DNA from: Microcystis wesenbergii NRERC-220
GTDB taxonomy: Bacteria; Cyanobacteriota; Cyanobacteriia; Cyanobacteriales; Microcystaceae
Assembly (NCBI RefSeq): GCF_032027425.1
Contig: NZ_JAVSJA010000001.1
Span: 372,001-436,000, forward strand
Length of the DNA stretch: 64,000 nucleotides
Direction of reading: 5' to 3'
The translations under genes were made by a program, and so were the position numbers. The notes under the pieces are model-generated. The model made no database searches and was not told where the DNA came from. It saw only the letters and a list, made by a program, of their open reading frames with translations. Shown here in pieces: positions 1 through 64,000 of this stretch (its first letter is position 1; each line of letters starts with the position of its first letter).

Positions 1-335
1 CAGTCCCCCGCGTCTATGTTTGTAATATTATGACCCAGCCGGGGGAAACGGATAATTATTCGGTGGCTGATCATATTCGGGCGATCGAAAAAGTCTGCGA
101 GGAACGCATCTTTGATGCGGTTTTAGCCCAAAGAACTGCACCATCACCCCAATCCCTACAATTATACGCCCAAGAGCATAGTCATCCTGTGTTTTTAGAT
201 CGCGAGGAAGTGGGAAAAATGGGTTATCGCATTGTTTTAGCGAATGTAATGGCAGAAGATGAAGTTACTGCCAAAGTTAGTCATGATCCCCAACGTTTAG
301 CCCGAGTTTTATGGCGCTGGTATGCTAAAAAGTGA
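1..335 (+). CDS. yvcK: YvcK/CofD-like (gluconeogenesis factor family) protein, C-terminal part
   Basis: The reading frame is open from base 3 and runs off the left edge, so only the last ~110 residues are present. The segment with [19 protein letters not shown] is the conserved C-terminal motif of the YvcK/UPF0052 family (CofD-like fold, UDP-sugar binding, linked to carbon-source control and cell shape in Bacillus). An in-frame ATG at base 30 lies inside this motif and is not the start. The protein ends in WRWYAKK. The true start and the nucleotide-binding domain lie outside the window. Family assignment is from motif recall; the function in cyanobacteria is inferred only. Confidence 0.8.
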
Positions 336-410
336 AACAATGCCCACTTTTTTATTCCCCTTACGGCAGTTATCTTAATGGTGAGAGTCGTCAGTTATCA
401 GTTATCAGTT

Positions 411-514
411 AAGTAGTCGTGCAAAATTAATTTCCTAGTGAAGATAGGCAAGAGGCACTCTTGCAAGAGGCAAGAGGTGGTTAGATATGTGTAATTAATT
501 TTGCTTAGGTACTT
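411..514 (+). mobile_element. MITE-like element, copy A (AAGTA...GCAAAATTAATT termini)
   Basis: About 104 bp with imperfect terminal inverted repeats: the left end reads AAGTAGTCGTGCAAAATTAA, and the right end, read inversely, AAGTACCTAAGCAAAATTAA. The interior is GGCAAGA-type repeats (GGCAAGAGG). A near-identical copy in the opposite orientation lies at 15544-15639. It carries no coding capacity. Together with TTATCAG heptamers at about 390-411 and CCCCACA heptamers at 593-625, it fills the 336-641 gap, where I see no gene. Confidence 0.7.
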
Positions 515-641
515 ATCAGTTATCAGATTTGAGTTTTTAGTTGTGAGTTTTCAGTTCACTGTTTACTGTTTACTGTTCAATGAAAATGCTCCCCACACCC
601 CACACCCCACACCCCACACCCCTCTCCTATACCTTTTAAAA

Positions 642-1379
642 TTAATTCTTTCCTGGTGCGCCATGGTGGGCTGCACCGAGGTATAATTCCCCTACTTTCG
701 GGTTATTGAGTAAATCTTGACCCGATCCCTGAAAACGATCTTGACCACTTTCTAAAACATAACCTCGATCGGACATCATTAGGGCTTTTTTGGCATTCTG
801 TTCCACTAAAATAATGGCAGTTCCCCTCTGATTAATCGCTTTTATCTGTTCAAAAACGCTGGTTACTAAGATAGGAGATAAAGCTGCCGAAGGTTCATCG
901 AGAATTAATAATTCCGGCTCCAACATCAGCGCTCTTCCCATGGCTAACATCTGTCTTTCTCCTCCGGATAAAGTGCCAGCTTTCTGACGACGGCGCTCAA
1001 GCAAACGGGGAAACATGGCATAAATACGCTTTTTTAGCGGTTTAATCGCTTCTTTACTGGTAAAAGCCCCCATTTCCAGATTTTCCTCGATGCTCAGGGA
1101 TGGAAAAACATTAGCAATTTGGGGAACATAACCCATACCGAGGGGAACGATTTGATTAGATTTCCAACCAGTGATATTTTTTCCCTTAAAAGTGATAGTT
1201 CCAGCACTGGGTTTTAATAAACCAAAAATCGTCTTAGCGAGGGTAGATTTTCCCGCACCATTGGGACCGATAACCGTGACTAATTCCCCCGGTGCAATGC
1301 GAAAGTTAACCCCTTGCAATATGTATAAATCCTGCACATAACCAGCATAAACTTGTTCAACTTCTAAAAGATAATCCAT
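642..1379 (-). CDS. livF: ABC transporter ATP-binding protein, LivF/NatE type (amino acids)
   Basis: A 245-residue ATPase of the branched-chain/neutral amino acid ABC family (LivF; NatE in cyanobacteria). Walker A GPNGAGKST is near residue 40, the signature LSGGERQML near 137, Walker B LLILDEPSAALSP near 157, and an H-loop-like glutamine (LVEQNAKKAL) near 193; this glutamine in place of His is typical of LivF and LivG. It would power uptake of amino acids through LivH/LivM-type permeases. A LivM-like permease is encoded separately at 24906-25859, so the system is dispersed as is usual in cyanobacteria. The C-terminus (HHGAPGKN) ends just at a repeat-rich gap. Substrate is inferred from family, not visible. 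Confidence 0.88.
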   Translation of the reverse strand: MDYLLEVEQVYAGYVQDLYILQGVNFRIAPGELVTVIGPNGAGKSTLAKTIFGLLKPSAGTITFKGKNITGWKSNQIVPLGMGYVPQIANVFPSLSIEENLEMGAFTSKEAIKPLKKRIYAMFPRLLERRRQKAGTLSGGERQMLAMGRALMLEPELLILDEPSAALSPILVTSVFEQIKAINQRGTAIILVEQNAKKALMMSDRGYVLESGQDRFQGSGQDLLNNPKVGELYLGAAHHGAPGKN

Positions 1380-1574
1380 AATAAGGTAAAAAGGAGATAG
1401 GAGAGAGTAATATGAATTATGAACTATGAATTGGGGAGCATTTTCAGTGAACAGTAATCACTGATCAGTAAACAGTGAAAAGACAGTAGGAAACTGCTAT
1501 TTAATACTGCTCACTTAATACATACTGCTCACTTAAAACTTACATCTGATAACTGATAACTGATAACTGATAAA
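1380..1574. repeat. Heptamer repeats and short palindromic runs
   Basis: This intergenic stretch between the ferredoxin and livF (both on the minus strand) contains AATTATGAATTATGAA-type repeats, TGATCAGTAAACAGTG tracts and a TGATAACTGATAAC heptamer run at 1548-1572. No gene is seen. Confidence 0.7.
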
Positions 1575-1799
1575 TTAGGGAGTTTTTTGTAAATCGGGAC
1601 GTTCTTGTGGCAGAATTGCACCTTCGACGGGACATACTTGTAGACAGATACCACAGTCGATACAAGTGGCAAAATCAATCCAATACCAATCGGTTCCTTT
1701 AACATTTTTACCCGGTCCGGGATGGATGCAAGCAACGGGACAAGCGGAAACGCAATCGGCAACCCCTTCACAAATTCCAGTGACGATCGAATGTGGCAC
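1575..1799 (-). CDS. Ferredoxin, 2x[4Fe-4S] type
   Basis: A 74-residue small electron carrier. Two cysteine clusters are visible: C-x6-C-x3-C with CPVACIHPG near residues 9-25, and CIDCGICLQVCPVEGA near 45-60, matching the pattern of bacterial dicluster ferredoxins. I place the start at the GTG at 1799-1797 (protein begins MPHSIVTG) because an AGAGGAGA ribosome-binding site lies about 7 nt upstream; an in-frame ATG further upstream at 1826 would add nine residues that bury this site. Partner enzymes are not evident from the neighbours (a glycosyltransferase upstream, an ABC ATPase downstream). It is a conserved cyanobacterial ferredoxin type whose physiological role I cannot assign. Confidence 0.85.
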   Translation of the reverse strand: MPHSIVTGICEGVADCVSACPVACIHPGPGKNVKGTDWYWIDFATCIDCGICLQVCPVEGAILPQERPDLQKTP

Positions 1800-1895
1800 A
1801 GTGTTTTCTCCTCTAATTCTTAACATTAGTTTACCACTTTTAGGCGCTGTCCTGCCAGGATTGGAATCATTGTTAGAAAACTTTCCCTTAATTCC

Positions 1896-3578
1896 CTAAA
1901 ATATTGGGAGTTTTTTCTTGATCTTAGCAAGAAGTAAAATAGGAGTCTTCCACAGGGTTTTTACTATTCCCTTACGGGAAGACAAATAGTTGATTTCTTC
2001 CTGTAATTTCTGATTATTTGTCTGGAGATTCTTATTATTTTCTAATTCTTTTAGGTATATTTCCATACCTTGCATAGTACGATAATCTTGCTGTTGTTTG
2101 AGATACATCATCTGTTGTGATTCCTGTAATTTTCTTAACTCTAACCAGACTTGATTTTGGCTTAATTCCTTAGTTTCACTGAGCGCATACCAGAGAAAAT
2201 TAGTGATTTCTTCAGCTATTTTTTGATTAACTTCAAAAAGCTCGATAATATCAATTTGTTCGGGGGAAATTTGGGGGTATAACTTTCTTAAAGCTTGGGC
2301 GATATCAGAGGAAAAAGCGATGATTCTAGAAGCGGACAAAATTGCATAGTGTTTTTCTAAATCTACCGGTAACTTGCCGTTTTCTTCTGGGGATTCATAA
2401 GCAAGAAAAAGTAGAGAAGGAGTGGTTAAGGGACTGGTATAAAAAGTGGAAATAAATAAATTAGCCTGTAGGCGATCGCAAATAGCTTGAATTTTTCTGG
2501 CATCCTTTCCCGTACAATTATAATCGTAGGATTCTGCAGGCCAATATTTAAATTCTTCCCATCTTGGTGCGCTGTTATTTCTATCTAAAATAACAATGTG
2601 TTGACTAAATTCTAATTGACTCCAATGCTCTAGAATTGAAGACCAAACCCTGGCTAATTTTCGTTGCTCAAGTTGAAAAATCACGCCATCAATAACAATA
2701 ATTGGGCATTTCTTCTGGGAGATAGCTTGCATTGTTTGTAATTTTTCTCGCTCATCCTTAGTTAAAATTGTCCCTAAATCTTCCATCTTAACTGGATTGG
2801 GTTTAACTTCTAGATCCTTAATGTCAGGGTGAGGAATTTCATAGATTTTACACACTTGATAATGTTCTTGTAATGCTTGACCATTACTGCCATGTTCTAA
2901 GCCTTGGAGATTTAAATAATATAACCCTAAAATCTCAGGAATCAAAGCCATTTTTTCCCCTTGACTGCCGATTCTTAACCAAAATTCGTAATCACCAGCA
3001 CAGCAAAATTTTTCCTGAAAATAACCATATTTATCGTGCAGCGTTTTTCGCCACATTGGTTGAGAACCCACACAACAACCTTGACGCATCTGTTGATAGG
3101 AGTAATTTGGCCAATTCCAATGTTTTAAAGCTGGGGTGGTGGCAAAAGTATCATTTTTAATGGTGGTAATTAATTGATCGGCATAAACTAAACTAATCTC
3201 TCTATTATTATCTAGATAATTAGCCATAATTTCCAGAGCATTGAAACAGTGACGATCATCAGTGTTCCCATTGGTGATATAGGAACCCCTAGCTAGTTTA
3301 ATAGCGCGATTCCAAGCGCGGTAGAGGGTTTCTCGTTCTTTAGTTCTTTGGTAAATAATATTAGGATAGTTTTCTTGAAACTCTTGGATAATCTCCCCTT
3401 CATTCTCCGGAGAAGCACTATCGATAATAATAATTTCTACTTCTCCCTTTTCATAAAGAGTTTGAGCCACCAAATCCTCTAGACAACCCTGGATAAACTC
3501 CGCTGATTTATAGGTAGAAACAATGACAGAAACTTTGATCCTCTGCACTGGTATAGAGTTATTAAAACTAGGATTCAT
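1896..3578 (-). CDS. Family 2 glycosyltransferase with C-terminal coiled-coil/extension
   Basis: A 560-residue protein whose first ~220 residues form a GT-A fold: KVSVIVSTYKSAEFI at ~15, IIIIDSASPENEGE near 50, an acidic NTDD metal-binding motif (GNTDDRHCF) near 105, and GDYEFWLRIG near 205. These are the hallmarks of inverting GT2 enzymes that move sugars from nucleotide donors to surface polysaccharide or lipid. The region from ~290 to 440 resembles a second Rossmann-like segment but I do not recognise it. Residues ~480-535 are glutamine-rich and predicted coiled coil, followed by a basic tail (LLAKIKKKLPIF) that could be membrane-associated. Donor and acceptor are unknown. It is monocistronic, divergent from tyrS. 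Confidence 0.8.
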   Translation of the reverse strand: MNPSFNNSIPVQRIKVSVIVSTYKSAEFIQGCLEDLVAQTLYEKGEVEIIIIDSASPENEGEIIQEFQENYPNIIYQRTKERETLYRAWNRAIKLARGSYITNGNTDDRHCFNALEIMANYLDNNREISLVYADQLITTIKNDTFATTPALKHWNWPNYSYQQMRQGCCVGSQPMWRKTLHDKYGYFQEKFCCAGDYEFWLRIGSQGEKMALIPEILGLYYLNLQGLEHGSNGQALQEHYQVCKIYEIPHPDIKDLEVKPNPVKMEDLGTILTKDEREKLQTMQAISQKKCPIIVIDGVIFQLEQRKLARVWSSILEHWSQLEFSQHIVILDRNNSAPRWEEFKYWPAESYDYNCTGKDARKIQAICDRLQANLFISTFYTSPLTTPSLLFLAYESPEENGKLPVDLEKHYAILSASRIIAFSSDIAQALRKLYPQISPEQIDIIELFEVNQKIAEEITNFLWYALSETKELSQNQVWLELRKLQESQQMMYLKQQQDYRTMQGMEIYLKELENNKNLQTNNQKLQEEINYLSSRKGIVKTLWKTPILLLAKIKKKLPIF

Positions 3579-3718
3579 CAGCTTATCTTATCGCAATTCA
3601 GAACAGGGAAATTTTTTGAAATTCGGGAGAGTAAGATTTTAAGAATCTATATTTGATCGGGAGAATTGTCAAGATACTATCGACTCTTATTGGAGATACC
3701 AGTTTATTTACCTTTTGC

Positions 3719-3748
3719 TTGTGACTTGACATAATAAAAAACTATAAT
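3719..3748 (+). promoter_or_regulatory. Candidate tyrS promoter
   Basis: A TATAAT -10 hexamer sits at 3743-3748, with TTGTGA at 3719-3724 as a possible -35 at 18-nt spacing. A better-matching TTGACA at 3726-3731 is only 11 nt from the -10. The tyrS ATG is 27 nt downstream of the -10. Read by eye only. Confidence 0.45.
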
Positions 3749-3774
3749 GGAAAGGCTGTGGAAAATGAGCAACG

Positions 3775-4992
3775 ATGACCGTATCTTCCTCCCTAGACTG
3801 GCTAACCCGTGGAACCAGTGATTTATTCCCCCATCAACCCGACTCCCAAGAGCCTAGGGAAAATTTAACCCAACTACTGCAAACTACCGATCGCCCTTTA
3901 AGAATTAAACTAGGTATTGACCCCACCGGCAGCGATATTCACCTAGGTCATAGTATCCCTTTTCGGAAACTGCGTGCTTTCCAGGATGCCGGTCATGTAG
4001 CAGTGGTGATTATTGGCGATTTTACCGCTAGAATCGGCGATCCGACGGGAAAATCGGAAGTTAGAAAACAATTAACCATCGAAGAAGTGAGAGCCAATGC
4101 CGAGAATTATCTGGCACAATTACGCCCAATTTTAGATTTTAACACCCCTAATCGCCTAGAAATTCGCTATAACTCGGAATGGTTGGGGAAATTAGACCTC
4201 TCGCAAATTCTCGAACTCCTCTCCACCATGACCGTCGGGCAAATGTTGGCAAAAGAAGGCTTTTCCGAACGCTACGACCGGGAAACCCCGATTTTTCTCC
4301 ATGAATTTCTCTATCCCTTAATGCAGGGTTATGATTCCGTAGCTGTCGAGGCCGATGTCGAATTGGGAGGAACCGATCAAAAATTTAATATTGCCGTCGG
4401 TCGTGATTTGCAGAAATATTTCGGCAAAAAACCGCAATTCGGGCTACTTTTACCGATTTTAATCGGAACCGATGGCAGTCAAAAAATGTCCAAATCCCTG
4501 AATAATTATGTGGGATTGCGGGAATCGGCCCTGTCCATGTACTCGAAACTGGAAAAAACCCCCGACGCTTTGTTAAAAGATTATTACGAACTATTGACAA
4601 ATTTGCCATTAGATGCTATGCCGAGCAATCCGCGAGAGGCACAAAAACAACTGGCGATCGAGGTAGTTGCCCAGTTTCACGGGGAAGAGGAGGCATTAAA
4701 AGCACAAAAAACGGCGCAGGAGATAGTTCTACAGGGAAATACAGAGGCTGCGGCTTCTGTACCCGAATTTTCCCTCGCGGCGGTCACTTTTCCCCTGAAA
4801 TTATTCTATCTTCTCTCGGCCACCGGCTTGTGTAAAAGTAGCGGCGAAGGGAGAAGACAAATTCAGGGGGGCGCGGTGAGGATCGATAGCGAGAAAATCA
4901 CCGATGTGGACAAAAGTTTTGAGACAGCCGAAGCTTTAACGGGAAAAGTCCTACAGGTGGGCAAAAATAAATTTATTCGCTTTGTAGCTTAA
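3775..4992 (+). CDS. tyrS: Tyrosyl-tRNA synthetase
   Basis: A 405-residue class I aminoacyl-tRNA synthetase that charges tRNA-Tyr in the cytoplasm. The HIGH-type motif HLGH is at residues 56-59 and KMSKS near 237. The catalytic tyrosine-binding region (GGTDQKFNI) is near 200, and the C-terminal ~70 residues form an S4 RNA-binding domain ([15 protein letters not shown]). The length and domain order fit the long bacterial TyrRS class. It is convergent with ftrV, 16 nt away, and appears to be a single-gene unit with its own promoter. Confidence 0.97.
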
Positions 4993-4999
4993 ATAAGCG

Positions 5000-5028
5000 A
5001 AAAAGTCCCTATTCGGCGGCTTTTTCCA
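5000..5028. terminator. Possible hairpin between convergent tyrS and ftrV
   Basis: GAAAAAGTC and GGCTTTTTC, about 11 nt apart, can pair (one G-U). The hairpin overlaps the end of ftrV, and the A/T-rich arms could act as a bidirectional terminator. The pairing is weak and not tested. Confidence 0.35.
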
Positions 5029-5245
5029 GGATTTCTAATTCAAAATCTCGAAAATGGGCTTTAAACTTTTTACTGAACTCGACGAGGACAGGTAGATTGG
5101 CGCTAACCGGTCTGCCACGCCATTCGGTGACAAACGCTTTCACCTCTCCCTCTAGTCCTTTCACGTCAAAAGGCTCTGATTTGTGTTCAGGATGATGATA
5201 AACCACCACGGACTCAATTACACGAACTTGATCGCCAACTTTCAT
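5009..5245 (-). CDS. ftrV: Ferredoxin-thioredoxin reductase, variable chain
   Basis: A 78-residue SH3-like variable (alpha) subunit of ferredoxin:thioredoxin reductase. It pairs with the catalytic FeS subunit FtrC (not in this window) to pass photosynthetic electrons from ferredoxin to thioredoxins. Family hallmarks are MKVGDQVRV at the start, VVYHHPEHK near 14, EGEVKAFVTEWRGRP near 31 and ANLPVLVEF near 50. The length is normal for cyanobacterial FtrV. It stands alone and points towards tyrS. Confidence 0.93.
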   Translation of the reverse strand: MKVGDQVRVIESVVVYHHPEHKSEPFDVKGLEGEVKAFVTEWRGRPVSANLPVLVEFSKKFKAHFRDFELEILEKAAE

Positions 5246-5329
5246 AAACTCTCTAGCGAAGACAAACGCCTATTGTATCTTTGAAAACAATCTTATCATT
5301 GTACGCGATATCAGTGATCAGTAAACAGT

Positions 5330-5416
5330 GATCAGCTTCTGAAGGCAAGAGGCAACAGGCTTCGGCCGTGAGCTCAGCGTTCGACCGAGCTCACGCCGAG
5401 GTCCGAACGGCAAGAG
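5330..5416. repeat. Palindromic repeat module inside a GGCAAGAGG-rich stretch
   Basis: The stretch contains GGCAAGAGG repeats flanking a palindrome, GTGAGCTC (11-nt loop) GAGCTCAC, with CTTCGGCC and CGAACGGC edges. The same module (GGCCGTGAGCTCAGCCGAAC) recurs near 31165-31192, 53237-53258 and 61082-61103. The whole 5246-5524 gap also carries TGATCAGTAAACAGTG tracts and a weak carB -10 (TACAAT, 5486-5491). No gene is seen. Confidence 0.65.
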
Positions 5417-5524
5417 GCAAAAGACACAAGCAAACAAGGTCATTAAACCTAAATAAAGCTTTGCGGGATCGAGGGTGACAACATATACAATGATTGGGGT
5501 TTATCCTCAAGCAAACCTAAGCCT

Positions 5525-8500
5525 ATGCCACGCCGTGATGACTTAAAGAAAATCCTAATCTTGGGCGCTGGCCCGATTGTCATCGGACAAGCCTGTGAAT
5601 TCGACTATTCGGGAACTCAAGCCTGTAAAGCCCTACGAGAAGAAGGTTATGAGGTAATTTTAGTCAATTCTAACCCCGCCTCGATCATGACCGATCCAGA
5701 AATGGCCGATCGCACCTACATTGAACCAATTCTGCCGGAAATTGTCGAAAAAATTATCGCTAAAGAACGCCCTGATGCCATTCTCCCGACCATGGGTGGT
5801 CAAACTGCCCTCAATACCGCCGTAGCTTTGGCCAAAAGCGGCGTTTTAGAAAAATATAACGTGGAACTGATCGGGGCAAAACTTCCCGCTATTGAAAAAG
5901 CCGAAGATAGGGAACTATTCAAAAAAGCAATGGAGAAAATCGGTGTTCCCGTCTGTCCTTCGGGGATTGCCAACAATTTAGAAGAAGCAAAAGCGATCGC
6001 CCATCAGATCGGTTCCTATCCTCTCATTATCAGGCCAGCCTTCACTTTAGGAGGAACGGGGGGCGGTATTGCCTATAACCAAGAAGAATTTGAACCGATG
6101 GCCCAGTATGGGCTAGATTGTTCGCCTACATCGCAAATTCTCGTCGAAAAATCCCTAATTGGCTGGAAAGAATACGAATTAGAGGTAATGCGCGATCTAG
6201 CCGATAACGTGGTGATCATCTGTTCGATCGAAAACTTTGACCCGATGGGAGTCCATACCGGCGACTCGATTACGGTTGCGCCCGCCCAAACCCTAACCGA
6301 TAAAGAATACCAACGCCTCCGGGACTATTCTAAGGCAATTATTCGGGAAATTGGCGTAGAAACCGGCGGATCAAACATCCAATTCTCCGTTAATCCCACT
6401 AACGGCGACGTAATCGTGATTGAGATGAATCCCCGGGTTTCCCGTTCTTCGGCCCTGGCATCAAAAGCCACGGGATTCCCGATCGCTAAATTTGCCGCTA
6501 AACTAGCCGTAGGCTACACTTTAGACGAAATTCCCAACGATATCACCAAAAAAACCCCGGCTTCCTTTGAACCGACTATCGATTACGTCGTCACCAAAAT
6601 TCCTCGCTTTGCCTTCGAGAAATTCCCCGGCTCCCAACCGATTCTAACCACCCAGATGAAATCCGTCGGGGAAGCCATGGCTATCGGTCGAACTTTCCAA
6701 GAATCCTTTCAAAAAGCCCTGCGATCCCTAGAAACGGGGCGTTTTGGCTTTGGTTGCGATAAAGTCGAAACTCTCCCCCCTCTCTCGGAAGTCCGGGCTA
6801 GTTTGCGAACACCTAACCCCGAACGGGTTTATAGTATCTATCATGCTTTTAAATTGGGCATGAATGGGGAGGAAATCCACGAACTAACCGGAATTGATCC
6901 CTGGTTCCTCGATAAATTGGCCGATTTGATGGAAACCGAGAAGTTTCTCAAACGAACTCCCCTGAAAAGTCTCAGCAAAGAGGACCTATTCGCCATTAAA
7001 CAACAGGGGTTTAGCGATCGCCAAATCGCCTTCGCCACCAACAGCAGCGAGGACGAAGTGAGAAGTTATCGCAAGGGTTTAGGTATTGTTCCCGTTTATA
7101 AAATGGTGGATACCTGCGCGGCGGAATTTGAGGCTCTGACACCCTACTATTATTCCACCTACGAACAGGTAGAATCGGAAGTTTTACCCTCCGATAAACG
7201 CAAAGTGATGATCCTCGGTGGTGGTCCCAATCGCATCGGCCAGGGGATAGAATTTGACTACTGTTGTTGTCATGCCGCTTTTTCCCTCAGTCAAGCCGGT
7301 TTTGAGACGATTATGGTTAACTCTAACCCGGAAACTGTCTCCACCGATTACGATACCAGCGATCGCCTTTACTTTGAACCCCTGACTAAAGAAGATGTCT
7401 TAAATATCATCGAAGCGGAACAACCAGAGGGTTTAATTATTCAATTCGGTGGGCAAACTCCCTTAAAACTGGCGGTTCCCCTGCAAAAATATTTAGAATC
7501 GCCTAATTGTCCCGTAAATACCAAAATTTGGGGAACTTCACCCGATTCGATCGATGCCGCCGAAGATCGAGAACGGTTTGAAAAAATCCTCCGAGAATTA
7601 GATATCCGACAACCCCCCAACGGTATTGCCCGCAATTTCCAAGAATCCCAAGCGGTGGCTCAACGCATCGGTTATCCTGTAGTAGTACGTCCGTCCTACG
7701 TTTTGGGCGGTCGGGCGATGGAAATAGTCTATTCCGATAGCGAATTGGAACGCTATATGAAGTACGCGGTACAGATAGAACCGGATCACCCGATTTTAAT
7801 CGATAAATTCCTCGAAAATGCCATCGAAGTGGATGTGGATGCCCTGTCAGATACAACGGGAACGGTAGTTATCGGGGGATTAATGGAACATATCGAACAA
7901 GCGGGCGTACATTCGGGCGATTCTGCCTGTTCTATCCCCCATACGTCCCTGAGCGCCCCGGTTTTAACCACAATTCGACAATGGACGGTGGAACTAGCGA
8001 AAGCTTTAAAAGTAATCGGTTTGATGAATATCCAGTATGCGGTACAGGGGGAGACAGTTTATATCTTAGAAGCGAATCCCCGGGCTAGTCGTACCGTTCC
8101 CTACGTTTCCAAAGCGACGGGAGTTCCTCTGGCAAAAGTTGCCTCCCTCGTCATGTCGGGCCGAACCCTGACGGAATTGGGTATCATCAGCGAAGCAATT
8201 CCCCGTCATATTGCCGTCAAAGAAGCGGTTTTACCCTTCCAGAAGTTCCCCGGCGCTGATACTCTCCTGGGGCCAGAAATGCGTTCTACAGGGGAAGTAA
8301 TGGGGATTGACAGCGATTTTGGCAAAGCTTTCGCTAAAGCGGAAATGGCCGCCGGCGTGATTTTAGCCACCAGTGGGACGGTTTTTGTCTCGATGAATGA
8401 TCGCGATAAAACCCCCATGGTTCCCGTGGTTAAGGATCTGCAATCCCTCGGTTTTCGCGTCGTCGCCACTTCGGGAACTCGTGAAGTTTTGTTAGAAAAC

Positions 8501-8770
8501 GGTTGCGAAAATATCGATTTAGTGCTAAAAATTCACGAAGGCCGTCCCCACGTTATCGATTGGATCAAAAATGACTGGATTCAGTTTATTGTCAATACTC
8601 CCAGTGGTGAAGAATCCCAAAACGATGGCCGACAAATTCGCCGTACTGCCCTCGATTATAAGTTACCAATTATCACCACTATCGCTGGGGCAAAAGCGAC
8701 AGTAGCGGCCTTAAAATCCCTGCAATCCCAACCTTTAGAGGTGAAAGCTTTACAGGATTATCTCGCCTAA
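5525..8770 (+). CDS. carB: Carbamoyl-phosphate synthase large subunit
   Basis: A 1081-residue enzyme making carbamoyl phosphate from bicarbonate, ATP and ammonia supplied by CarA, for arginine and pyrimidine synthesis. The duplicated ATP-grasp halves are visible: [19 protein letters not shown] at the N-terminus, and a related [19 protein letters not shown] near residue 560. Each half has metal-binding EMNPR or EANPR motifs ([12 protein letters not shown] near 300; LEANPRASR near 845). The C-terminal ~140 residues form the MGS-like allosteric domain ([11 protein letters not shown]). Full length and intact. carA is not nearby. It is followed by a repeat-rich gap rather than by another pyrimidine gene. 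Confidence 0.97.
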
Positions 8771-9006
8771 TTTCAGTTATCAGTTATCAGTTATCAGTTA
8801 TCAGTGAGCAGTTATCAGTTATCAGTTATCAGTTATCAGTTATCAGTAGTCAGTTATCAGTTATCAGTAGTCAGGAGACAGGAGATTATTTTTATTTATT
8901 CTCCCCACACCCCACTCCCTGCTCCCCAATTCATAATTCATAATTCATAATTCCCCCACACCCCACACCCCACACCCCACACCCCACACCCCACTTCCTA
9001 ATTCCC
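8771..9006. repeat. TTATCAG and CCCCACA heptamer repeat cluster
   Basis: From 8773 to about 8872 the sequence is nearly continuous TTATCAG/AGTTATC heptamers with a few GAGCAG and TAGTCAG variants. A short AATTCATAATTCATAA tract follows, then CCCCACA heptamers at about 8955-8995. These are typical short tandemly repeated repetitive sequences of cyanobacteria. No gene is seen between carB and the tldD homologue. Confidence 0.85.
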
Positions 9007-10410
9007 ATGACCGATACTCTCACCGACTATAAAAACCTAATTAGTGAACTGATTAACCGTTATAAAAACCGCGTCGATTTCCTGACAATTCGTCTGGAAG
9101 AAGCGCGGGGGACTAATATTCTACTGCGTTCCGAACGAGTAGAAACCCTCAGCGAAGGTATTGCTATCGGTGGTCAGGTACGCGCCTGTTATAAAGGAGG
9201 TTGGGGATTTGCCAGCTTTAATCAATTATCCAGTTTACAGGAACGATTAGAAGATGCGATCGCTGCTGCCCGTTTAATTGGGGAAGAAGAAACCCTGATT
9301 GCTCCGGTAGAACCTGTAATTATCTCCTGTGAATTGCCTTTAACGGGAACGGACCCCCGTTTAGTGCCATTAGCCGATAAAAAAGCCCTCTGCGATCGCT
9401 ATAATAACTTACTGCGTCAACACCATGCCAGTATTGCCACCACTTCCGTCCGTTACAGCGATAGCAGTCAACATATTCTTTTAGGCACTTCTGACGGGAC
9501 TTTAATCGAACAAAAATGGTCGGACTTAGAAATGCGTTTTTCGGCCACCGCTAGGGATGGCGACAGCGTACAAACGGGCCGGGAAACCACGGGATCCCGA
9601 AAAGCTTTCGAGGATCTGGTCAATTTAGAAGAACAGGTGCAAGGGTCGGCTAAACGGGCCGTACAAGCCCTAGTTTTGCCCCCTGTCAAGGGCGATACCT
9701 ACACCGTCGTCATCGATCCCATTTTAACCGGTCTGTTCGTCCATGAGGCTTTTGGCCACCTTTCCGAGGCAGATATGTTATACGAAAATCCCGACCTTTT
9801 GGAAGTGATGAGTATGGGCAAACGTTTTGGACCAGATAACCTGCAAATCTTTGACGGGGCAGGTCCAGAAGGTCATCGGGGCAGTTATTTTTATGACGAT
9901 GAGGGAACCCCCGCGACGACGACTCAGTTAATTAAAGATGGGGTTTTGGTGGGAAGACTGCATTCGCGGGAAACGGCGGGCAAATTAGGCGAAAAACCGA
10001 CCGGTAACGCCCGTTGTCTCAATTATCATTATCCGCCCATTGTCCGCATGACCAACACTTGGATTGAACGGGGAACCACTCCCGTTAAAGAGTTATTTTC
10101 GGGGATAAAAACGGGAGTTTATGCCCAAAATTGGCAGGGAGGCATGACTAACGGCGAAATGTTCACTTTTAGCGCCGGGGAAGCTTGGATGATTCGCGAT
10201 GGAGAAATTGCTGAACCCGTTAAAGATGTGACTCTCTCCGGTAATGTCTTTAAAACCCTAGCCAATATTGAGGCAATTGGTGATGATTTCTACTGGGATG
10301 AGTCGGGGGGCTGCGGAAAAGGGGGTCAAAGTGGTTTACCGGTTGGCTGCGGTGGCCCCAGTCTCCGTATCCGCGATGTGGTGGTGGGGGGAGAAGCAGA
10401 TATTCAGTAA
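9007..10410 (+). CDS. tldD: TldD-family metallopeptidase
   Basis: A 467-residue member of the TldD/PmbA (U62) family, which in Enterobacteria works as a TldD-TldE heterodimer that degrades unfolded peptides and matures microcins and CcdA. The zinc-binding HExxxH (HEAFGH) is visible near residue 246, followed by a GxxxE-type region and the C-terminal cysteine-rich CGKGGQSGLPVGCGGPSLR segment typical of the family. Cyanobacteria usually encode a PmbA partner elsewhere; none is here. The start ATG follows a CCCCACA repeat tract with no clear ribosome-binding site. Confidence 0.9.
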   Translation: MTDTLTDYKNLISELINRYKNRVDFLTIRLEEARGTNILLRSERVETLSEGIAIGGQVRACYKGGWGFASFNQLSSLQERLEDAIAAARLIGEEETLIAPVEPVIISCELPLTGTDPRLVPLADKKALCDRYNNLLRQHHASIATTSVRYSDSSQHILLGTSDGTLIEQKWSDLEMRFSATARDGDSVQTGRETTGSRKAFEDLVNLEEQVQGSAKRAVQALVLPPVKGDTYTVVIDPILTGLFVHEAFGHLSEADMLYENPDLLEVMSMGKRFGPDNLQIFDGAGPEGHRGSYFYDDEGTPATTTQLIKDGVLVGRLHSRETAGKLGEKPTGNARCLNYHYPPIVRMTNTWIERGTTPVKELFSGIKTGVYAQNWQGGMTNGEMFTFSAGEAWMIRDGEIAEPVKDVTLSGNVFKTLANIEAIGDDFYWDESGGCGKGGQSGLPVGCGGPSLRIRDVVVGGEADIQ

Positions 10411-10485
10411 TCAGCTTCTGAAGGCAAGAGGCCCCCAGAAAGAATCTGGCAATTCTCCTACCTAAAAAGAAGGTTAGAAACTTAA

Positions 10486-10640
10486 TAATCGTTCAGGGGG
10501 GGACGAAATCTGGTAATCTGAGAGACATCGATGAAAAGTACCTACGGTCGATACCAACAATTAATGCTGACTCTGCTGCCCCAAGAGAGTCCTTCCACAG
10601 AGTCAAGACCACTGGCTACTTGACCCGCTCTGAACGGTTA
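10486..10640 (+). ncRNA. Strongly paired ~155-nt element upstream of the kinase: structured RNA or MITE
   Basis: TAATCGTTCAG (10486-10496) pairs along its full 11 positions (one G-U) with CTGAACGGTTA (10630-10640). The stem can be prolonged by a G-run against CCC with one bulged base. Inside are an 8-bp hairpin TGACTCTG/CAGAGTCA (10568-10575 with 10598-10605), a small hairpin GGTCGATACC, and CAAG/CTTG arms. Immediately after it TAAGTAGGTAGTT (10642-10654) pairs 12 of 13 with ACCTACCTACTTA (10723-10735). It matches no RNA family I can recall. TA-ended inverted repeats also fit a non-autonomous transposon. The rest of the 10411-10756 gap holds a GGCAAGAGG scrap only. Confidence 0.45.
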
Positions 10641-10756
10641 CTAAGTAGGTAGTTGGAATTAGATATAAGATGGATAGCCTTGAAAGGCTTGCTGTGACTC
10701 AATTCCCCAGAAAATTAATTGCACCTACCTACTTATATTGTTTTTCTCTGACAGCC

Positions 10757-12583
10757 ATGACTACCCTGCCTGATTTTAGTGCCTACGGTTATCAAGTTAC
10801 TGAGCAACTCAATCAGAATCTTCAAGGAGGTATAATTACCTATAAGGCTCTTGAAATCGCCAACGAAAAGCCAGTGGTGATTAAACAGTTTCGCTTTGCT
10901 ACTAGGAGTGATTGGGATAGTTACAAGGCAATTGAAAGAGAAATTGAGGTTTTACAAGGGTTAAATCATCCTGGTATTCCCCGATATTTGGCGCAATTTG
11001 ATCCAAGTAATGGTTTATGTTTAGTCCAGGAATATAAAGAGGCTCAACCTTTATCAAAACTTCGTGGTTTTAGTCCTGAAGAGATCAAAAGTATTGCCAC
11101 ACAAGTCTTAGAAATTTTGATTTATTTGCAAAAGAGAAAGCCGAGCATTTTCCACCGCGATATTAAACCAGAAAATGTTTTAGTTGATGAGATTTCTTCT
11201 GTCTCGTCTCTTGCAGATGGGGGAGAGATAAAAGCTTATTTAATTGATTTTGGCTTGGCGAGAATTGGCAATAGTACAATGGCTTTGAGCAGTCTGATAG
11301 GGGGTACACTTGGATTTATGCCTCCCGAACAAGTCCATAATCAAAAATTAACTAAAGCTTCTGATTTATATGGATTAGGAGCGACCTTAATCTGTTTAAT
11401 CACTCAAACTAAATCGGCTGATATTGGTACTTTGGTTGATTTTTCTACTAACAAAATTACTTTCAAAGACAAAGTATCTAAGTTTAGTTTAGGGTTTATT
11501 CAATGGTTAGAAAAAATGGTTGAGCCTAATCCAGCTAACCGTTACCAAAATGCCCGGTTAGCTTTGGAAGCGTTAAAATCTCTAGATTTAATCCGCATTC
11601 CAGAGGTTAGTTTAGATAAATTAGAATTAGATTTTGTGGCCAATTCCGTTGGTCAAGAACTGAGCAAAACTATCACAGTTACTAATACTATTCCTGATAC
11701 TATGCTACAAGGAGAATGGTCAGTTTCTCCTCATCCTAAAGATCCGCCGCATACTCCCGATAGTCACAGTTGGATTAGTTTTTCGCCACGAAAATTTGAG
11801 AGTAATCAGGTTAATTGTTTGCTTAGGGTTGATACCAGCAAGTTAAAAGCCAATAAAAATTATGAAAGGGAGATTGTTTTAAACAGTAATGCAAGACAGG
11901 AAAAGTATTATTTAAAAGTTAAGGTTAAAACTGCCCCCCTCCAACCCAATGTTTCTCTTCCGCCTTATGGGTTTATATTAGCTTTTGGTTTAGTTTTAGC
12001 GCTCATTTCAGGTATTGGGTTACAGGTTGGGCTGTTGGAAATTGTGATTGGCAGGTGGATTGCCGTGGGGATTTTCACGGCGATTGCCCTGGGGATTTAC
12101 TCGTCAAAGAATAGGCATTGGTTTGACTATGAGAATGATCCGCTTTCGGGTTACCTGCTTTTGTTTATGTTTTCAGGAGTCTTGGGGCCGATTGGCTGGA
12201 TGATTGTAGTGGTGATTGGCGGGGTGATTCGCTGGGCGAGTACGGGAGTGATTGACACTTTTGAGATTATCGACTCAATTAAGATACCGCTGGCGATTTC
12301 ACTGGGGTTTGGCGTGGTGCTGGCGATTAGCTGGGCGATTGAAAGAGCAATTAGGGCAATTCCCTGGAATGGGGGGCGGGCTATCGCTTTGTCTGTTTTG
12401 ACGGCAGCTACAGGTATTTTAACAGGAATTGGTGCAGTAATTGGCTTTAATTCTTATCTGCTTGCTGGTTTAACTGCTGCTGCTTTACCCCTAGCAGGAA
12501 TGTTAATTTATCCACCGTTGAAACTGGTAAGATTAAAAGCCCAACACCGCCGCCAAGAATCCCAGAATTTGATTGAACCGTAG
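10757..12583 (+). CDS. Membrane serine/threonine protein kinase (Hanks type)
   Basis: A 608-residue protein from the ATG at 10757 (MTTLPDFSAYGYQV), the usual opening of this cyanobacterial kinase family; an in-frame ATG at 10670 would add 29 unlikely residues across an inverted repeat. The kinase domain spans ~1-280: a glycine loop near 15-25, the ATP lysine in VVIKQF near 43, the catalytic loop HRDIKPEN near 133, DFGLAR near 162 and a P+1 GFMPPE motif near 190. A middle beta-rich segment (~290-390) follows, then about six hydrophobic helices to the end, so the kinase faces the cytoplasm anchored by C-terminal membrane segments. Substrates are unknown. It has no operon partner. Confidence 0.88.
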   Translation: MTTLPDFSAYGYQVTEQLNQNLQGGIITYKALEIANEKPVVIKQFRFATRSDWDSYKAIEREIEVLQGLNHPGIPRYLAQFDPSNGLCLVQEYKEAQPLSKLRGFSPEEIKSIATQVLEILIYLQKRKPSIFHRDIKPENVLVDEISSVSSLADGGEIKAYLIDFGLARIGNSTMALSSLIGGTLGFMPPEQVHNQKLTKASDLYGLGATLICLITQTKSADIGTLVDFSTNKITFKDKVSKFSLGFIQWLEKMVEPNPANRYQNARLALEALKSLDLIRIPEVSLDKLELDFVANSVGQELSKTITVTNTIPDTMLQGEWSVSPHPKDPPHTPDSHSWISFSPRKFESNQVNCLLRVDTSKLKANKNYEREIVLNSNARQEKYYLKVKVKTAPLQPNVSLPPYGFILAFGLVLALISGIGLQVGLLEIVIGRWIAVGIFTAIALGIYSSKNRHWFDYENDPLSGYLLLFMFSGVLGPIGWMIVVVIGGVIRWASTGVIDTFEIIDSIKIPLAISLGFGVVLAISWAIERAIRAIPWNGGRAIALSVLTAATGILTGIGAVIGFNSYLLAGLTAAALPLAGMLIYPPLKLVRLKAQHRRQESQNLIEP

Positions 12584-12589
12584 ATTTTT

Positions 12590-12727
12590 CCCAACCTGCT
12601 TTTTTCCAATCCTCTGCGTCAATTGCTGGTATCAAGGGAGTTTACAGGTTATGATATCAAAACTGTTCCCCATAAGGGATGGGTTGGCATCAAGAATGGT
12701 CAACTGTTAGGTATAAGTTCACAATAA
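12590..12727 (+). pseudogene. Remnant of a PIN-like (DUF5615-type) toxin gene
   Basis: The plus-strand frame ending at TAA 12725-12727 reads FTGYDIKTVPHKGWVGIKNG and ends QLLGISSQ. This resembles the GYDVKTVxxxGWxGIKNGxLL block of cyanobacterial PIN-like DUF5615 proteins, which are toxin-related. The N-terminal catalytic Asp segment and the downstream part (with the FVTxDxNL motif) are missing, and no start codon with a ribosome-binding site is present. It lies between the kinase stop and the iscA-like gene. The family call is from motif recall. Confidence 0.5.
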
Positions 12728-12760
12728 CTTGATATTATTATCACAATAGTCTCAAAAACA

Positions 12761-13084
12761 ATGATCGAATTAAGTCCCGCCGCCGCTAGAGAAATTGAAC
12801 GTTGGAGTCAAAGCCGTCGCCTGAGCGGTTCCTATCTGCGTTTGGCAGTAAAAAACGGAGGTTGTTCGGGACTTCACTACCATCTCGAATTAACCGATAT
12901 TCCGGCAGAAAACGATCGCTTTTATCAAAGTCAGGGTATTAATATTTTAGTCGATCCTGACAGCGATCGCTACCTACAAATTTTAAAATTAGACTATTCA
13001 GAAGATCTCATGGGTGGTGGTTTCCGTTTTACCAATGCCAACACCAAAAATACCTGCGGTTGTGGTCTTTCCTTTAGTGCTTAA
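12761..13084 (+). CDS. IscA/SufA/HesB-like iron-sulfur cluster carrier
   Basis: A 107-residue A-type carrier for FeS cluster assembly. The conserved cysteines are in place: NGGCSG near residue 34 and the C-terminal pair CGCG near 101. Spacing and length are normal. The N-terminus IELSPAAAREIE matches the family. It would accept clusters from the SUF scaffold and hand them to apoproteins, though some A-type proteins mainly bind iron. It is convergent with mraY, whose stop is one base away. Confidence 0.9.
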   Translation: MIELSPAAAREIERWSQSRRLSGSYLRLAVKNGGCSGLHYHLELTDIPAENDRFYQSQGINILVDPDSDRYLQILKLDYSEDLMGGGFRFTNANTKNTCGCGLSFSA

Positions 13085-14152
13085 TTAACTACTCCAAATA
13101 GCCAAGACAACTAAAAGCGCATTAACCAGATAAAATGCTCCCACAATCTTGGTTTCCGTCCAACCACTTAATTCTAAATGATGATGAAAAGGAGCCATTT
13201 TTAATAATCTTTTGCCCTGGCCATCGGGTCCTTTTGTGGCTTTATAATAGATAACCTGAGCGATTACCGAAAGAGATTCCAGAAAGAACAGACCACTAAT
13301 TAAAAATAATCCCCAGAGATGTCCAGTAATTAAACCCACCGCAGCTAAAGCACCTCCCAAAGCGAGGGAACCCGTATCACCCATGAACACTTTAGCGGGG
13401 TTGCGGTTATGAAAAATGAAGCCTAGACAAGCACCAGCAAAACAAGTGCAGAAAATCGCTAAATCCGGATGACTAGGGGCGATAATAAGACCTAAACCCA
13501 AAAAAGCGATCGCACCTGTTCCCCCCGCTAATCCATCCACCCCATCGGTGAGATTAGTGGCGTTACTTTCAGCCACAAGGACAAATCCCGCCAAAATCCA
13601 GAAGAAAAAGCCCAAAGGAATCACTAATCGACCCCAAAGGGTGATATCGGTACTCACCTGATTGACCAACATCCAGAGACAAAAAAGCACCGCCCCCGTT
13701 ATCTGTAAAATTAACTTCATCCGGGGGGATAGGCCTTTATTCGACTTATAACGCAGAATTTGCCAATCATCTAACCAACCGATACCCATGTAAGCAAAAG
13801 TCAGCAAAGCAACCGCCACCACATTAGGAGTGAATTTAGACCAGATTAAAGCGAAAATAAGGGCTACTGGCACAAAAAAGCTGCCTCCCATTGTCGGGGT
13901 TCCTGCTTTCTTTAAATGAGCCTGTGGTCCATCTTCGCGCATAATCTGACCCATTTTCAAGCGTCGCAGCACCGGTACTACTTGACAACCAAGACCACCA
14001 CTGATTAACGTTGTGGCCATCAGGGGGAGTAACAGGGAATTAGTGGACTGAAAAAAAACTACTAACAGAAATAGTAGTCCCGTTAGTAGAATCAGGAGAT
14101 GGGTTCCAGTGGGTTTTTTAAAGATAGGGGCGGAAAAAATGTTAGCGTTCAC
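13085..14152 (-). CDS. mraY: Phospho-N-acetylmuramoyl-pentapeptide transferase
   Basis: A 355-residue integral membrane enzyme that transfers phospho-MurNAc-pentapeptide from UDP to undecaprenyl phosphate, making lipid I. About ten hydrophobic segments are visible, with the signature motifs KKAGTPTMGG near residue 81, NATNLTDGVDGLAGG near 195 (Mg-binding Asp), and a cytoplasmic MAPFHHHLELSGW near 317. It is not in an mra/mur cluster here, as expected for cyanobacteria. The downstream iscA-like gene is convergent. Confidence 0.96.
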   Translation of the reverse strand: MNANIFSAPIFKKPTGTHLLILLTGLLFLLVVFFQSTNSLLLPLMATTLISGGLGCQVVPVLRRLKMGQIMREDGPQAHLKKAGTPTMGGSFFVPVALIFALIWSKFTPNVVAVALLTFAYMGIGWLDDWQILRYKSNKGLSPRMKLILQITGAVLFCLWMLVNQVSTDITLWGRLVIPLGFFFWILAGFVLVAESNATNLTDGVDGLAGGTGAIAFLGLGLIIAPSHPDLAIFCTCFAGACLGFIFHNRNPAKVFMGDTGSLALGGALAAVGLITGHLWGLFLISGLFFLESLSVIAQVIYYKATKGPDGQGKRLLKMAPFHHHLELSGWTETKIVGAFYLVNALLVVLAIWSS

Positions 14153-14197
14153 GACTAAAGCGCCAGATAAGGGGAAAATTTGCCAAAGAAGACGGGA

Positions 14198-14461
14198 TTA
14201 ATCTTCATCTAAGACTAATTCATCCTCGTCGTCATCATAACCGATATCATCGACATCCATCAGTTCAGATAGTTCCACATCTTCTTCGAGAGTCAGATCC
14301 GGTTCGGCGATTTTATCCCGGGGAATCATGCGATTATTTTTTTCTAACCACTCGACAATGGAAGCGTCTTTTTTTAGGGGAATAACCGCGGCCGGTTCGT
14401 AGCGGGGTTCTTGACGAATAGAAGGATTAAGCATAATCACTCGACGATTAACAGCAATCAT
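14198..14461 (-). CDS. DUF3134 family acidic small protein
   Basis: An 87-residue protein with an extremely acidic C-terminus (DVDDIGYDDDEDELVLDED). The segment MLNPSIRQEPRYEPAAVIPL opens the DUF3134 family as I know it, which argues for the ATG at 14434. The upstream ATG at 14461 overlaps the stop of the Nudix gene as ATGA, which suggests translational coupling, so both starts are possible and the longer is listed. Function is unknown. It is conserved in cyanobacteria. Confidence 0.75.
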   Translation of the reverse strand: MIAVNRRVIMLNPSIRQEPRYEPAAVIPLKKDASIVEWLEKNNRMIPRDKIAEPDLTLEEDVELSELMDVDDIGYDDDEDELVLDED

Positions 14462-14880
14462 TTCGAGTTTACCATGTCTTTTAAGGCTCTGATAATCTCT
14501 TGATTGGCCGCGGGGAAAGTGTAATTATCTAGTTCCTGGATAGTTACCCAGCGGATTTCTTCACATTCGATCGCTCTCGCTTGGCCGCTGAGATAACGAC
14601 AGTTATATACTTGTAGATTCACCCGAAAATGACTATAGGTGTGATCGATAGTGATTAAATGACTATCAACTGCGATTTCAATGCCAATTTCTTCTAATAT
14701 CTCCCGTTTAATACATTCCTGTACCGTTTCATTGCCTTCGATTTTGCCCCCGGGGAATTCCCAAAAACCGCCCAAGAGTCCCTTGGCTAGACGGCGATCG
14801 ATTAAAATTAAATCTCGATCATCTCTAATTACGGCCACACCGATTTGTTTAGAAGCTAAAGAGTCTGTTTCGGGAATCAT
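14458..14880 (-). CDS. mutT: Nudix hydrolase, MutT-like (8-oxo-dGTP diphosphatase)
   Basis: A 140-residue Nudix enzyme. The Nudix box is visible as GGKIEGNETVQECIKREILE followed by EIGIEI near residues 43-67, after WEFPGGK. Its likely role is hydrolysing 8-oxo-dGTP to keep oxidised guanine out of DNA; the LIDRRLAKGLLGGFWEFPGG block matches MutT rather than other Nudix types. Its stop overlaps the start of the DUF3134 gene (ATGA), so they are probably co-transcribed and coupled. Confidence 0.88.
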   Translation of the reverse strand: MIPETDSLASKQIGVAVIRDDRDLILIDRRLAKGLLGGFWEFPGGKIEGNETVQECIKREILEEIGIEIAVDSHLITIDHTYSHFRVNLQVYNCRYLSGQARAIECEEIRWVTIQELDNYTFPAANQEIIRALKDMVNSK

Positions 14881-14983
14881 AGCGGTTATTGGCGAAAAAA
14901 TAGGAAAAAATAGTTAAAAACTGACTGCGGAAAATTGAGTCAAAAGATGATATGATCGAGAATTGTACGATTAACGATTAACA

Positions 14984-15307
14984 ATGACAGTCAGTTCCGA
15001 ATCAAAGTTTATTTTAAAAGTATTGTGGTTAGATCAGAACGTAGCGATCGCTGTAGATCAGGTGGTCGGCAAAGGAACTAGCCCCCTGACCGCTTATTTT
15101 TTCTGGCCGCGCAATGATGCTTGGCAACAACTCCAAGAGGAGTTAGAAGCAAAACACTGGATTGATGAGTCCGATCGCGTTGATGTTCTCAACAAAGCCA
15201 CAGAAGTAATTAATTTTTGGCAAGAGTTACGCAATCAAGGCCGACAAATCCCCATGGCCGATGCACAGTTAAAATTCCCCGAAGTTGTTTTTAGTGGTAG
15301 CAATTAA
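14984..15307 (+). CDS. ycf65: Ribosomal protein PSRP-3/Ycf65 (cS23) homologue
   Basis: A 107-residue protein of the Ycf65/PSRP-3 family, a small-subunit ribosomal protein shared by cyanobacteria and plastids. Diagnostic stretches are [19 protein letters not shown] near residue 9, [18 protein letters not shown] near 32 and an EINFWQ-like segment ([12 protein letters not shown]) near 73. Length is normal. It is monocistronic, divergent from mutT. Confidence 0.9.
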
Positions 15308-15543
15308 TTTATAAGCTGTTCGTAATTTAAATTGCTTGTTGAGACGAGGCAAGAGGCAAGAGTCAAAAGGCAACAGTAAAGGGATTGGGGAAGGTTCGGC
15401 TAATCTAAGAATAAGCGTTTTAAATGCGTCTTAGCTTAGCAGTTATCTTAATGGGGAGCGACAAAATCTCCAGTTTTAGGCAACGGAAAACAGGAAACTT
15501 TTCCAGTAATCACCGATCAGCAGGAGAACAGCAACTTCTCAAT

Positions 15544-15639
15544 AAGTACCTAAGCAAAATTAATTACACATATCTAAACACCTCTTGCCTCTTGCCTCTT
15601 GCCTATCTTCACTAGGAAATTAATTTTGCACGACTACTT
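15544..15639 (-). mobile_element. MITE-like element, copy B
   Basis: A 96-bp inverted copy of the element at 411-514: it starts AAGTACCTAAGCAAAATTAA and ends TTAATTTTGCACGACTACTT, with GCCTCTT repeats inside. It differs from copy A mainly in the number of GGCAAGA-type internal units. The rest of the 15308-15744 gap holds GGCAAGAGG scraps, HIP-like and TTATCAG heptamers, and the atp terminator. No gene is supported. Confidence 0.7.
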
Positions 15640-15681
15640 AACAGTATTCACTGAAACCTCAAATCTGATAACTGATAACTG

Positions 15682-15720
15682 AAAAAGAATCGGGTAGGTT
15701 TATATAAACCCGCCCGATTT
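15682..15720 (-). terminator. Terminator of the atpB-atpC operon
   Basis: On the minus strand AATCGGGCGGGTTTA and TAAACCTACCCGATT form a long stem with one mismatch, followed by CTTTTTC. It lies 25 nt past the atpC stop, the right place and orientation for rho-independent termination. Confidence 0.8.
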
Positions 15721-15744
15721 TGCTTTAATTTAATTTGGTTGGGT

Positions 15745-16161
15745 TTAAACCGATACTAAACCGCCGGCGGCCTGGTATCTAGCGCGAGCTTTGCGCCATG
15801 ATTGTTGCGCTTGGATAGTTTTGCGACGGTCATCCCCTTTACTGACTTCATCGAGACGAGTTTGGGCCCGTTCGTATTCGGCGCGAGCTTTTTCTTTATC
15901 GATTTTTGAGCCTAATTCCGCCCCATTAACGAGGACTTTGATCTCATTATTTTCGACTTCGGCAAAACCGCCCAAAACTGCGATATTTTCCCAGTCTTTC
16001 CCCGGTCGAATTCGCATTACGCCAATATTCAGGGCAGTTAATAAAGGAGCGTGACCACTAAGAATACCTAATTGTCCCGTGGAACTGGGTAGGATTACTT
16101 CTTCAGCCACGTTATCCCAGACAATGCGATCGGGTGTAATAACCCGTACTGTAATGCTCAT
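15745..16161 (-). CDS. atpC: ATP synthase epsilon subunit
   Basis: A 138-residue epsilon subunit of the thylakoid F1Fo ATP synthase. The N-terminal beta-sandwich ([33 protein letters not shown] near 32) and the helical C-terminus ([16 protein letters not shown] near 87) are typical. It couples the central stalk to gamma and inhibits ATPase activity in the dark in cyanobacteria. It lies 74 nt behind atpB in the standard cyanobacterial atpBE order. Confidence 0.96.
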
Positions 16162-16235
16162 TGGTGATAATAACGATAATTTTGGCAGATTTCTGGGTTA
16201 AGTAACCGCGTTTAGCGGTTACTACTGACTTTTCA

Positions 16236-18289
<2,054 letters not shown>

Positions 18290-18430
18290 ATGAATTCTGC
18301 TAAAATTATCGCTATTATCACGGGAGCGATTTCGATTTTAATCGCCGTTGCCTATTTAATCCTAGTTCAGATTCTTGACTTTCGTAGCGAGATGATTCCC
18401 GCTCCCCTAGAAGTTATTTTTCCAGGATGA
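18290..18430 (+). CDS. Conserved small single-pass membrane protein
   Basis: A 46-residue protein: MNSAKIIAIITGAISILIA opens a single transmembrane helix that continues to about residue 28, followed by LDFRSEMIPAP and a short tail. Small proteins of this pattern are conserved across cyanobacteria, including reduced marine genomes, but I know no function. An in-frame ATG at 18233 would add a non-hydrophobic 19-residue extension; the ATG at 18290 gives the conserved start. It ends just before a strong hairpin shared with clpC. Confidence 0.6.
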   Translation: MNSAKIIAIITGAISILIAVAYLILVQILDFRSEMIPAPLEVIFPG

Positions 18431-18436
18431 TAAAAA

Positions 18437-18463
18437 TCGGGGTTGAAAAATTTTCAACCCCGA
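18437..18463 (-). terminator. clpC terminator, near-perfect palindrome
   Basis: TCGGGGTTGAAAA and TTTTCAACCCCGA form a 13-bp inverted repeat around one central base. On the minus strand it is followed by TTTTTATCA, so it best serves clpC, whose stop is 22 nt away; on the plus strand it follows the 46-aa gene but lacks a clean T-run. Confidence 0.8.
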
Positions 18464-18484
18464 AAAAAGCAATTTTTGAGCGGA

Positions 18485-20872
18485 TTAACCCACCGATTGT
18501 AACTGTAATTGCGAGAGAATATCGCTCTGCTCAGAGCGCTGATGACTAGAGACTGTCACCACAGCTTCAGCAGTTACATCTAATATCGCATGGTCTCCAG
18601 AATTGACTTTTCCCGATAACATCGCCTCGGCTAAACTATCCTCTAAGCGTCGAGTTAAGGCACGACGTAAAGGCCGCGCACCGTAGCTAGGATCATAACC
18701 CTCATTGATGACCAAATCCTTGAAAGCGGCGGTAACCTCCACAGAAATGCCTTTTTCTGTCAATTGTTTGGCTAGATCTGCGATCAGAATATCGGCAATC
18801 TGGGTAACTTCTTCGCGAGTTAACTGTCGGAAAACAATGATTTCATCGAGACGGTTGAGAAATTCGGGACGGAAATATTGTTTTAACTCCTCTGTCACCC
18901 GATTAGAAATCTGTTGGTAACGGGATTGAGCAAAATCGTCAGCAATCTCGAATCCTAAGCTATTACCGCCTTTTTCGATGACTTTTGAGCCAATATTCGA
19001 GGTCATGATAATTAGGGTATTCTTAAAGTCCACCCGACGACCTTGGGAATCGGTCAAATGACCATCTTCTAACAGTTGCAGGAGAAGATTAAAAACATCG
19101 GGATGTGCTTTCTCGATTTCGTCAAACAAGACCACTCTATAGGGTTGACGACGCACTGCTTCCGTTAACTGACCGCCTTCATTGTAACCGATGTATCCGG
19201 GAGGCGCACCAATTAACTTAGAAACCGTGTGGGATTCCATAAATTCCGACATATCTAGGCGAATCATACTGGATTCTGAGCCAAAGAGCAACTTAGCTAA
19301 GGCTTTCGTTAATTCAGTTTTACCCACTCCCGTGGGACCGGCAAAAATAAACGAGGCAATCGGACGGTTAGGATTCTTTAAATTTACTCGCGCTCGACGA
19401 ATAGCACGAGAAACGGCATTTACTGCCTCCTGTTGACCAATAATCCGCTCGTGCAGTTGATATTCCAGATTTAAGAGCGATTCCGACTCAGTTTCAGTTA
19501 ATTGGGTAACGGGAATACCAGTCCAAGCGGCGACAATTTGGGCGATTTCCTCCGCATCCACCACTGGAATTAAAGATTCGGGGTTAATTAGGGGTGATTC
19601 TTCGCTAACCTCTGCGGGACTTTTACTTTGCAGGGAATAGCGCAGATGGGTGCGGGATCCCGCTTCATCGAGAAGATCGATCGCTTTGTCCGGTAAAAAG
19701 CGATCATTGATATAGCGAGAGGATAGATTAACGGCAGCTTCGATCGCTTTTTGATCGTATTTTACCTGATGGAAATCCTCGTAGGTGGCTTTTAAACCGC
19801 GTAAAATCTCGATCGCTTGCTCTTTAGTCGGTTCTCCCACCATAACTGGCTGAAAACGTCTTTCTAGAGCCGCATCTCGCTCAATATGCTGTTTATACTC
19901 ATCGAGAGTGGTGGCTCCTAAACACTGTAACTCCCCGCGAGCTAAAGCAGGTTTAAGCAAGTTAGAAGCATCCATGGCTCCTCCCATGCTACCAGCACCC
20001 ACAAGAGTGTGAATTTCATCGATAAACAGGATAATACTGCCCGATTTGCGAACTTCCTCCACAACACCCTTTAAACGTTCCTCAAAATCGCCGCGAAAAC
20101 GGGTTCCCGCCAGTAAAGACCCCATATCGAGGGCAATTACCTGTTTATCCCGCAAAAGTTCGGGAATATCGCCATTATGGATGAGTTGTGCTAAACCTTC
20201 AGCGATCGCTGTTTTCCCCACCCCCGGCTCACCGAGTAAAATCGGGTTATTCTTGCCGCGACGGCCCAAAATTTGGATAACTCGCTCGATTTCTGCCTCT
20301 CTACCGATTACAGGGTCAATTTTGCCGTTTTTGACCTCTTGGCTTAAATTGCGACTATATTGGGCTAAAATACCGCCTTGGGGAGCATTTTTCTGGTCTT
20401 CATAGTCACTCTTTGCCGTGAAGCGACCACTAGCGACTTTTTCCCCGGCATTTTTAATTAAAAGGCTGCGAAGTTTGATCAAATCAACACCCTGCATAAT
20501 TAAAATTTTAGCGGCTAGGGATTCGGGATCGGCGGTGATAGCGAGTAATAGATGTTCAGGTGCGATCGCCTGTTCCCCTAATTGTCGAGCTTCCTGAAAT
20601 GCTTGCTCGAACATCTTTTTCGCTTTCGGGGTAAAAGGGATATTAACGGGACTGTAACCGGTGCCGCGGCCGGTCATTCCTTCAATCAGGCGGCGACTTT
20701 CGTGCAGGGTGACTTTTAAATCCTTGAGAATTGAGGCTGCGGTGGCGGTGGCTTCTCCTATCAATCCTAACAGTAAATGCTCCGTACCCACGACACTGTG
20801 ACCGGTACGACGGGCTTCTTCTTGGGCGAACATCACCGCTTTGATAGCTTTCTGGTTAAAGTATTCAAACAT
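18485..20872 (-). CDS. clpC: ClpC-like AAA+ chaperone with shortened middle domain
   Basis: A 795-residue Hsp100 protein with two AAA+ modules: Clp-N repeats at 1-145, Walker A GEPGVGKT at 214-221, Walker [14 protein letters not shown] near 280, and a second Walker A GPTGVGKT near 510. The ClpP-docking loop region [11 protein letters not shown] and the D2 small domain are present. Between [11 protein letters not shown] (~405) and DAEEIAQIV (~440) there are only ~30 residues, whereas classical ClpC has a coiled-coil M domain with a UVR motif of about 70. The N-terminus also departs from canonical cyanobacterial ClpC. It is therefore a paralogous or adaptor-independent form, not a frameshift: the frame is open throughout. 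Confidence 0.88.
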
Positions 20873-20929
20873 GATCGACGGCTTCCTGGCTACTGGGCTT
20901 TACCTGTTACTGTAACGTTTTCTTTACAT

Positions 20930-21106
20930 TAGCCGGAAGGGGGATATCCGTATCAGCAGGGTGGGTTAGGGGACAGGAGTAGGGAGTGGGAATTATGAAT
21001 TATGAATTATGAATTATGAAGTGGGGTGATGGGGGAGTGGGGAGACCACTTCGTGCGCGTTGCGGGGGGAGGTGGGGAGACCACTTCGTGCGCCTTGCGG
21101 GGGGAG
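20930..21106. repeat. AATTATGAATT repeats and a 32-bp tandem duplication
   Basis: AATTATG heptamers (20991-21018) are followed by two copies of GTGGGGAGACCACTTCGTGC at 21038 and 21070, each continuing into a G-run. The second copy differs by one base. No gene is seen. Confidence 0.6.
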
Positions 21107-21247
21107 ATGATGGTAACGAATTTGCAGGTTCAGCCGGAAATATGGGGAAACTTGCCAATATTTCGCCAATCGAAGGGCGGTACTCCCAGTGATTTCTGGG
21201 CGACCGTTGACGATCTCGTTAATCCGATTGATGTACCATATAACTGA
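21107..21247 (+). CDS. Hypothetical 46-residue protein
   Basis: A short frame starting at ATGATG (21107/21110) with GGGGGGAG just upstream and ending 11 nt before the toxin pseudogene. The protein, with PEIWGNLPIFRQSKG and FWATVDDLVNPIDVPYN, looks like ordinary coding sequence but I recognise no family. It could be a remnant of a larger accessory gene cut off by the upstream repeat. Low confidence. Confidence 0.3.
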   Translation: MMVTNLQVQPEIWGNLPIFRQSKGGTPSDFWATVDDLVNPIDVPYN

Positions 21248-21450
21248 GAAGGTAAGGATTGAAAAGGCTGCCAGCCAAGTTTTTTCGAGCCGAAGGTGGG
21301 TCGGAGCCAGTCAAAGATTGGTGGAAAACTCTCAGCCGTGAAGATTGCCGGATTATTGGCAGCGATATCAAGGACGTAGAGTTTAGCTTTCCCATCGGCT
21401 GCCCCTGTGCCGTTCACTTTCCGGTTATCAAGACTTATGGGAGGTGCGGA

Positions 21451-21478
21451 GTAGGGGCAATTCATGAATTGCCCCTAC
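21451..21478. repeat. 28-bp perfect palindrome inserted in the toxin gene
   Basis: Half-site GTAGGGGCAATTCA followed by its exact reverse complement. It sits where the toxin reading breaks between VRS and the resumed family sequence. Short perfect palindromes of this GTAGGGGC type are widespread in cyanobacterial genomes. Confidence 0.8.
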
Positions 21479-21580
21479 GGGCAGACGCATCACGCGGGTC
21501 ATCTTTTACATCAGCCGAGGGGAGATGATTCTGCCGCACGGCAACATCGGCGAAGTCCCAAAAACCCCAAAACGGGAAAT

Positions 21581-21614
21581 CTAGTAGGGGCGAACGGCCG
21601 TTCGCCCCTACTAG
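21581..21614. repeat. 34-bp perfect palindrome inserted in the toxin gene
   Basis: Half-site CTAGTAGGGGCGAACGG followed by its exact reverse complement, interrupting the C-terminal toxin codons. CTAG at both ends may include a target duplication. It shares the GTAGGGGC end with the palindrome at 21451 but has a different core. Confidence 0.8.
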
Positions 21615-21636
21615 CGCAAGAAGGAACAGGAAAAAT

Positions 21637-21921
21637 ATGACCGCTAACCCCCATACTGGCTCCGATTTCGATGCTTTTCTCAAAGAAGAAGGTCTTGAGG
21701 AGGACTGTAGTGCGGTGGCACTCAAACGGGTGCGGTTGCGGCAGTTGGCTGAGGAGATGAAACGGCTCTCTCTGACGAAAACGGAGATGGCGGCGCGGAT
21801 GCAGACCAGTCGAGCGCAACTTGACCGCCTCCTCGACCCGGAAAAGACGGGCGTTTCTCTCGATACTATCCAACGGGCGGCTTCTGTGGTGGGCCGCCAA
21901 TTGCGAATCGAGTTGCTCTGA
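21637..21921 (+). CDS. higA: HigA-like XRE-family antitoxin
   Basis: A 94-residue protein with a helix-turn-helix: KRLSLTKTEMAARMQTSRAQ near residue 46 is followed by LDRLLDPEKTGVSLDTIQRA. This arrangement is typical of antitoxins paired with Gp49/HigB-type toxins; it would bind the toxin and autoregulate the operon. The ATG overlaps the toxin remnant's last codons, the usual toxin-first order. The frame is open and looks intact although its toxin is destroyed. Confidence 0.8.
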   Translation: MTANPHTGSDFDAFLKEEGLEEDCSAVALKRVRLRQLAEEMKRLSLTKTEMAARMQTSRAQLDRLLDPEKTGVSLDTIQRAASVVGRQLRIELL

Positions 21922-21950
21922 GGGAAGTCAGAAAGTTCGGAGTGCCGCAG

Positions 21951-22280
21951 ATGAAATTACCCAACGGGGAACTGGCAGAAATCTCGATGGAAAAACTGAT
22001 TGGCTATTGCTTAAATCCAGAACATTCCAGAGGAAAAAATCAAGCCAGAGTCTTTCGCTCTCGTCTGGGAATAACTGCCGAGAACGCTGAGGTTTTGCGA
22101 TCGCTCATCTCACAGGCTGCCCTGGAGGGGGAAGTTGTGCAACAAGCGGTCACGGAATTCGGCCAGCAGTTTAAAGTGGATTGGACGATACCAAAACGGG
22201 AAGGAACACAACTGCGAACTATCTGGGAAATCAGCTTAATTAATCCCAACCCTCGCCTAATTTCTGCCTTTATCAAGTGA
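21951..22280 (+). CDS. DUF6883 family protein
   Basis: A 109-residue protein from the ATG at 21951 (MKLPNGELAEISMEKLIGYC), which has GGAG 8 nt upstream; a GTG at 21942 is less likely. LNPEHSRGKNQARVF followed by RLGITAENAEVLRSL matches the DUF6883 pattern, a small fold found in accessory and toxin-immunity contexts. It ends TIWEISLINPNPRLISAF. The catalytic role is unknown. It is followed 6 nt later by a DUF4926 gene, a recurrent partner, and preceded by the higA-like antitoxin, so the three may be one transcript. Confidence 0.75.
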   Translation: MKLPNGELAEISMEKLIGYCLNPEHSRGKNQARVFRSRLGITAENAEVLRSLISQAALEGEVVQQAVTEFGQQFKVDWTIPKREGTQLRTIWEISLINPNPRLISAFIK

Positions 22281-22286
22281 AGTACC

Positions 22287-22547
22287 ATGAAAGACATCAA
22301 ACTCTTAGATACGGTTGCCATCCTCAACTCCGTCCCTCGGGAGCGATTGACTTTAGTTGAATTAGATTATGAAGCTGTCCCCAGCTTGCCAAGCGGACAG
22401 GTGGGAACAGTGGTTGAGGTGTATGAAAAAGGTTCGCGCTATCAATATTTAGTGGAATTTTCTGACAGTCAGGGGCGGGAATATGCGATGGCTATTCTGC
22501 CAGGCGATGAGCTTCTGGTCTTGCATTATGAACTGGAGGCGGCGTAA
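22287..22547 (+). CDS. DUF4926 family protein
   Basis: An 86-residue small beta-barrel-like protein. The segment LDTVAILNSVP at the start and PSGQVGTVVEVYEKGSRYQY near 35 match DUF4926, ending with an acidic PGDELLVLHYELEAA. The start is 6 nt after the DUF6883 stop with AAGTGAAG just upstream, so translation is probably coupled. Function is not established; the repeated pairing with DUF6883 suggests a two-component module, for example effector and neutraliser, but that is inference. Confidence 0.75.
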   Translation: MKDIKLLDTVAILNSVPRERLTLVELDYEAVPSLPSGQVGTVVEVYEKGSRYQYLVEFSDSQGREYAMAILPGDELLVLHYELEAA

Positions 22548-22674
22548 ATTCTGCTTAAGGGAAAACGCTATGGCTCAAGTAGCGGTTAGCGAAATTTTGA
22601 ACCCTATTACCGAATCTGACACACCGCGCCACAATCCCTCACGGAAGGCGATAGGTCGCTTGAGAAGCAGTAAA

Positions 22675-22707
22675 ACAGGGGAAAATACCTGAAACTCTTT
22701 CCCCTGT
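22675..22707 (+). terminator. Hairpin, possible terminator of the DUF6883-DUF4926 unit
   Basis: ACAGGGGAAA (22675-22684) and TTTCCCCTGT (22698-22707) form a 10-bp perfect stem with a 13-nt loop. No T-run follows, so it may be another palindromic repeat. A second small hairpin TGTAGC/GCTACA is at 22750-22765. The rest of the 22548-22886 gap has a G9-10 run and no convincing gene. Confidence 0.45.
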
Positions 22708-22886
22708 GAATCCCTAAGCGAGGGAGAAGAATATAAAGATTTATTAAATTGTAGCTTTTGCTACAGTTGTGGGGGGGGGAGTGTGTATGCTTCTGCTATC
22801 TCCCTTTGGTGTTGGGTTGGGGTGCTGCTTGATCTAGCTACGAGGGAGGGCGGTCGCACTCTTTTCTCATAAGGATTAAATAGGCC

Positions 22887-23489
22887 ATGAAAAAAATAGT
22901 ACCGTTTTCCATTACTTGCGCCATTCTGCTTGCACCAATGGTAGCAGAAGCCGCTACAATTGCTGGAACATCTATCATTCCTAGCACGACTCTAATTCCT
23001 GTGGCACCTTTCTCTCTCAATCAGATTAATGACGGTATCACATCAGATGCTCCACCTTTTAATGGATTTGCATCTAATAGTCCATCAGGAACAATTACCC
23101 TAGATTTGGTAGGTGACTATAATTTGACTAGCTTCATCTTATGGAATGATATTAATGTTCTTGCTGAAGGAATTAGTCAATTTAGACTAGATTTTTTTGA
23201 CAGTTCTAATAATCTGATACCTGTTAGCTTTACCAATACTTTCTTAGCACCCATAGGTCAAGTAGCCCCCGCAACATATAATTTCAGTCAAGCTGTACCT
23301 AATGTTAGTCGAGTCGATCTGGTTGTATTAAGCTCTAATATTGGTGTATTTAATAGAATCGAGATTCGTGAGGTAGAATTTACTGGCTCTCCTGCTTCTA
23401 TCCCAGAGCCAAATAATGTTTTGGGTGTCATACTTTTAGGCGCAGGATGTTTATTGCTAAACAGAAAAAATGGGCGTGGTTCAATGTGA
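22887..23489 (+). CDS. PEP-CTERM sorting domain protein (exported)
   Basis: A 200-residue secreted protein. An N-terminal signal peptide (MKKIVPFSITCAILLAPMVA, cleavage after AEA) and a C-terminal PEP-CTERM signal (SIPEPNNVLGVILLGAG, then a basic NRKNGRGSM) are clear. Between them is a beta-rich domain with GTITLDLVGDYNLTSF and LWNDINV that resembles a discoidin-like sorting-protein core. PEP-CTERM proteins are processed by exosortase and go to the outer surface or exopolysaccharide. No exosortase is in the window. AAGGAT lies about 12 nt before the ATG. Confidence 0.82.
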   Translation: MKKIVPFSITCAILLAPMVAEAATIAGTSIIPSTTLIPVAPFSLNQINDGITSDAPPFNGFASNSPSGTITLDLVGDYNLTSFILWNDINVLAEGISQFRLDFFDSSNNLIPVSFTNTFLAPIGQVAPATYNFSQAVPNVSRVDLVVLSSNIGVFNRIEIREVEFTGSPASIPEPNNVLGVILLGAGCLLLNRKNGRGSM

Positions 23490-23902
23490 CTTGCAGCATA
23501 AAATGGCGTAAAAACTGTACGTTCGCTCATTAGTGTCGAAACCTTAATCACTCAGTGCTTAGGTGATTTCCGAGAATAAACTTACCTTCGGCAGAGTTTA
23601 ACAATGCCAAGCTCTGATAGCAGATAATTGATCCTCTGGTAATTTCTTTAGAGGAAATCACCTTAACCCAGCGGTTAAGTGCCCGAAAGATAGCTCTTGA
23701 GAATTGTACTTCTCATTCGCCCATGCCCAGCCACTCGCTTCGCTCGAAGTCAAAAGTCAAAAGGCAAAGGGATTTATAATGTCCAGCACGCTGCCACCGA
23801 AAGAAGTAGAACTGGACAGGTAATTTGTCCAAAGTTTGTTATTAGCGTAGTCGATGCTGTCTTTAGAGACTCCCAACCGCATGGTTTAGGCGGACTGAAA
23901 GT
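23490..23902. other. 413-bp gap with an imperfect inverted-repeat element, no gene
   Basis: GGTGATTTCC (23562-23571) and GGAAATCACC (23653-23662) form an exact 10-bp inverted repeat about 80 nt apart, with weaker pairing outward (CTTA and TTAA sides). This looks like a small non-autonomous element. Downstream, GTCAAAAGGC repeats and short broken frames appear; none is convincing as a gene. Confidence 0.5.
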
Positions 23903-24814
23903 TTAATTGTCTCCCAATCTTTCTAACAGTTCAGAGCGGGATAAATTCACTAAAGAAAGAAGTAACCCGGTGCGTTCTGAGATGGGAAGTTGGGCAATCT
24001 GTTCAACTAGACCAGACAATTCCGAATCTAGGGTTCCAAACCGCCCTTCCAGAAGACTAGCTATCAGCGAGAGTTGTCCCTCTAAAGTGCCTTCCTGTTT
24101 TCCTTCTATTTTCCAATCTTCTCGCTGTTTTAGATAGGCTGGTGATAGGTTCATGATGTCCTCCTGTTCCTCGCTACTTAAATTATCTCTCAATTCCAAA
24201 TTCTTACGCCAGTTGGCTAGAATTTCTAACAAATTTTCTTTAAAAGAGTTATCTTCTGGCAATTGAACTAACTCTTCTACGGCTCTTTTTTGTGTTTCTC
24301 CTTTTCCTAAAACCCTCAACCATAAAGTGTCTTCACTCACTGGTAACTGGTGGATGGCAACGATTGCCACTTTGAGGAAGTCAGCTAAAAAGTAAACCCC
24401 TTTTAACCAATTCCTCTCATCGCTGTCAGCCCTGAATCCTTGAATCATTCTAGCTGAAAAGGTGGGGGTGAGAATCCATAAAACTGGCAATTCTGCGACC
24501 GTCAGAGTTTTGTTTGCCCGTTTCGCCTTTCTTAACAGGTCATTATGAACAGTATATAACTTTGATATACAACTGCGAATCTCTATTTCTGAGGGCGGGT
24601 TACGGAAAGGTTCAAACAAACAGGAAGTCGCCGCCATTTTTCCGAGTAAACCTAAAGGGAGTTCGGTCCTTGATGGTGAACTGGCCGGTTCAAACCAGAC
24701 ATCTATTTCTTGAACCTCACTTTTCACTTTCTTACTCTTTTTTATGGTTCCTAGAGGCGCTAACAGTTCCTCTAAATATTCCTTGGCAAATTGGTCGTGA
24801 ATTTGGCGGGTCAT
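23903..24814 (-). CDS. DUF4351 / Rpn-like putative nuclease family protein
   Basis: A 303-residue protein. The N-terminal ~190 residues have EIDVWFEP near 38 and an LPVLWILTPT strand near 110, consistent with the PD-(D/E)XK-like fold of cyanobacterial DUF4351 proteins related to Rpn/PDDEXK transposase-like nucleases. The C-terminus (EGTLEGQLSLIASLLEGRFG, then ISERTGLLLSLVNLSRSELLERLG) is the DUF4351 tail. These genes are multicopy and strain-variable in Microcystis. Nuclease activity is inferred from fold, and I cannot confirm all catalytic residues. Confidence 0.75.
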   Translation of the reverse strand: MTRQIHDQFAKEYLEELLAPLGTIKKSKKVKSEVQEIDVWFEPASSPSRTELPLGLLGKMAATSCLFEPFRNPPSEIEIRSCISKLYTVHNDLLRKAKRANKTLTVAELPVLWILTPTFSARMIQGFRADSDERNWLKGVYFLADFLKVAIVAIHQLPVSEDTLWLRVLGKGETQKRAVEELVQLPEDNSFKENLLEILANWRKNLELRDNLSSEEQEDIMNLSPAYLKQREDWKIEGKQEGTLEGQLSLIASLLEGRFGTLDSELSGLVEQIAQLPISERTGLLLSLVNLSRSELLERLGDN

Positions 24815-24905
24815 TCTCGGAGATGACTGAGAATATAAAGGGGGATAAACTATCCTATTATATCATTAATTAAAAAGGAATCCAATCGACAACATTGATC
24901 CATAA

Positions 24906-25859
24906 CTAGGAATCAACTTGACTAAGAGAGGAACGTCTTTTAAAAGGAATTATTTTTTTGATTAATTCAGGTGTAATTAAGCCTTGAGGATAAAAAATTG
25001 TTCCCAAAACAATTAAAATTCCAAAAATAATCAAACGACCATCGCGCAAGAAATTCCCTAACCAAATTGGTAAACCATTCACGCCGCCGAGGGCGCGTAA
25101 AACTTCGGGCAAAGCAGTTAAAACAATGCCGCCCACCACGGGCCCGACAAAAGTTCTGGAACCACCAATTAAAACAAAAGCCAGGAAAATAATACTGGCA
25201 TCAAAAGTTCCTTGACGGGAATTCCAAGTATTGAGAAAATGGGCGCTTACCGCTCCCACAACTGCCGCTAAAACTGCCCCGAAAGTGAAGGATAAAACTT
25301 TGTGATAGGTGGGATTAATTCCCATGGCCGCGGCCGCCAATTCATCGGCACGAATGGCATTAAATGCCCGACCAATTTTGATGTTTTCTAACCGGTAGAG
25401 AAACAGCATAGTTAGCAATAAGAGGGGCAAAGCCAGCCAAAGGTAGGCTAATTGAGTGGTGAAGGGTTGGGGAATGGCGAAAATACCAACCGCACCGCCA
25501 GTTATCTCGAGATTAAGGGCAATAATTCTCAAAATTTCTACCCAGGCGATCGTGGCAATAGCTAAATAAATCCCTCGCAAACGGAGAACAGGAATACCTA
25601 AAACTATGGCTAATATTCCCGCAATAATGCCAGCAATTAACATTTCTAAAAAGACCAAAGCCAGGGGATAATTGCCACCGGTATTAGTAAAAACTTTCGT
25701 GGAAAGAATGGCGGCCACATAACCACCTAAAGCGTAAAAACCGGGGGTTGCTAAGGATAATTGACCGGCCATTAAGGGCAGATAAATTGAAATGCCTAAG
25801 ATGGACCCAAAGATCATTGAAACAATTAAAAAACCATAGGTGTTAAAAAAATCAGCCAT
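24906..25859 (-). CDS. livM: Branched-chain/neutral amino acid ABC permease, LivM type
   Basis: A 317-residue permease with 8-9 hydrophobic segments and the LivM-type loop GINPTYHKVLSFTFGAVLAA near residue 180 that contacts the ATPase. IPVLRLRGIYLAIATIAWVE near 90 is another family mark. It would form the channel with a LivH-type partner and LivF/LivG ATPases such as the one at 642-1379. In cyanobacteria these Nat-type genes are scattered, so the distance is not surprising. Substrate is inferred from family. Confidence 0.9.
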   Translation of the reverse strand: MADFFNTYGFLIVSMIFGSILGISIYLPLMAGQLSLATPGFYALGGYVAAILSTKVFTNTGGNYPLALVFLEMLIAGIIAGILAIVLGIPVLRLRGIYLAIATIAWVEILRIIALNLEITGGAVGIFAIPQPFTTQLAYLWLALPLLLLTMLFLYRLENIKIGRAFNAIRADELAAAAMGINPTYHKVLSFTFGAVLAAVVGAVSAHFLNTWNSRQGTFDASIIFLAFVLIGGSRTFVGPVVGGIVLTALPEVLRALGGVNGLPIWLGNFLRDGRLIIFGILIVLGTIFYPQGLITPELIKKIIPFKRRSSLSQVDS

Positions 25860-26401
25860 ATTTTCAGTGAGCGGTTATTGGGTGCTTAAGTTAGGGGAGT
25901 CAATTAGCTAATTTTATCACCGTTCTCTCCCACCTCATTCTCCGGTAATTCTCGAAATTATCATAATTTTTTACTTGGCACTTTTCCTATATCGTAGCGT
26001 TCGCCACCTTAAAAGCAGACGGGATGATCGATGATGGGAAAAGGTATCTTCCTCAACTTTGTCCTAGAAAAAATTCGGGGGAATTTATGAAACAGCAGGA
26101 TTGGTTCCTCGGACTCATAAGGCTGAATTTCCCCATAAAATCGCAGTAGCGGCTGAAAAAGTCCTAGAAGCTGAGGATATTATCAATTTTACCCCAAAAG
26201 CAATCCATCAGGTGCAAGCGATCGGTTAGAAACCAGTAATATGGTTTTAAACGTTTTCAATTCGATCCTCTCACTAATCGAGCAGTTAATTTTTAGGTTA
26301 GAGAAATGATAGATAAATGAGAGGATCATGAGATAAATATGAAAGTTTTTTGGGTAAAAATTAGTTAAGATAAGGGGAAATTAAAGGATAAACAACTATA
26401 G
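25860..26401. other. 542-bp gap with a degraded coding remnant and an inverted repeat
   Basis: Around 26095-26228 a plus-strand frame reads AGLVPRTHKAEFPHKIAVAA and continues to a stop at 26228, without a start codon; a frame just upstream (GIFLNFVLEKIRG) may belong to the same broken gene. I cannot name the family. GATCCTCTCA (26264-26273) and TGAGAGGATC (26319-26328) form an inverted repeat ~45 nt apart, upstream of mntP. Confidence 0.45.
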
Positions 26402-26974
26402 ATGTTTACTTCACTCGAACTTTTAACCACTTCCTTTGTTGCTGTGGGATTAGCCGCCGATGCCGTGGCCGTTTCTCTGACCAGTGGCCTGATGATTCGC
26501 CATATTCATGTTAATAAGGCTTTGAAAATTGCTTTGTTTTTTGGGGGATTTCAAGCGATTATGCCGATGATTGGTTGGGGTATCGGTCTAACCTGTCGCG
26601 ATTTTCTTGCCTCTTTTGACCACTGGATCGCTTTTATTATTTTAGGGGCGATCGGCAGTAAAATGATCTACGAAGCTGTTCAAAATGATGACGAGGAAAA
26701 AAAATTTAATCCTCTAGATTGCTATACTTTAATCGGATTAGCGATCGCTACTAGCATTGATGCTTTAGTAGTTGGTTTGGGTTTATCGATGATTAAAACT
26801 CCCTTACTTTTAGCTTGCACTGTCATTGGTTTTATTACCTTTGCTTTATGTTTTATAGCTGTTTTTATCGGGCATAAATTCGGTAATTTATTTAGTCAAA
26901 AGGTGGAAATTCTCGGCGGTTTAGTTTTAATATTAATCGGCGGTAAAATCCTCATTGAACATTTAATCGCCTAG
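26402..26974 (+). CDS. mntP: Manganese efflux pump MntP-like
   Basis: A 190-residue membrane protein of the MntP (DUF204) family with six hydrophobic segments in two repeats. Conserved acidic residues are visible in LAADAVAVSLTSG near residue 19 and in ATSIDALVVGLGLS near 117, the paired Asp motifs of the family; GFQAIMPMIGW near 50 is also typical. It exports Mn2+, important in photosynthetic cells, though some homologues act on other cations. No yybP-ykoY-type riboswitch was recognised upstream. Convergent with queC. Confidence 0.88.
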   Translation: MFTSLELLTTSFVAVGLAADAVAVSLTSGLMIRHIHVNKALKIALFFGGFQAIMPMIGWGIGLTCRDFLASFDHWIAFIILGAIGSKMIYEAVQNDDEEKKFNPLDCYTLIGLAIATSIDALVVGLGLSMIKTPLLLACTVIGFITFALCFIAVFIGHKFGNLFSQKVEILGGLVLILIGGKILIEHLIA

Positions 26975-26991
26975 ATTATCCCCATTTTTCA

Positions 26992-27690
26992 CTATCGGAC
27001 TCCTTTTCCTGACTGTTTTAAGAAGGAAGTAGCTAATTCGGGATAACCGGCCTCAATTAAAGCCTGATCTCTGATGCGACAGGAATCGCATAAACCGCAG
27101 GGTTCAACTTCTCCTTGATAACAAGACCAAGTATCAGCAATGGGAACCCCTAAACTAACGGCACGACGGACGATATCTACCTTACTATCCATCACCAAAG
27201 GGGCAATTAATTGGGGTGCTTTCCCTTCTAAACCCGCTTTCGATGATAAATTAGCTAAAGTTTGAAAGGCCTCTAAATACTGGGGACGACAATCGGGATA
27301 ACCGGAATAATCCACCGCATTAATTCCTAAATATATCGCCTCCGCTTCCCTTGCTTCTGCTAAAGAAAGAGCGATCGAAATAAAAACTGTATTTCTCCCC
27401 GGCACATAGGTAATCGGGATAATATTCGGGTTAATTCCCTCTTGGGGAATAGCAATAGATTGATCGGTTAAAGCGGAACCTCCCCACAAAGATAGATTGA
27501 CTTCGATCAGATGATGTTCTTTAATTTCGAGGAAATTAGCAATTTTTTTCGCCGCCGCTAATTCCCGGTCGTGTCTTTGTCCATAACGAAAGGAAAGGGC
27601 GATTAATTGATAACCAGCCGCTAGAGCGATCGCTGCTGTTGTCGCTGAATCTAATCCCCCGGAAAGTAAAATAATCGCCTTTTTTGTCAT
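26992..27690 (-). CDS. queC: 7-cyano-7-deazaguanine synthase
   Basis: A 232-residue enzyme of queuosine synthesis converting 7-carboxy-7-deazaguanine to preQ0 with ATP and ammonia. The PP-loop SGGLDSATT is at residues 9-17, and the zinc site is formed by [16 protein letters not shown] near 193-208. [10 protein letters not shown] near 95 is another family mark. queE lies upstream on the same strand at 28570-29187, separated by two unrelated genes. Its start abuts the protease-like gene's stop, sharing position 27690. Confidence 0.96.
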
Positions 27691-28052
27691 TACCCTAATG
27701 TCACCTGTGCTTGTTGATAATTAGCTACTAAGATAAATTGTTTTAGCCACCGCGAACCTAACAAAATCTCCTGAATTGCCTCCCCTGCAAAGACGGGAAT
27801 TTCGTATTCTTGACCATCAATTATTACTCTGCCTAAATATATATCAAAAAATGCTTCTCCTTGAGCGGTTATCAATTTATTTTGTCGCAAAAAACGCCAA
27901 TCAAGACTGTCAGCATCTTGACTATTTATGGCTAAAAACTCGGTAAAACCCGTATCCAGCATGACTTCTGTGGGTAGAATCAATCCATCATCGCCAACTA
28001 AATCGATATCAAAATAAATTTGTCCTTTGGTTCCAAATCTCCCTTCAATCAT
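27690..28052 (-). CDS. Clan AA retropepsin-like aspartic protease
   Basis: A 120-residue single-domain aspartic protease-like protein. The catalytic motif appears as [12 protein letters not shown] near residue 31, and the hydrophobic-hydrophobic-glycine partner as [12 protein letters not shown] near 93. Bacterial proteins of this size act as dimers or may be inactive scaffolds. Its ATG overlaps the stop of the 105-aa gene (ATGA, 28049-28052) and its own stop touches queC, so all may share one transcript. The pair occurs repeatedly in Microcystis-type genomes as I recall; a toxin-antitoxin or regulatory role is speculation. Confidence 0.78.
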
Positions 28053-28366
28053 ATTCTGCCACTAACTCCAGTTTCATTAATGCCAAAGATGTGATGAATT
28101 TTGTCGGGATATTTTGCCCTTGCTTTTTTACTGGCCACTTCTTGATCGGGATCGATAAAATAATCGCCGCTATCGGGTTCGATCGCAATGTACCAACCAT
28201 AATAATGTTTCATTAACCGGGTCTGTAAACTCTGAAAAATCGGCCAACAACGATGATAAAATTCTAATTGTCGGGCGCGATGTTTGGCCTTTTCTTCCTC
28301 TGTAGATTGAATCTCTGGAAAAACTCGACCACGACGCACTACTCGTTCAGAATTGTTGTTAGACAT
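28049..28366 (-). CDS. Hypothetical protein paired with the retropepsin-like gene
   Basis: A 105-residue basic protein with a charged start (SERVVRRGRVFPEIQSTEEE) and a C-terminal YGWYIAIEPDSGDYFIDPDQ segment near 60, then KARAKYPDKIHHIFGINETG. This small alpha/beta tail (IEPDSGDYFID) is shared by cyanobacterial accessory proteins next to aspartic protease genes. No catalytic motif is recognised. Its stop overlaps the protease start as ATGA, implying obligate co-translation. The 5' flank is a repeat-rich gap, so the promoter is uncertain. Confidence 0.65.
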   Translation of the reverse strand: MSNNNSERVVRRGRVFPEIQSTEEEKAKHRARQLEFYHRCWPIFQSLQTRLMKHYYGWYIAIEPDSGDYFIDPDQEVASKKARAKYPDKIHHIFGINETGVSGRI

Positions 28367-28394
28367 AGTATTTAACCTCTTGTTAGTAAATTAG

Positions 28395-28568
28395 GGTTTG
28401 GGAATTATGAATTATGAATTGGGGAGTGGGGAGAATAAATAAAAAGTAATCTCCTGACTACTGACTACTGACTCCTGACTACTGACTACTGACTCCTGAC
28501 TACTGACTCCTGACTCCTGATAACTGATAACTGATAACTGATAACTGATAACTGATAACTGATAACTG
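28395..28568. repeat. Heptamer repeats (CTGACTA and TGATAAC types)
   Basis: ATGAATTATGAATT is followed by CTGACTACTGACTC-type units (28450-28518) and then pure AACTGAT heptamers (28519-28568) up to the queE stop codon. No gene is seen. Confidence 0.85.
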
Positions 28569-28569
28569 A

Positions 28570-29187
28570 CTAGCGGACACCTAAAAACTTATGGGTTTGG
28601 AGACTGAGACGCCATTGGGGATGTCGGAGAACATAATTAAAGACTAACTCTTTGCTTTCCACTGTATTCCATTCGGGTTGCAGATATTTGATCACCCCTT
28701 CCGATAACTTACTTTCCTGGATGGCTGCCCAGTCTAAATCCTCTGGATTAGCCACGACAATTTTTAACTCATTCACCTGTGCATAAATAGTAGGATCGGG
28801 CATTTTATAAGTTTTAGGAGAAAAAGTCACCCAATCGAAAACCCCAGTAAAAGGATGAGCGCCAGAAGTTTCTAAATGTACCCGTAAACCCTGATTTTTT
28901 AATTCCTTGGTCAAAGGATCAAGATTGTGCATCAAAGGTTCACCCCCGGTAATCACCACCATAGCGGGGTTAGCCCCTTTTGCCATCTCAACCAATTCCC
29001 GCACCGATTGTTGGGGATAACGGTGGGCATTCCAAGACTCTTTTTGGTCGCACCAGGGACAATAGACATCGCAACCTCCCAAACGGAGGAAAAAAGCATT
29101 GCTTCCCGTCCAAAAGCCCTCGCCCTGCACAGAATGGAAAGTTTCGACCACAGGATAGGTACAATGGTTTATGCTAACCGTTTTCAT
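28570..29187 (-). CDS. queE: 7-carboxy-7-deazaguanine synthase
   Basis: A 205-residue radical SAM enzyme ring-contracting 6-carboxytetrahydropterin in queuosine synthesis. The FeS/SAM motif is C-x3-C-x2-C (CDVYCPWCD) near residue 37, preceded by TFHSVQGEGFWTG, and VITGGEPLMH near 78 is the SAM-binding GGE. I take the ATG at 29187 (MKTVSINHCTYP); a frame start further upstream would overlap the divergent ycf51 gene. It is 21 bp from ycf51, so promoters of both genes overlap the opposite coding region or this short gap. Confidence 0.94.
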   Translation of the reverse strand: MKTVSINHCTYPVVETFHSVQGEGFWTGSNAFFLRLGGCDVYCPWCDQKESWNAHRYPQQSVRELVEMAKGANPAMVVITGGEPLMHNLDPLTKELKNQGLRVHLETSGAHPFTGVFDWVTFSPKTYKMPDPTIYAQVNELKIVVANPEDLDWAAIQESKLSEGVIKYLQPEWNTVESKELVFNYVLRHPQWRLSLQTHKFLGVR

Positions 29188-29208
29188 AGAATCAGTATTA
29201 TAGAAAAT

Positions 29209-29721
29209 ATGGACATTCCCCTGAACTTTGCCAAATACATCCAATGGTCTGGTATTGCCACGCTGGTTTTTTTGGTACTTACGATTATCGCTTTTCTCGT
29301 CGGTTGGGGAATCCGCTTTCGTCTCGTCGGTGTCACTAGCTTTATGGCCGTGTTGACGGTGGGGATTTTCGGTCTTGGGTTAGGATTATTTACCCGTACA
29401 GAAATTCCGGGAGCGGTGAGATTCTCCCTTGTCTATGATAACGGAGCTAATCAAGCTGTTATCTCCCTGCCCAATACTGTTACTGCCGAGCAGGTGGAAG
29501 CAACCCTAAAACAAGCCGCTAGTGACTTGTTTTCCTCCGGTCGCGCCGGTGCTGGCGGTAATAATCAATTTATCATTAGCGCTCGCACTCTCATTCATCC
29601 TCAGCCCGGTTTATCTGCTCCTTTGTACTTAGGACAGATTAAAAAATCCTTCTCCGCCCCGGGGGATAATACACCTGAACTACAGCTTTTTCCCGAAAGT
29701 TTCGCTAAAATTAGCCAATAA
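29209..29721 (+). CDS. ycf51: Ycf51 family protein
   Basis: A 170-residue membrane-anchored protein of the Ycf51 family, conserved in cyanobacteria and some plastids, function unknown. Two N-terminal transmembrane segments (GIATLVFLVLTIIAFLVGWG, then VTSFMAVLTVGIFGLGLGLF) are followed by a soluble domain with VRFSLVYDNGANQAVISLP near 68 and LGQIKKSFSAPG near 145. The start ATG 29209 gives this canonical N-terminus. The dehydrogenase gene follows 19 nt later and could be co-transcribed. Confidence 0.85.
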   Translation: MDIPLNFAKYIQWSGIATLVFLVLTIIAFLVGWGIRFRLVGVTSFMAVLTVGIFGLGLGLFTRTEIPGAVRFSLVYDNGANQAVISLPNTVTAEQVEATLKQAASDLFSSGRAGAGGNNQFIISARTLIHPQPGLSAPLYLGQIKKSFSAPGDNTPELQLFPESFAKISQ

Positions 29722-29740
29722 TCCTTGAGGTTGTCAAAAA

Positions 29741-30850
29741 ATGTCCAATGCTGTCGCTGTTTTGCCCCTGTTAATCGCCCCCGCACAAGTGATTCGGGGT
29801 GACAATGCCCTAGAAGAATCCACCGGCAAGTTAGCGGATTTGGGTAAACGTCCCCTCGTGGTGGGCGGCGATCGCAATTTAGCTTTTTTGTCATCTCCCC
29901 TGAAAAATCTCACTCCTAGCTATCACAGTTATGCCCCCGATTGTTCGGAAAATTCCCTAGCATATTTAAAGGCATCTGTCAAGAGTCATGAGGCAGATTT
30001 TATCATCGGTGTGGGTGGCGGCAAAGCCCTCGATACGGCCAAATTACTCGCCCATCAGTGCCATTTGCCGATCGCCACGATTCCCACCTCCGCCGCTACC
30101 TGTGCCGCTTGGACAGCCCTATCTAACGTCTATTCCGACGCGGGGGCGTTTCTTTACGATCTGTCCCTAGCCCGTTGTCCGGATTTATTAATTCTCGATT
30201 ACGGTATTATCCAAACTGCCCCGAAAAGAACCTTAATCGCCGGTATTGGCGATGCGATCGCTAAATGGTACGAGGCCTCCGTCAGTAGCGGTCATTCCAC
30301 AGAAACCCTGATCATTGCCGCTGTCCAACAGGCCCGGGTTTTGCGGGACATTCTTTTCCAAAAATCCCCGGCAGCCCTGGAAAATATCGGCGGGGAGGAC
30401 TGGAAACAGGTGGTAGATGCCACCGTTTTATTAGCCGGAGTAATTGGTGGTTTAGGGGGTGCTAATTGTCGTACCGTGGCCGCCCATGCAATTCATAATG
30501 GTTTAACCCATATTCCCGCTTGCCATCATGCCCTGCACGGGGAAAAAGTCGCCTACGGAATTCTCGCCCAATTGCGTCTAGAGGAAATAGTTTTGGGTAA
30601 TCAATTGGCAGTATCGGCCCGGGGGCAACTAATCCAGTTTTATGAACAAATTGGTTTACCGAAATCCCTAGAGGATTTAGGATTAAGAGATGTTTCCCTT
30701 GCCCAATTGCGCCACGCGGCCGCAATTGCCTGTCAGCCTAATTCGGACATTCATCGTTTACCTTTTACGGTTTCCCCCGAACAAGTTATGGCGGCCATGG
30801 TTTCCACTACCACTGCCGATACGATCGGGCAGAAAGTTAAAGCTAATTAA
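29741..30850 (+). CDS. GldA-like iron-containing alcohol/glycerol dehydrogenase family
   Basis: A 369-residue NAD-dependent dehydrogenase of the type III (GldA-like) family. The nucleotide-binding loop is GVGGGKALDTAK near residue 90. Metal ligands fit GIGDAIAKWYEA near 167, AHAIHNGLTHIP near 247 and CHHALHGEKVAYG near 263. ATIPTSAATCAAWTALS near 110 is also typical of this cyanobacterial subgroup, whose substrate is not settled; glycerol is only the namesake. It follows ycf51 by 19 nt. Confidence 0.85.
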   Translation: MSNAVAVLPLLIAPAQVIRGDNALEESTGKLADLGKRPLVVGGDRNLAFLSSPLKNLTPSYHSYAPDCSENSLAYLKASVKSHEADFIIGVGGGKALDTAKLLAHQCHLPIATIPTSAATCAAWTALSNVYSDAGAFLYDLSLARCPDLLILDYGIIQTAPKRTLIAGIGDAIAKWYEASVSSGHSTETLIIAAVQQARVLRDILFQKSPAALENIGGEDWKQVVDATVLLAGVIGGLGGANCRTVAAHAIHNGLTHIPACHHALHGEKVAYGILAQLRLEEIVLGNQLAVSARGQLIQFYEQIGLPKSLEDLGLRDVSLAQLRHAAAIACQPNSDIHRLPFTVSPEQVMAAMVSTTTADTIGQKVKAN

Positions 30851-30879
30851 GGGCAATATTTTCGGGATTTATTAATAAA

Positions 30880-31306
30880 ATGCCCGTTATCAGTCGTAAG
30901 AAATTAAATGAATTTGCCGAAAGGTATCCCGAAACAAAATCAGCATTAAAAGAATGGTATCAAAAAATGAAGACAGGACAATTTCAGTCCATAGCAGAAT
31001 TAAGAACCATTTTCCCCAATGCTGACGAAGTAGGAAAACTGACTGTATTTAACATAGGCGGAAATAAGATTAGACTCATAGCAGCGATTCATTACATCGA
31101 CAAAAAATTTATAGCGCTTCCTAAGCTAGTGAGGTACATCTATTTTCTTCCCTTTTGCCTTTTGCCGTTCGGCTGAGCTCACGGCCGAAGCCTCTTGCCT
31201 TTTGCCTAAAACCCATAACTTTTGTACCTCAGCAGACTGAAAAACGCTATATATTCGAGAAGTTTTAACTCATGCTGAATAGGACAAAAACAAATGGAAG
31301 GAGTAA
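30880..31306 (+). pseudogene. higB: HigB-type toxin interrupted by a MITE-like insertion
   Basis: The first 69 codons (MPVISRKKLNEFAERYPETK, later VGKLTVFNIGGNKIRLIAAI) match the HigB/RelE-like host-inhibition toxin family. At 31111 a ~140-bp element starts; beyond it at 31249 the family C-terminus resumes as YIREVLTHAE, a stop (TAG where Tyr would be expected), then DKNKWKE and the natural stop at 31304-31306. A truncated 98-residue product reading into the element is possible but would lack the catalytic C-terminal region. An antitoxin gene follows 4 nt later. Confidence 0.8.
31111..31250 (+). mobile_element. MITE-like element in the higB gene (ATAGCG...CGCTAT)
   Basis: The left end ATAGCGCTTCCTAAGCTAGT and the right end, read inversely, ATAGCGTTTTTCAGTCTGCT share scattered matches and then both continue GAGGTACA, giving ~30-bp imperfect terminal repeats. 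Inside are GCCTTTT heptamers around the GCCGTTCGGCTGAGCTCACG palindrome. Removing it rejoins toxin codons FI-YIREVL. Flanking TATA suggests a short A/T-rich target. Confidence 0.75.
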
Positions 31307-31310
31307 AAAA

Positions 31311-31532
31311 ATGCCGACGATAGATTTAGAGAAAACACAGCAAGCTTGGACAAACTTAAAGCCAATACTCTTTATTCCTCGTAGCGAATCAGAATATGAA
31401 CAATTAGTAATTATGTTAGATAATTTGATAGATGAAATAGGAGAAAATGAAAATAATCCTCTTGCTTCTTTAATGGAAATTTTGGGAATATTAATAAAAA
31501 ATTATGAACAGGAGAATGTTCCCGAATTATAA
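31311..31532 (+). CDS. higA: HigA-type antitoxin, truncated (no HTH domain)
   Basis: A 73-residue protein from the ATG at 31311, which has GGAAGGAG 8 nt upstream. MPTIDLEKTQQAWTNLKPIL and YEQLVIMLDNLIDEIGENE are the N-terminal half of HigA-type antitoxins. The frame stops after YEQENVPEL, where family members continue into an XRE helix-turn-helix; no HTH-like sequence is found downstream in any frame by eye. It can probably still bind toxin but not operator DNA, or it is simply decaying. Confidence 0.7.
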   Translation: MPTIDLEKTQQAWTNLKPILFIPRSESEYEQLVIMLDNLIDEIGENENNPLASLMEILGILIKNYEQENVPEL

Positions 31533-31603
31533 ATGGTAGGGGTGGTGCGTTCCCAAATATTGGTTAACCTTGAAATTGTCATGTTTTCAGGGAGGACACC
31601 CTA

Positions 31604-31708
31604 GGAAAGAATGCGAGCGCCCTGCAAGAAAATATCCTTACCCTCCTGATCGCCTACGAAACCGCCGGCGATCGGGAACAGGCGATCGCCGCTCCCCTGC
31701 AATCTTAA
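31604..31708 (+). pseudogene. Short coding remnant, family not recognised
   Basis: An in-frame stretch reading ALQENILTLLIAYETAGDRE and ending AIAAPLQS with a stop, containing a GCGATCGC site. It has no start or upstream domain. It may be the tail of a lost gene; TPR-like character is possible but unproven. Confidence 0.35.
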
Positions 31709-31718
31709 CGAGTAATTT

Positions 31719-31804
31719 ATACTAAATCCAGTTATTAAAGACTGATTGTTTATTCCCATGAGTGCCTGTCCTGATATGTAGCCTATACTCAACGGATTTA
31801 GTAT
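31719..31804 (+). mobile_element. MITE-like element with ATACTAAATCC termini, copy A
   Basis: An 86-bp element with exact 11-bp terminal inverted repeats ATACTAAATCC/GGATTTAGTAT. Inside are GTTATTAAAGACTGATT and GCCTATACTCAAC. The same element, inverted and enlarged, is at 53168-53299. A related fragment ATACTAAATCCTG lies at 45069. Around it, the 31533-32123 gap holds only the remnant above and a candidate promoter. Confidence 0.8.
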
Positions 31805-31993
31805 TAGATAGTCAACAGCTTATTGCAATGGGGACAAACCATTAAGCGAATCGAATAATTGTAAATTTTTGTCAAGAGGTGCGGTCAGATCGAAGAATCA
31901 TCGCTATAACTCCAGAAAAATCCTGTTATTTTAGCTTATTGTCAGAAATTTAGTTAATTGCGCTAAAATGGGGTGATATGCCGAAAGTTTCCG

Positions 31994-31999
31994 TATAAT
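31994..31999 (+). promoter_or_regulatory. Candidate -10 for the glucan lyase operon
   Basis: TATAAT at 31994-31999 lies ~125 nt before the 86-aa gene. I see no good -35 at 17-18 nt. The following leader has short pairings (ATAG/CTAT, GAGG/CCTC, ATCCAA/TTGGAT at 32016 and 32090) so a structured 5' leader is possible. The later CCCACCTACTTT resembles CACCTACCTACTT upstream of the kinase gene at 10722. Confidence 0.35.
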
Positions 32000-32123
32000 C
32001 CATAGTTAGGCGTACATCCAAGCTATAGGAGACCACGAGGCTCAACACATCCTCTGTTCATATCGCAATTGCTCGTACTTGAAAGGATTGGATTTTTATT
32101 CCACCCACCTACTTTAGGAAGCC

Positions 32124-32384
32124 ATGAACAAATTGCTAAAATCTTATCACGCAGTTCGGGAATTTCTAGAATTTCACACGCAGATTTATGGCACAGGGAG
32201 AATGCAAAAATTTCATGCCAACGACTTTAATACCCTTTACGAAGATGTATTAATGAGTCCGGGAGATACCCATATTCCCTTTGCTAGTGTCGATGAAGAA
32301 GGAAGATTTTTCTATCCTTGGCATCAATATTATGCTGATACTGATTGTATTTGGATGGCGAATGAATTTCATCCCATCAGCTAA
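32124..32384 (+). CDS. Hypothetical 86-residue protein upstream of the glucan lyase
   Basis: An 86-residue protein (MNKLLKSYHAVREFLEFHTQ ... GDTHIPFASVDEEGRFFYPW, then HQYYADTDCIWMANEFHPIS). It is rich in aromatic and acidic residues, has no signal peptide or membrane segment, and I do not recognise a family. The glucan lyase ATG is 39 nt downstream with no terminator between, so the two are likely one operon and the small protein may act with the enzyme or its product. No function is claimed. Confidence 0.6.
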   Translation: MNKLLKSYHAVREFLEFHTQIYGTGRMQKFHANDFNTLYEDVLMSPGDTHIPFASVDEEGRFFYPWHQYYADTDCIWMANEFHPIS

Positions 32385-32423
32385 ATACTCAATTTAATCT
32401 TTGTAACTTAATTGGAGTCAATC

Positions 32424-35400
32424 ATGTTAAATGAAATTTTTGCGGCTAATGATGCCTATAAATTCCTGAAAGTAGAAGACTATTTTTATCGTTATAAAGA
32501 ATGGGAAAAATTAGAAAAAGTCACTTCTCATTCTTTTGACCAAGATAGCGAGCGTCTCAGTCTTAAATTTACCAAAGCCGACGGGAGAAACTGCTGTCTG
32601 TTAATTCAATTTATTCAAAAAGATACTTTTCGTGTGCGATTCAATCCCAGTTACGAATCTGGTGAACAATATCCTACAGAAAATACTCGCTCGGTTGTTA
32701 TGGATAGCATTGAAGAACTTAGAACAGTTCTCAAAGCTAGTGAAAATTTCCAAGTAAGTATTCAGGAAAATAATGAACAAGTTGAACTGAAAACACAAGG
32801 GACAGATGACCATCCTAGCTTAAAAATGGTTGTCAAGTTTAATCCTTTTGTGATTGAAGTGTTTGGCTTCTCTACCGAAACTAATGACTATTTCAGAGTT
32901 TGGCAAACCGCTAATCCTGGAATCTACTATACTTCTAATGGAGCAGAAGATTATGCCATTATCCAAGCGGTAAATAAACCAGCTACTGCCAAATATATTG
33001 GCTTTGGGGAACAAGGAGGACAGGGTTTAACCAAAAATACAGCCCAGTTGAATTATTTCAACTTTGATAATATGCGCTATCGACAGGTTTATAATCGAGG
33101 TCCTTTAGATGACAGAGAACCCCTTTACCATTCTGATCCTTTCTTTTTTGAATTTAATGGTGTTCCCGATCAAAAGAGTGTTAATGCCATTTTTATTGAT
33201 AACCCCGGTCAAATCTTGGTTGATGTGGGTTATATGAATTCTGGTCGCTATATGTTTGGAACTCGCTTTGGTATCTTAGATTACTTTTTCTTTTTAAATA
33301 GTGAACCCCGTCATGTCTTAGACGATTTTACCTCAATTGTCGGTCGTCCCCGTTTAAAACCTCGCTACATTTTAGGCTATCATCAGGGATGTTATGGTTA
33401 TGATAGTCGAGGTAGTGTCGAATGGGCTGTTGGAAAATATCGAGATTATCAGATTCCTTTGGATGGTCTTCATATTGATGTAGATATTCAACATAACTAC
33501 CAAACTTTTACCATTGATACTAATAAGTTTCCTGACCCTTTATCAATGTTTGATAATTTGCGAAAAAAGGGGTTAAAATGCAGTACAAATATAACTCCTG
33601 TTATTAGTAACAAAGATATCAATTATCAGACCTATCAGGAAGGATTAAGCAATAGTTATTTCGTCTTAGATAAACGTTATGACCCCGATAATCCTGCTAG
33701 TCGCTCCTATCAGTGCTATGGTGGAGGCAACGAATATCGTCCCAATGATCCCGATAAAATACAAGGATTTAACAGTGGTCAACCTTATATCGGAGAAGTT
33801 TATTATGGCAATGATGCCTATGGCAATGAGTTAGGAACGCCAGGTCATTATCCTGATTTTGGGCGAGGCGAAGTGCGAAAATGGTGGGGAACCCAATATC
33901 AATATCTCTTTGATATGGGGTTAGAAATGGTCTGGCAAGATATGACAACCCCTGCTATTCGTGAGACTCGTGGGGACATGAAAGGGTTTCCTTTTCAACT
34001 CTATGTGACCAGTGATTTTATTTCTGGTGTCACGCCTCAATTAACCCCTGCAATTAAAGTCTGGAACCTTTATGCTTACAATCTCCATAAAGCGACTTAT
34101 CATGGACTAAATTATCTACCTGGACGGGATAATAAACGCAACTTTATCATTGGGCGAGGTAGTTTTACTGGCTCTCATCGCTTTTCAGGATTATGGACGG
34201 GAGATAATGCTTCGGATTGGGATTTTCTGCGGATGAATGTTTCTCAGGTTCTTTGCTTGGGAATGTGTGGACTTGCTATCTGCGGTCAAGATATCGGTGG
34301 TTTTGAAACCTCATCTATAGATGATGGAAAATGGGCAAGTCCTGAGCTTTTAATTCGTTGGACAGTGGCAGGTGCTTTCTTACCTTGGTTCAGAAATCAT
34401 TATGTCCGAAAAGGACGCAAGGAATTTCAAGAACCATTTATGTATTTAGAATACTTCCAAGAAAGGAATCTGCCTATTCCTCAACCCCAAGATTTGTATG
34501 CAATGGTATTGCCGATTTGCAAACATTATATTGAATTGCGCTATCGGTTGATGCAGCTTTTCTATGACTGCCTTTTCGAGAATTGTTTGGATGGAATGCC
34601 GATTTGCCGTCCTATGTTTCTTAATGATCCTCAAGACCAGTCTCTTTATAATGATAAAGAATATTTCCTTGACAACCAGTTTTTTGTTGGAAAGGATCTT
34701 CTCATTTCTCCTGTTACCAAACCTCAAGCGGAGACGAATGGAGGTAAATGGGATGTTTATCTACCCCAAGGTAGTAATTGGTATTGTTTTATGAACAACC
34801 AACTACCTTTAGCCAGTTTAGTTGAAGGAGGAACGACGATTCGAGATTTTGATGCGAATCTTAATCTTGAGGGGAAACACATTAATTTCATCGTTCCTAT
34901 CTATGTTCGTTCAGGTGCAATTATTCCCATGATTGAGCTTGAACAATATGTAGGAGAACTGAATCAGCAAGGTAAACCCAATCCTATTACTTTGAATATT
35001 TACCCCGGTCAAAGTGGTGAATATACAATGTATTTAGATGATGGGGTGAGTCGTTCTTCAGCAGTGGACAAACCGGAAGAGCAAGGGGGTGATCCACTAG
35101 CGAAGAGTGAATATCGCCAAACTCAGATTACCCATCAATACATAGCACCGAAAAATCGTGAGATTAAGATAGAGCGTATTCATGATAAATATACGCCTAA
35201 GTACGAGACGTTTTTCTTTGTTGCTATTTTGCACGATCCTTCTGAAACTCAGGGAAGCTCTGGTTCTTTGAATAAAGTTATTCTCAACAATCAAGAAATC
35301 CAGAAATTAGGCAATGGAGATTATAATGCCCTCAATGGGGCTAGTTTGAATGCTTGGTATTATAACCCAACCATTAATATTAGCTTTATTAAGGTATTTG

Positions 35401-35441
35401 ATAATCTCCCTTCGGTCACGATAACTTTGGAGTATGCTTAG
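32424..35441 (+). CDS. Alpha-1,4-glucan lyase-like GH31 enzyme
   Basis: A 1005-residue GH31 protein from the ATG at 32424 (GGAG 7 nt upstream). Segments LKPRYILGYHQGCYGYDSRG, IPLDGLHIDVDIQHNYQTFT and MVWQDMTTPAI resemble red-algal and fungal alpha-1,4-glucan lyases rather than bacterial alpha-glucosidases. The candidate nucleophile is Asp506 in WQDMTTP and the candidate second catalytic Asp is Asp594 in LWTGDNAS. The C-terminal PVYVRSGAIIPMIE-like and YLDDGVSRSSA segments are also shared. Lyases split alpha-1,4-glucan by beta-elimination to 1,5-anhydrofructose (EC 4.2.2.13). No signal peptide, so the substrate would be intracellular glycogen. I see no GCGATCGC in the gene, unlike many neighbours, which fits acquisition. 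Lyase versus hydrolase activity is inferred from similarity. Confidence 0.85.
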   Translation: MLNEIFAANDAYKFLKVEDYFYRYKEWEKLEKVTSHSFDQDSERLSLKFTKADGRNCCLLIQFIQKDTFRVRFNPSYESGEQYPTENTRSVVMDSIEELRTVLKASENFQVSIQENNEQVELKTQGTDDHPSLKMVVKFNPFVIEVFGFSTETNDYFRVWQTANPGIYYTSNGAEDYAIIQAVNKPATAKYIGFGEQGGQGLTKNTAQLNYFNFDNMRYRQVYNRGPLDDREPLYHSDPFFFEFNGVPDQKSVNAIFIDNPGQILVDVGYMNSGRYMFGTRFGILDYFFFLNSEPRHVLDDFTSIVGRPRLKPRYILGYHQGCYGYDSRGSVEWAVGKYRDYQIPLDGLHIDVDIQHNYQTFTIDTNKFPDPLSMFDNLRKKGLKCSTNITPVISNKDINYQTYQEGLSNSYFVLDKRYDPDNPASRSYQCYGGGNEYRPNDPDKIQGFNSGQPYIGEVYYGNDAYGNELGTPGHYPDFGRGEVRKWWGTQYQYLFDMGLEMVWQDMTTPAIRETRGDMKGFPFQLYVTSDFISGVTPQLTPAIKVWNLYAYNLHKATYHGLNYLPGRDNKRNFIIGRGSFTGSHRFSGLWTGDNASDWDFLRMNVSQVLCLGMCGLAICGQDIGGFETSSIDDGKWASPELLIRWTVAGAFLPWFRNHYVRKGRKEFQEPFMYLEYFQERNLPIPQPQDLYAMVLPICKHYIELRYRLMQLFYDCLFENCLDGMPICRPMFLNDPQDQSLYNDKEYFLDNQFFVGKDLLISPVTKPQAETNGGKWDVYLPQGSNWYCFMNNQLPLASLVEGGTTIRDFDANLNLEGKHINFIVPIYVRSGAIIPMIELEQYVGELNQQGKPNPITLNIYPGQSGEYTMYLDDGVSRSSAVDKPEEQGGDPLAKSEYRQTQITHQYIAPKNREIKIERIHDKYTPKYETFFFVAILHDPSETQGSSGSLNKVILNNQEIQKLGNGDYNALNGASLNAWYYNPTINISFIKVFDNLPSVTITLEYA

Positions 35442-35476
35442 ACCCACATTATGTGGTGTCTTCAAAATAAAGTTTT

Positions 35477-35509
35477 GACTGCCTGTAAATAAATAAAAAA
35501 CAGGCAGTC
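35477..35509 (+). terminator. Hairpin after the glucan lyase gene
   Basis: GACTGCCTGT (35477-35486) and ACAGGCAGTC (35500-35509) form a perfect 10-bp stem with a 13-nt A-rich loop, 36 nt past the stop. No long T-run follows, so termination is likely but not certain. Confidence 0.6.
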
Positions 35510-35528
35510 GAAACCTTATGTCCACAGC

Positions 35529-35681
35529 TTATTTTTTTTTGTTCTTCGTTACTTGGTATGGTTTGATCGGGGGGCATAAATCGACTAAATCCTTATCCGG
35601 CAAAAGACTTAATTGATTAGTTCGTTCTAGTCGGGTGTGGGGTAAAATCGGTGGCGATCGGCTTTCTCCATGGTTCAGGTT
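35529..35681 (-). pseudogene. C-terminal coding remnant on the minus strand
   Basis: A 50-codon open stretch with protein-like composition (SRSPPILPHTRLERTNQLSL, then LPDKDLVDLCPPIKPYQ) and a lysine-rich end. It is bounded upstream by a stop at 35682-35684 and has no start codon. It looks like the tail of a lost gene; family unknown. The rest of the 35442-35760 gap has a CCGTC/GACGG hairpin near 35728-35742. Confidence 0.35.
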
Positions 35682-35760
35682 CTAGCATATATCGTGTAAA
35701 TGCGCTAATATTCAAACTAAAGCCGTCCTCAAAAGACGGGGTTTGGGACTCAATTTTTCG

Positions 35761-36894
35761 ATGACGACAATAATCGACGAGTTAAGGCAACAGTGGCAAG
35801 ATCGCCTCTCTCAAACAGAGGATTCCTTAACCGATCGCCAACGGGATACCATTATCAATTGGTTACTCGGTGAAGATAGCCAACGTTGGGAAACTTTGGA
35901 CCAGAGAGATTTAGAAATCGCTAAACGGGGATTAGTCTATCTTTGGCAAATTCTGCGGCAACGCTATCTGAAAGTTAGTCCCACCCGCGCCTATCGTAAC
36001 CTGATTGATCGTCTCGGCGCTTGTGTCACTCTCCGGCAACAAATTCGCACTTGGGTTTCCCTAAGTCGCGATCGTCAGCAAGCGGTGGCCGATGTCTTGC
36101 AAGAAATTATTCAAGAGATGTTAAATAGCGATCGCTATCTACAATCCCAGTTAGCATGGATCGCTCGTTGTACCAATGATCAAGCTACTCGTGATCAGCT
36201 GCTGTTAGCCACCCTAGAGGAATACGCCCTGCGTCCGATCCGCAATCAACCCCTGTTAGCCTATCGTTTTGTTAATTATCTCCGTCGTCAATCGAGAAGC
36301 GGTATCACTAATGTGCCGCGGCAAGAAATGATCCGGATTCTCTCCGATGAAATTAGTGGCGATGAGGGGGAAAATAGCTTAAGTTTACTGGATCAAAATG
36401 CGATCGCTACCGACGAAGATCAACGCACTTGTCAAGAAGCGCAAATTCTCCGGGCAAAAGTTCAAGAGAGTTTTGCTAGGTATCTAGAGGAAAATGTTAG
36501 TCCGGAGGCGGTGACTTGGTTTAACCTCTATCTAGGGGGCGAAAGCCAAGATGCGATCGCCAAAGCGATGAATATTCCCATTCAACGGATTTATCGTATC
36601 CGGGAAAAAGTTGGCTATCATGCGATTAAGGTTTTTGCCCTCAAGGAAGGGACAGAATTAATCAGTGAATGGTTACAAATCAGCCCGAAAGAGCATAATT
36701 TTGGCTTAACTCTCAGTCAATGGCAAAGTTACTATGCTGGCCTTTCTCCCACGGGTAAAAGCGTTATCGATGGCTTAAAAGCGGGTAAAACCCTTGAGGA
36801 AATCGCCGGGGAATTAAACTGTAAACGCACGCAAGTGGTCAAAGAATGGACGAAACTTTATCTAAGCGCCCAAAGTCTCAGGACAAAAACCTAA
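35761..36894 (+). CDS. HetZ-related protein
   Basis: A 377-residue protein from the ATG at 35761 (MTTIIDELRQQWQDRLSQTE). DRQRDTIINWLLGEDSQRWE, PTRAYRNLIDRLGACVTLRQ, AWIARCTNDQATRDQLL and YRFVNYLRRQSRSG match cyanobacterial HetZ and HetZ-like proteins, HetZ being needed early in heterocyst differentiation in Anabaena. The C-terminal third has two sigma-like helix-turn-helix segments (SQDAIAKAMNIPIQRIYRI and KTLEEIAGELNCKRTQVVKE). In a unicellular organism it must have another role, perhaps a DNA-binding regulator. A TTG 18 nt upstream is a less likely start. Confidence 0.82.
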   Translation: MTTIIDELRQQWQDRLSQTEDSLTDRQRDTIINWLLGEDSQRWETLDQRDLEIAKRGLVYLWQILRQRYLKVSPTRAYRNLIDRLGACVTLRQQIRTWVSLSRDRQQAVADVLQEIIQEMLNSDRYLQSQLAWIARCTNDQATRDQLLLATLEEYALRPIRNQPLLAYRFVNYLRRQSRSGITNVPRQEMIRILSDEISGDEGENSLSLLDQNAIATDEDQRTCQEAQILRAKVQESFARYLEENVSPEAVTWFNLYLGGESQDAIAKAMNIPIQRIYRIREKVGYHAIKVFALKEGTELISEWLQISPKEHNFGLTLSQWQSYYAGLSPTGKSVIDGLKAGKTLEEIAGELNCKRTQVVKEWTKLYLSAQSLRTKT

Positions 36895-37040
36895 TCAGTT
36901 ATCAGTTATCAGTTATCAGTTATCAGTTATCAGTTATCAGTTATCAGTTATCAGTTATCAGTTATCAGTTATCAGTTATCAGTTATCAGTTATCAGTTAT
37001 CAGTTATCAGTTATCAGTTATCAGTTATCAGTTATCAGTT
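36895..37040. repeat. Tandem AGTTATC heptamer array (~21 copies)
   Basis: 146 bp of almost perfect (TCAGTTA)n starting one base after the hetZ-like stop, ending in TTCACTGAG. CCCACAC/CCCCACA heptamers follow at 37054-37108. The array codes in all frames without stops on one strand (ISYQLSV repeats), which is an artefact. Confidence 0.95.
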
Positions 37041-37137
37041 CACTGAGAAAACTACCCACACCCCACACCCCACACCCCACACCCCACAACCCACACCCCA
37101 CAACCCATCCCCTTTTTGATTTTTGACTTCAAGAAAT

Positions 37138-37296
37138 ATGTGGATTATTAGCAAAAAAGTCGGGGTATTTACCCATTATTTAACCTCTACTGGAACATTT
37201 ACACCTACCATGGACAAAGCCAGTAAATTTTCTGCTCGGGAAATGGCGGATATTATGGCTAAAAAATACGGGGGAATAGTAGAGGCCATGAGATAA
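37138..37296 (+). CDS. Small 52-residue protein coupled to the photolyase gene
   Basis: A short protein (MWIISKKVGVFTHYLTSTGT, then SAREMADIMAKKYGGIVEAM) ending two bases before the photolyase ATG. The pattern, a beta hairpin with FT..L followed by an amphipathic helix, is coherent and lacks repeat character. There is no clear ribosome-binding site (CTTCAAGAAAT precedes). The close junction suggests co-translation. No family is recognised. Confidence 0.5.
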   Translation: MWIISKKVGVFTHYLTSTGTFTPTMDKASKFSAREMADIMAKKYGGIVEAMR

Positions 37297-37298
37297 TT

Positions 37299-38813
37299 AT
37301 GACCATTGGTATTTGGATTTTAGGGGATCAATTATGGACAGGACAAGCTGCCTTAGCTAATCGTCAAGGCTATTCACAGGAAACGCCGGTTATTTTAATT
37401 GAATCCCACACTCATATTCGACAAAGACCCTATCATCAGCAAAAATTAGTTTTAATCTGGTCGGCGATGCGTCATTTTGCCGAAGAATTAAAAACTTTAG
37501 GATGGTCTGTCACCTACGAAGTTGCTGAAGATTTTGAACCGATTTTATCTGCTTGGATTAAACGATTAGGCATTAAAGAATTACAGATCATGATGCCTAA
37601 TGATTTGCCCTTTCTTAGATTAATTAAAAATCTCAATTTAGACTGTGCTATAACCCTAATTGATAATAATCACTTTCTCTGGACAAGGACAGATTTTAAT
37701 AATTGGGCTAAATCTCGTAAAAGACTATTACTAGAGGATTTCTATCGAGAAAGTCGCAAAAAATGGCAGATTTTAATGGAGGATAATCAACCCATAGGAG
37801 GACAATGGAACTTTGATAAACAAAACCGTAAACCGCCCAAAGATGGCTTAAAAACTGCTGCTCCTCTTTGGTTTGAACCCGATGAAATTACCCTTCAGGT
37901 TATCGCTGATGTGGAAGCTTTAGATATTCCTAAATATGGAAAAATCAAACCTTTTCGCTGGGCAGTAAACCGCAGACAAGCTTTACAGGTTTTGGAGCAT
38001 TTTATTACTAATTGTCTGCCCAACTTTGGACCCTACCAAGATGCGATGGTAACGGAAGAAGAAACCCTCTGGCATTCCCTATTATCTCCCTATCTTAATC
38101 TAGGATTACTAACGCCGTTGCAAGTGATTCAATCGGCAGAAATTGCCTATAAAAAAGATAATTTAGCCCTGAATAGCATCGAAGGATTTATCCGTCAGGT
38201 GTTGGGATGGCGGGAATATATGCAGGGAATTTATCATTATTTGGGAGAAGATTACGCTAATCGTAATTGGTTTGAGCATCAACAACCCTTACCGGCTTTC
38301 TTTTGGGATAGTAACCAAACCGAGATGAATTGCCTCAAACAAGTATTATCACAGGTGGAAAATACTGGTTATGCCCATCATATTCAAAGATTAATGATTT
38401 TGAGCAATTTTGCCCTAATTTTTGGTTGCTCTCCCCAAGAGATTGAAAACTGGTTTCATAGTGTTTTTATCGATGCCTACGATTGGGTAATGCAGACTAA
38501 TGTACTGGGAATGGGACAATTTGCCGATGGGGGAATTCTCGCCTCTAAACCCTACGCTTCCTCTGCCAACTATATTGATAAAATGAGTGATTATTGTCGG
38601 GGTTGTGTGTATAAAAAAAATGAACGAGTCGGGGATTTCGCCTGTCCTTTTAACTTTCTTTACTGGGATTTTTTGGCACGACATCGAGAAAAATTAAAGT
38701 GCCAAGGTCGAGTTAATATGATTTTAGGTCATCTCGATCGAATGTCGGCAGCTGAACTTAATCAAATGCGCTGCCAGTCCAACCAATTAAGAGCCAAGCT
38801 GTTGACTATCTAA
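37299..38813 (+). CDS. FeS-type photolyase/cryptochrome-related protein
   Basis: A 504-residue member of the deoxyribodipyrimidine photolyase-related (FeS-BCP, PhrB/CryB) family. Four cysteines, C345, C433, C436 and C449 (CRGCVYKKNERVGDFACP), match the spacing of the [4Fe-4S] ligands in Agrobacterium PhrB, a 6-4 photolyase. The start IGIWILGDQLW and the FAD-binding VTEEETLWHSLLSPYLNLGL and QVLGWREYMQGIYH are typical. It likely repairs 6-4 photoproducts with blue light and FAD; a signalling role is possible. Translation is probably coupled to the 52-aa gene upstream. Confidence 0.9.
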   Translation: MTIGIWILGDQLWTGQAALANRQGYSQETPVILIESHTHIRQRPYHQQKLVLIWSAMRHFAEELKTLGWSVTYEVAEDFEPILSAWIKRLGIKELQIMMPNDLPFLRLIKNLNLDCAITLIDNNHFLWTRTDFNNWAKSRKRLLLEDFYRESRKKWQILMEDNQPIGGQWNFDKQNRKPPKDGLKTAAPLWFEPDEITLQVIADVEALDIPKYGKIKPFRWAVNRRQALQVLEHFITNCLPNFGPYQDAMVTEEETLWHSLLSPYLNLGLLTPLQVIQSAEIAYKKDNLALNSIEGFIRQVLGWREYMQGIYHYLGEDYANRNWFEHQQPLPAFFWDSNQTEMNCLKQVLSQVENTGYAHHIQRLMILSNFALIFGCSPQEIENWFHSVFIDAYDWVMQTNVLGMGQFADGGILASKPYASSANYIDKMSDYCRGCVYKKNERVGDFACPFNFLYWDFLARHREKLKCQGRVNMILGHLDRMSAAELNQMRCQSNQLRAKLLTI

Positions 38814-38967
38814 ATTACTCCTTAAGCAAAGTTACCCAGCAAATTACATTTTATTGGCTTCTATACTTTTGATCGCAATCTGGGATATTTTGATTAAAAT
38901 TAAGATTAATAACCAGAAAAACTGGCTCAATAGACAATCTCCTTGTTTACTTTATCACTAAAAAAAC

Positions 38968-39657
38968 ATGGCTAGAGGGGATCAAATATACGCCTATCGA
39001 GAATTGCTCAATCTTCAGGGTGTTTATGCTCATCATGGCATCGATTGCGGTGATGGTAGCGTCATTCATTACCGAAAACCGAGCGAGATTGTGGAACGAA
39101 CTTCCCTAGAAACCTTTGCTAGGGGCGGTAAAATCTATGTGGTGCGCCATGTAGAGGTGGGATTTTCCTTTATCCCCGATGTGGTGGTAGAAAGGGCTCT
39201 AAGTCGTCTGGGGGAACAGAAATATAATCTTCTTTTTAACAACTGCGAACATTTTGCCACTTGGTGTAAGACCGGTATTAGCAAAAGTCAACAGATAGAA
39301 GAATTTATCCCGATTATTACCCATTTACAAGCGGTGGGACTCTACGAACCTCTGAAAAAATCCCTCATCGGAGCCGACCCCAACAATGCCCAAACCCTGT
39401 TAAAAGGGGCTTTAAGCAGTCTTAAGGTCAGTTGGGATGAAATTCAACCCCAGTACAAAAAAGCCATTCAAGAAGCAGAAACATGGAATCGAGTAGCGAT
39501 CGAAGCTTTAAGCAGAAATCGCGATGATTTAGCCCGGGAAGCCCTGAAACGCAAGGTAGAAGCCAAAAAACAGGCAAAACGCCATCAGGAACAATTGGAT
39601 CAACTAGCGGCCATGACCGAAAATGTTCTTAAAAGTCTGGTGATTGCTAATGGTTAG
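38968..39657 (+). CDS. LRAT domain protein with PspA-like helical tail
   Basis: A 229-residue protein. Residues 1-110 form an LRAT/NlpC-P60-like acyltransferase domain: YAHHGIDCGDGSVIHY near 21 supplies the catalytic His, and NNCEHFATWC near 91 the nucleophilic Cys, as in lecithin:retinol acyltransferase and H-rev107 proteins. Residues ~170-229 are a charged helix (EALSRNRDDLAREALKRKVE, then AKKQAKRHQEQLDQLAAM) that resembles the conserved PspA/IM30 helix. Such an arrangement suggests action at membranes on phospholipids. The substrate is unknown. It stands alone between the photolyase and a small membrane gene. Confidence 0.75.
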   Translation: MARGDQIYAYRELLNLQGVYAHHGIDCGDGSVIHYRKPSEIVERTSLETFARGGKIYVVRHVEVGFSFIPDVVVERALSRLGEQKYNLLFNNCEHFATWCKTGISKSQQIEEFIPIITHLQAVGLYEPLKKSLIGADPNNAQTLLKGALSSLKVSWDEIQPQYKKAIQEAETWNRVAIEALSRNRDDLAREALKRKVEAKKQAKRHQEQLDQLAAMTENVLKSLVIANG

Positions 39658-39747
39658 TCTGGATGTCAGTAAACTGTTCAGTATCTAACCATCTGCCAAT
39701 TGCCTCGGTTGATTCCCATCCACATCAGGTAATTTTAGTTGCTCGCT

Positions 39748-39984
39748 ATGGAAATCTGGATTATTTTACGTTTTTCAATCGCCGCTGCCATTATCGCTTT
39801 AGTTTGCTGGTCTTTAGCCAGTGCCGTGCGCGATAGTTGGCAAGTTGCCCGACGGATGCACTCGATCCCTTGCTCCCACTGCCGCTACTTTACCAACGAT
39901 TATCGCCTCAAATGTAGTGTACAACCCAGGAGCGCCAACACCGAACAAGCGATCGACTGCGGCGATTATTTTCCCAGGGCCTAG
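39748..39984 (+). CDS. Small membrane protein with cysteine-rich tail
   Basis: A 78-residue protein from the ATG at 39748. One transmembrane helix (WIILRFSIAAAIIALVCWSL) is followed by a soluble tail with four cysteines (CSHCRYFTNDYRLKC ... IDCGDYF). The CxxC..C..C pattern could hold a metal or be redox-active. It is conserved in cyanobacteria in my recollection but unnamed. It lies 82 nt upstream of guaB3. Confidence 0.65.
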   Translation: MEIWIILRFSIAAAIIALVCWSLASAVRDSWQVARRMHSIPCSHCRYFTNDYRLKCSVQPRSANTEQAIDCGDYFPRA

Positions 39985-40066
39985 TCAGCCATAATACCGA
40001 AAAGTTTTTCGAGATGGTGCGAAATTTGCTAGTCTAGGCTAAATAGGTCTGAAATAGTATAGAAAC

Positions 40067-41230
40067 GTGGATACAATTATTGGTCGGGGCAAAACAGCCC
40101 GTAGAGCTTACGGTATCGATGAAATCGCACTTGTACCCGGAGTGCGAACCCTCGATCCTAGTTTAGCCGATACCCGTTGGTCTCTCGGCAATATCGAGCG
40201 GGAAATCCCGATTATCGCCAGCGCTATGGATGGGGTGGTCGATACTAAAATGGCCGTCCTCCTCTCCGAGTTGGGGGCGCTAGGGGTACTAAACCTCGAA
40301 GGTATTCAAACCCGTTACGAGGATCCTAACCCGATTCTCGATCGCATTGCGGCGGTCGGCAAAGCAGAATTCGTCGGTTTAATGCAGGAACTCTACGCAG
40401 AACCGATTAAACCGCAACTAATCGAGCTTCGTATCCAAGAAATTCAAGAAAAAGGCGGTATTGCGGCAGTTAGCCTCACCCCTGCCGGTGCCGTCAAATA
40501 CGGTGCCATCGTCGCCCAAGCAGCGGCCGATATTCTCTTTGTCCAAGCAACCGTTGTTTCCACTGCCCATTTATCCCCGGAAGCTATCACCCCCCTCGAT
40601 TTAGTGCAACTGTGCCAAGAAATGCCCATTCCCGTGGTTTTGGGTAACTGCGTCACCTACGAAGTCGCCCTTAACCTGATGAAAACCGGGGCAGCCGGGG
40701 TTTTGGTCGGTATCGGTCCGGGGGCCGCCTGTACTTCTCGCGGCGTTTTAGGAGTGGGAGTTCCCCAAGCCACTGCCGTGGCCGATTGTGCCGCCGCTAG
40801 GGACGATTTTTTCCAAGAAACCGGTAAATACGTCCCCGTTATTGCCGATGGCGGCATTATTACCGGCGGTGATATCTGCAAATGTATCGCCTGTGGCGCC
40901 GACGCGGTGATGATTGGTTCTCCCATTGCCCGGTCCGTGGAGGCCCCTGGCCGCGGTTTTCACTGGGGTATGGCCACACCTAGCCCGGTTCTACCCCGGG
41001 GAACCCGAATTAGTGTGGGCAGTACGGGAACTATTGCCGAAATCCTCGTTGGACCTGCAAAATTAGATGATGGTACTCATAACCTCTTGGGGGCGCTGAA
41101 AACCAGTATGGGAACTTTAGGCGCTAAGAACTTAAAGGAAATGCAACAGGTGGAAGTGGTGATTGCCCCCTCGCTGCTGACGGAGGGGAAAGTCTATCAA
41201 AAGGCCCAACAGTTAGGTATGGGTAAATAA
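40067..41230 (+). CDS. guaB3: GuaB3-type IMP dehydrogenase family protein
   Basis: A 387-residue TIM-barrel protein of the GuaB3 group, which lacks the CBS domains of IMPDH. The catalytic Cys loop is [16 protein letters not shown] near residue 225, preceded by GIGPG, and [20 protein letters not shown] near 263 is the phosphate-binding region. The start is a GTG at 40067 ([16 protein letters not shown]), the family's normal N-terminus. Recent work on cyanobacterial GuaB3 points to conversion of XMP to IMP in purine salvage; I recall this rather than see it. It is a single gene. Confidence 0.9.
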
Positions 41231-41423
41231 AAGTTATCAGTGAACAGTGATCGGTTATCCGCTTCTTGGGACAGTTTTTGATTTTTGCCGCAGATGGATT
41301 TTCTGCTTGGGATGACCATCCCCTTCAGGTTCGGTTCTACCGACTCCCACTATCTCAAAAAACTGTTAAATTGGAAGAACCAAAAGGATAGTTTATAAAA
41401 AAATTGAGTTAAGGAGATCAAAG

Positions 41424-41765
41424 GTGTATAGAGAAAACGATCGCCCTCACAATTTATTCGGTACCGATAGTGAATTTTCTGAGAGTTTGTGGCAGTATGT
41501 CCAGACCTTAAGTCCAGAAACAATCGCCCAACTCTCGAAACCGGAGTCCCAAGAGGTTTTCCAGGTGATGGAACGCAACATTATCGGACTTTTGGGCAAC
41601 CTTCCCTCTGAACATTTCGGGGTCACTATCAGTACCAGTCGCGAACATCTGGGACGGTTATTGGCCTCGGCAATGATGAGTGGTTACTTTCTCCGCAATG
41701 CTGAACAGAGAATGAATTTTGAAAAATCCTTCGCTACTCTCCAGAGCGGTTCTAGCGATGTTTAA
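41424..41765 (+). CDS. DUF760 family protein
   Basis: A 113-residue protein of the DUF760 family found in cyanobacteria and chloroplasts (function unsettled; plant members bind chloroplast proteins destined for degradation). SLWQYVQTLSPETIAQLSKP near 22, then NIIGLLGNLPSEHFGVTIST and LGRLLASAMMSGYFLRNAEQ are diagnostic. The start is a GTG at 41424 with AAGGAGATCAAAG upstream, a good ribosome-binding site. The 41231-41423 gap upstream has short repeats and a weak promoter-like TAGTTTATAAA. Confidence 0.85.
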   Translation: MYRENDRPHNLFGTDSEFSESLWQYVQTLSPETIAQLSKPESQEVFQVMERNIIGLLGNLPSEHFGVTISTSREHLGRLLASAMMSGYFLRNAEQRMNFEKSFATLQSGSSDV

Positions 41766-41917
41766 AGTTGAGCGGTAGTTAGTGGGAAAGGGAAAAAGAG
41801 GCAATCAGATTTTAGTTATTTGTTGTTTCATTAATTAGCCATTTTTCTGACAAACATGACAAGATAACTTTGATCTGACTAATAACTGATAACTGATAAC
41901 TGATAACTGATAACTGA

Positions 41918-43771
41918 TTAAAGACAATTTTGCTGCCAGAGTAGTTCTTTTTCGATTCCTTGTTTTTCTCCGGGGGGGACTGTCCTTTCCCGCATAATAT
42001 AAAGTTGCAGGGATTTAATCTGTTGATCCCTACCGTGCTGCTGATTCCAGTTTTGACAGAGATACTGACCAAACTCTTCATAAACTGACCGACCAATAGC
42101 TCGATTAAGATTAATAAAATATTGTCGCCACTGCATGGTTTTATATAAACGATTGCGATCGCTTTCCGTGGGTTTATCCCAAATTACCGGCTGTCCTTCC
42201 CTAAATATATCTACCGTGGAACCATCGGCTAATTGACTGACTGCCACAAACCAAGCATCATCCCGGGGCGGACCAGGGGCAAAAATAGTCCAATATTGGT
42301 CTAAACGGGTAACTCTTGCCAAAATATCAATTGTATTAAAAGTACGACGGGTGAGCAAGCGATCGAGGGATTGAACTAAAGGTGTATTTAAATCGCCCCT
42401 ATCGACCGATTGCCGGACAAAACTGCGTAAATTCCAGATACTGGTCAACAATAAGAAGAAAACTACCAAAATATTTAAAGGTAAAGAGGATTTAATCGTC
42501 AGGGGACGAAACTTGAGAGGTTTGGTGAAATTGCCCATAAAACGACGATGGGAGGCAATCCACTCATAAATTCTCGTTCCCACGGCCATAAGGGGCGGTA
42601 AACGCAAAATTGGCGCTAAAAACCAGAAAATTGGCGAAAGACTGACAATATAAACCACTGCTGACCATTTAAACTGACGTTTTCCCTGCCAATCTTCCAC
42701 CACCCAAGAATTTTGGGCCACCATATCCTCGTATATTGAGGGGTTATCCTGAGCGACTAACAGGGGAGTGCCGGGTAAAATCAGAAAAGTGCGGAGAAGA
42801 TGAACAACTTTTTTGCAAAATCCACAATCTCGATCATAATTAATCCTTAAACCTTCTCTTTCTGGGTTTCTCATCCGTTTTTGTCCCCAATCCCAGACTA
42901 AGCTAGGGATGATCGGCAACCAATGGGTAACACTCAAAAACGGGAAAATTCCCAGATGAAAACTGAGACCAAAACCGATATGTAAGAGAATAAACGAGAG
43001 AATAGCGACTATTTTAAAGAGACTATTGCGAAAGGGAATAAAAATTAGCAGTGGACCCACCCATTCAAAGATTAACGCTGAAAAGGTGAGGATTTCTAGT
43101 AATTGTGGCGGTAAAGATAGTAAAAAACCGGCAAAAGCAGTACCGTATTGATCGTAACTGAGAGAGTAATAAACGGCTGTACCGTCGGGCCACCAAGTCT
43201 CACTTTTGGTTTTAAAGGCCGCTGACCACATATAGATGTAACACACCTGTATCATAAAAGCGACCGTGGCAGCCGAAACCACACCCTTGGGTAGGGGGTT
43301 GGGATTGGTGTTTAAGGCACTTTCCACGGAATAACAGGCACCGAGGGGTAAAAACATCGCCCAGAATAATACTGCCCGGATTACGTCATCGGCGGCAAAT
43401 AGTAACAGGGGGTTGCGATGATGTAAAGAGACGATTAGCGCCCAAGTGGCGATCGTGGCTAAACGGGTATGATAGCCAATTAAAAGCAATAATGCGATCG
43501 CTATAGCGACGATAAACAGGATACTCTGCACCAGCACCGAGTCACTGAGAGCAAAAATAGACCAGTAAAAAGGACTAGCAGAGACTTTCGATAAGCTTCC
43601 TAGTGGTAAAACCCCTAATTCGCTGTAATGGGCGGTTAATTGGCTAAAACGAACCGATAAATCTACTAAAACCACTAACGCCAAGGCAATGCGAAATAAA
43701 GCCAGCGATCGCAGGTCAAACCCGAAAATCTCTGCCAGTCTTTGTCTAAATGATTTTGTCATTATCGCCAT
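41918..43771 (-). CDS. HTTM (gamma-carboxylase-like) membrane protein fused to a DUF393 thioredoxin-like domain
   Basis: A 617-residue protein. Residues ~10-290 contain about eight hydrophobic helices with RIALALVVLVDLSVRF and the HTTM-type loops HHRNPLLLFAADDVIRAVLF and YMWSAAFKTKSETWWPDG, resembling vitamin K-dependent gamma-carboxylase. A cytosolic or lumenal INYDRDCGFCKKVVHLL near 310 starts a DUF393 (DCC) disulfide oxidoreductase-like domain with CGFC, and more helices follow at ~380-460. The C-terminal ~150 residues are soluble. The DCC plus HTTM combination is recurrent in bacteria and may couple thiol redox to a quinol. Function is inferred. It is monocistronic. Confidence 0.82.
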   Translation of the reverse strand: MAIMTKSFRQRLAEIFGFDLRSLALFRIALALVVLVDLSVRFSQLTAHYSELGVLPLGSLSKVSASPFYWSIFALSDSVLVQSILFIVAIAIALLLLIGYHTRLATIATWALIVSLHHRNPLLLFAADDVIRAVLFWAMFLPLGACYSVESALNTNPNPLPKGVVSAATVAFMIQVCYIYMWSAAFKTKSETWWPDGTAVYYSLSYDQYGTAFAGFLLSLPPQLLEILTFSALIFEWVGPLLIFIPFRNSLFKIVAILSFILLHIGFGLSFHLGIFPFLSVTHWLPIIPSLVWDWGQKRMRNPEREGLRINYDRDCGFCKKVVHLLRTFLILPGTPLLVAQDNPSIYEDMVAQNSWVVEDWQGKRQFKWSAVVYIVSLSPIFWFLAPILRLPPLMAVGTRIYEWIASHRRFMGNFTKPLKFRPLTIKSSLPLNILVVFFLLLTSIWNLRSFVRQSVDRGDLNTPLVQSLDRLLTRRTFNTIDILARVTRLDQYWTIFAPGPPRDDAWFVAVSQLADGSTVDIFREGQPVIWDKPTESDRNRLYKTMQWRQYFINLNRAIGRSVYEEFGQYLCQNWNQQHGRDQQIKSLQLYIMRERTVPPGEKQGIEKELLWQQNCL

Positions 43772-44121
43772 AGGATGATGATTCCCTCCACTTCTTCAAT
43801 AAACCTACTTTATACCAAGTAAAAAGGCCAAAGGCAAAAGAAAGCTGTCGGCCTTGTCAGTTATCAGTTATCAGTCATCAGTTATCAGTTATCAGTTTTG
43901 AGTATTAACCTGTATTATTCATGAAAATTTGGGAAAATACTCAAAAGCCTTGCTCGGAAAATCATTCAGGGATCTAGCTAAAAAACAGACTGTTTTTTGA
44001 GACCCTCTCATAATCAGGGTTTTGGCAATTGGTGAATAATTCAGGTTAAGTGTGCATCATCAAATGGCAGTAACAGCGCTGTCTTTTCACTGATTACTGA
44101 TTACTGTTTACTGATCAGTGA
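43772..44121. other. 350-bp repeat-rich gap, no gene
   Basis: TTATCAG heptamers at 43857-43897, AAAGGCCAAAGGCAAAAG at 43825, and unique sequence with CTGATTACTGATTACTG near 44090. No coding frame is supported and no strong hairpin is seen. Confidence 0.6.
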
Positions 44122-44673
44122 TCATCGAGACGGGGAAGAATTGATCGGGGGTAAAGAAGGAGAAATTTCGCCACCTCGATCGAATATTTCCAGATTCCAT
44201 TGACCGAAACGATTACTTTCAAAAGCAATGAAACGACCGTTACCACTAATCGTCGGACGACGCACTTCTCCTAAAATATTGTCGGTGAGATTTTTTGCTT
44301 GCAGAGTTTGTCGATCATAAATATATATATCGGGTTTACCGGACTGTTCCGATACATAAACAATATAACGACCATCAGCACTAATATCCGGTTGATCTTG
44401 ATAGGTTTTTGCTTGATTTAACCCCGGTAGGGGAACTAAACGATTAGCCACTCGATCGAATAAATAAATCGTTCGTTGACCCCTGCGATCGGAGGCAAAA
44501 ACCAGATAACGACCATCGTAGTTAAAACGGGGATTATCTTCAGAGGAAGGGGTATTTAAAGTATTTCCTAAAAGCTGTTGGGGAGGGGTGACAAAACCCG
44601 CATCACTACATCCCCCCAGACTGATGATATTAACCGCAAGCAAAAGTCCCAGAAGTTTAGGAAACCTGATCAT
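44122..44673 (-). CDS. TolB-like beta-propeller lipoprotein (PD40 repeats)
   Basis: A 183-residue exported lipoprotein from the ATG at 44673. The signal sequence (MIRFPKLLGLLLAVNIISLG) ends in the lipobox LGGC. Three PD40/WD40-like repeats follow: NYDGRYLVFASDRRGQRTIY, SADGRYIVYVSEQSGKPDIY and GNGRFIAFESNRFGQWNLEI, each ending with a YDR or FDR motif. Three blades alone cannot close a propeller, so it may oligomerise or act as a partial TolB-like module. Its start overlaps the end of the PedR-like gene by 17 nt, implying one operon. Confidence 0.8.
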   Translation of the reverse strand: MIRFPKLLGLLLAVNIISLGGCSDAGFVTPPQQLLGNTLNTPSSEDNPRFNYDGRYLVFASDRRGQRTIYLFDRVANRLVPLPGLNQAKTYQDQPDISADGRYIVYVSEQSGKPDIYIYDRQTLQAKNLTDNILGEVRRPTISGNGRFIAFESNRFGQWNLEIFDRGGEISPSLPPINSSPSR

Positions 44674-44938
44674 CGGTCGGCGCTGGGGAAGGAAGAATAC
44701 AACAATTAATATCATCCAGACAAACTTTACCCCAATGCAATGCCCAACGCACCAATTCCACCCGATTATCGGTTTTTGTTTTTGTCAAGATATTACTAAT
44801 ATGATTATCAACGGTACGCTTACTAATCTCTAGCTTTTCCGAGATTTCTTGATTAGTTAAACCATTAGCCACTAAATCGAGTATTTCTAGCTCTCGATAG
44901 GATAATGAAGCGGCTGTTTGAAACTTCCCAGCAGACAT
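44657..44938 (-). CDS. pedR: LuxR-family response regulator-like HTH protein, PedR type
   Basis: A 93-residue single-domain regulator from the ATG at 44938 (MSAGKFQTAASLSYRELEIL), with AGAGGAATT upstream; an earlier in-frame ATG lacks this site. The LuxR HTH is LSYRELEILDLVANGLTNQE, ISEKLEISKRTVDNHISNIL. The C-terminal RWALHWGKVCLDDINCC matches PedR, which in Synechocystis senses photosynthetic electron transport through a thioredoxin-reducible cysteine. The match includes the C-terminal cysteines. Binding sites in this window are not identified. It is followed by the overlapping lipoprotein gene. Confidence 0.82.
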   Translation of the reverse strand: MSAGKFQTAASLSYRELEILDLVANGLTNQEISEKLEISKRTVDNHISNILTKTKTDNRVELVRWALHWGKVCLDDINCCILPSPAPTDDQVS

Positions 44939-45293
44939 GAGTATAATTCCTCTCGTATATGTACTTATCATTCTAGAAGAATTTTTTCCCCTAGGAATCG
45001 ATTAATATTCTGAAGATTATCTATAAACAACCAGAAATAGCTAAAATAGCTGGCCAAGGGACCCCTCATACTAAATCCTGTTTAAAAGGTATAGGAAAGT
45101 GGGAAGTGGGGAGAGGGAATTATGAATTATAAATTATAAATTATGAATTGGGAGCGGGGAGAGGGGAGAATAAATAAAGGCAATCTCCTGTCTCGGAGTC
45201 TCCTGTCTCCTGACGACCGACTCCTGACTCCTGAATTCTGACGGCTGGTACTATATAATAAAAAACGCTCCTTAGTTAGATATTGAGAAAAAC
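44939..45293. other. 355-bp gap, repeats and a partial MITE end, no gene
   Basis: A single end of the ATACTAAATCC element (45069-45082, continuing CTGTTTAAAAGG), AATTATGAATTATAAATT repeats (45117-45150) and CTGTCTCCTGTC or CTGACTCCTGA-type units. The hisA promoter region is 45240-45290 and contains TATATAATA at 45252-45260. No coding frame is supported. Confidence 0.55.
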
Positions 45294-46055
45294 ATGGAAG
45301 TTATCCCCGCTATTGATATTCTCGATGGCAAATGTGTGCGACTTTATCAGGGAGATTACCAACAATCGCAGGTTTTTAACGATAATCCCGCAATAGTGGC
45401 GCGAGAATGGGTCAATCAAGGGGCAACCAGATTACATTTAGTTGACTTGGATGGAGCCAAAGAGGGTAAATCGGTTAATTTGTCAACTATTGAAACAATT
45501 CTTAATGATATTGCCATTCCCGTACAGGTGGGGGGTGGACTGCGAGATCTAGAAACGGTGAGTAATCTCCTAAAAATCGGGGTAGAAAAGGCGATTTTAG
45601 GGACAGTAGCCGTAGAAAAGCCAGAATTGGTCAGCGAACTTTGTCAAAGCTTTCCGGGGCAAATAATTGTCGGTATTGATGCTCGCGATGGCAAAGTAGC
45701 CACCCGGGGTTGGTTAGAAACTTCTGCGGTAGATGCGATCGCTCTCGGTCAAGATATGGCAAAAAGAGGAGCCAGCACGATTATCTACACTGATATTCAT
45801 CGAGATGGCACGCTTTCTGGCCCTAATCTGGCGGCTTTGCGAGAATTAGCCGAATCCGTCGAAATTCCCGTGATCGCCTCTGGGGGCATTAGTTCTCTGA
45901 CGGACTTACTGAGTTTATTGTCTTTGGAACCTTTGGGAGTAACGGGAGTAATCGTGGGCCGCGCTCTTTATACCGGTGCAGTTAACCTCTCGGAAGCGAT
46001 TAGCGCCATCGGATCGGGCCGTTGGCAGGATCTACCCCCGAATTTTTTCGCTTAA
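45294..46055 (+). CDS. hisA: Phosphoribosylformimino-5-aminoimidazole carboxamide ribotide isomerase
   Basis: A 253-residue TIM-barrel enzyme of histidine synthesis that isomerises ProFAR to PRFAR. The catalytic Asp8 is in [15 protein letters not shown], and the second Asp in [14 protein letters not shown] near 163. [14 protein letters not shown]-like and [10 protein letters not shown] motifs bind the phosphates. Full length. It ends convergently with the HlyD gene with a 4-bp overlap of stop codons (46052-46055). Confidence 0.96.
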
Positions 46056-47821
46056 CGGACTTGTTTGAGAGTATCCACCTGTTTATTGAACATATCGGTA
46101 AATAGTCCCAAAACGGTGCGATTTTCATTGACTTTGATGTTCACGCTCACGGACATCCCCGATTGCAGCGGCAGAGTGGATTTATCTTTCAAAACTAACT
46201 CTTGACTGTTCAAGCGTACCCGGACTGGGAACCGATAAAAACGGTGATTTTCATCGGGAGGTAAAGCATCGGAACCGATAGAGATTACTTCTCCTTTAAT
46301 ATCGCCGTATTCACTGTAAGAAAAGGAATCAATACGAATATCGGCTTTTTGTCCCTCGCGCACAAAACCGATGTCTTGGTTAGTCACGTCCACCTCTGCC
46401 ACTAAACAACCTTTAGCAGCATCTTTGACTTGGGTGGGACAGCCATCGGGAACAAGTTTTAATAATGCTTCCGCTTGACTTGGTTGGGGAACAAACCCGG
46501 GCCGGGCCTTGAGATCGAAGACCACACCATCAATCGGGGCGGTAATTTTTTGATATTTAATCGTCTGTTGTGCTTGACTAATTTGACTGTCTAGTTCAGC
46601 AATGCGCTTGTTGTTATCAATGATAATGCGACTGATCTGACTATCGATTTCAGCGATCCGTTTGTGATTGTCCGCCATTTTATCGCGCACATCTTTTTCC
46701 GTGATTACCGTGGTATTAATCAGCTTTTCTCGCGCTTGGGAGATCAACAAGGAATAACGCTTTTCTTCCTGTTCCAAACGGGAAATTTCGGCGATGCGGG
46801 TTTGTACTTCTTTCTCTTGTTTTTCTCGATCGATTTTGCCGTTAGCCTCTTGCTGCTGCAGTTCATTTTGACGGTCGGTGACTGATTGTTTTTGTTTATT
46901 AATCTGATAACGGGCGATCGCACCTTCATCCCCCAAGGGTTCAATATCTTTGAGAATATTACGCTCGATATCCAAGCTTTCTTGGCCCTGTTTCATCGCA
47001 TTGCCATTACGAGTTTTAATTTCTTCAAGGACGAGACGATCTTTGATTAATTGCGAGCGGGCATCGGCCAACTGTACTCTGGTTTGGGCCAATTGTTTTT
47101 CTAATTGTTCCATTTCCAATCTAGCGGCCGCTTGTCGAGAATTGGCCTCCCGTCGGGCAGCCCCTAAACGGGCTAATTGATCCCCTTGTAAAGCAGAGCT
47201 AGAAGCCCCTTCACTGACCTGTGCTTGATAAAGTTGATTTTCCGCCACTAAAGCGGCACGATTACGGGCTAAATCGGCGATTTCACTCGGTAATTTTAAT
47301 TGAGCGATCGAACTCTCCACTTGTGCCGGTGTCAGATCCTGCGCCATTAGGAGACGATAGAATTGATTTTCCTTCTCGGCAGTGGTGCGAATTGTTCTCA
47401 ACGATTCTAACTGCACTTTCGAGGCACTGGAATCCATTAAAACCAGTAAATCACCTTTGTTAACTCGATCGCCGTCTTTAACTTTAACTTCCTGTACTAC
47501 CCCATTCACCGGTGCTTGTACTTCTTGCACTTTGCCCTGGGGTTTAAGTTGTCCTTGGGCGCCCACCACCTGCTCGATTTTGGCGAACGCTGACCAAATT
47601 AAAGCGGCAGTGGTGACACTCATTAATGTCCAGATAATCGTCCGCGACCAAATGGGCGATTGTTTCAGGATCACCGATTGTTCTGGTGGGCTGAAAGTGG
47701 GTAAAGAAGGGGTAATACTTTTATTTTTCGTGGTAGTGGCCACGTTTTTACCCGCTTGGGTAAGTTCATCGCTTTTACCGTTGCCGTTGCCGTTTTGACC
47801 GTTGTTAGAATTACCGTTCAT
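46052..47821 (-). CDS. HlyD-family periplasmic adaptor of type I secretion
   Basis: A 589-residue membrane fusion protein from the ATG at 47821, with AGGAGA upstream; an earlier start would add 23 residues across a low-complexity tract. The N-terminus is Asn/Gly-rich, then one transmembrane helix ([20 protein letters not shown]) near 75, a lipoyl-like half ([20 protein letters not shown]) near 125, long coiled coil (~170-440) and the second half ([20 protein letters not shown]) near 445. It would bridge the inner-membrane ABC exporter encoded upstream to a TolC-like channel. With the next two genes it forms a type I secretion locus. Confidence 0.9.
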
Positions 47822-47996
47822 AGGGATTCTCCTATATTTGTTGGGTGTTAGGGAAGTGGGGAGATGAGGGCGGGGAGAGGAAATTATCAATTATGAATTA
47901 TGAATTGGGGAGAGGGTAGTGGGGTAGTGGGGATCATAAATAAAGGCAATCTCCTGACTACCGGCTCCTGTCTCCTGTCTCCTGTCTCCCGACTGA

Positions 47997-50966
47997 CTAG
48001 ATTTGCGAATCCTGTTGTTTATAGAGGGTATAGTAAAGGCCTTTTTTGGCCATTAATTCCTCGTGGGTGCCTTCCTCCGCTACTGTCCCTTTATCCATCA
48101 TGACAATAATATCGGCGGATTTGATCGAAGCTAAACGATGGGTAATAAAAAAGACCGTATGATCCTTGAAAGCTTCTTTGAGATTCAGACACACTTGCCG
48201 TTCGGTGTTATAGTCGAGGGCGCTGGTGGCCTCATCAAGAATGAGAATTTGCGGTCTTTGCAGGACGGAACGAGCGATCGCAACCCGTTGTCGTTGTCCC
48301 CCCGATAGGGATGCCCCCCGTTCACCGACGCGGGTATTATAGCCATTGGGCAGGGTCATAATAAATTCGTGGGCTGCGGCTGCTTTTGCTGCCGAGACAA
48401 TTTCCTCCACAGTAGCATCGGGGTTAGTCAGGGCGATATTTTCCTGTACCGTACCGTCAAATAATAGGGTTTCTTGGGGAACCATGCCGATTTGACGACG
48501 CAGGGAATAGAGTTCCACTTTGTTGATATCGTAGCCATCGATGAGAATCCGTCCCGATTCTGGTTCGTAGAGACGGGCTAATAGTTTAGTGATGGTACTT
48601 TTCCCGGCGCCACTTTCTCCCACCAAAGCGACAAAAGTGCCAGAGGGGAATTCTAAATTGACGTTGTATAGTTGCAGGGCGCCGTGGGGATTGAAGCGGA
48701 AAGCGAGGTTTTCGTAGGTGACATGGCCTTTAATTAAGGGCATGGGGATATTTTGGCGATCAAGTTCCGCTTCTTGGGGAGTATCGACGATATCGGCTAA
48801 TCTTTCCAGCGATAAGCCGGTTTCTTGGAAGTTTTGCCAGAGTTGGGTCAAACGCAGAATCGGCGAGGTAACGTAGGAAGCGATAATCCGGAAGGCGATT
48901 AATTGACCAAGAGTGAGTTTTCCGTCTAAAACTAAGGCTGCTCCCACCCACAGCACTAATAAACCCGATAATTGGTTAAAGAAGTGACTAAAGGAACCGG
49001 CCAAAGTTGAGGTCATTACCGTTTGAAAACCTTCGGCCACATAGCGCGCATAACGCTCTTGCCACTGCCAACGGGAACGCAATTCGATATTCTGTGCTTT
49101 CACCGTTTGAATTCCCGTCATTACCTCCACGAGATAGGATTGGGTTTCGGCGTTTCGTTCGGCTTTTGCTCGCAGTTGTCGCCGCACGATCGGTGCGAAA
49201 ATAGCTGTGGAGAGAACTAAAATCGGCACGACTCCCAGGGCCCAAAAGGTTAGGATCGGGCTATAGATCAACATAACCACGATATAGATAACCGAGAAAA
49301 TGGCATCTAACACCACCGTTAGGGCTGTACCTGTTAAAAACTGCCGAATATTCTCTAATTCGTTGATTCTTGTCGAAATTTCCCCCACCGGCCGCCGTTC
49401 AAAGTATTTTAGGGGTAAGCGCAGCAGGTGATCGATAATTTCCGAACCGAGGGTCATGTCGATGCGGTTAGTGGTATCGACAAAAAGAGATGTTCTCAAA
49501 AAGGTTAAAATTCCCTCGAAAACGGCAATTACTAACAGGAAAACCCCCAGGGTATTCAAGGTTTCCGGGCTATTCTGCACAATCACTTTATCGATGATCA
49601 CCTGAATCATCAAGGGATTGGCCAGGGCAAATAACTGCACGAAGAAAGAAGCGATAAAAACTTCTATTAAGACTCGTTTATGTTTCTTGACAGAAGGCCA
49701 AAACCATGATAGGCCAAAACGCTGTTGCTGGGTGTGTTTGGTGGGTTTGAGCAGAATTACTTCCCCTTTTTCGCCCCAAGATTCCAGAAATTCGCTGGTT
49801 TTGCGTTTAATTATCCCCCTTTGGGGAACAGCGATCGTGGTTTCCCGTTGATTAATTTCGTAGAGGATAACGATGCTGTCTTGCCAGCGAATTAGGGCAG
49901 GAGGGTTAATATTGGGCAAGGAAGAGGCATTTAGGGGTACTAATTGGCTATGGAGTCCCACTACCTCGGCTACAGCCCCACACAGAGGTAGGGAAAGGCT
50001 GCCGGTTCTTTGCAGTTGATCCGCTAGGATGCGTTGGATCACGTCCTTGCGAAAGGGGATATTAAAATATTTGCAGAGCATCTGAAAACAGGCACTCACC
50101 GCCTCTAATTCCGTTTTTCCCCCGAAAAAAGGATATGACTTGCGGTTTTTCTGGACAGTTTTTTCAACGGGGAGATCGCTGGTGATGTCGCTTATTTGTC
50201 CCTGGGGGATATCTAATACTTGGGTGGGTTTATTTCCTCTAATGACTTGGGTTTCCCAGATATCATCCGTTTCTGTTTCCGCGGCTGCTTCGGTTGCAAC
50301 TGTCAAGAACTTGTCTAACTGAGCGGAGGAAAGACCTAATAAGCGGGTCTTAGTCGGATTATTTTGGGTGATAACTGTGCCGATAGGATAATTATCGCTA
50401 TTTTCGCTGACTAACCAGAGATAATCATCGTTAATTTGGTCGTAGGACACACAAGCTTTGTTTAAAAGAGCCTGTGCAATTTCTTTGAGGTCTCCCCCAC
50501 CCCAGGCCTGTTGATTGAGATAGGAGCCTAGGAGAGCATAAACTTCAGCGATCGAGGTTTCTTTAAAGAAATGTTCCTTAAATTCTGGGTAATTGTTGAT
50601 TAAAGACCAAAAATCCTCTTCTTTTAAGGTTAAACAGATCGTGACTTCCGAAGAAGCGATCACCGTTTCACAGGGGGTACCGCGCAGGAGACTGATCCAC
50701 CCGAATAAATCCCCGGGCTGCAATTTAGCCAAAGTGACCGGCAGCGGATTGTTTACCCTAGCATCGTAACCCAAAAGTCTGGCCTCTCCCTCGTAGAGAA
50801 GGACGAGGTGAGAGGGTAAGCGATCGCACTTGAGCATCGCATTGCCCATCTCATAGCGAAAGGGTTGTAATTTCTGGCCCAGAGAACGTCTAACCTCGAC
50901 GGGCAGGCGATCGAAGGGCTGTACAGTCTCCAGAAAGGCGGTAAAATCTAAGGTGGTATAACTCAT
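47997..50966 (-). CDS. Type I secretion ABC transporter with cNMP-binding and C39-like domains
   Basis: A 989-residue exporter. The N-terminal ~150 residues are a cyclic-nucleotide-binding-like domain (LLYEGEARLLGYDARVNNPL, GWISLLRGTPCETVIAS). A C39 peptidase-like domain is at ~285-415, but at the catalytic Cys the motif reads ELEAVSACFQML, with Ala where the peptidase Cys sits, and no catalytic His is visible, so it is likely substrate-binding only (CLD type). The transmembrane domain follows, then an ATPase with Walker A GESGAGKST, signature LSGGQRQR and Walker B ILILDEATSALD. It exports a protein or peptide without processing. Partners: HlyD (downstream) and a PpiC-like protein (upstream). 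Confidence 0.9.
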   Translation of the reverse strand: MSYTTLDFTAFLETVQPFDRLPVEVRRSLGQKLQPFRYEMGNAMLKCDRLPSHLVLLYEGEARLLGYDARVNNPLPVTLAKLQPGDLFGWISLLRGTPCETVIASSEVTICLTLKEEDFWSLINNYPEFKEHFFKETSIAEVYALLGSYLNQQAWGGGDLKEIAQALLNKACVSYDQINDDYLWLVSENSDNYPIGTVITQNNPTKTRLLGLSSAQLDKFLTVATEAAAETETDDIWETQVIRGNKPTQVLDIPQGQISDITSDLPVEKTVQKNRKSYPFFGGKTELEAVSACFQMLCKYFNIPFRKDVIQRILADQLQRTGSLSLPLCGAVAEVVGLHSQLVPLNASSLPNINPPALIRWQDSIVILYEINQRETTIAVPQRGIIKRKTSEFLESWGEKGEVILLKPTKHTQQQRFGLSWFWPSVKKHKRVLIEVFIASFFVQLFALANPLMIQVIIDKVIVQNSPETLNTLGVFLLVIAVFEGILTFLRTSLFVDTTNRIDMTLGSEIIDHLLRLPLKYFERRPVGEISTRINELENIRQFLTGTALTVVLDAIFSVIYIVVMLIYSPILTFWALGVVPILVLSTAIFAPIVRRQLRAKAERNAETQSYLVEVMTGIQTVKAQNIELRSRWQWQERYARYVAEGFQTVMTSTLAGSFSHFFNQLSGLLVLWVGAALVLDGKLTLGQLIAFRIIASYVTSPILRLTQLWQNFQETGLSLERLADIVDTPQEAELDRQNIPMPLIKGHVTYENLAFRFNPHGALQLYNVNLEFPSGTFVALVGESGAGKSTITKLLARLYEPESGRILIDGYDINKVELYSLRRQIGMVPQETLLFDGTVQENIALTNPDATVEEIVSAAKAAAAHEFIMTLPNGYNTRVGERGASLSGGQRQRVAIARSVLQRPQILILDEATSALDYNTERQVCLNLKEAFKDHTVFFITHRLASIKSADIIVMMDKGTVAEEGTHEELMAKKGLYYTLYKQQDSQI

Positions 50967-51041
50967 TAGCTAGGCGAAAATTGACTAGGTTGGCAAATAA
51001 TTAGGCGAAAAGACTGGGTTTACCCGGTTTTCCAAGGAATG

Positions 51042-51827
51042 CTATATAACCGATAACTGCTCGCTATTAACTGGGGCTTGCCCTGAGCTTTGTCGAAGGG
51101 TTGATTCGGGGATAAATTTCACTGTTTGCATTTGAGTCATTAACCATTGTTGGAATAAATCATTGCGTAAGCGTTGACGGGTGGGAGTATCCAGTTCACA
51201 GGATAAGTATTTTTCTAACCGGACAATTACGACCCATTCTCCCACTTGCGTCGGTGGCCACAGTTGCCCCGGTTTACTAGCTTTGAGAATTTGCCCAATC
51301 TGGGGATGGGGGCTGCTCAGTTCCACCGGTCCGATTAGTCCTCCGGTTTCTGCTTCTGCTCCTTGGGAGTATTTTTTGGCTAGTTCAGCGAAGCTAGTTT
51401 CTCGATCCTGTATCCGGAAAAATAGTTCTTGGGCAATGCCGATATTTTTTGTCCGAATCAGGGAATAAACCACCTTATCCAATTGATTTTTAACTTGCAA
51501 GAAGTAGGATTCTACTTTGTTATCCCAAGTCTCCTGTTTAAATTTTTCCAATTTAATGTCCCGAAGAATTAGATATTCTAGTTGTTCGGAATTCATCCCG
51601 TTTTGTTGTAACCAAGATTTCATTTGTTCATCGTTGGCAATTTGATTATTTTGATAGAAACGGGAATAGGCCGCGTTTCTTTCTTCGGGATTGCAGGCGA
51701 TATTGGCGATCGCTTGCTCGATAATTACTTCCCGGATTAACTGCGGCAACATACCATATTTTGCCAAAAGAGGCAAGACCTCTGACTCGCTAATTTTTTG
51801 GTCGCCGATTTCAATAATTGAACTCAT
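51042..51827 (-). CDS. PpiC/parvulin-type peptidyl-prolyl isomerase
   Basis: A 261-residue protein: an N-terminal helical chaperone-like segment (~1-115) and a parvulin domain at ~120-225 (FFRIQDRETSFAELAKKYSQ, AETGGLIGPVELSSPHPQIG, GEWVVIVRLEKYL). No signal peptide is visible. It lies 75 nt upstream of the ABC exporter in the same direction, a position typical of cyanobacterial type I secretion loci where it may help fold or deliver the substrate. The last 20 residues (after PESTL) are encoded by a CTTGCCCTGAGCT repeat and TTATCAG-type repeats, so the natural end has been replaced by a repeat-derived tail. Confidence 0.85.
   Translation of the reverse strand: MSSIIEIGDQKISESEVLPLLAKYGMLPQLIREVIIEQAIANIACNPEERNAAYSRFYQNNQIANDEQMKSWLQQNGMNSEQLEYLILRDIKLEKFKQETWDNKVESYFLQVKNQLDKVVYSLIRTKNIGIAQELFFRIQDRETSFAELAKKYSQGAEAETGGLIGPVELSSPHPQIGQILKASKPGQLWPPTQVGEWVVIVRLEKYLSCELDTPTRQRLRNDLFQQWLMTQMQTVKFIPESTLRQSSGQAPVNSEQLSVI
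51065..51100. repeat. CTTGCCCTGAGCT...GTCGAAGGG repeat at the 3' end of the PpiC gene
   Basis: GGGCTTGCCCTGAGCTTTGT followed by CGAAGGG, a dispersed palindromic unit. A variant (CTTGCCCTGAGCTACGTCGA) lies in frame inside rpoC2 at 54763-54788. Confidence 0.75.
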
Positions 51828-52260
51828 AATAAATACATTTTCCTCACAGAACGGTTTAAAACTATCAACTCTAGAAGCTTCTAAATTTTATTGAGGTGAT
51901 TATACGTCAAAACAGCAATTTCAAGGCACTCCTCCCTATTCTAATTTGAGTTTTCCCCCGTGAAAGCCGAAAATTACAGAAATTAAAGAAATAAGTCGGT
52001 CATCTCGGTGGGGGGGTAAGGGGAAGTGATCCTGGTCTGGCCGATAGGCCCGCCCAAAATCCTGCTCAGAAAGCCCTAATTACGCCTCTAATTGACTAGA
52101 ATAGACTTCTTGCAGAAGTCGGGGAAGGGGGAAGGGGGAAATTTTAACCTTTAATCCTTAACCCTTAACCCGATAATATGCAGCCCTTTTCCCTACATTT
52201 GCGGAAAATTTTTTGATTTATGCAAGAGATGTAATGATAGGATATAGGTCTGACTGCCTT
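51828..52260. other. 433-bp gap, no gene seen
   Basis: The gap runs from the PpiC start to tRNA-Ser. It contains a G-run (GGTGGGGGGGTAAGGGG, ~52009), CTTTAATCCTTAACCC-like repeats (~52147-52170) and the tRNA promoter region. There is no protein-like frame except a 26-codon scrap. Confidence 0.6.
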
Positions 52261-52345
52261 GGAGAGGTGGCAGAGTGGTCGATCGCGCTCGACTTGAAAT
52301 CGAGTAACCAGCAATGGTTCGTGGGTTCAAATCCCACCCTCTCCG
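52261..52345 (+). tRNA. trnS: tRNA-Ser (UGA)
   Basis: 85 nt without CCA: the acceptor stem GGAGAGG pairs with CCTCTCC, anticodon loop CTTGAAA gives UGA, a long variable arm (GTAACCAGCAATGGTTC) is typical of class II serine tRNA, and the T-loop GGTTCAAATCC is intact. Discriminator base G. Confidence 0.95.
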
Positions 52346-52451
52346 TACTCAACCAATCAAATTTGGACTCAGGTTGCCCGATTGTTCTTAGAGAGGGGAA
52401 AATAAAATATACTAGGCTAAAAGGACAATATTGAGGCAGTAGCCCCCCGGC

Positions 52452-52967
52452 ATGGTTTTTTGGAAAAGATTGTTTAATAGCTCGGAAGTCACTGCACCAC
52501 CTGACTATTCGGGAGACTTGGTAGAGGTTGCCCAGAACGACCTCGGACAGACGCGAGTGTTTTTTAGTACCGATCGAGAGCTAGATCTGTATGAGTTAGA
52601 AGAACTTTGTGACTCGGTAGGTTGGGCCCGTCGTCCTTTACGCAAAGTTAAAAAGGCGATCGAATGTAGTTTTTTAGTGGTGTCGATGTGGGAAGTGCGA
52701 GGTAATCGCCGTCGTTTAGTGGGTTTTGCTCGTGCCACTTCCGATCACGCTTTTAATGCTACGGTCTGGGATGTGGTTGTTCATCCTCACTATCAAAGTA
52801 AAGGCTTTGGTAAAGCATTAATGAAATTTATGATTAGGAAGTTGCGGGGTGAGGACATCAGTAATATAACTCTTTTCGCCGATCCGCAGGTGGTGGATTT
52901 CTATCGTCGTCTCGGTTTTGTTCTCGATCCCGAAGGTATCAAAGGGATGTTTTGGTATCCCGATTAA
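52452..52967 (+). CDS. GNAT acetyltransferase, plastid-type (Ycf52/NSI-like)
   Basis: A 171-residue GNAT enzyme. The acetyl-CoA-binding loop is QSKGFGKAL near residue 116, and [14 protein letters not shown] precedes it. The N-terminal half ([20 protein letters not shown]) and [20 protein letters not shown] match the Ycf52/chloroplast GNAT group, whose cyanobacterial members acetylate lysine residues of photosynthetic proteins in recent reports (recalled). It lies between tRNA-Ser and tRNA-Pro in the same direction, separate from rpoC2. Confidence 0.83.
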
Positions 52968-53007
52968 TAATGCGGCTCTTAGGCTATACTAAAAAAGGAG
53001 TTTACTT

Positions 53008-53081
53008 CGGGATGTAGCGCAGCTTGGTAGCGCGCCTGCTTTGGGAGCAGGATGCCGCAGGTTCAAATCCTGTCATCCCGA
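53008..53081 (+). tRNA. trnP: tRNA-Pro (UGG)
   Basis: 74 nt without CCA: CGGGATG acceptor stem pairs with CATCCCG, anticodon loop TTTGGGA gives UGG, and the D-loop AGCTTGGTAG and T-loop GGTTCAAATCC are canonical. The 3' discriminator is A. Confidence 0.95.
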
Positions 53082-53167
53082 CTTGAGAGAAAATTCAGAA
53101 AATCCTTACTTTGTCTCCTTTCTGGTTGACAAAAAAGGCAGCCGTCTTTTATTGCCAAACTCAGGTG

Positions 53168-53299
53168 ATACTAAATCCGTTGAGTATAGGCTACATATTA
53201 GGACAGGCAAAAGGCAAAAGGCAAAAGGCAAAAGGCCGTGAGATCAGCCGAACGGCAAAAGGGGCAATAGATAATCAGTCTTTAATAACCGGATTTAGT
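53168..53299 (-). mobile_element. MITE-like element with ATACTAAATCC termini, copy B with nested insert
   Basis: An inverted copy of the 31719-31804 element (ATACTAAATCCGTTGAGTAT at one end, AATAACCGGATTTAGT at the other). It is ~45 bp longer because GGCAAAA heptamers and the module GGCCGTGAGATCAGCCGAAC lie inside. The 53082-53435 gap otherwise holds GGGAG-rich repeats before the rpoC2 stop and no gene. Confidence 0.8.
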
Positions 53300-53435
53300 G
53301 TGAATTAGCCAGAAAATTAGGGAGTTTGGGGAGAGAAGCAGGAGATTTTTGGGGGATAACAAGGGTTTTTCTCTAGAAAAATTGCCCTTGCCTCCCCGTG
53401 TCTCCCGTTGCTCCTTGTAATATCTCGACAGACGA

Positions 53436-56400
53436 TTATTCTTCTTCTTCGTAATCCTCCTCGAAATCGTCCTCCTCCCCTTCCTCATCAGCTTCTGACC
53501 AGCGATCGCTGATGGGTTGGCGACTAAAGCGACTGCTGCCGCGGGAGGAGAGGAAAGCCATCTCATCATCCTCTAAATCGACCACATCACCCTCAGCGTA
53601 GGCGCGAGCGGTTTGATCGTCAAGAATCATATCGCTATCGTCACTACTATCGCCGAAACCGGGACGAGGGGGCAAGCCGAGGCCGCCGGGGGGAGCGTAA
53701 TAGCTACGATTGTTGTAGTTATATTCCTCCTCTGGGGGGGTGTAATCGCTGATCCCCGCCGTGTTTTCGTGGGAATTGAAGCCAGTACCCGCCGGAATCA
53801 GACGACCGATAATCACGTTTTCCTTGAGACCCCGTAACCAGTCGGACTTGCCTTCGATCGCCGCTTCGGTGAGGACGCGGGTGGTTTCTTGGAAGGAGGC
53901 GGCACTGATAAAGCTATCGGTATTCAAGGAAGCTTTGGTTATCCCCAGTAGTACAGGCGTATATTTAGCTGCCGCCCCACCGGTGATCGACATGGCTTCG
54001 TTGACCGTCTCCACCTGTCGCAGTTCCAACAATTCCCCAGGTAACATACTGGTATCGCCGCCGTCATCGATCCGCACCTTAGAGGTCATCTGACGCACGA
54101 TCACTTCAATATGTTTATCGGCAATATCGATCCCTTGGGATTGATAAACCGACTGTACCTGATCGACGAGGAACATCTGGGTTTTTTCCAAGGCTTTCAG
54201 GGCCGCCTCGTAACTGCCCAGGCTATCCACATAATAATTAAAGAACACCTCTAAAATCTCGTGGGGATTAGCCTGACCATCGGTTAACGCCTGACCCACA
54301 TCAATACGCTGATTATCGCTCACCAGAGGGTTTTGACTGCCTAAAAGCGGATATTCACTGATCGTACCGTCATCCTCGACCACCTTAATATCGACAATCT
54401 CAGAATCTTGGTACTCCACTTGACAAACTCCCGGTTTGCGTGCCAGGACACAAGCCTCTTTTGGTTTGCGGGCTTCGAGCAGTTCTTCGATTCTGGGTAA
54501 ACCTTGAATGATATCCCCGGTTTTCGAGCGCTCAAACACCAACAGCACCAAATTATCGCCCCGTTGGACTAAATCCCCCTCATCGATGTGCAGAATGGCC
54601 CCCGCCGATACTCGGTAGGGTCGGGCGCTACGCAGACGGATTTCGTAGCCGGTGGCGGTTTTTTCAACGGCCAGCACTTGACCAGAATTGGGGGCTAAAA
54701 CCCCGGCAGCGATCTCGGTTTCGGCGATCACCAGATCCCCAGCCTTGACGGTGGGAGCAACAGCCTTGCCCTGAGCTACGTCGAAGGGGAGCGGGAGAAT
54801 AAACTCGTCACTGGTACGCACGATTAAAAGACGGCGCACCGCTTCGCTACCCTTGCGAATCCCGCGAATTTCTCCAGTTTCCTTACACTGAATCTCGGTT
54901 CGGGCCACCACTGCCCCCGGTGGAATTTCATCGCCATCTTGGACGAGAACGCGAGTATGAGTATTACCCCCTAAAGGATCACTATCACTATCCCGACGCA
55001 GCACCAGAGATTCGAGAATAACTAACTGTAAACGCTGACAATCGCTGTCCTCGCACCGCTTCGCGGATCCCTGCGGGATCGGTTCTAACTCGATATCGGC
55101 CGTCAGATGGGAGACCGATTCCGGTTCTTCGCTAGAAATTTCTAGGACTAATTGGGTGCTGATCAGTTGACAACCCTCGACGGATTTAACTCTTTCCCCG
55201 TCTTTAAAGAAAATGCGCTGCACCGATCGCAGTTCGATATGTCGTCCTCCTTCTTGGTTAGCCGAACCTTGGGTGGGAGAAGTGGATTGGTCCTGTACGG
55301 TGAACTCCTGTACCGGTCGCAGTAGTAACCCCAAGCCCTCGTTAGTTTCCACCCATTCCGCTTGCCGTAACTCCTCGATCGTGACTTCGGGAGTCAACTG
55401 TGTCCCGGGGTAAATTAACTGTTCTTGGGCAATTCCGGAGGATTCCGGTTCGAGATCCATAAATAACAGCCCCGGTTTGACAATGATCTCCCGGAGGATG
55501 TCATTTTTCTGGATCACTTCCACCACACCGCTAGAGTTACAGAAGATGTCTTTAACCACTTCTTCCCCTGCTTCCACATACTGCCCATCTTCCACCTGTA
55601 AGAGGGAGATATCTTTATTGACTTCGTGGGTTTCTTCGGGAATCCAGAGGATCGTGCCGCCTTTGGTGATTTCATAACCCTGTTTGCGGCTGCCTTTGGA
55701 GACTTCGATATCGACGTATTTAATCATGCCGCCGGTGTGGGTTTGATAGCGATCATCGATTAACTCGGCGACAATGGCATGATTCTGTACTTTTGTCCCC
55801 GGAGTGGTTTTCAGCAGGAAGCGTTGACCATCGACCGTATGAATAATAAATTGTTCCCGACCGGCACTACTTTCTACCTTTACTTCGGCCTGATCCAAAG
55901 ACACGGAAGCGGTGACGATATCGATTTCCCGGCTATTGGGGGCTAAACGCACCAAACCGCCGTTAGTGGATACCAACTTAGTTTCCGCCAGAACATCCCC
56001 CACTTGTACTTGATCGCCGTTACTGACCACGGGTTCGGCCCCTGGGGGCAAGTTATACACTTCTCCGGAGAGAATCCATAGTAATCCCCCCCGTTGGGCG
56101 ATGCGGGTGGTGTTGCCTTGGCGATCGGTTTTTTCTTCTGGGACTAATTGGGAGAATAGCACCTCGCCGGCTAAGTCACTGGTTACGTCTTTTGTGGCTT
56201 TTTCCGTGGATTTTTGGACTTTATCGGAGGTAATTTCCGCTAGTAACTGTTCCTCGCTTACTGTTGCGCCATCGGTGACGAATAGCAGCGAACCCGGAGT
56301 CAAAGAGTAGGTGACAGTTTCTTTAGTTTTATCCTTGGGTGTTAATTTAATTTCCCCCGGGGCCTCCACCTGATCCCGTTCATCCCCGTGGCGAGTTCGC

Positions 56401-57491
56401 ACGTTACGGATACTTAACCCCGGCAGAAAACGCACGGTTCCCTCGAAGGGACTCCGCACTTGCCGGGCCACTTCTCCGGTAAATACGCCACCAGTGTGGA
56501 AGGTACGCATGGTTAACTGAGTCCCCGGTTCCCCGATCGATTGGGCGGCAATAATTCCCACTGCTTCCCCCATATCTACCGGATGACCGTGGGCCAGACT
56601 CCAACCGTAACAGGTTTGACAAACCGAGCGGGCTGCTTCACAGGTTAAGGGGCTGCGGACTTTGATTTTATCGACGAGTAGCCCTAGTTTTTCGGCGGTT
56701 TCGTCATCGATAATCTGGTTGCGTTTGGCGATCACTTCTCCATTGACCACCACATCTTCGGCCAGGGAACGACCTAATAGGCGATCGCTTAAGGGAATTA
56801 ACACGCGATCGCCATCGGTCATGGCGGTTAATTCGATGTAACGATTGGTGCCACAATCGGCCTCGCGGACGATGACATCTTGGGACACATCGACGAGACG
56901 ACGGGTCAGATAACCGGAATCTGCCGTCCGTAGGGCTGTATCGACTAAACCTTTGCGCGCCCCGTAGGAGGAAATAACGTATTCGGTAACGGTCAATCCT
57001 TCCCGGAAGTTAGTCTTAATCGGGAGGTCAATAATTTCCCCCTGGGGATTGGCCATTAATCCCCGCATTCCGACTAACTGACGCACTTGGCTCATATTAC
57101 CCCGCGCCCCGGAGAAAGCCATCATATAGACGGAGTTGAGGGGATCGGTAACTTGGAAGTTGCGAATTACTTCATCTTTAAGCGATTCAGATGTACTATT
57201 CCAAGTGTCAATTACTTTTTGGAAGCGTTCCACTTCGGTGATTTCCCCGCGCACATAACGCTGTTCGGTTTGCCGGATTTCCTGTTCGGCACTTTCGATC
57301 ATTTGTCGTTTAGCTGCCGGTACGGTTAAATCATCCACACTAATGGAAACCCCTGCTTTGGTAGCGAAACGAAAACCGAGGTTTTTCAATTCATCGGCCA
57401 TTTGTGAACAGCGCGCCGAACCGTAGTTTTGGTAGGCCCAAGCGATCAGTTTTTTCAGTTTTCCTTTGTCAACAGTTTGGTTATAAAACAT
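53436..57491 (-). CDS. rpoC2: RNA polymerase subunit beta'' (RpoC2)
   Basis: A 1351-residue subunit, the C-terminal part of beta' split off in cyanobacteria and plastids. The N-terminus [20 protein letters not shown], the trigger-loop region ([35 protein letters not shown]) and the jaw-lobe zinc-site cysteines ([12 protein letters not shown]-like at 286) are visible; the C-terminus is strongly acidic. Two palindromic repeats sit in frame in the sequence-insertion region (see 54763 and 55056). The length slightly exceeds that of relatives. rpoB is the next gene upstream; rpoC1 is not between them. Confidence 0.97.
54763..54788. repeat. In-frame CTTGCCCTGAGCT-type repeat inside rpoC2
   Basis: CCTTGCCCTGAGCTACGTCG followed by AAGGGG. 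It encodes [11 protein letters not shown] between LPL and PTVKAG without breaking the frame. It is a variant of the unit at 51065. Confidence 0.7.
55056..55083. repeat. Second in-frame palindromic repeat inside rpoC2
   Basis: CGCTTCGCGGATCCCTGCGG followed by GATCGG, a palindromic unit encoding [11 protein letters not shown] within the beta'' insertion region. Neighbouring codons continue in frame. Confidence 0.55.
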
Positions 57492-57700
57492 CTCGATCCG
57501 GGTAACAAGTAAACAGCTATTAGCTATCAGCCATCAGCCATCAGCTATCAGTTAGAAAAGGGAACAGGAAACAGGGAATAGGGAACGGGGAATAGGCAAA
57601 TTTTTACTTTACTGTCCTTTTTTTTGCTTTTTCCTTGAAAATTCTCTCCTGTCTCCTGACTACTGACTCCTGACTTCTCACTGATTACTGATAACTGAAA
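57492..57700. repeat. Repeat-rich gap between rpoB and rpoC2
   Basis: CAGCTATCAGCCATCAG-type variants (57520-57553), GGGAATAGGGAACGGGGAAT repeats (57571-57597), CTCCTGACTACTGAC units and TGATAACTG near the rpoB stop. rpoC1 would be expected here in most cyanobacteria; nothing like it is present. Confidence 0.85.
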
Positions 57701-60700
57701 TTACACTTCCGATTCTTCTTCCTCAAGGTCTTCCGTGGTTAAGGATTCGTAGGTGGGGCGAGAGGGGGCGCGACGACCGACATCGACCATCAGATCCACC
57801 TCCACATCGCGGGAAGTACCATCGGGGGCATTTTCCACCTTATGAACGGCGATATCGAGGCCGAGGGATTGCAATTCTCGCATCAAAACCTTAAAGGATT
57901 CTGGCGTACCCGGGCGGGGAATCGGCTTGCCTTTTACGATCGCATTTAAAGCCTCATTCCGTCCTTGCATATCATCGGATTTTACCGTTAGCAATTCCTG
58001 CAAGGTATAGGCCGCCCCGTAGGCCTCTAGGGCCCAGACTTCCATTTCTCCGAAGCGCTGACCCCCCTGTTGAGCTTTACCGCCCAAGGGTTGCTGAGTA
58101 ACCAAGGAGTAGGGACCGGTAGAACGGGCGTGAATCTTATCATCAACCAGGTGAACCAGTTTTAACATATAGGCCATACCGACGGTAACGGGACGGTCAA
58201 AGGGTTCGCCGGTGCGACCATCGTAGACGGTGACTTTACCGGCGTGTTCTTCCTTGAACACCCAATCGCGATTGGGTTTTTTCGAGGCACTTTCTAGCAA
58301 TCCGTGGACGGTTAAACGGCTGGCTTCCTCCCCGTACATTTCGTCAAAGGGAGTAATCTTAAAGCGCACGCCCAGATTTTCCCCGGCCCAACCCAGTAAA
58401 CATTCAAACACCTGACCGACGTTCATGCGACTGGGAACCCCTAGGGGATTGAGAACGATATCGACGGGGCGACCATCGGGGAGGTAGGGCATATCTTCTA
58501 GGGGCAGAATCCGAGAAATAATCCCTTTATTGCCGTGACGACCCGCCATTTTATCGCCTACTTGGATTTTGCGTTTTTGGGCAACGTAGACCCGCACCAC
58601 CATATTGGCCCCAGGGGGTAATTCATCCCCCTGTTCGCGAGTAAATACCCGCACATCGACTACCCGGCCTTTTTCGCCGTTGGGAACGCGCAGGGAGTTA
58701 TCCCGTACATCCCGTGCCTTTTCGCCGAAAATTGCCCGCAGTAGTTTTTCTTCGGGGGGTTGGTCTGATTCGCCTTTCGGGGTGACTTTCCCCACAAGGA
58801 TATCGCTGGCTTCTACCCAGGCACCGATGCGAATAATACCGCGTTCATCGAGGTTTCGCAGGGCATCTTCACCGACGTTGGGAATTTCCCTGGTGATTTC
58901 CTCTGGTCCTAGCTTAGTTTGACGGGCTTCGATTTCGTATTTTTCGATGTGGATGCTGGTGTAGGTGTCTTGTGCCACCAGTCTTTCACTGATTAAAATC
59001 GCATCTTCGTAGTTATAGCCTTCCCAAGGCATATAGGCGACGAGGATATTCTGTCCGAGGGCGATTTCTCCTCCTTCGGTGGCGGAACCATCGGCGAGGA
59101 TCTGTCCGGGGACAACCTGTTCACCTTGATAGACTAAAGGACGCTGATTTAAGCAGGTATCTTGGTTAGAGCGTTGATATTTCTGAATTTCGTACTCGAT
59201 CTCGCTCTTGCCAAAAATCTCTTTGTCTTCATCCGCCACTTTGATGCGAATCCGGTTAGCATCGACGTAGGAAACGACCCCATTGGTACGGGAAACGATG
59301 ACCATACCGGAGTCGCGAGCGGCCTGTGCTTCCAATCCGGTACCCACAAGGGGACGTTCGGGACGCAGCAGGGGAACCGCTTGTCGTTGCATATTAGAAC
59401 CCATGAGGGCGCGGTTAGCGTCGTCGTGTTCGAGGAAGGGAATCAGGGAAGTGGCCACCGAGACAATTTGGACGGGGGAAACGCAAACGTAGTCCACTTG
59501 TTCGGGGGAAGTGGTGGAGAATTCCTGCCGATAGCGCACGGGGATAGTTTCGCCGAGGATATAACCATTTTCATCGGTGGCCACGTCTCCCGGTGCTACC
59601 CGCAGATCGTCTTCTTCGTCGGCGGTGAGGTATTTAACGGGGAGATCGTAGCGGACTCGGCCATTTTCCACCGCGTAACAGGGGGTTTCAATAAAACCGT
59701 AGTCGTTGACGCGAGCGTAGGTGGCGAGGGACCCGATTAAGCCGGCGTTGGGACCTTCTGGGGTTTCCACCGGACAAATGCGACCGTGGTGGGAGGGGTG
59801 GATGTCGCGCACGGCAAAACCGGCCCGTTCCCGGGTGAGACCGCCGGGTCCAAGGGCGGAAATGCGGCGTTTATGGGTCAATTCCGCTAGGGGGTTGGTT
59901 TGATCCATAAACTGGGAGAGTTGCGAGGAACCAAAGAATTCTTTAATCGCCGCTACTAGGGGTTTCGGGTTGACTAGGGAAGCGGGGGTGAGGTTTTGGG
60001 ATTCGCTGACGGTCATCCGTTCCCGAATGATTCTTTCTAAGCGGTTTAAACCCACTCGCACTTGGTTTTGTAGCAGTTCACCCACGGAACGGACGCGACG
60101 GTTGCCGAGGTGGTCGATGTCGTCGGTGTTGCCGATGTCAAATTCGAGGTTAATTAGGTAGTCGATCGCCGCTAAGATGTCGATGGTGGTGAGAACGCGC
60201 TGGTTATCGGGGACGTTGAGGCGTAGTTTTTTGTTGAGTTTATAACGACCAACGCGCCCGAGATCGTAGCGTTTATTGTCAAAAAAACGCGATTCGAGCA
60301 GTTGTTGTCCGCCAGTGACGGTGGGAGGTTCCCCGGGTCGTAGTTTGCGGTACAGGTCGAGGAGTGCCTCTTCTTCGCTGGGATTGCCTTCTTTGTCGAG
60401 GGTTTTTTGGTAGAATTCGGGATGGCGTAGGGAGTCAAAGATTTCGTTATCGCTCAATCCGATCGCTTTCAGGAGAACTTGGGCGGATAATTTGCGGGTT
60501 TTGTCGATTCTGACCCAGACTAAGCCGTTTTTGTCGGTTTCAAATTTTAACCAAGCTCCTCGATTGGGAATCAGGGAAGCGGAGTAGGTGCGGCGACCGT
60601 TTTTGTCGATTTCGGCTTTGTAGTAAACACCGGGAGAACGGACGATCTGATTGACGATGACCCGTTCGGCCCCGTTAATGATAAAGGTTCCCCGTTCGGT

Positions 60701-61012
60701 CATCAGGGGTAAATCGCCGATAAAGACTTCCTGTTCGATGTTTTCTCCGGTTTCTTTGTTGATTAAACGGGTGGGAACGTACATCTGAACGGAATAGCTG
60801 CTATCGCGTCGTTTGGCCTCATCGACGTTGTATTTCGGTTCTTTGAGTCTGTAGTCCTGGCCGAGGAAATGTAGTTCTAATTTACCTGTATAGTCGCTGA
60901 TGGGGGAAAAGCTGTTCAGTTCCTCGATTAGTCCTTCTTCCAAAAACCACCGAAAACTGGAGTGTTGGATTTCGATGAGGTCGGGTAAGAGGTTAAAGGT
61001 AAGATTGTTCAT
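57701..61012 (-). CDS. rpoB: RNA polymerase subunit beta
   Basis: A 1103-residue beta subunit from the ATG at 61012 ([20 protein letters not shown]), matching the cyanobacterial N-terminus; a GTG at 61036 would add eight residues. Family motifs are all visible: rifampicin pocket [20 protein letters not shown] with [13 protein letters not shown], then [36 protein letters not shown], and the C-terminal [20 protein letters not shown]. It is transcribed with rpoC2, with a 209-bp repeat-rich gap between. Confidence 0.98.
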
Positions 61013-61074
61013 AATGGTTACAAGGGCTGATGACACGATAGCGACGGTCGGATATCAGTGAGCGGTGAGGGGTT

Positions 61075-61105
61075 GGGCTTCGGCCGTGAGCTCAGCCGAA
61101 CGGTG
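61075..61105. repeat. GGCCGTGAGCTCAGCCGAAC module upstream of rpoB
   Basis: CTTCGGCCGTGAGCTCAGCC followed by GAACGG, the same module as at 5360, 31165 and 53237. It lies 65-90 nt before the rpoB start, inside the probable leader, with GGGGAGTAGGGGAGTG repeats around it. Confidence 0.7.
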
Positions 61106-61190
61106 TGGGGGAGTAGGGGAGTGCCAGAGCGGGGAGAATAAATAAAAGCTGTCTCCTTTCTCCTTTCTCCTGTCTAATAAACTATGTTTT

Positions 61191-61970
61191 TTAACTGGGG
61201 AGTTGAAATAAGTGGCGGGCGTTGTGGGTGGTTTGTTCGGCTAGGGTTTCGACCGGATAGCCGCGCAGACGGGCGACGGTTTCGGCCACGTGGAAGACGA
61301 AGGAGGGTTCACAGGGTTTACCGCGGTGGGGATTGGGGGAGAGAAAGGGGCAATCGGTTTCGATCAGTAGGCGATCGCTGGGGACGATTTGGGCGGCAGC
61401 TTGCACGGTTTTACTGTTTTTGAAGGTGACGATGCCGCTAAAGCTGATGTAAAAACCCAAATCTAAAAACCATTGAGTTTCTTCGGGGTTGCCCGTCCAG
61501 CAGTGCATCACGCCGCGAATTTTGCCCACTTGTTGCCGAAAGGCGCTGATTTCCTCCCGCATGACCAGGGCCGCATCTCGACAATGGATAATCACGGGTT
61601 TATCGAGACGATGGGCGATTTCTAATTGCGTCCAAAAGACCTGTTTTTGCTGCTCTTGATTATCCGCTTTATAGAAGTCTAAACCCATTTCCCCGATCGC
61701 CACGACGCGCCGATCAGATCGGGCTAGGGATTCGATCTGATCGGCACTATTGTCTCGCCATTTTTGGGCATCTAGGGGATGTAAACCGACGGCGAAGGAA
61801 ATTTCCTCGAATTGATCAGCAATGGCTTTAATCGATGCAAACTCCTCCGGTTCGACACAGGAGTGAACCAGATGAACGACTCCCACACTTCGCCAACGTT
61901 CGGAGATAGCGGGCAAGTCGGCTTGCAAAACGTCAAAGTTCAAATGAACGTGCGTATCTATTAATTGCAT
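61191..61970 (-). CDS. tatD: TatD-family metal-dependent hydrolase
   Basis: A 259-residue amidohydrolase-fold protein. Metal ligands: DTHVHLNFD at residues 5-13, GEMGLDFYK near 92, VIHCRDAA near 125, HCWTG near 150, and [15 protein letters not shown] near 200. The TatD family has 3'-5' exonuclease and DNase activity in E. coli and yeast. It lies directly upstream of rpoB in the same direction, as in Synechocystis, and is followed by a gap with the module at 61075. Confidence 0.93.
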
Positions 61971-62020
61971 CGACCCCCGATCGCTTGTTGCGTCTGTCCT
62001 GATTACAGCTTACTTGTTTC

Positions 62021-62314
62021 TTAGGAAGCTTGGCTAACTTTTTGCAAAGCTTTGGCTAAACCAGCTTTTTTTCTAGCGCCGTTGTTCCGGTGCAAGACGT
62101 TGCGCTTGACGGCTTTATCGATTTTACTGTAAGCTTCCGATAGAGCTTGTTGGGCGCTTTCTAGCCCTTCTGGGCTGGGGTTGGCTCCGTAGGCCGAGAC
62201 AGCGACAAGACATTTTTTGATCAGGGTTCTTACGGCTGACTTGTACGCTTTGTTGCGGAGACGATTTCTTTCGGAGATTTGGACTCGTTTGAGTGCAGAC
62301 TTTGTATTAGCCAC
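62021..62314 (-). CDS. rpsT: 30S ribosomal protein S20
   Basis: A 97-residue basic protein: [20 protein letters not shown] at the start and the C-terminal [20 protein letters not shown] are the S20 signature. It binds 16S rRNA in early 30S assembly. It is 50 nt upstream of tatD, in the same direction; rpsT-tatD-rpoB-rpoC2 look like one region and perhaps one long transcript. Confidence 0.96.
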
Positions 62315-62847
62315 AGTCGTTTCTTGTTCTCAATACTGGTATGGTTAATCGGGACACAGACAAACCATAATAACAGATTTGTGCTATTTGTTGCAAGAGT
62401 TTTCAGGACAAGATTGGGGCAACCCCAGAGACGGGGAAGGATTGCGGGTTAAAGGGACTGCCACACCTGAATTCAGGTTAAGGCGATTTTGCCATGACCG
62501 TGCCGATAACTAGGGTTTGCGGCAAAAAGTTTTTCGTGGGGACAGGGTGTGGCCCCCCCAACCCCCCCGACATCGGGGGGGTGGGGTGTAGGGTGTAGGG
62601 TTTTACCGATTTTGAGGAGGTCAATTACCTAATTTTCAGGGAAAAAGTCCCGGAATTTTCCCCCCGATCACTCCCATATCTGGTACTTTTTGATTGACAA
62701 AAGGTCTAAAAGTGTTACCCAACAAGGTTTTCAGATTTATTCAGCAAACCCTAACTAATCGCCAAACTTGTCCTAAGGGGCTAAAGTGTGCTATAAGCAG
62801 TCAGACCCTGCCCTGGTCTTTATTCTTCCCGATTAGGTAAATTACTG
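62315..62847. other. 533-bp region between rpsT and gmd, no gene seen
   Basis: It holds the rpsT promoter and leader and, further right, a C/G-rich hairpin (CCCCCCCGACATCGGGGGGG, 62561-62580) that is nearly self-complementary. GTGTAGGGTGTAGGG repeats follow. The gmd upstream region has TTGACAAAAGG at 62694 with no clear -10 at the right distance. Nothing protein-like is seen. Confidence 0.6.
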
Positions 62848-63930
62848 ATGACTCAACCGAAACGCGCCCTGATTACTGGCATCACCGGTCAAGATGGTTC
62901 CTATCTGAGCGAATTATTATTAGAAAAAGGTTACGAAGTCCACGGTATCATCCGTCGTACTTCAACTTTTAACACCGATCGCATTGATCATATCTACACT
63001 GACCCCCACCAGCCCGATACTAAATTATTTCTTCATTATGGCGACCTCACCGACGGGACGACCCTGCGGCGTATCCTTGAACAAGTGCAACCGGTAGAAG
63101 TGTATAATTTAGGGGCCCAATCCCATGTGCGGGTTAGTTTTGATGCCCCGGAATACACCGTTGATGCTGTGGGGGTGGGGGTCTTAAGATTACTAGAAGC
63201 AATTCGGGATTACCAAAAAAGAACCGGCATCGAAGTGCGTTTCTATCAAGCAGGTTCCTCGGAAATGTTCGGGAAAGTCATGGAAGTTCCCCAAAAAGAA
63301 ACCACGCCATTTTATCCCCGCAGTCCCTACGCTTGTGCGAAAGTTTACGGTCACTGGCAAACAATCAACTATCGGGAATCCTACGACTTATTTGCCTGTA
63401 ACGGCATTTTATTTAACCATGAATCCCCCCGGCGTGGAGAAACTTTTGTCACGCGCAAAATTACCCGCGCCTTGGCCCGAATTATTGCCGGACAACAGAA
63501 AAAACTCTATTTAGGAAATCTTGATTCTAAACGGGATTGGGGTTATGCTAAGGATTATGTGCGGGCGATGTGGTTAATGTTACAACAGGAAGAACCGGAT
63601 GATTATGTGGTGGCGACCAATGAAACCTATTCTATCCGGGAGTTTCTCGATATTTCTTTCCAATACGTTAATTTAAATTGGCAGGATTATGTGGAGTTTG
63701 ATGAACGTTATTTGCGTCCAGCGGAAGTGGATTTATTAATAGGAGATTCCACAAAAGCCAGGGAGAAATTAGGCTGGCAGCCGTCGGTAACGTTCGAGGG
63801 ACTGGTAAAATTAATGGTAGATGCGGATTTAGCGGCTTTGGGGATTAATCTTAATAACGGTGGTGATAGCGGACAGTTATTAAAAGATTTGGCTTATCTT
63901 CGCAATCGTTCCTTAATTGCCGTCGATTAA
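62848..63930 (+). CDS. gmd: GDP-mannose 4,6-dehydratase
   Basis: A 360-residue short-chain dehydrogenase making GDP-4-keto-6-deoxymannose, the first step to GDP-fucose or related sugars for surface polysaccharides. The NADP-binding [14 protein letters not shown] is at residue ~11, catalytic Thr/Glu in [10 protein letters not shown] near 137, YACAK (Tyr-x3-Lys) near 155, and [15 protein letters not shown] near 228. Full length. The following gene (a GDP-fucose synthase in many clusters) would lie beyond the right edge. Confidence 0.96.
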
Positions 63931-64000
63931 AAAGTCGGGTGGTTTAGGGAAGCGCAACCCAACCCCCGTCTTGATCCATCGCCATTTTTACCTGACTTTT

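Follow-up and report, generated by a model that had tools for sequence, protein, structure and literature searches.

The window analysed here, a 64,000-nt stretch of a Microcystis wesenbergii genome, carries on its forward strand an intact, ATG-initiated open reading frame (ORF) for a 1005-residue GH31 protein, a putative alpha-1,4-glucan lyase (32424–35441). It is preceded on the same strand, after a gap of 39 nt, by an 86-aa ORF (32124–32384). An earlier sequence-only reading had described this pair, and the four blocks that it named in the larger protein (WQDMTTP, RNFIIGRGSF, LWTGDNAS and YLDDGVSR) are all present. An inverted repeat on the plus strand follows the lyase gene at 35467–35519 (20-nt arms, 90% complementary, 13 nt between them) and is a possible terminator. 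Upstream, positions 32005–32147 of the plus strand are 83% identical in nucleotides to positions 3303–3449 of a locus in Pseudanabaena sp. SR411 (L034), and comprise a conserved promoter or leader region of the ancestral operon together with the first eight codons of a propeller gene. A MITE-like dispersed repeat (31717–31810), with an inverted repeat at 31710–31743 and 31780–31813, is not part of the lyase operon itself. For the query 31533–32150, 46 of the 51 matches listed sit at query positions ~179–281, on this repeat, a lower bound with 40 of 207 candidates scored.

The 1005-aa protein is the sole PF01055 match (E = 1.5e-75) in the 4.68-Mb genome. It also matches PF21365 (E = 3.2e-17), with PF13802 above its cut-off and PF17137 slightly under (24.7 of 27). 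We aligned it with relatives from 34 of 41 lyase loci, giving 35 rows; the loci set aside as fragments, split or unlike were L011, L012, L016, L027, L033, L040 and L042, of which L033 and L040 lie on separate contigs of a single genome and L042 is a 29% match. Asp506 and Asp594 are kept in all 35 rows and align with the Asp residues of the WQDM and GDN motifs in the Gracilariopsis lemaneiformis lyase (2x2h, EC 4.2.2.13). The codons of D506-M-T-T509, with the predicted nucleophile, occupy 33939–33950 (plus strand), and that of Asp594, the catalytic acid by alignment and presumably the equivalent of Asp665, occupies 34203–34205 (plus strand). The same Asp pair is present in every glucosidase row as well.

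Other positions separate the two groups. At residue 389 (codon 33588–33590, plus strand), Asn is found in 34 of 35 lyase rows and Thr in one, whereas Ile occupies this position in 28/28 cyanobacterial glucosidases, a set taken from the 30 loci that best match the window protein and not a random sample. At residue 391, Thr (35/35) replaces the Asp of the glucosidases (28/28), and at residue 509, three past the nucleophile, Thr (35/35) replaces their Glu (28/28). Work by Rozeboom in 2013 reportedly moved a hydrolase towards a lyase by a Glu-to-Val change at this last position. The corresponding motifs of 2x2h are CQTNITC and WQDMTVP; in its printed chain the nucleophile has index 542 and the Asn index 448, which becomes Asn459, the counterpart of Asn389, when numbered from the published D553. 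According to a 2025 review, Asn459 of the lyase assists D553, and hydrolases have Ile at that position (PMC12441222).

The good scores of hydrolases leave room for a different identity, that of a common intracellular alpha-glucosidase or transglucosidase of family GH31 with no more than a resemblance to lyases. By total score, the best match of the lyase profile is MGAM (312.9 bits), which phmmer also puts first, and the best NCBIfam match of the protein is the alpha-glucosidase MalA, far under its cut-off. The MGAM total, however, is spread across four stretches, the top one reaching 96.1 bits, whereas 2x2h is matched in one continuous stretch of 287.5 bits (292.1 in total); among the hydrolases in the five alignments shown, the highest-scoring single stretch, from R. 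obeum, reaches 131.9 bits. The predicted structure has 2x2h as its best match by Foldseek E-value and query-normalised TM (0.78). The dextranase FjDex31A is near-tied by E-value and scores higher in target-normalised TM (0.87 against 0.77), and the model is poor in the active-site loops (pLDDT below 50 at 508–512, 575–596 and 617–626).

Phylogeny, one of the checks that the sequence-only reading had proposed, groups the protein with the Gracilariopsis enzyme. A mixture-model tree built with 12 of the 35 lyases and 10 of the 28 cyanobacterial glucosidases separated the lyases plus 2x2h from 12 glucosidases at 100/100, on long branches and with the algal 2x2h as the single characterised lyase; 2x2h is at most 33% identical to any row. 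Placing 2x2h with either of two reference hydrolases was rejected (AU p = 2e-5 and 1e-11), and a larger quick tree with 14 of the 28 glucosidases was concordant. The ~785-aa cyanobacterial alpha-glucosidases share the GH31 catalytic domain and the Asp pair with the window protein, but they lie on the opposite side of the tree and carry Ile, Asp, Asn, Asn and Glu at the discriminating positions. In 35/35 lyase rows the Ile, the Asp and the Glu after the nucleophile are replaced, and 34 or 35 of these rows carry the lyase-type residue. Together with the gene neighbourhoods of relatives described below, these observations make a plain glucosidase very improbable. The assignment as a glucan lyase, already suggested by the sequence-only reading, is well supported by residues, trees and the partner genes of relatives, and the gene very probably encodes a glycogen-cleaving, 1,5-anhydrofructose-forming enzyme.

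These neighbourhoods contain genes related to aldos-2-ulose dehydratase/isomerase (AUDH), which converts 1,5-anhydrofructose (AF) to microthecin. In a scan of genome contigs we found 41 loci with lyase relatives, mostly in cyanobacteria, and in 10 of them, spanning several phyla, the lyase adjoins both a propeller and a bicupin gene of AUDH type. The Phanerochaete chrysosporium enzyme (4a7k) is a single chain of 900 aa with a C-terminal lectin-like domain; the bacterial counterparts are two genes beside the lyase, and in L034 their products total 657 aa. The propeller protein covers AUDH residues 19–432 and is by sequence a seven-bladed VCBS propeller (PF22301, E = 4e-60; 4a7k, E = 1.6e-104). 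H155 of 4a7k, which we take to be catalytic, aligns with a His that is invariant in 11/11 propeller rows, the L008 row comprising just the second part of an ORF that is split. The relatives' second protein contains a bicupin domain, which covers AUDH residues 454–735 in a fold comparison. Its link to AUDH comes from that comparison and a weak match to PF18637 (18 of 28 members at E ≤ 0.1, best 1.3e-4); three members also match GlgX_C (best 0.0037), the L021 cupin is split like the L008 propeller, and searches of PDB sequences with the cupin, as an alignment and as one protein, did not retrieve AUDH.

The fuller operon in Pseudanabaena encodes the propeller protein, a SnoaL-like protein, the cupin and the lyase. 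An amylo-1,6-glucosidase-like gene follows (L034 9117–11714), a neighbour that fits glycogen as the lyase substrate. Across the 41 loci, a longer cupin gene stands beside the lyase in 27, and neither cupin nor propeller was seen in 13, some of which have little flank or a contig end. Since many cyanobacteria have the lyase and cupin without the propeller, the cupin may have another substrate in those loci. A PF22301 search of the genomes holding 39 of the 41 loci (L040 and L042 excluded) matched 12, at the lyase locus in 11 and on another contig in the genome of L005. The remaining 27, several of them incomplete MAGs, gave no match. The propeller has been lost at other loci too, with short remnants retained in L007 and L025.

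AUDH propellers also occur outside lyase loci, in cyanobacterial GMC oxidoreductase clusters (L108 and L109), and are thus not tied to the lyase alone. These clusters share the propeller gene, but in the ~12 kb examined neither a lyase nor an AUDH-type cupin was matched. A paper of 1992 is said, by its title, to describe the formation of cortalcerone by pyranose oxidase and AUDH in fungi; by analogy, the propeller in L108 and L109 may instead be fed with glucosone.

Alignment to L034, the closest relative (84% nucleotide identity), accounts for the 86-aa ORF, whose product matches nothing in Pfam or NCBIfam at E ≤ 1. Window positions 32148–35538 align with L034 5700–9092 at 84%, and ~2.25 kb of L034 between this block and the upstream one is missing from the window. 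In L034 that part encodes all but the first residues of the propeller, the SnoaL-like protein and two thirds of the cupin. The ORF starts MNKLLKSY, where the L034 propeller gene starts MNKLLKPY, and continues HAVREFLE, matching the L034 cupin at residue 161. Judged by this start and continuation, the ORF is an in-frame fusion scar that joins propeller codons 1–8 (32124–32147) to cupin codons 161–238 (32148–32384), the last 78 of a ~238-aa bicupin, and the ancestral operon's upstream region still precedes it. The window thus has neither a propeller nor a whole bicupin, the cupin being cut down to 78 residues. A PF22301 search of the genome, with the matches in 12 of the 39 lyase-bearing genomes as its positive control, gave no propeller match, and no propeller remnant was found elsewhere in the window (best E = 0.19). 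The sequence-only reading had taken the ORF for a small partner gene of no known family, which these alignments do not support; the neighbour retained beside lyases is the longer cupin gene.

The scar could nevertheless encode a half-cupin still working with the lyase. It is intact and in frame, it retains the operon's start codon and upstream region, and its 78 cupin codons have a dN/dS of 0.08 against L034; a cupin ORF of only 149 aa in a Gastranaerophilales locus (L023) indicates that shorter versions exist. Residues 1–160 of 238 are gone, however, which takes away the whole of the first cupin and the opening strands of the second one, and the constraint can predate the deletion; L034 and L025 show a similarly low dN/dS (0.048) over the same part. 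We consider a functional half-cupin improbable and retain the interpretation as a scar.

The locus is patchily distributed. In a sample of its own phylum, a full-length lyase relative was found in 2 of 386 genomes (the window genome and G318), the remaining matches being ~785-aa GH31 proteins or fragments. Within the genus, 2 of 12 genomes have a lyase match, the window genome and G389, and ten have none. Segment 31624–35585, which includes the MITE-like repeat together with the lyase and the remnant of its operon, is missing at the same site in four of these: window positions ~31622 and ~35585–35588 are adjacent or at most 3 nt apart in L085, L087 and L090, and positions 31623 and 35631 lie 46 nt apart in L084. 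The other six are uninformative, with other sequence or a contig end at the upstream flank. Outside cyanobacteria, lyase loci were found in Paenibacillus filicis, Vibrio penaeicida and MAGs of Bacillota, Bacteroidota, Spirochaetota, Chloroflexota, Actinomycetota and others, some of whose contigs may be misbinned.

This patchy presence in the genus and the 84% nucleotide identity to Pseudanabaena favour horizontal transfer, in agreement with the earlier suggestion of acquisition. Protein identity between the window lyase and that of Pseudanabaena is 85%, whereas the window's photolyase-like protein, our one control and possibly not compared with an orthologue, finds just a 41% match in that genome. 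GC content points the same way, at 38.4% for the GH31 gene against 45.0% for the window. A photolyase-like ORF at 37299 is likewise low, at 38.9%. The sequence-only reading had also cited the absence of GCGATCGC. This sequence is indeed absent from the GH31 gene, but the GCGATCGC-free gap around it (4.4 kb) ranks merely fourth in size within the window, and we dropped the absence, a weak sign, as proof of acquisition; GC appears to be the better sign, though the photolyase-like ORF is similar. As regards a vehicle, none of the 48 stretches that the lyase alignment matched in viral contigs was a relative, and 195 plasmid records matched, all below 60% identity, leaving no close plasmid copy in the collection; viral origin and plasmid carriage were both set aside.

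The copy in G389 covers residues ~353–1005 only, at 93% identity and with the same downstream neighbour; upstream of it, nothing matched the window or the compared loci. Between the two genus copies, dS is 0.19 for the lyase and 0.075 for the adjacent HetZ-related gene, a misfit with simple descent that makes recombination or two acquisitions at the site possible. The truncation in G389, the loss of the partners in the window and the ten genus genomes without a match could also mean that the whole locus is decaying and that the lyase, whatever its identity as such, is unused and becoming a pseudogene. The gene nonetheless has 1005 intact codons with its catalytic and signature residues retained, and its dN/dS is 0.18 over the 653 codons shared with the G389 fragment and ~0.17 against L034, values that place the lyase under constraint for most of that time, although the constraint may predate the deletion. 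We take decay seriously as a possibility but do not favour it, and it is compatible with the lyase assignment. The locus is probably a trimmed, horizontally acquired anhydrofructose operon in which the lyase was kept and the dehydratase lost.

The reaction scheme that we infer starts with a cytosolic lyase, in which Asp506 would attack an alpha-1,4-glucan, most probably glycogen of the cell itself, at its terminal glucose. Aided by Asn389, Asp506 would then remove the C2 proton, so that AF leaves and not glucose. The likely dehydratase of the intact operon is the propeller protein, forming ascopyrone M from AF, and the likely isomerase is the bicupin, forming microthecin from ascopyrone M, with the two halves of fungal AUDH as separate proteins. 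The ~2.25-kb in-frame deletion took out the SnoaL-like gene, spared very little of the propeller gene and a third of the cupin gene, and left behind, beneath the original upstream region, the 86-aa ORF as its scar. The window strain would lack the later steps, and its product would be AF or whatever a general reductase makes from it. We hold with considerable confidence that the locus is best explained as a GH31 glucan lyase left from an AUDH-type operon after an in-frame deletion. We lean more slightly towards the wider proposal of a multi-phylum bacterial operon that leads from glycogen to antimicrobial microthecin or ascopyrone through a lyase and a split AUDH, and that reached this lineage by horizontal transfer, where one in-frame deletion cut it back to end at AF.

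The closest characterised enzyme, 2x2h, shares with the window lyase the GH31 fold, the Asp pair, the Asn at the Asn459 position, the replacement of the hydrolase Glu after WQDM and an LPWFRNHY block. The window lyase differs in being bacterial, in having Thr and not Val after WQDMT, and in belonging to a group encoded with AUDH-type genes in many relatives. The AF pathway has been described in fungi and red algae. The 2025 review gives both groups as examples of glucan-lyase-bearing microorganisms and describes the conversion of AF to antibacterial ascopyrone and microthecin in fungi (PMC12441222). Among titles and abstract beginnings in the open-licence literature we found no bacterial or cyanobacterial operon of glucan lyase and split AUDH, and in the same literature no report of activity for a bacterial member of this lyase group.

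The occurrence of the lyase beside a split AUDH in cyanobacteria, Paenibacillus, Vibrio, a Bacteroidota MAG and others places these enzymes in a bacterial pathway context, with microthecin or ascopyrone as a predicted product that could be sought by mass spectrometry. The split AUDH would divide two reactions between two separately assayable proteins. The window illustrates how a single in-frame deletion can trim such a pathway back to its first step, and it cautions that a short ORF next to an enzyme gene may look conserved and yet be a scar.

A MITE-like repeat (window 31717-31810) lies just 5' of the operon remnant, the 86-aa ORF upstream of the putative glucan lyase gene, and 46 of the 51 genome matches listed, a minimum count, coincide with this repeat. 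Close to the insertion site that holds the lyase, an ORF of 98 aa (window 30880-31176) encodes a HigB-like toxin (PF09907, E 1.4e-20). Further downstream, 3' of the HetZ-related gene, a tandem repeat (window 36846-37046) encodes SVISYQL repeats, and the alignment of most genus genomes to the window breaks near it.

Partial matches to the lyase were observed in other genomes. One genus genome (G389) carries at L074 a lyase lacking the first ~352 residues, with a match to window 33478-36933. Its reading frame is open over 660 codons, and it adjoins the same downstream gene as the window lyase. In another genome of the order, a short match (G278, contig C173, 84872-85114) covers lyase residues 928-1004 at 57%, and is perhaps the leftover of a lost lyase gene.

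Longer lyases (1124-1159 aa) are encoded at L036-L039, in Thiodiazotropha, Marinilabiliaceae, Vibrio penaeicida, and Polarisedimenticolaceae. These branch outside the remaining bacterial lyases in the larger quick tree, which included 14 of 28 cyanobacterial glucosidases, and three of the four have the propeller gene 3' of the lyase.

Several cyanobacteria encode small SnoaL-like proteins close to the lyase, either in the propeller/cupin interval or 3' of the lyase. PF12680 scored above the cut-off in four of five (L034 4708-5151, L009 9239-9778, L013 9332-9880, and L017 9332-9718) and just under it in the fifth (L041 9529-10077). These proteins are candidates for a further tautomerase or isomerase. 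In Pseudanabaena sp. SR411 (L034), an amylo-alpha-1,6-glucosidase-like gene (9117-11714; PF06202, E 1e-9) directly follows the lyase on its 3' side.

A second type of cluster with an aldos-2-ulose dehydratase (AUDH) propeller was also seen in cyanobacteria, at L108 26-7014 (genome G358) and L109 28-6921 (genome G395, which also carries lyase locus L005). Both comprise a run of consecutive genes for a GMC oxidoreductase, a ferritin-like protein (a label from a Pfam check on L109 only), a pentapeptide-like protein (assigned by eye), a xylose-isomerase-like TIM barrel, and the AUDH propeller. By analogy with fungal pyranose oxidase and AUDH, these clusters may possibly encode a glucosone/cortalcerone-type pathway.
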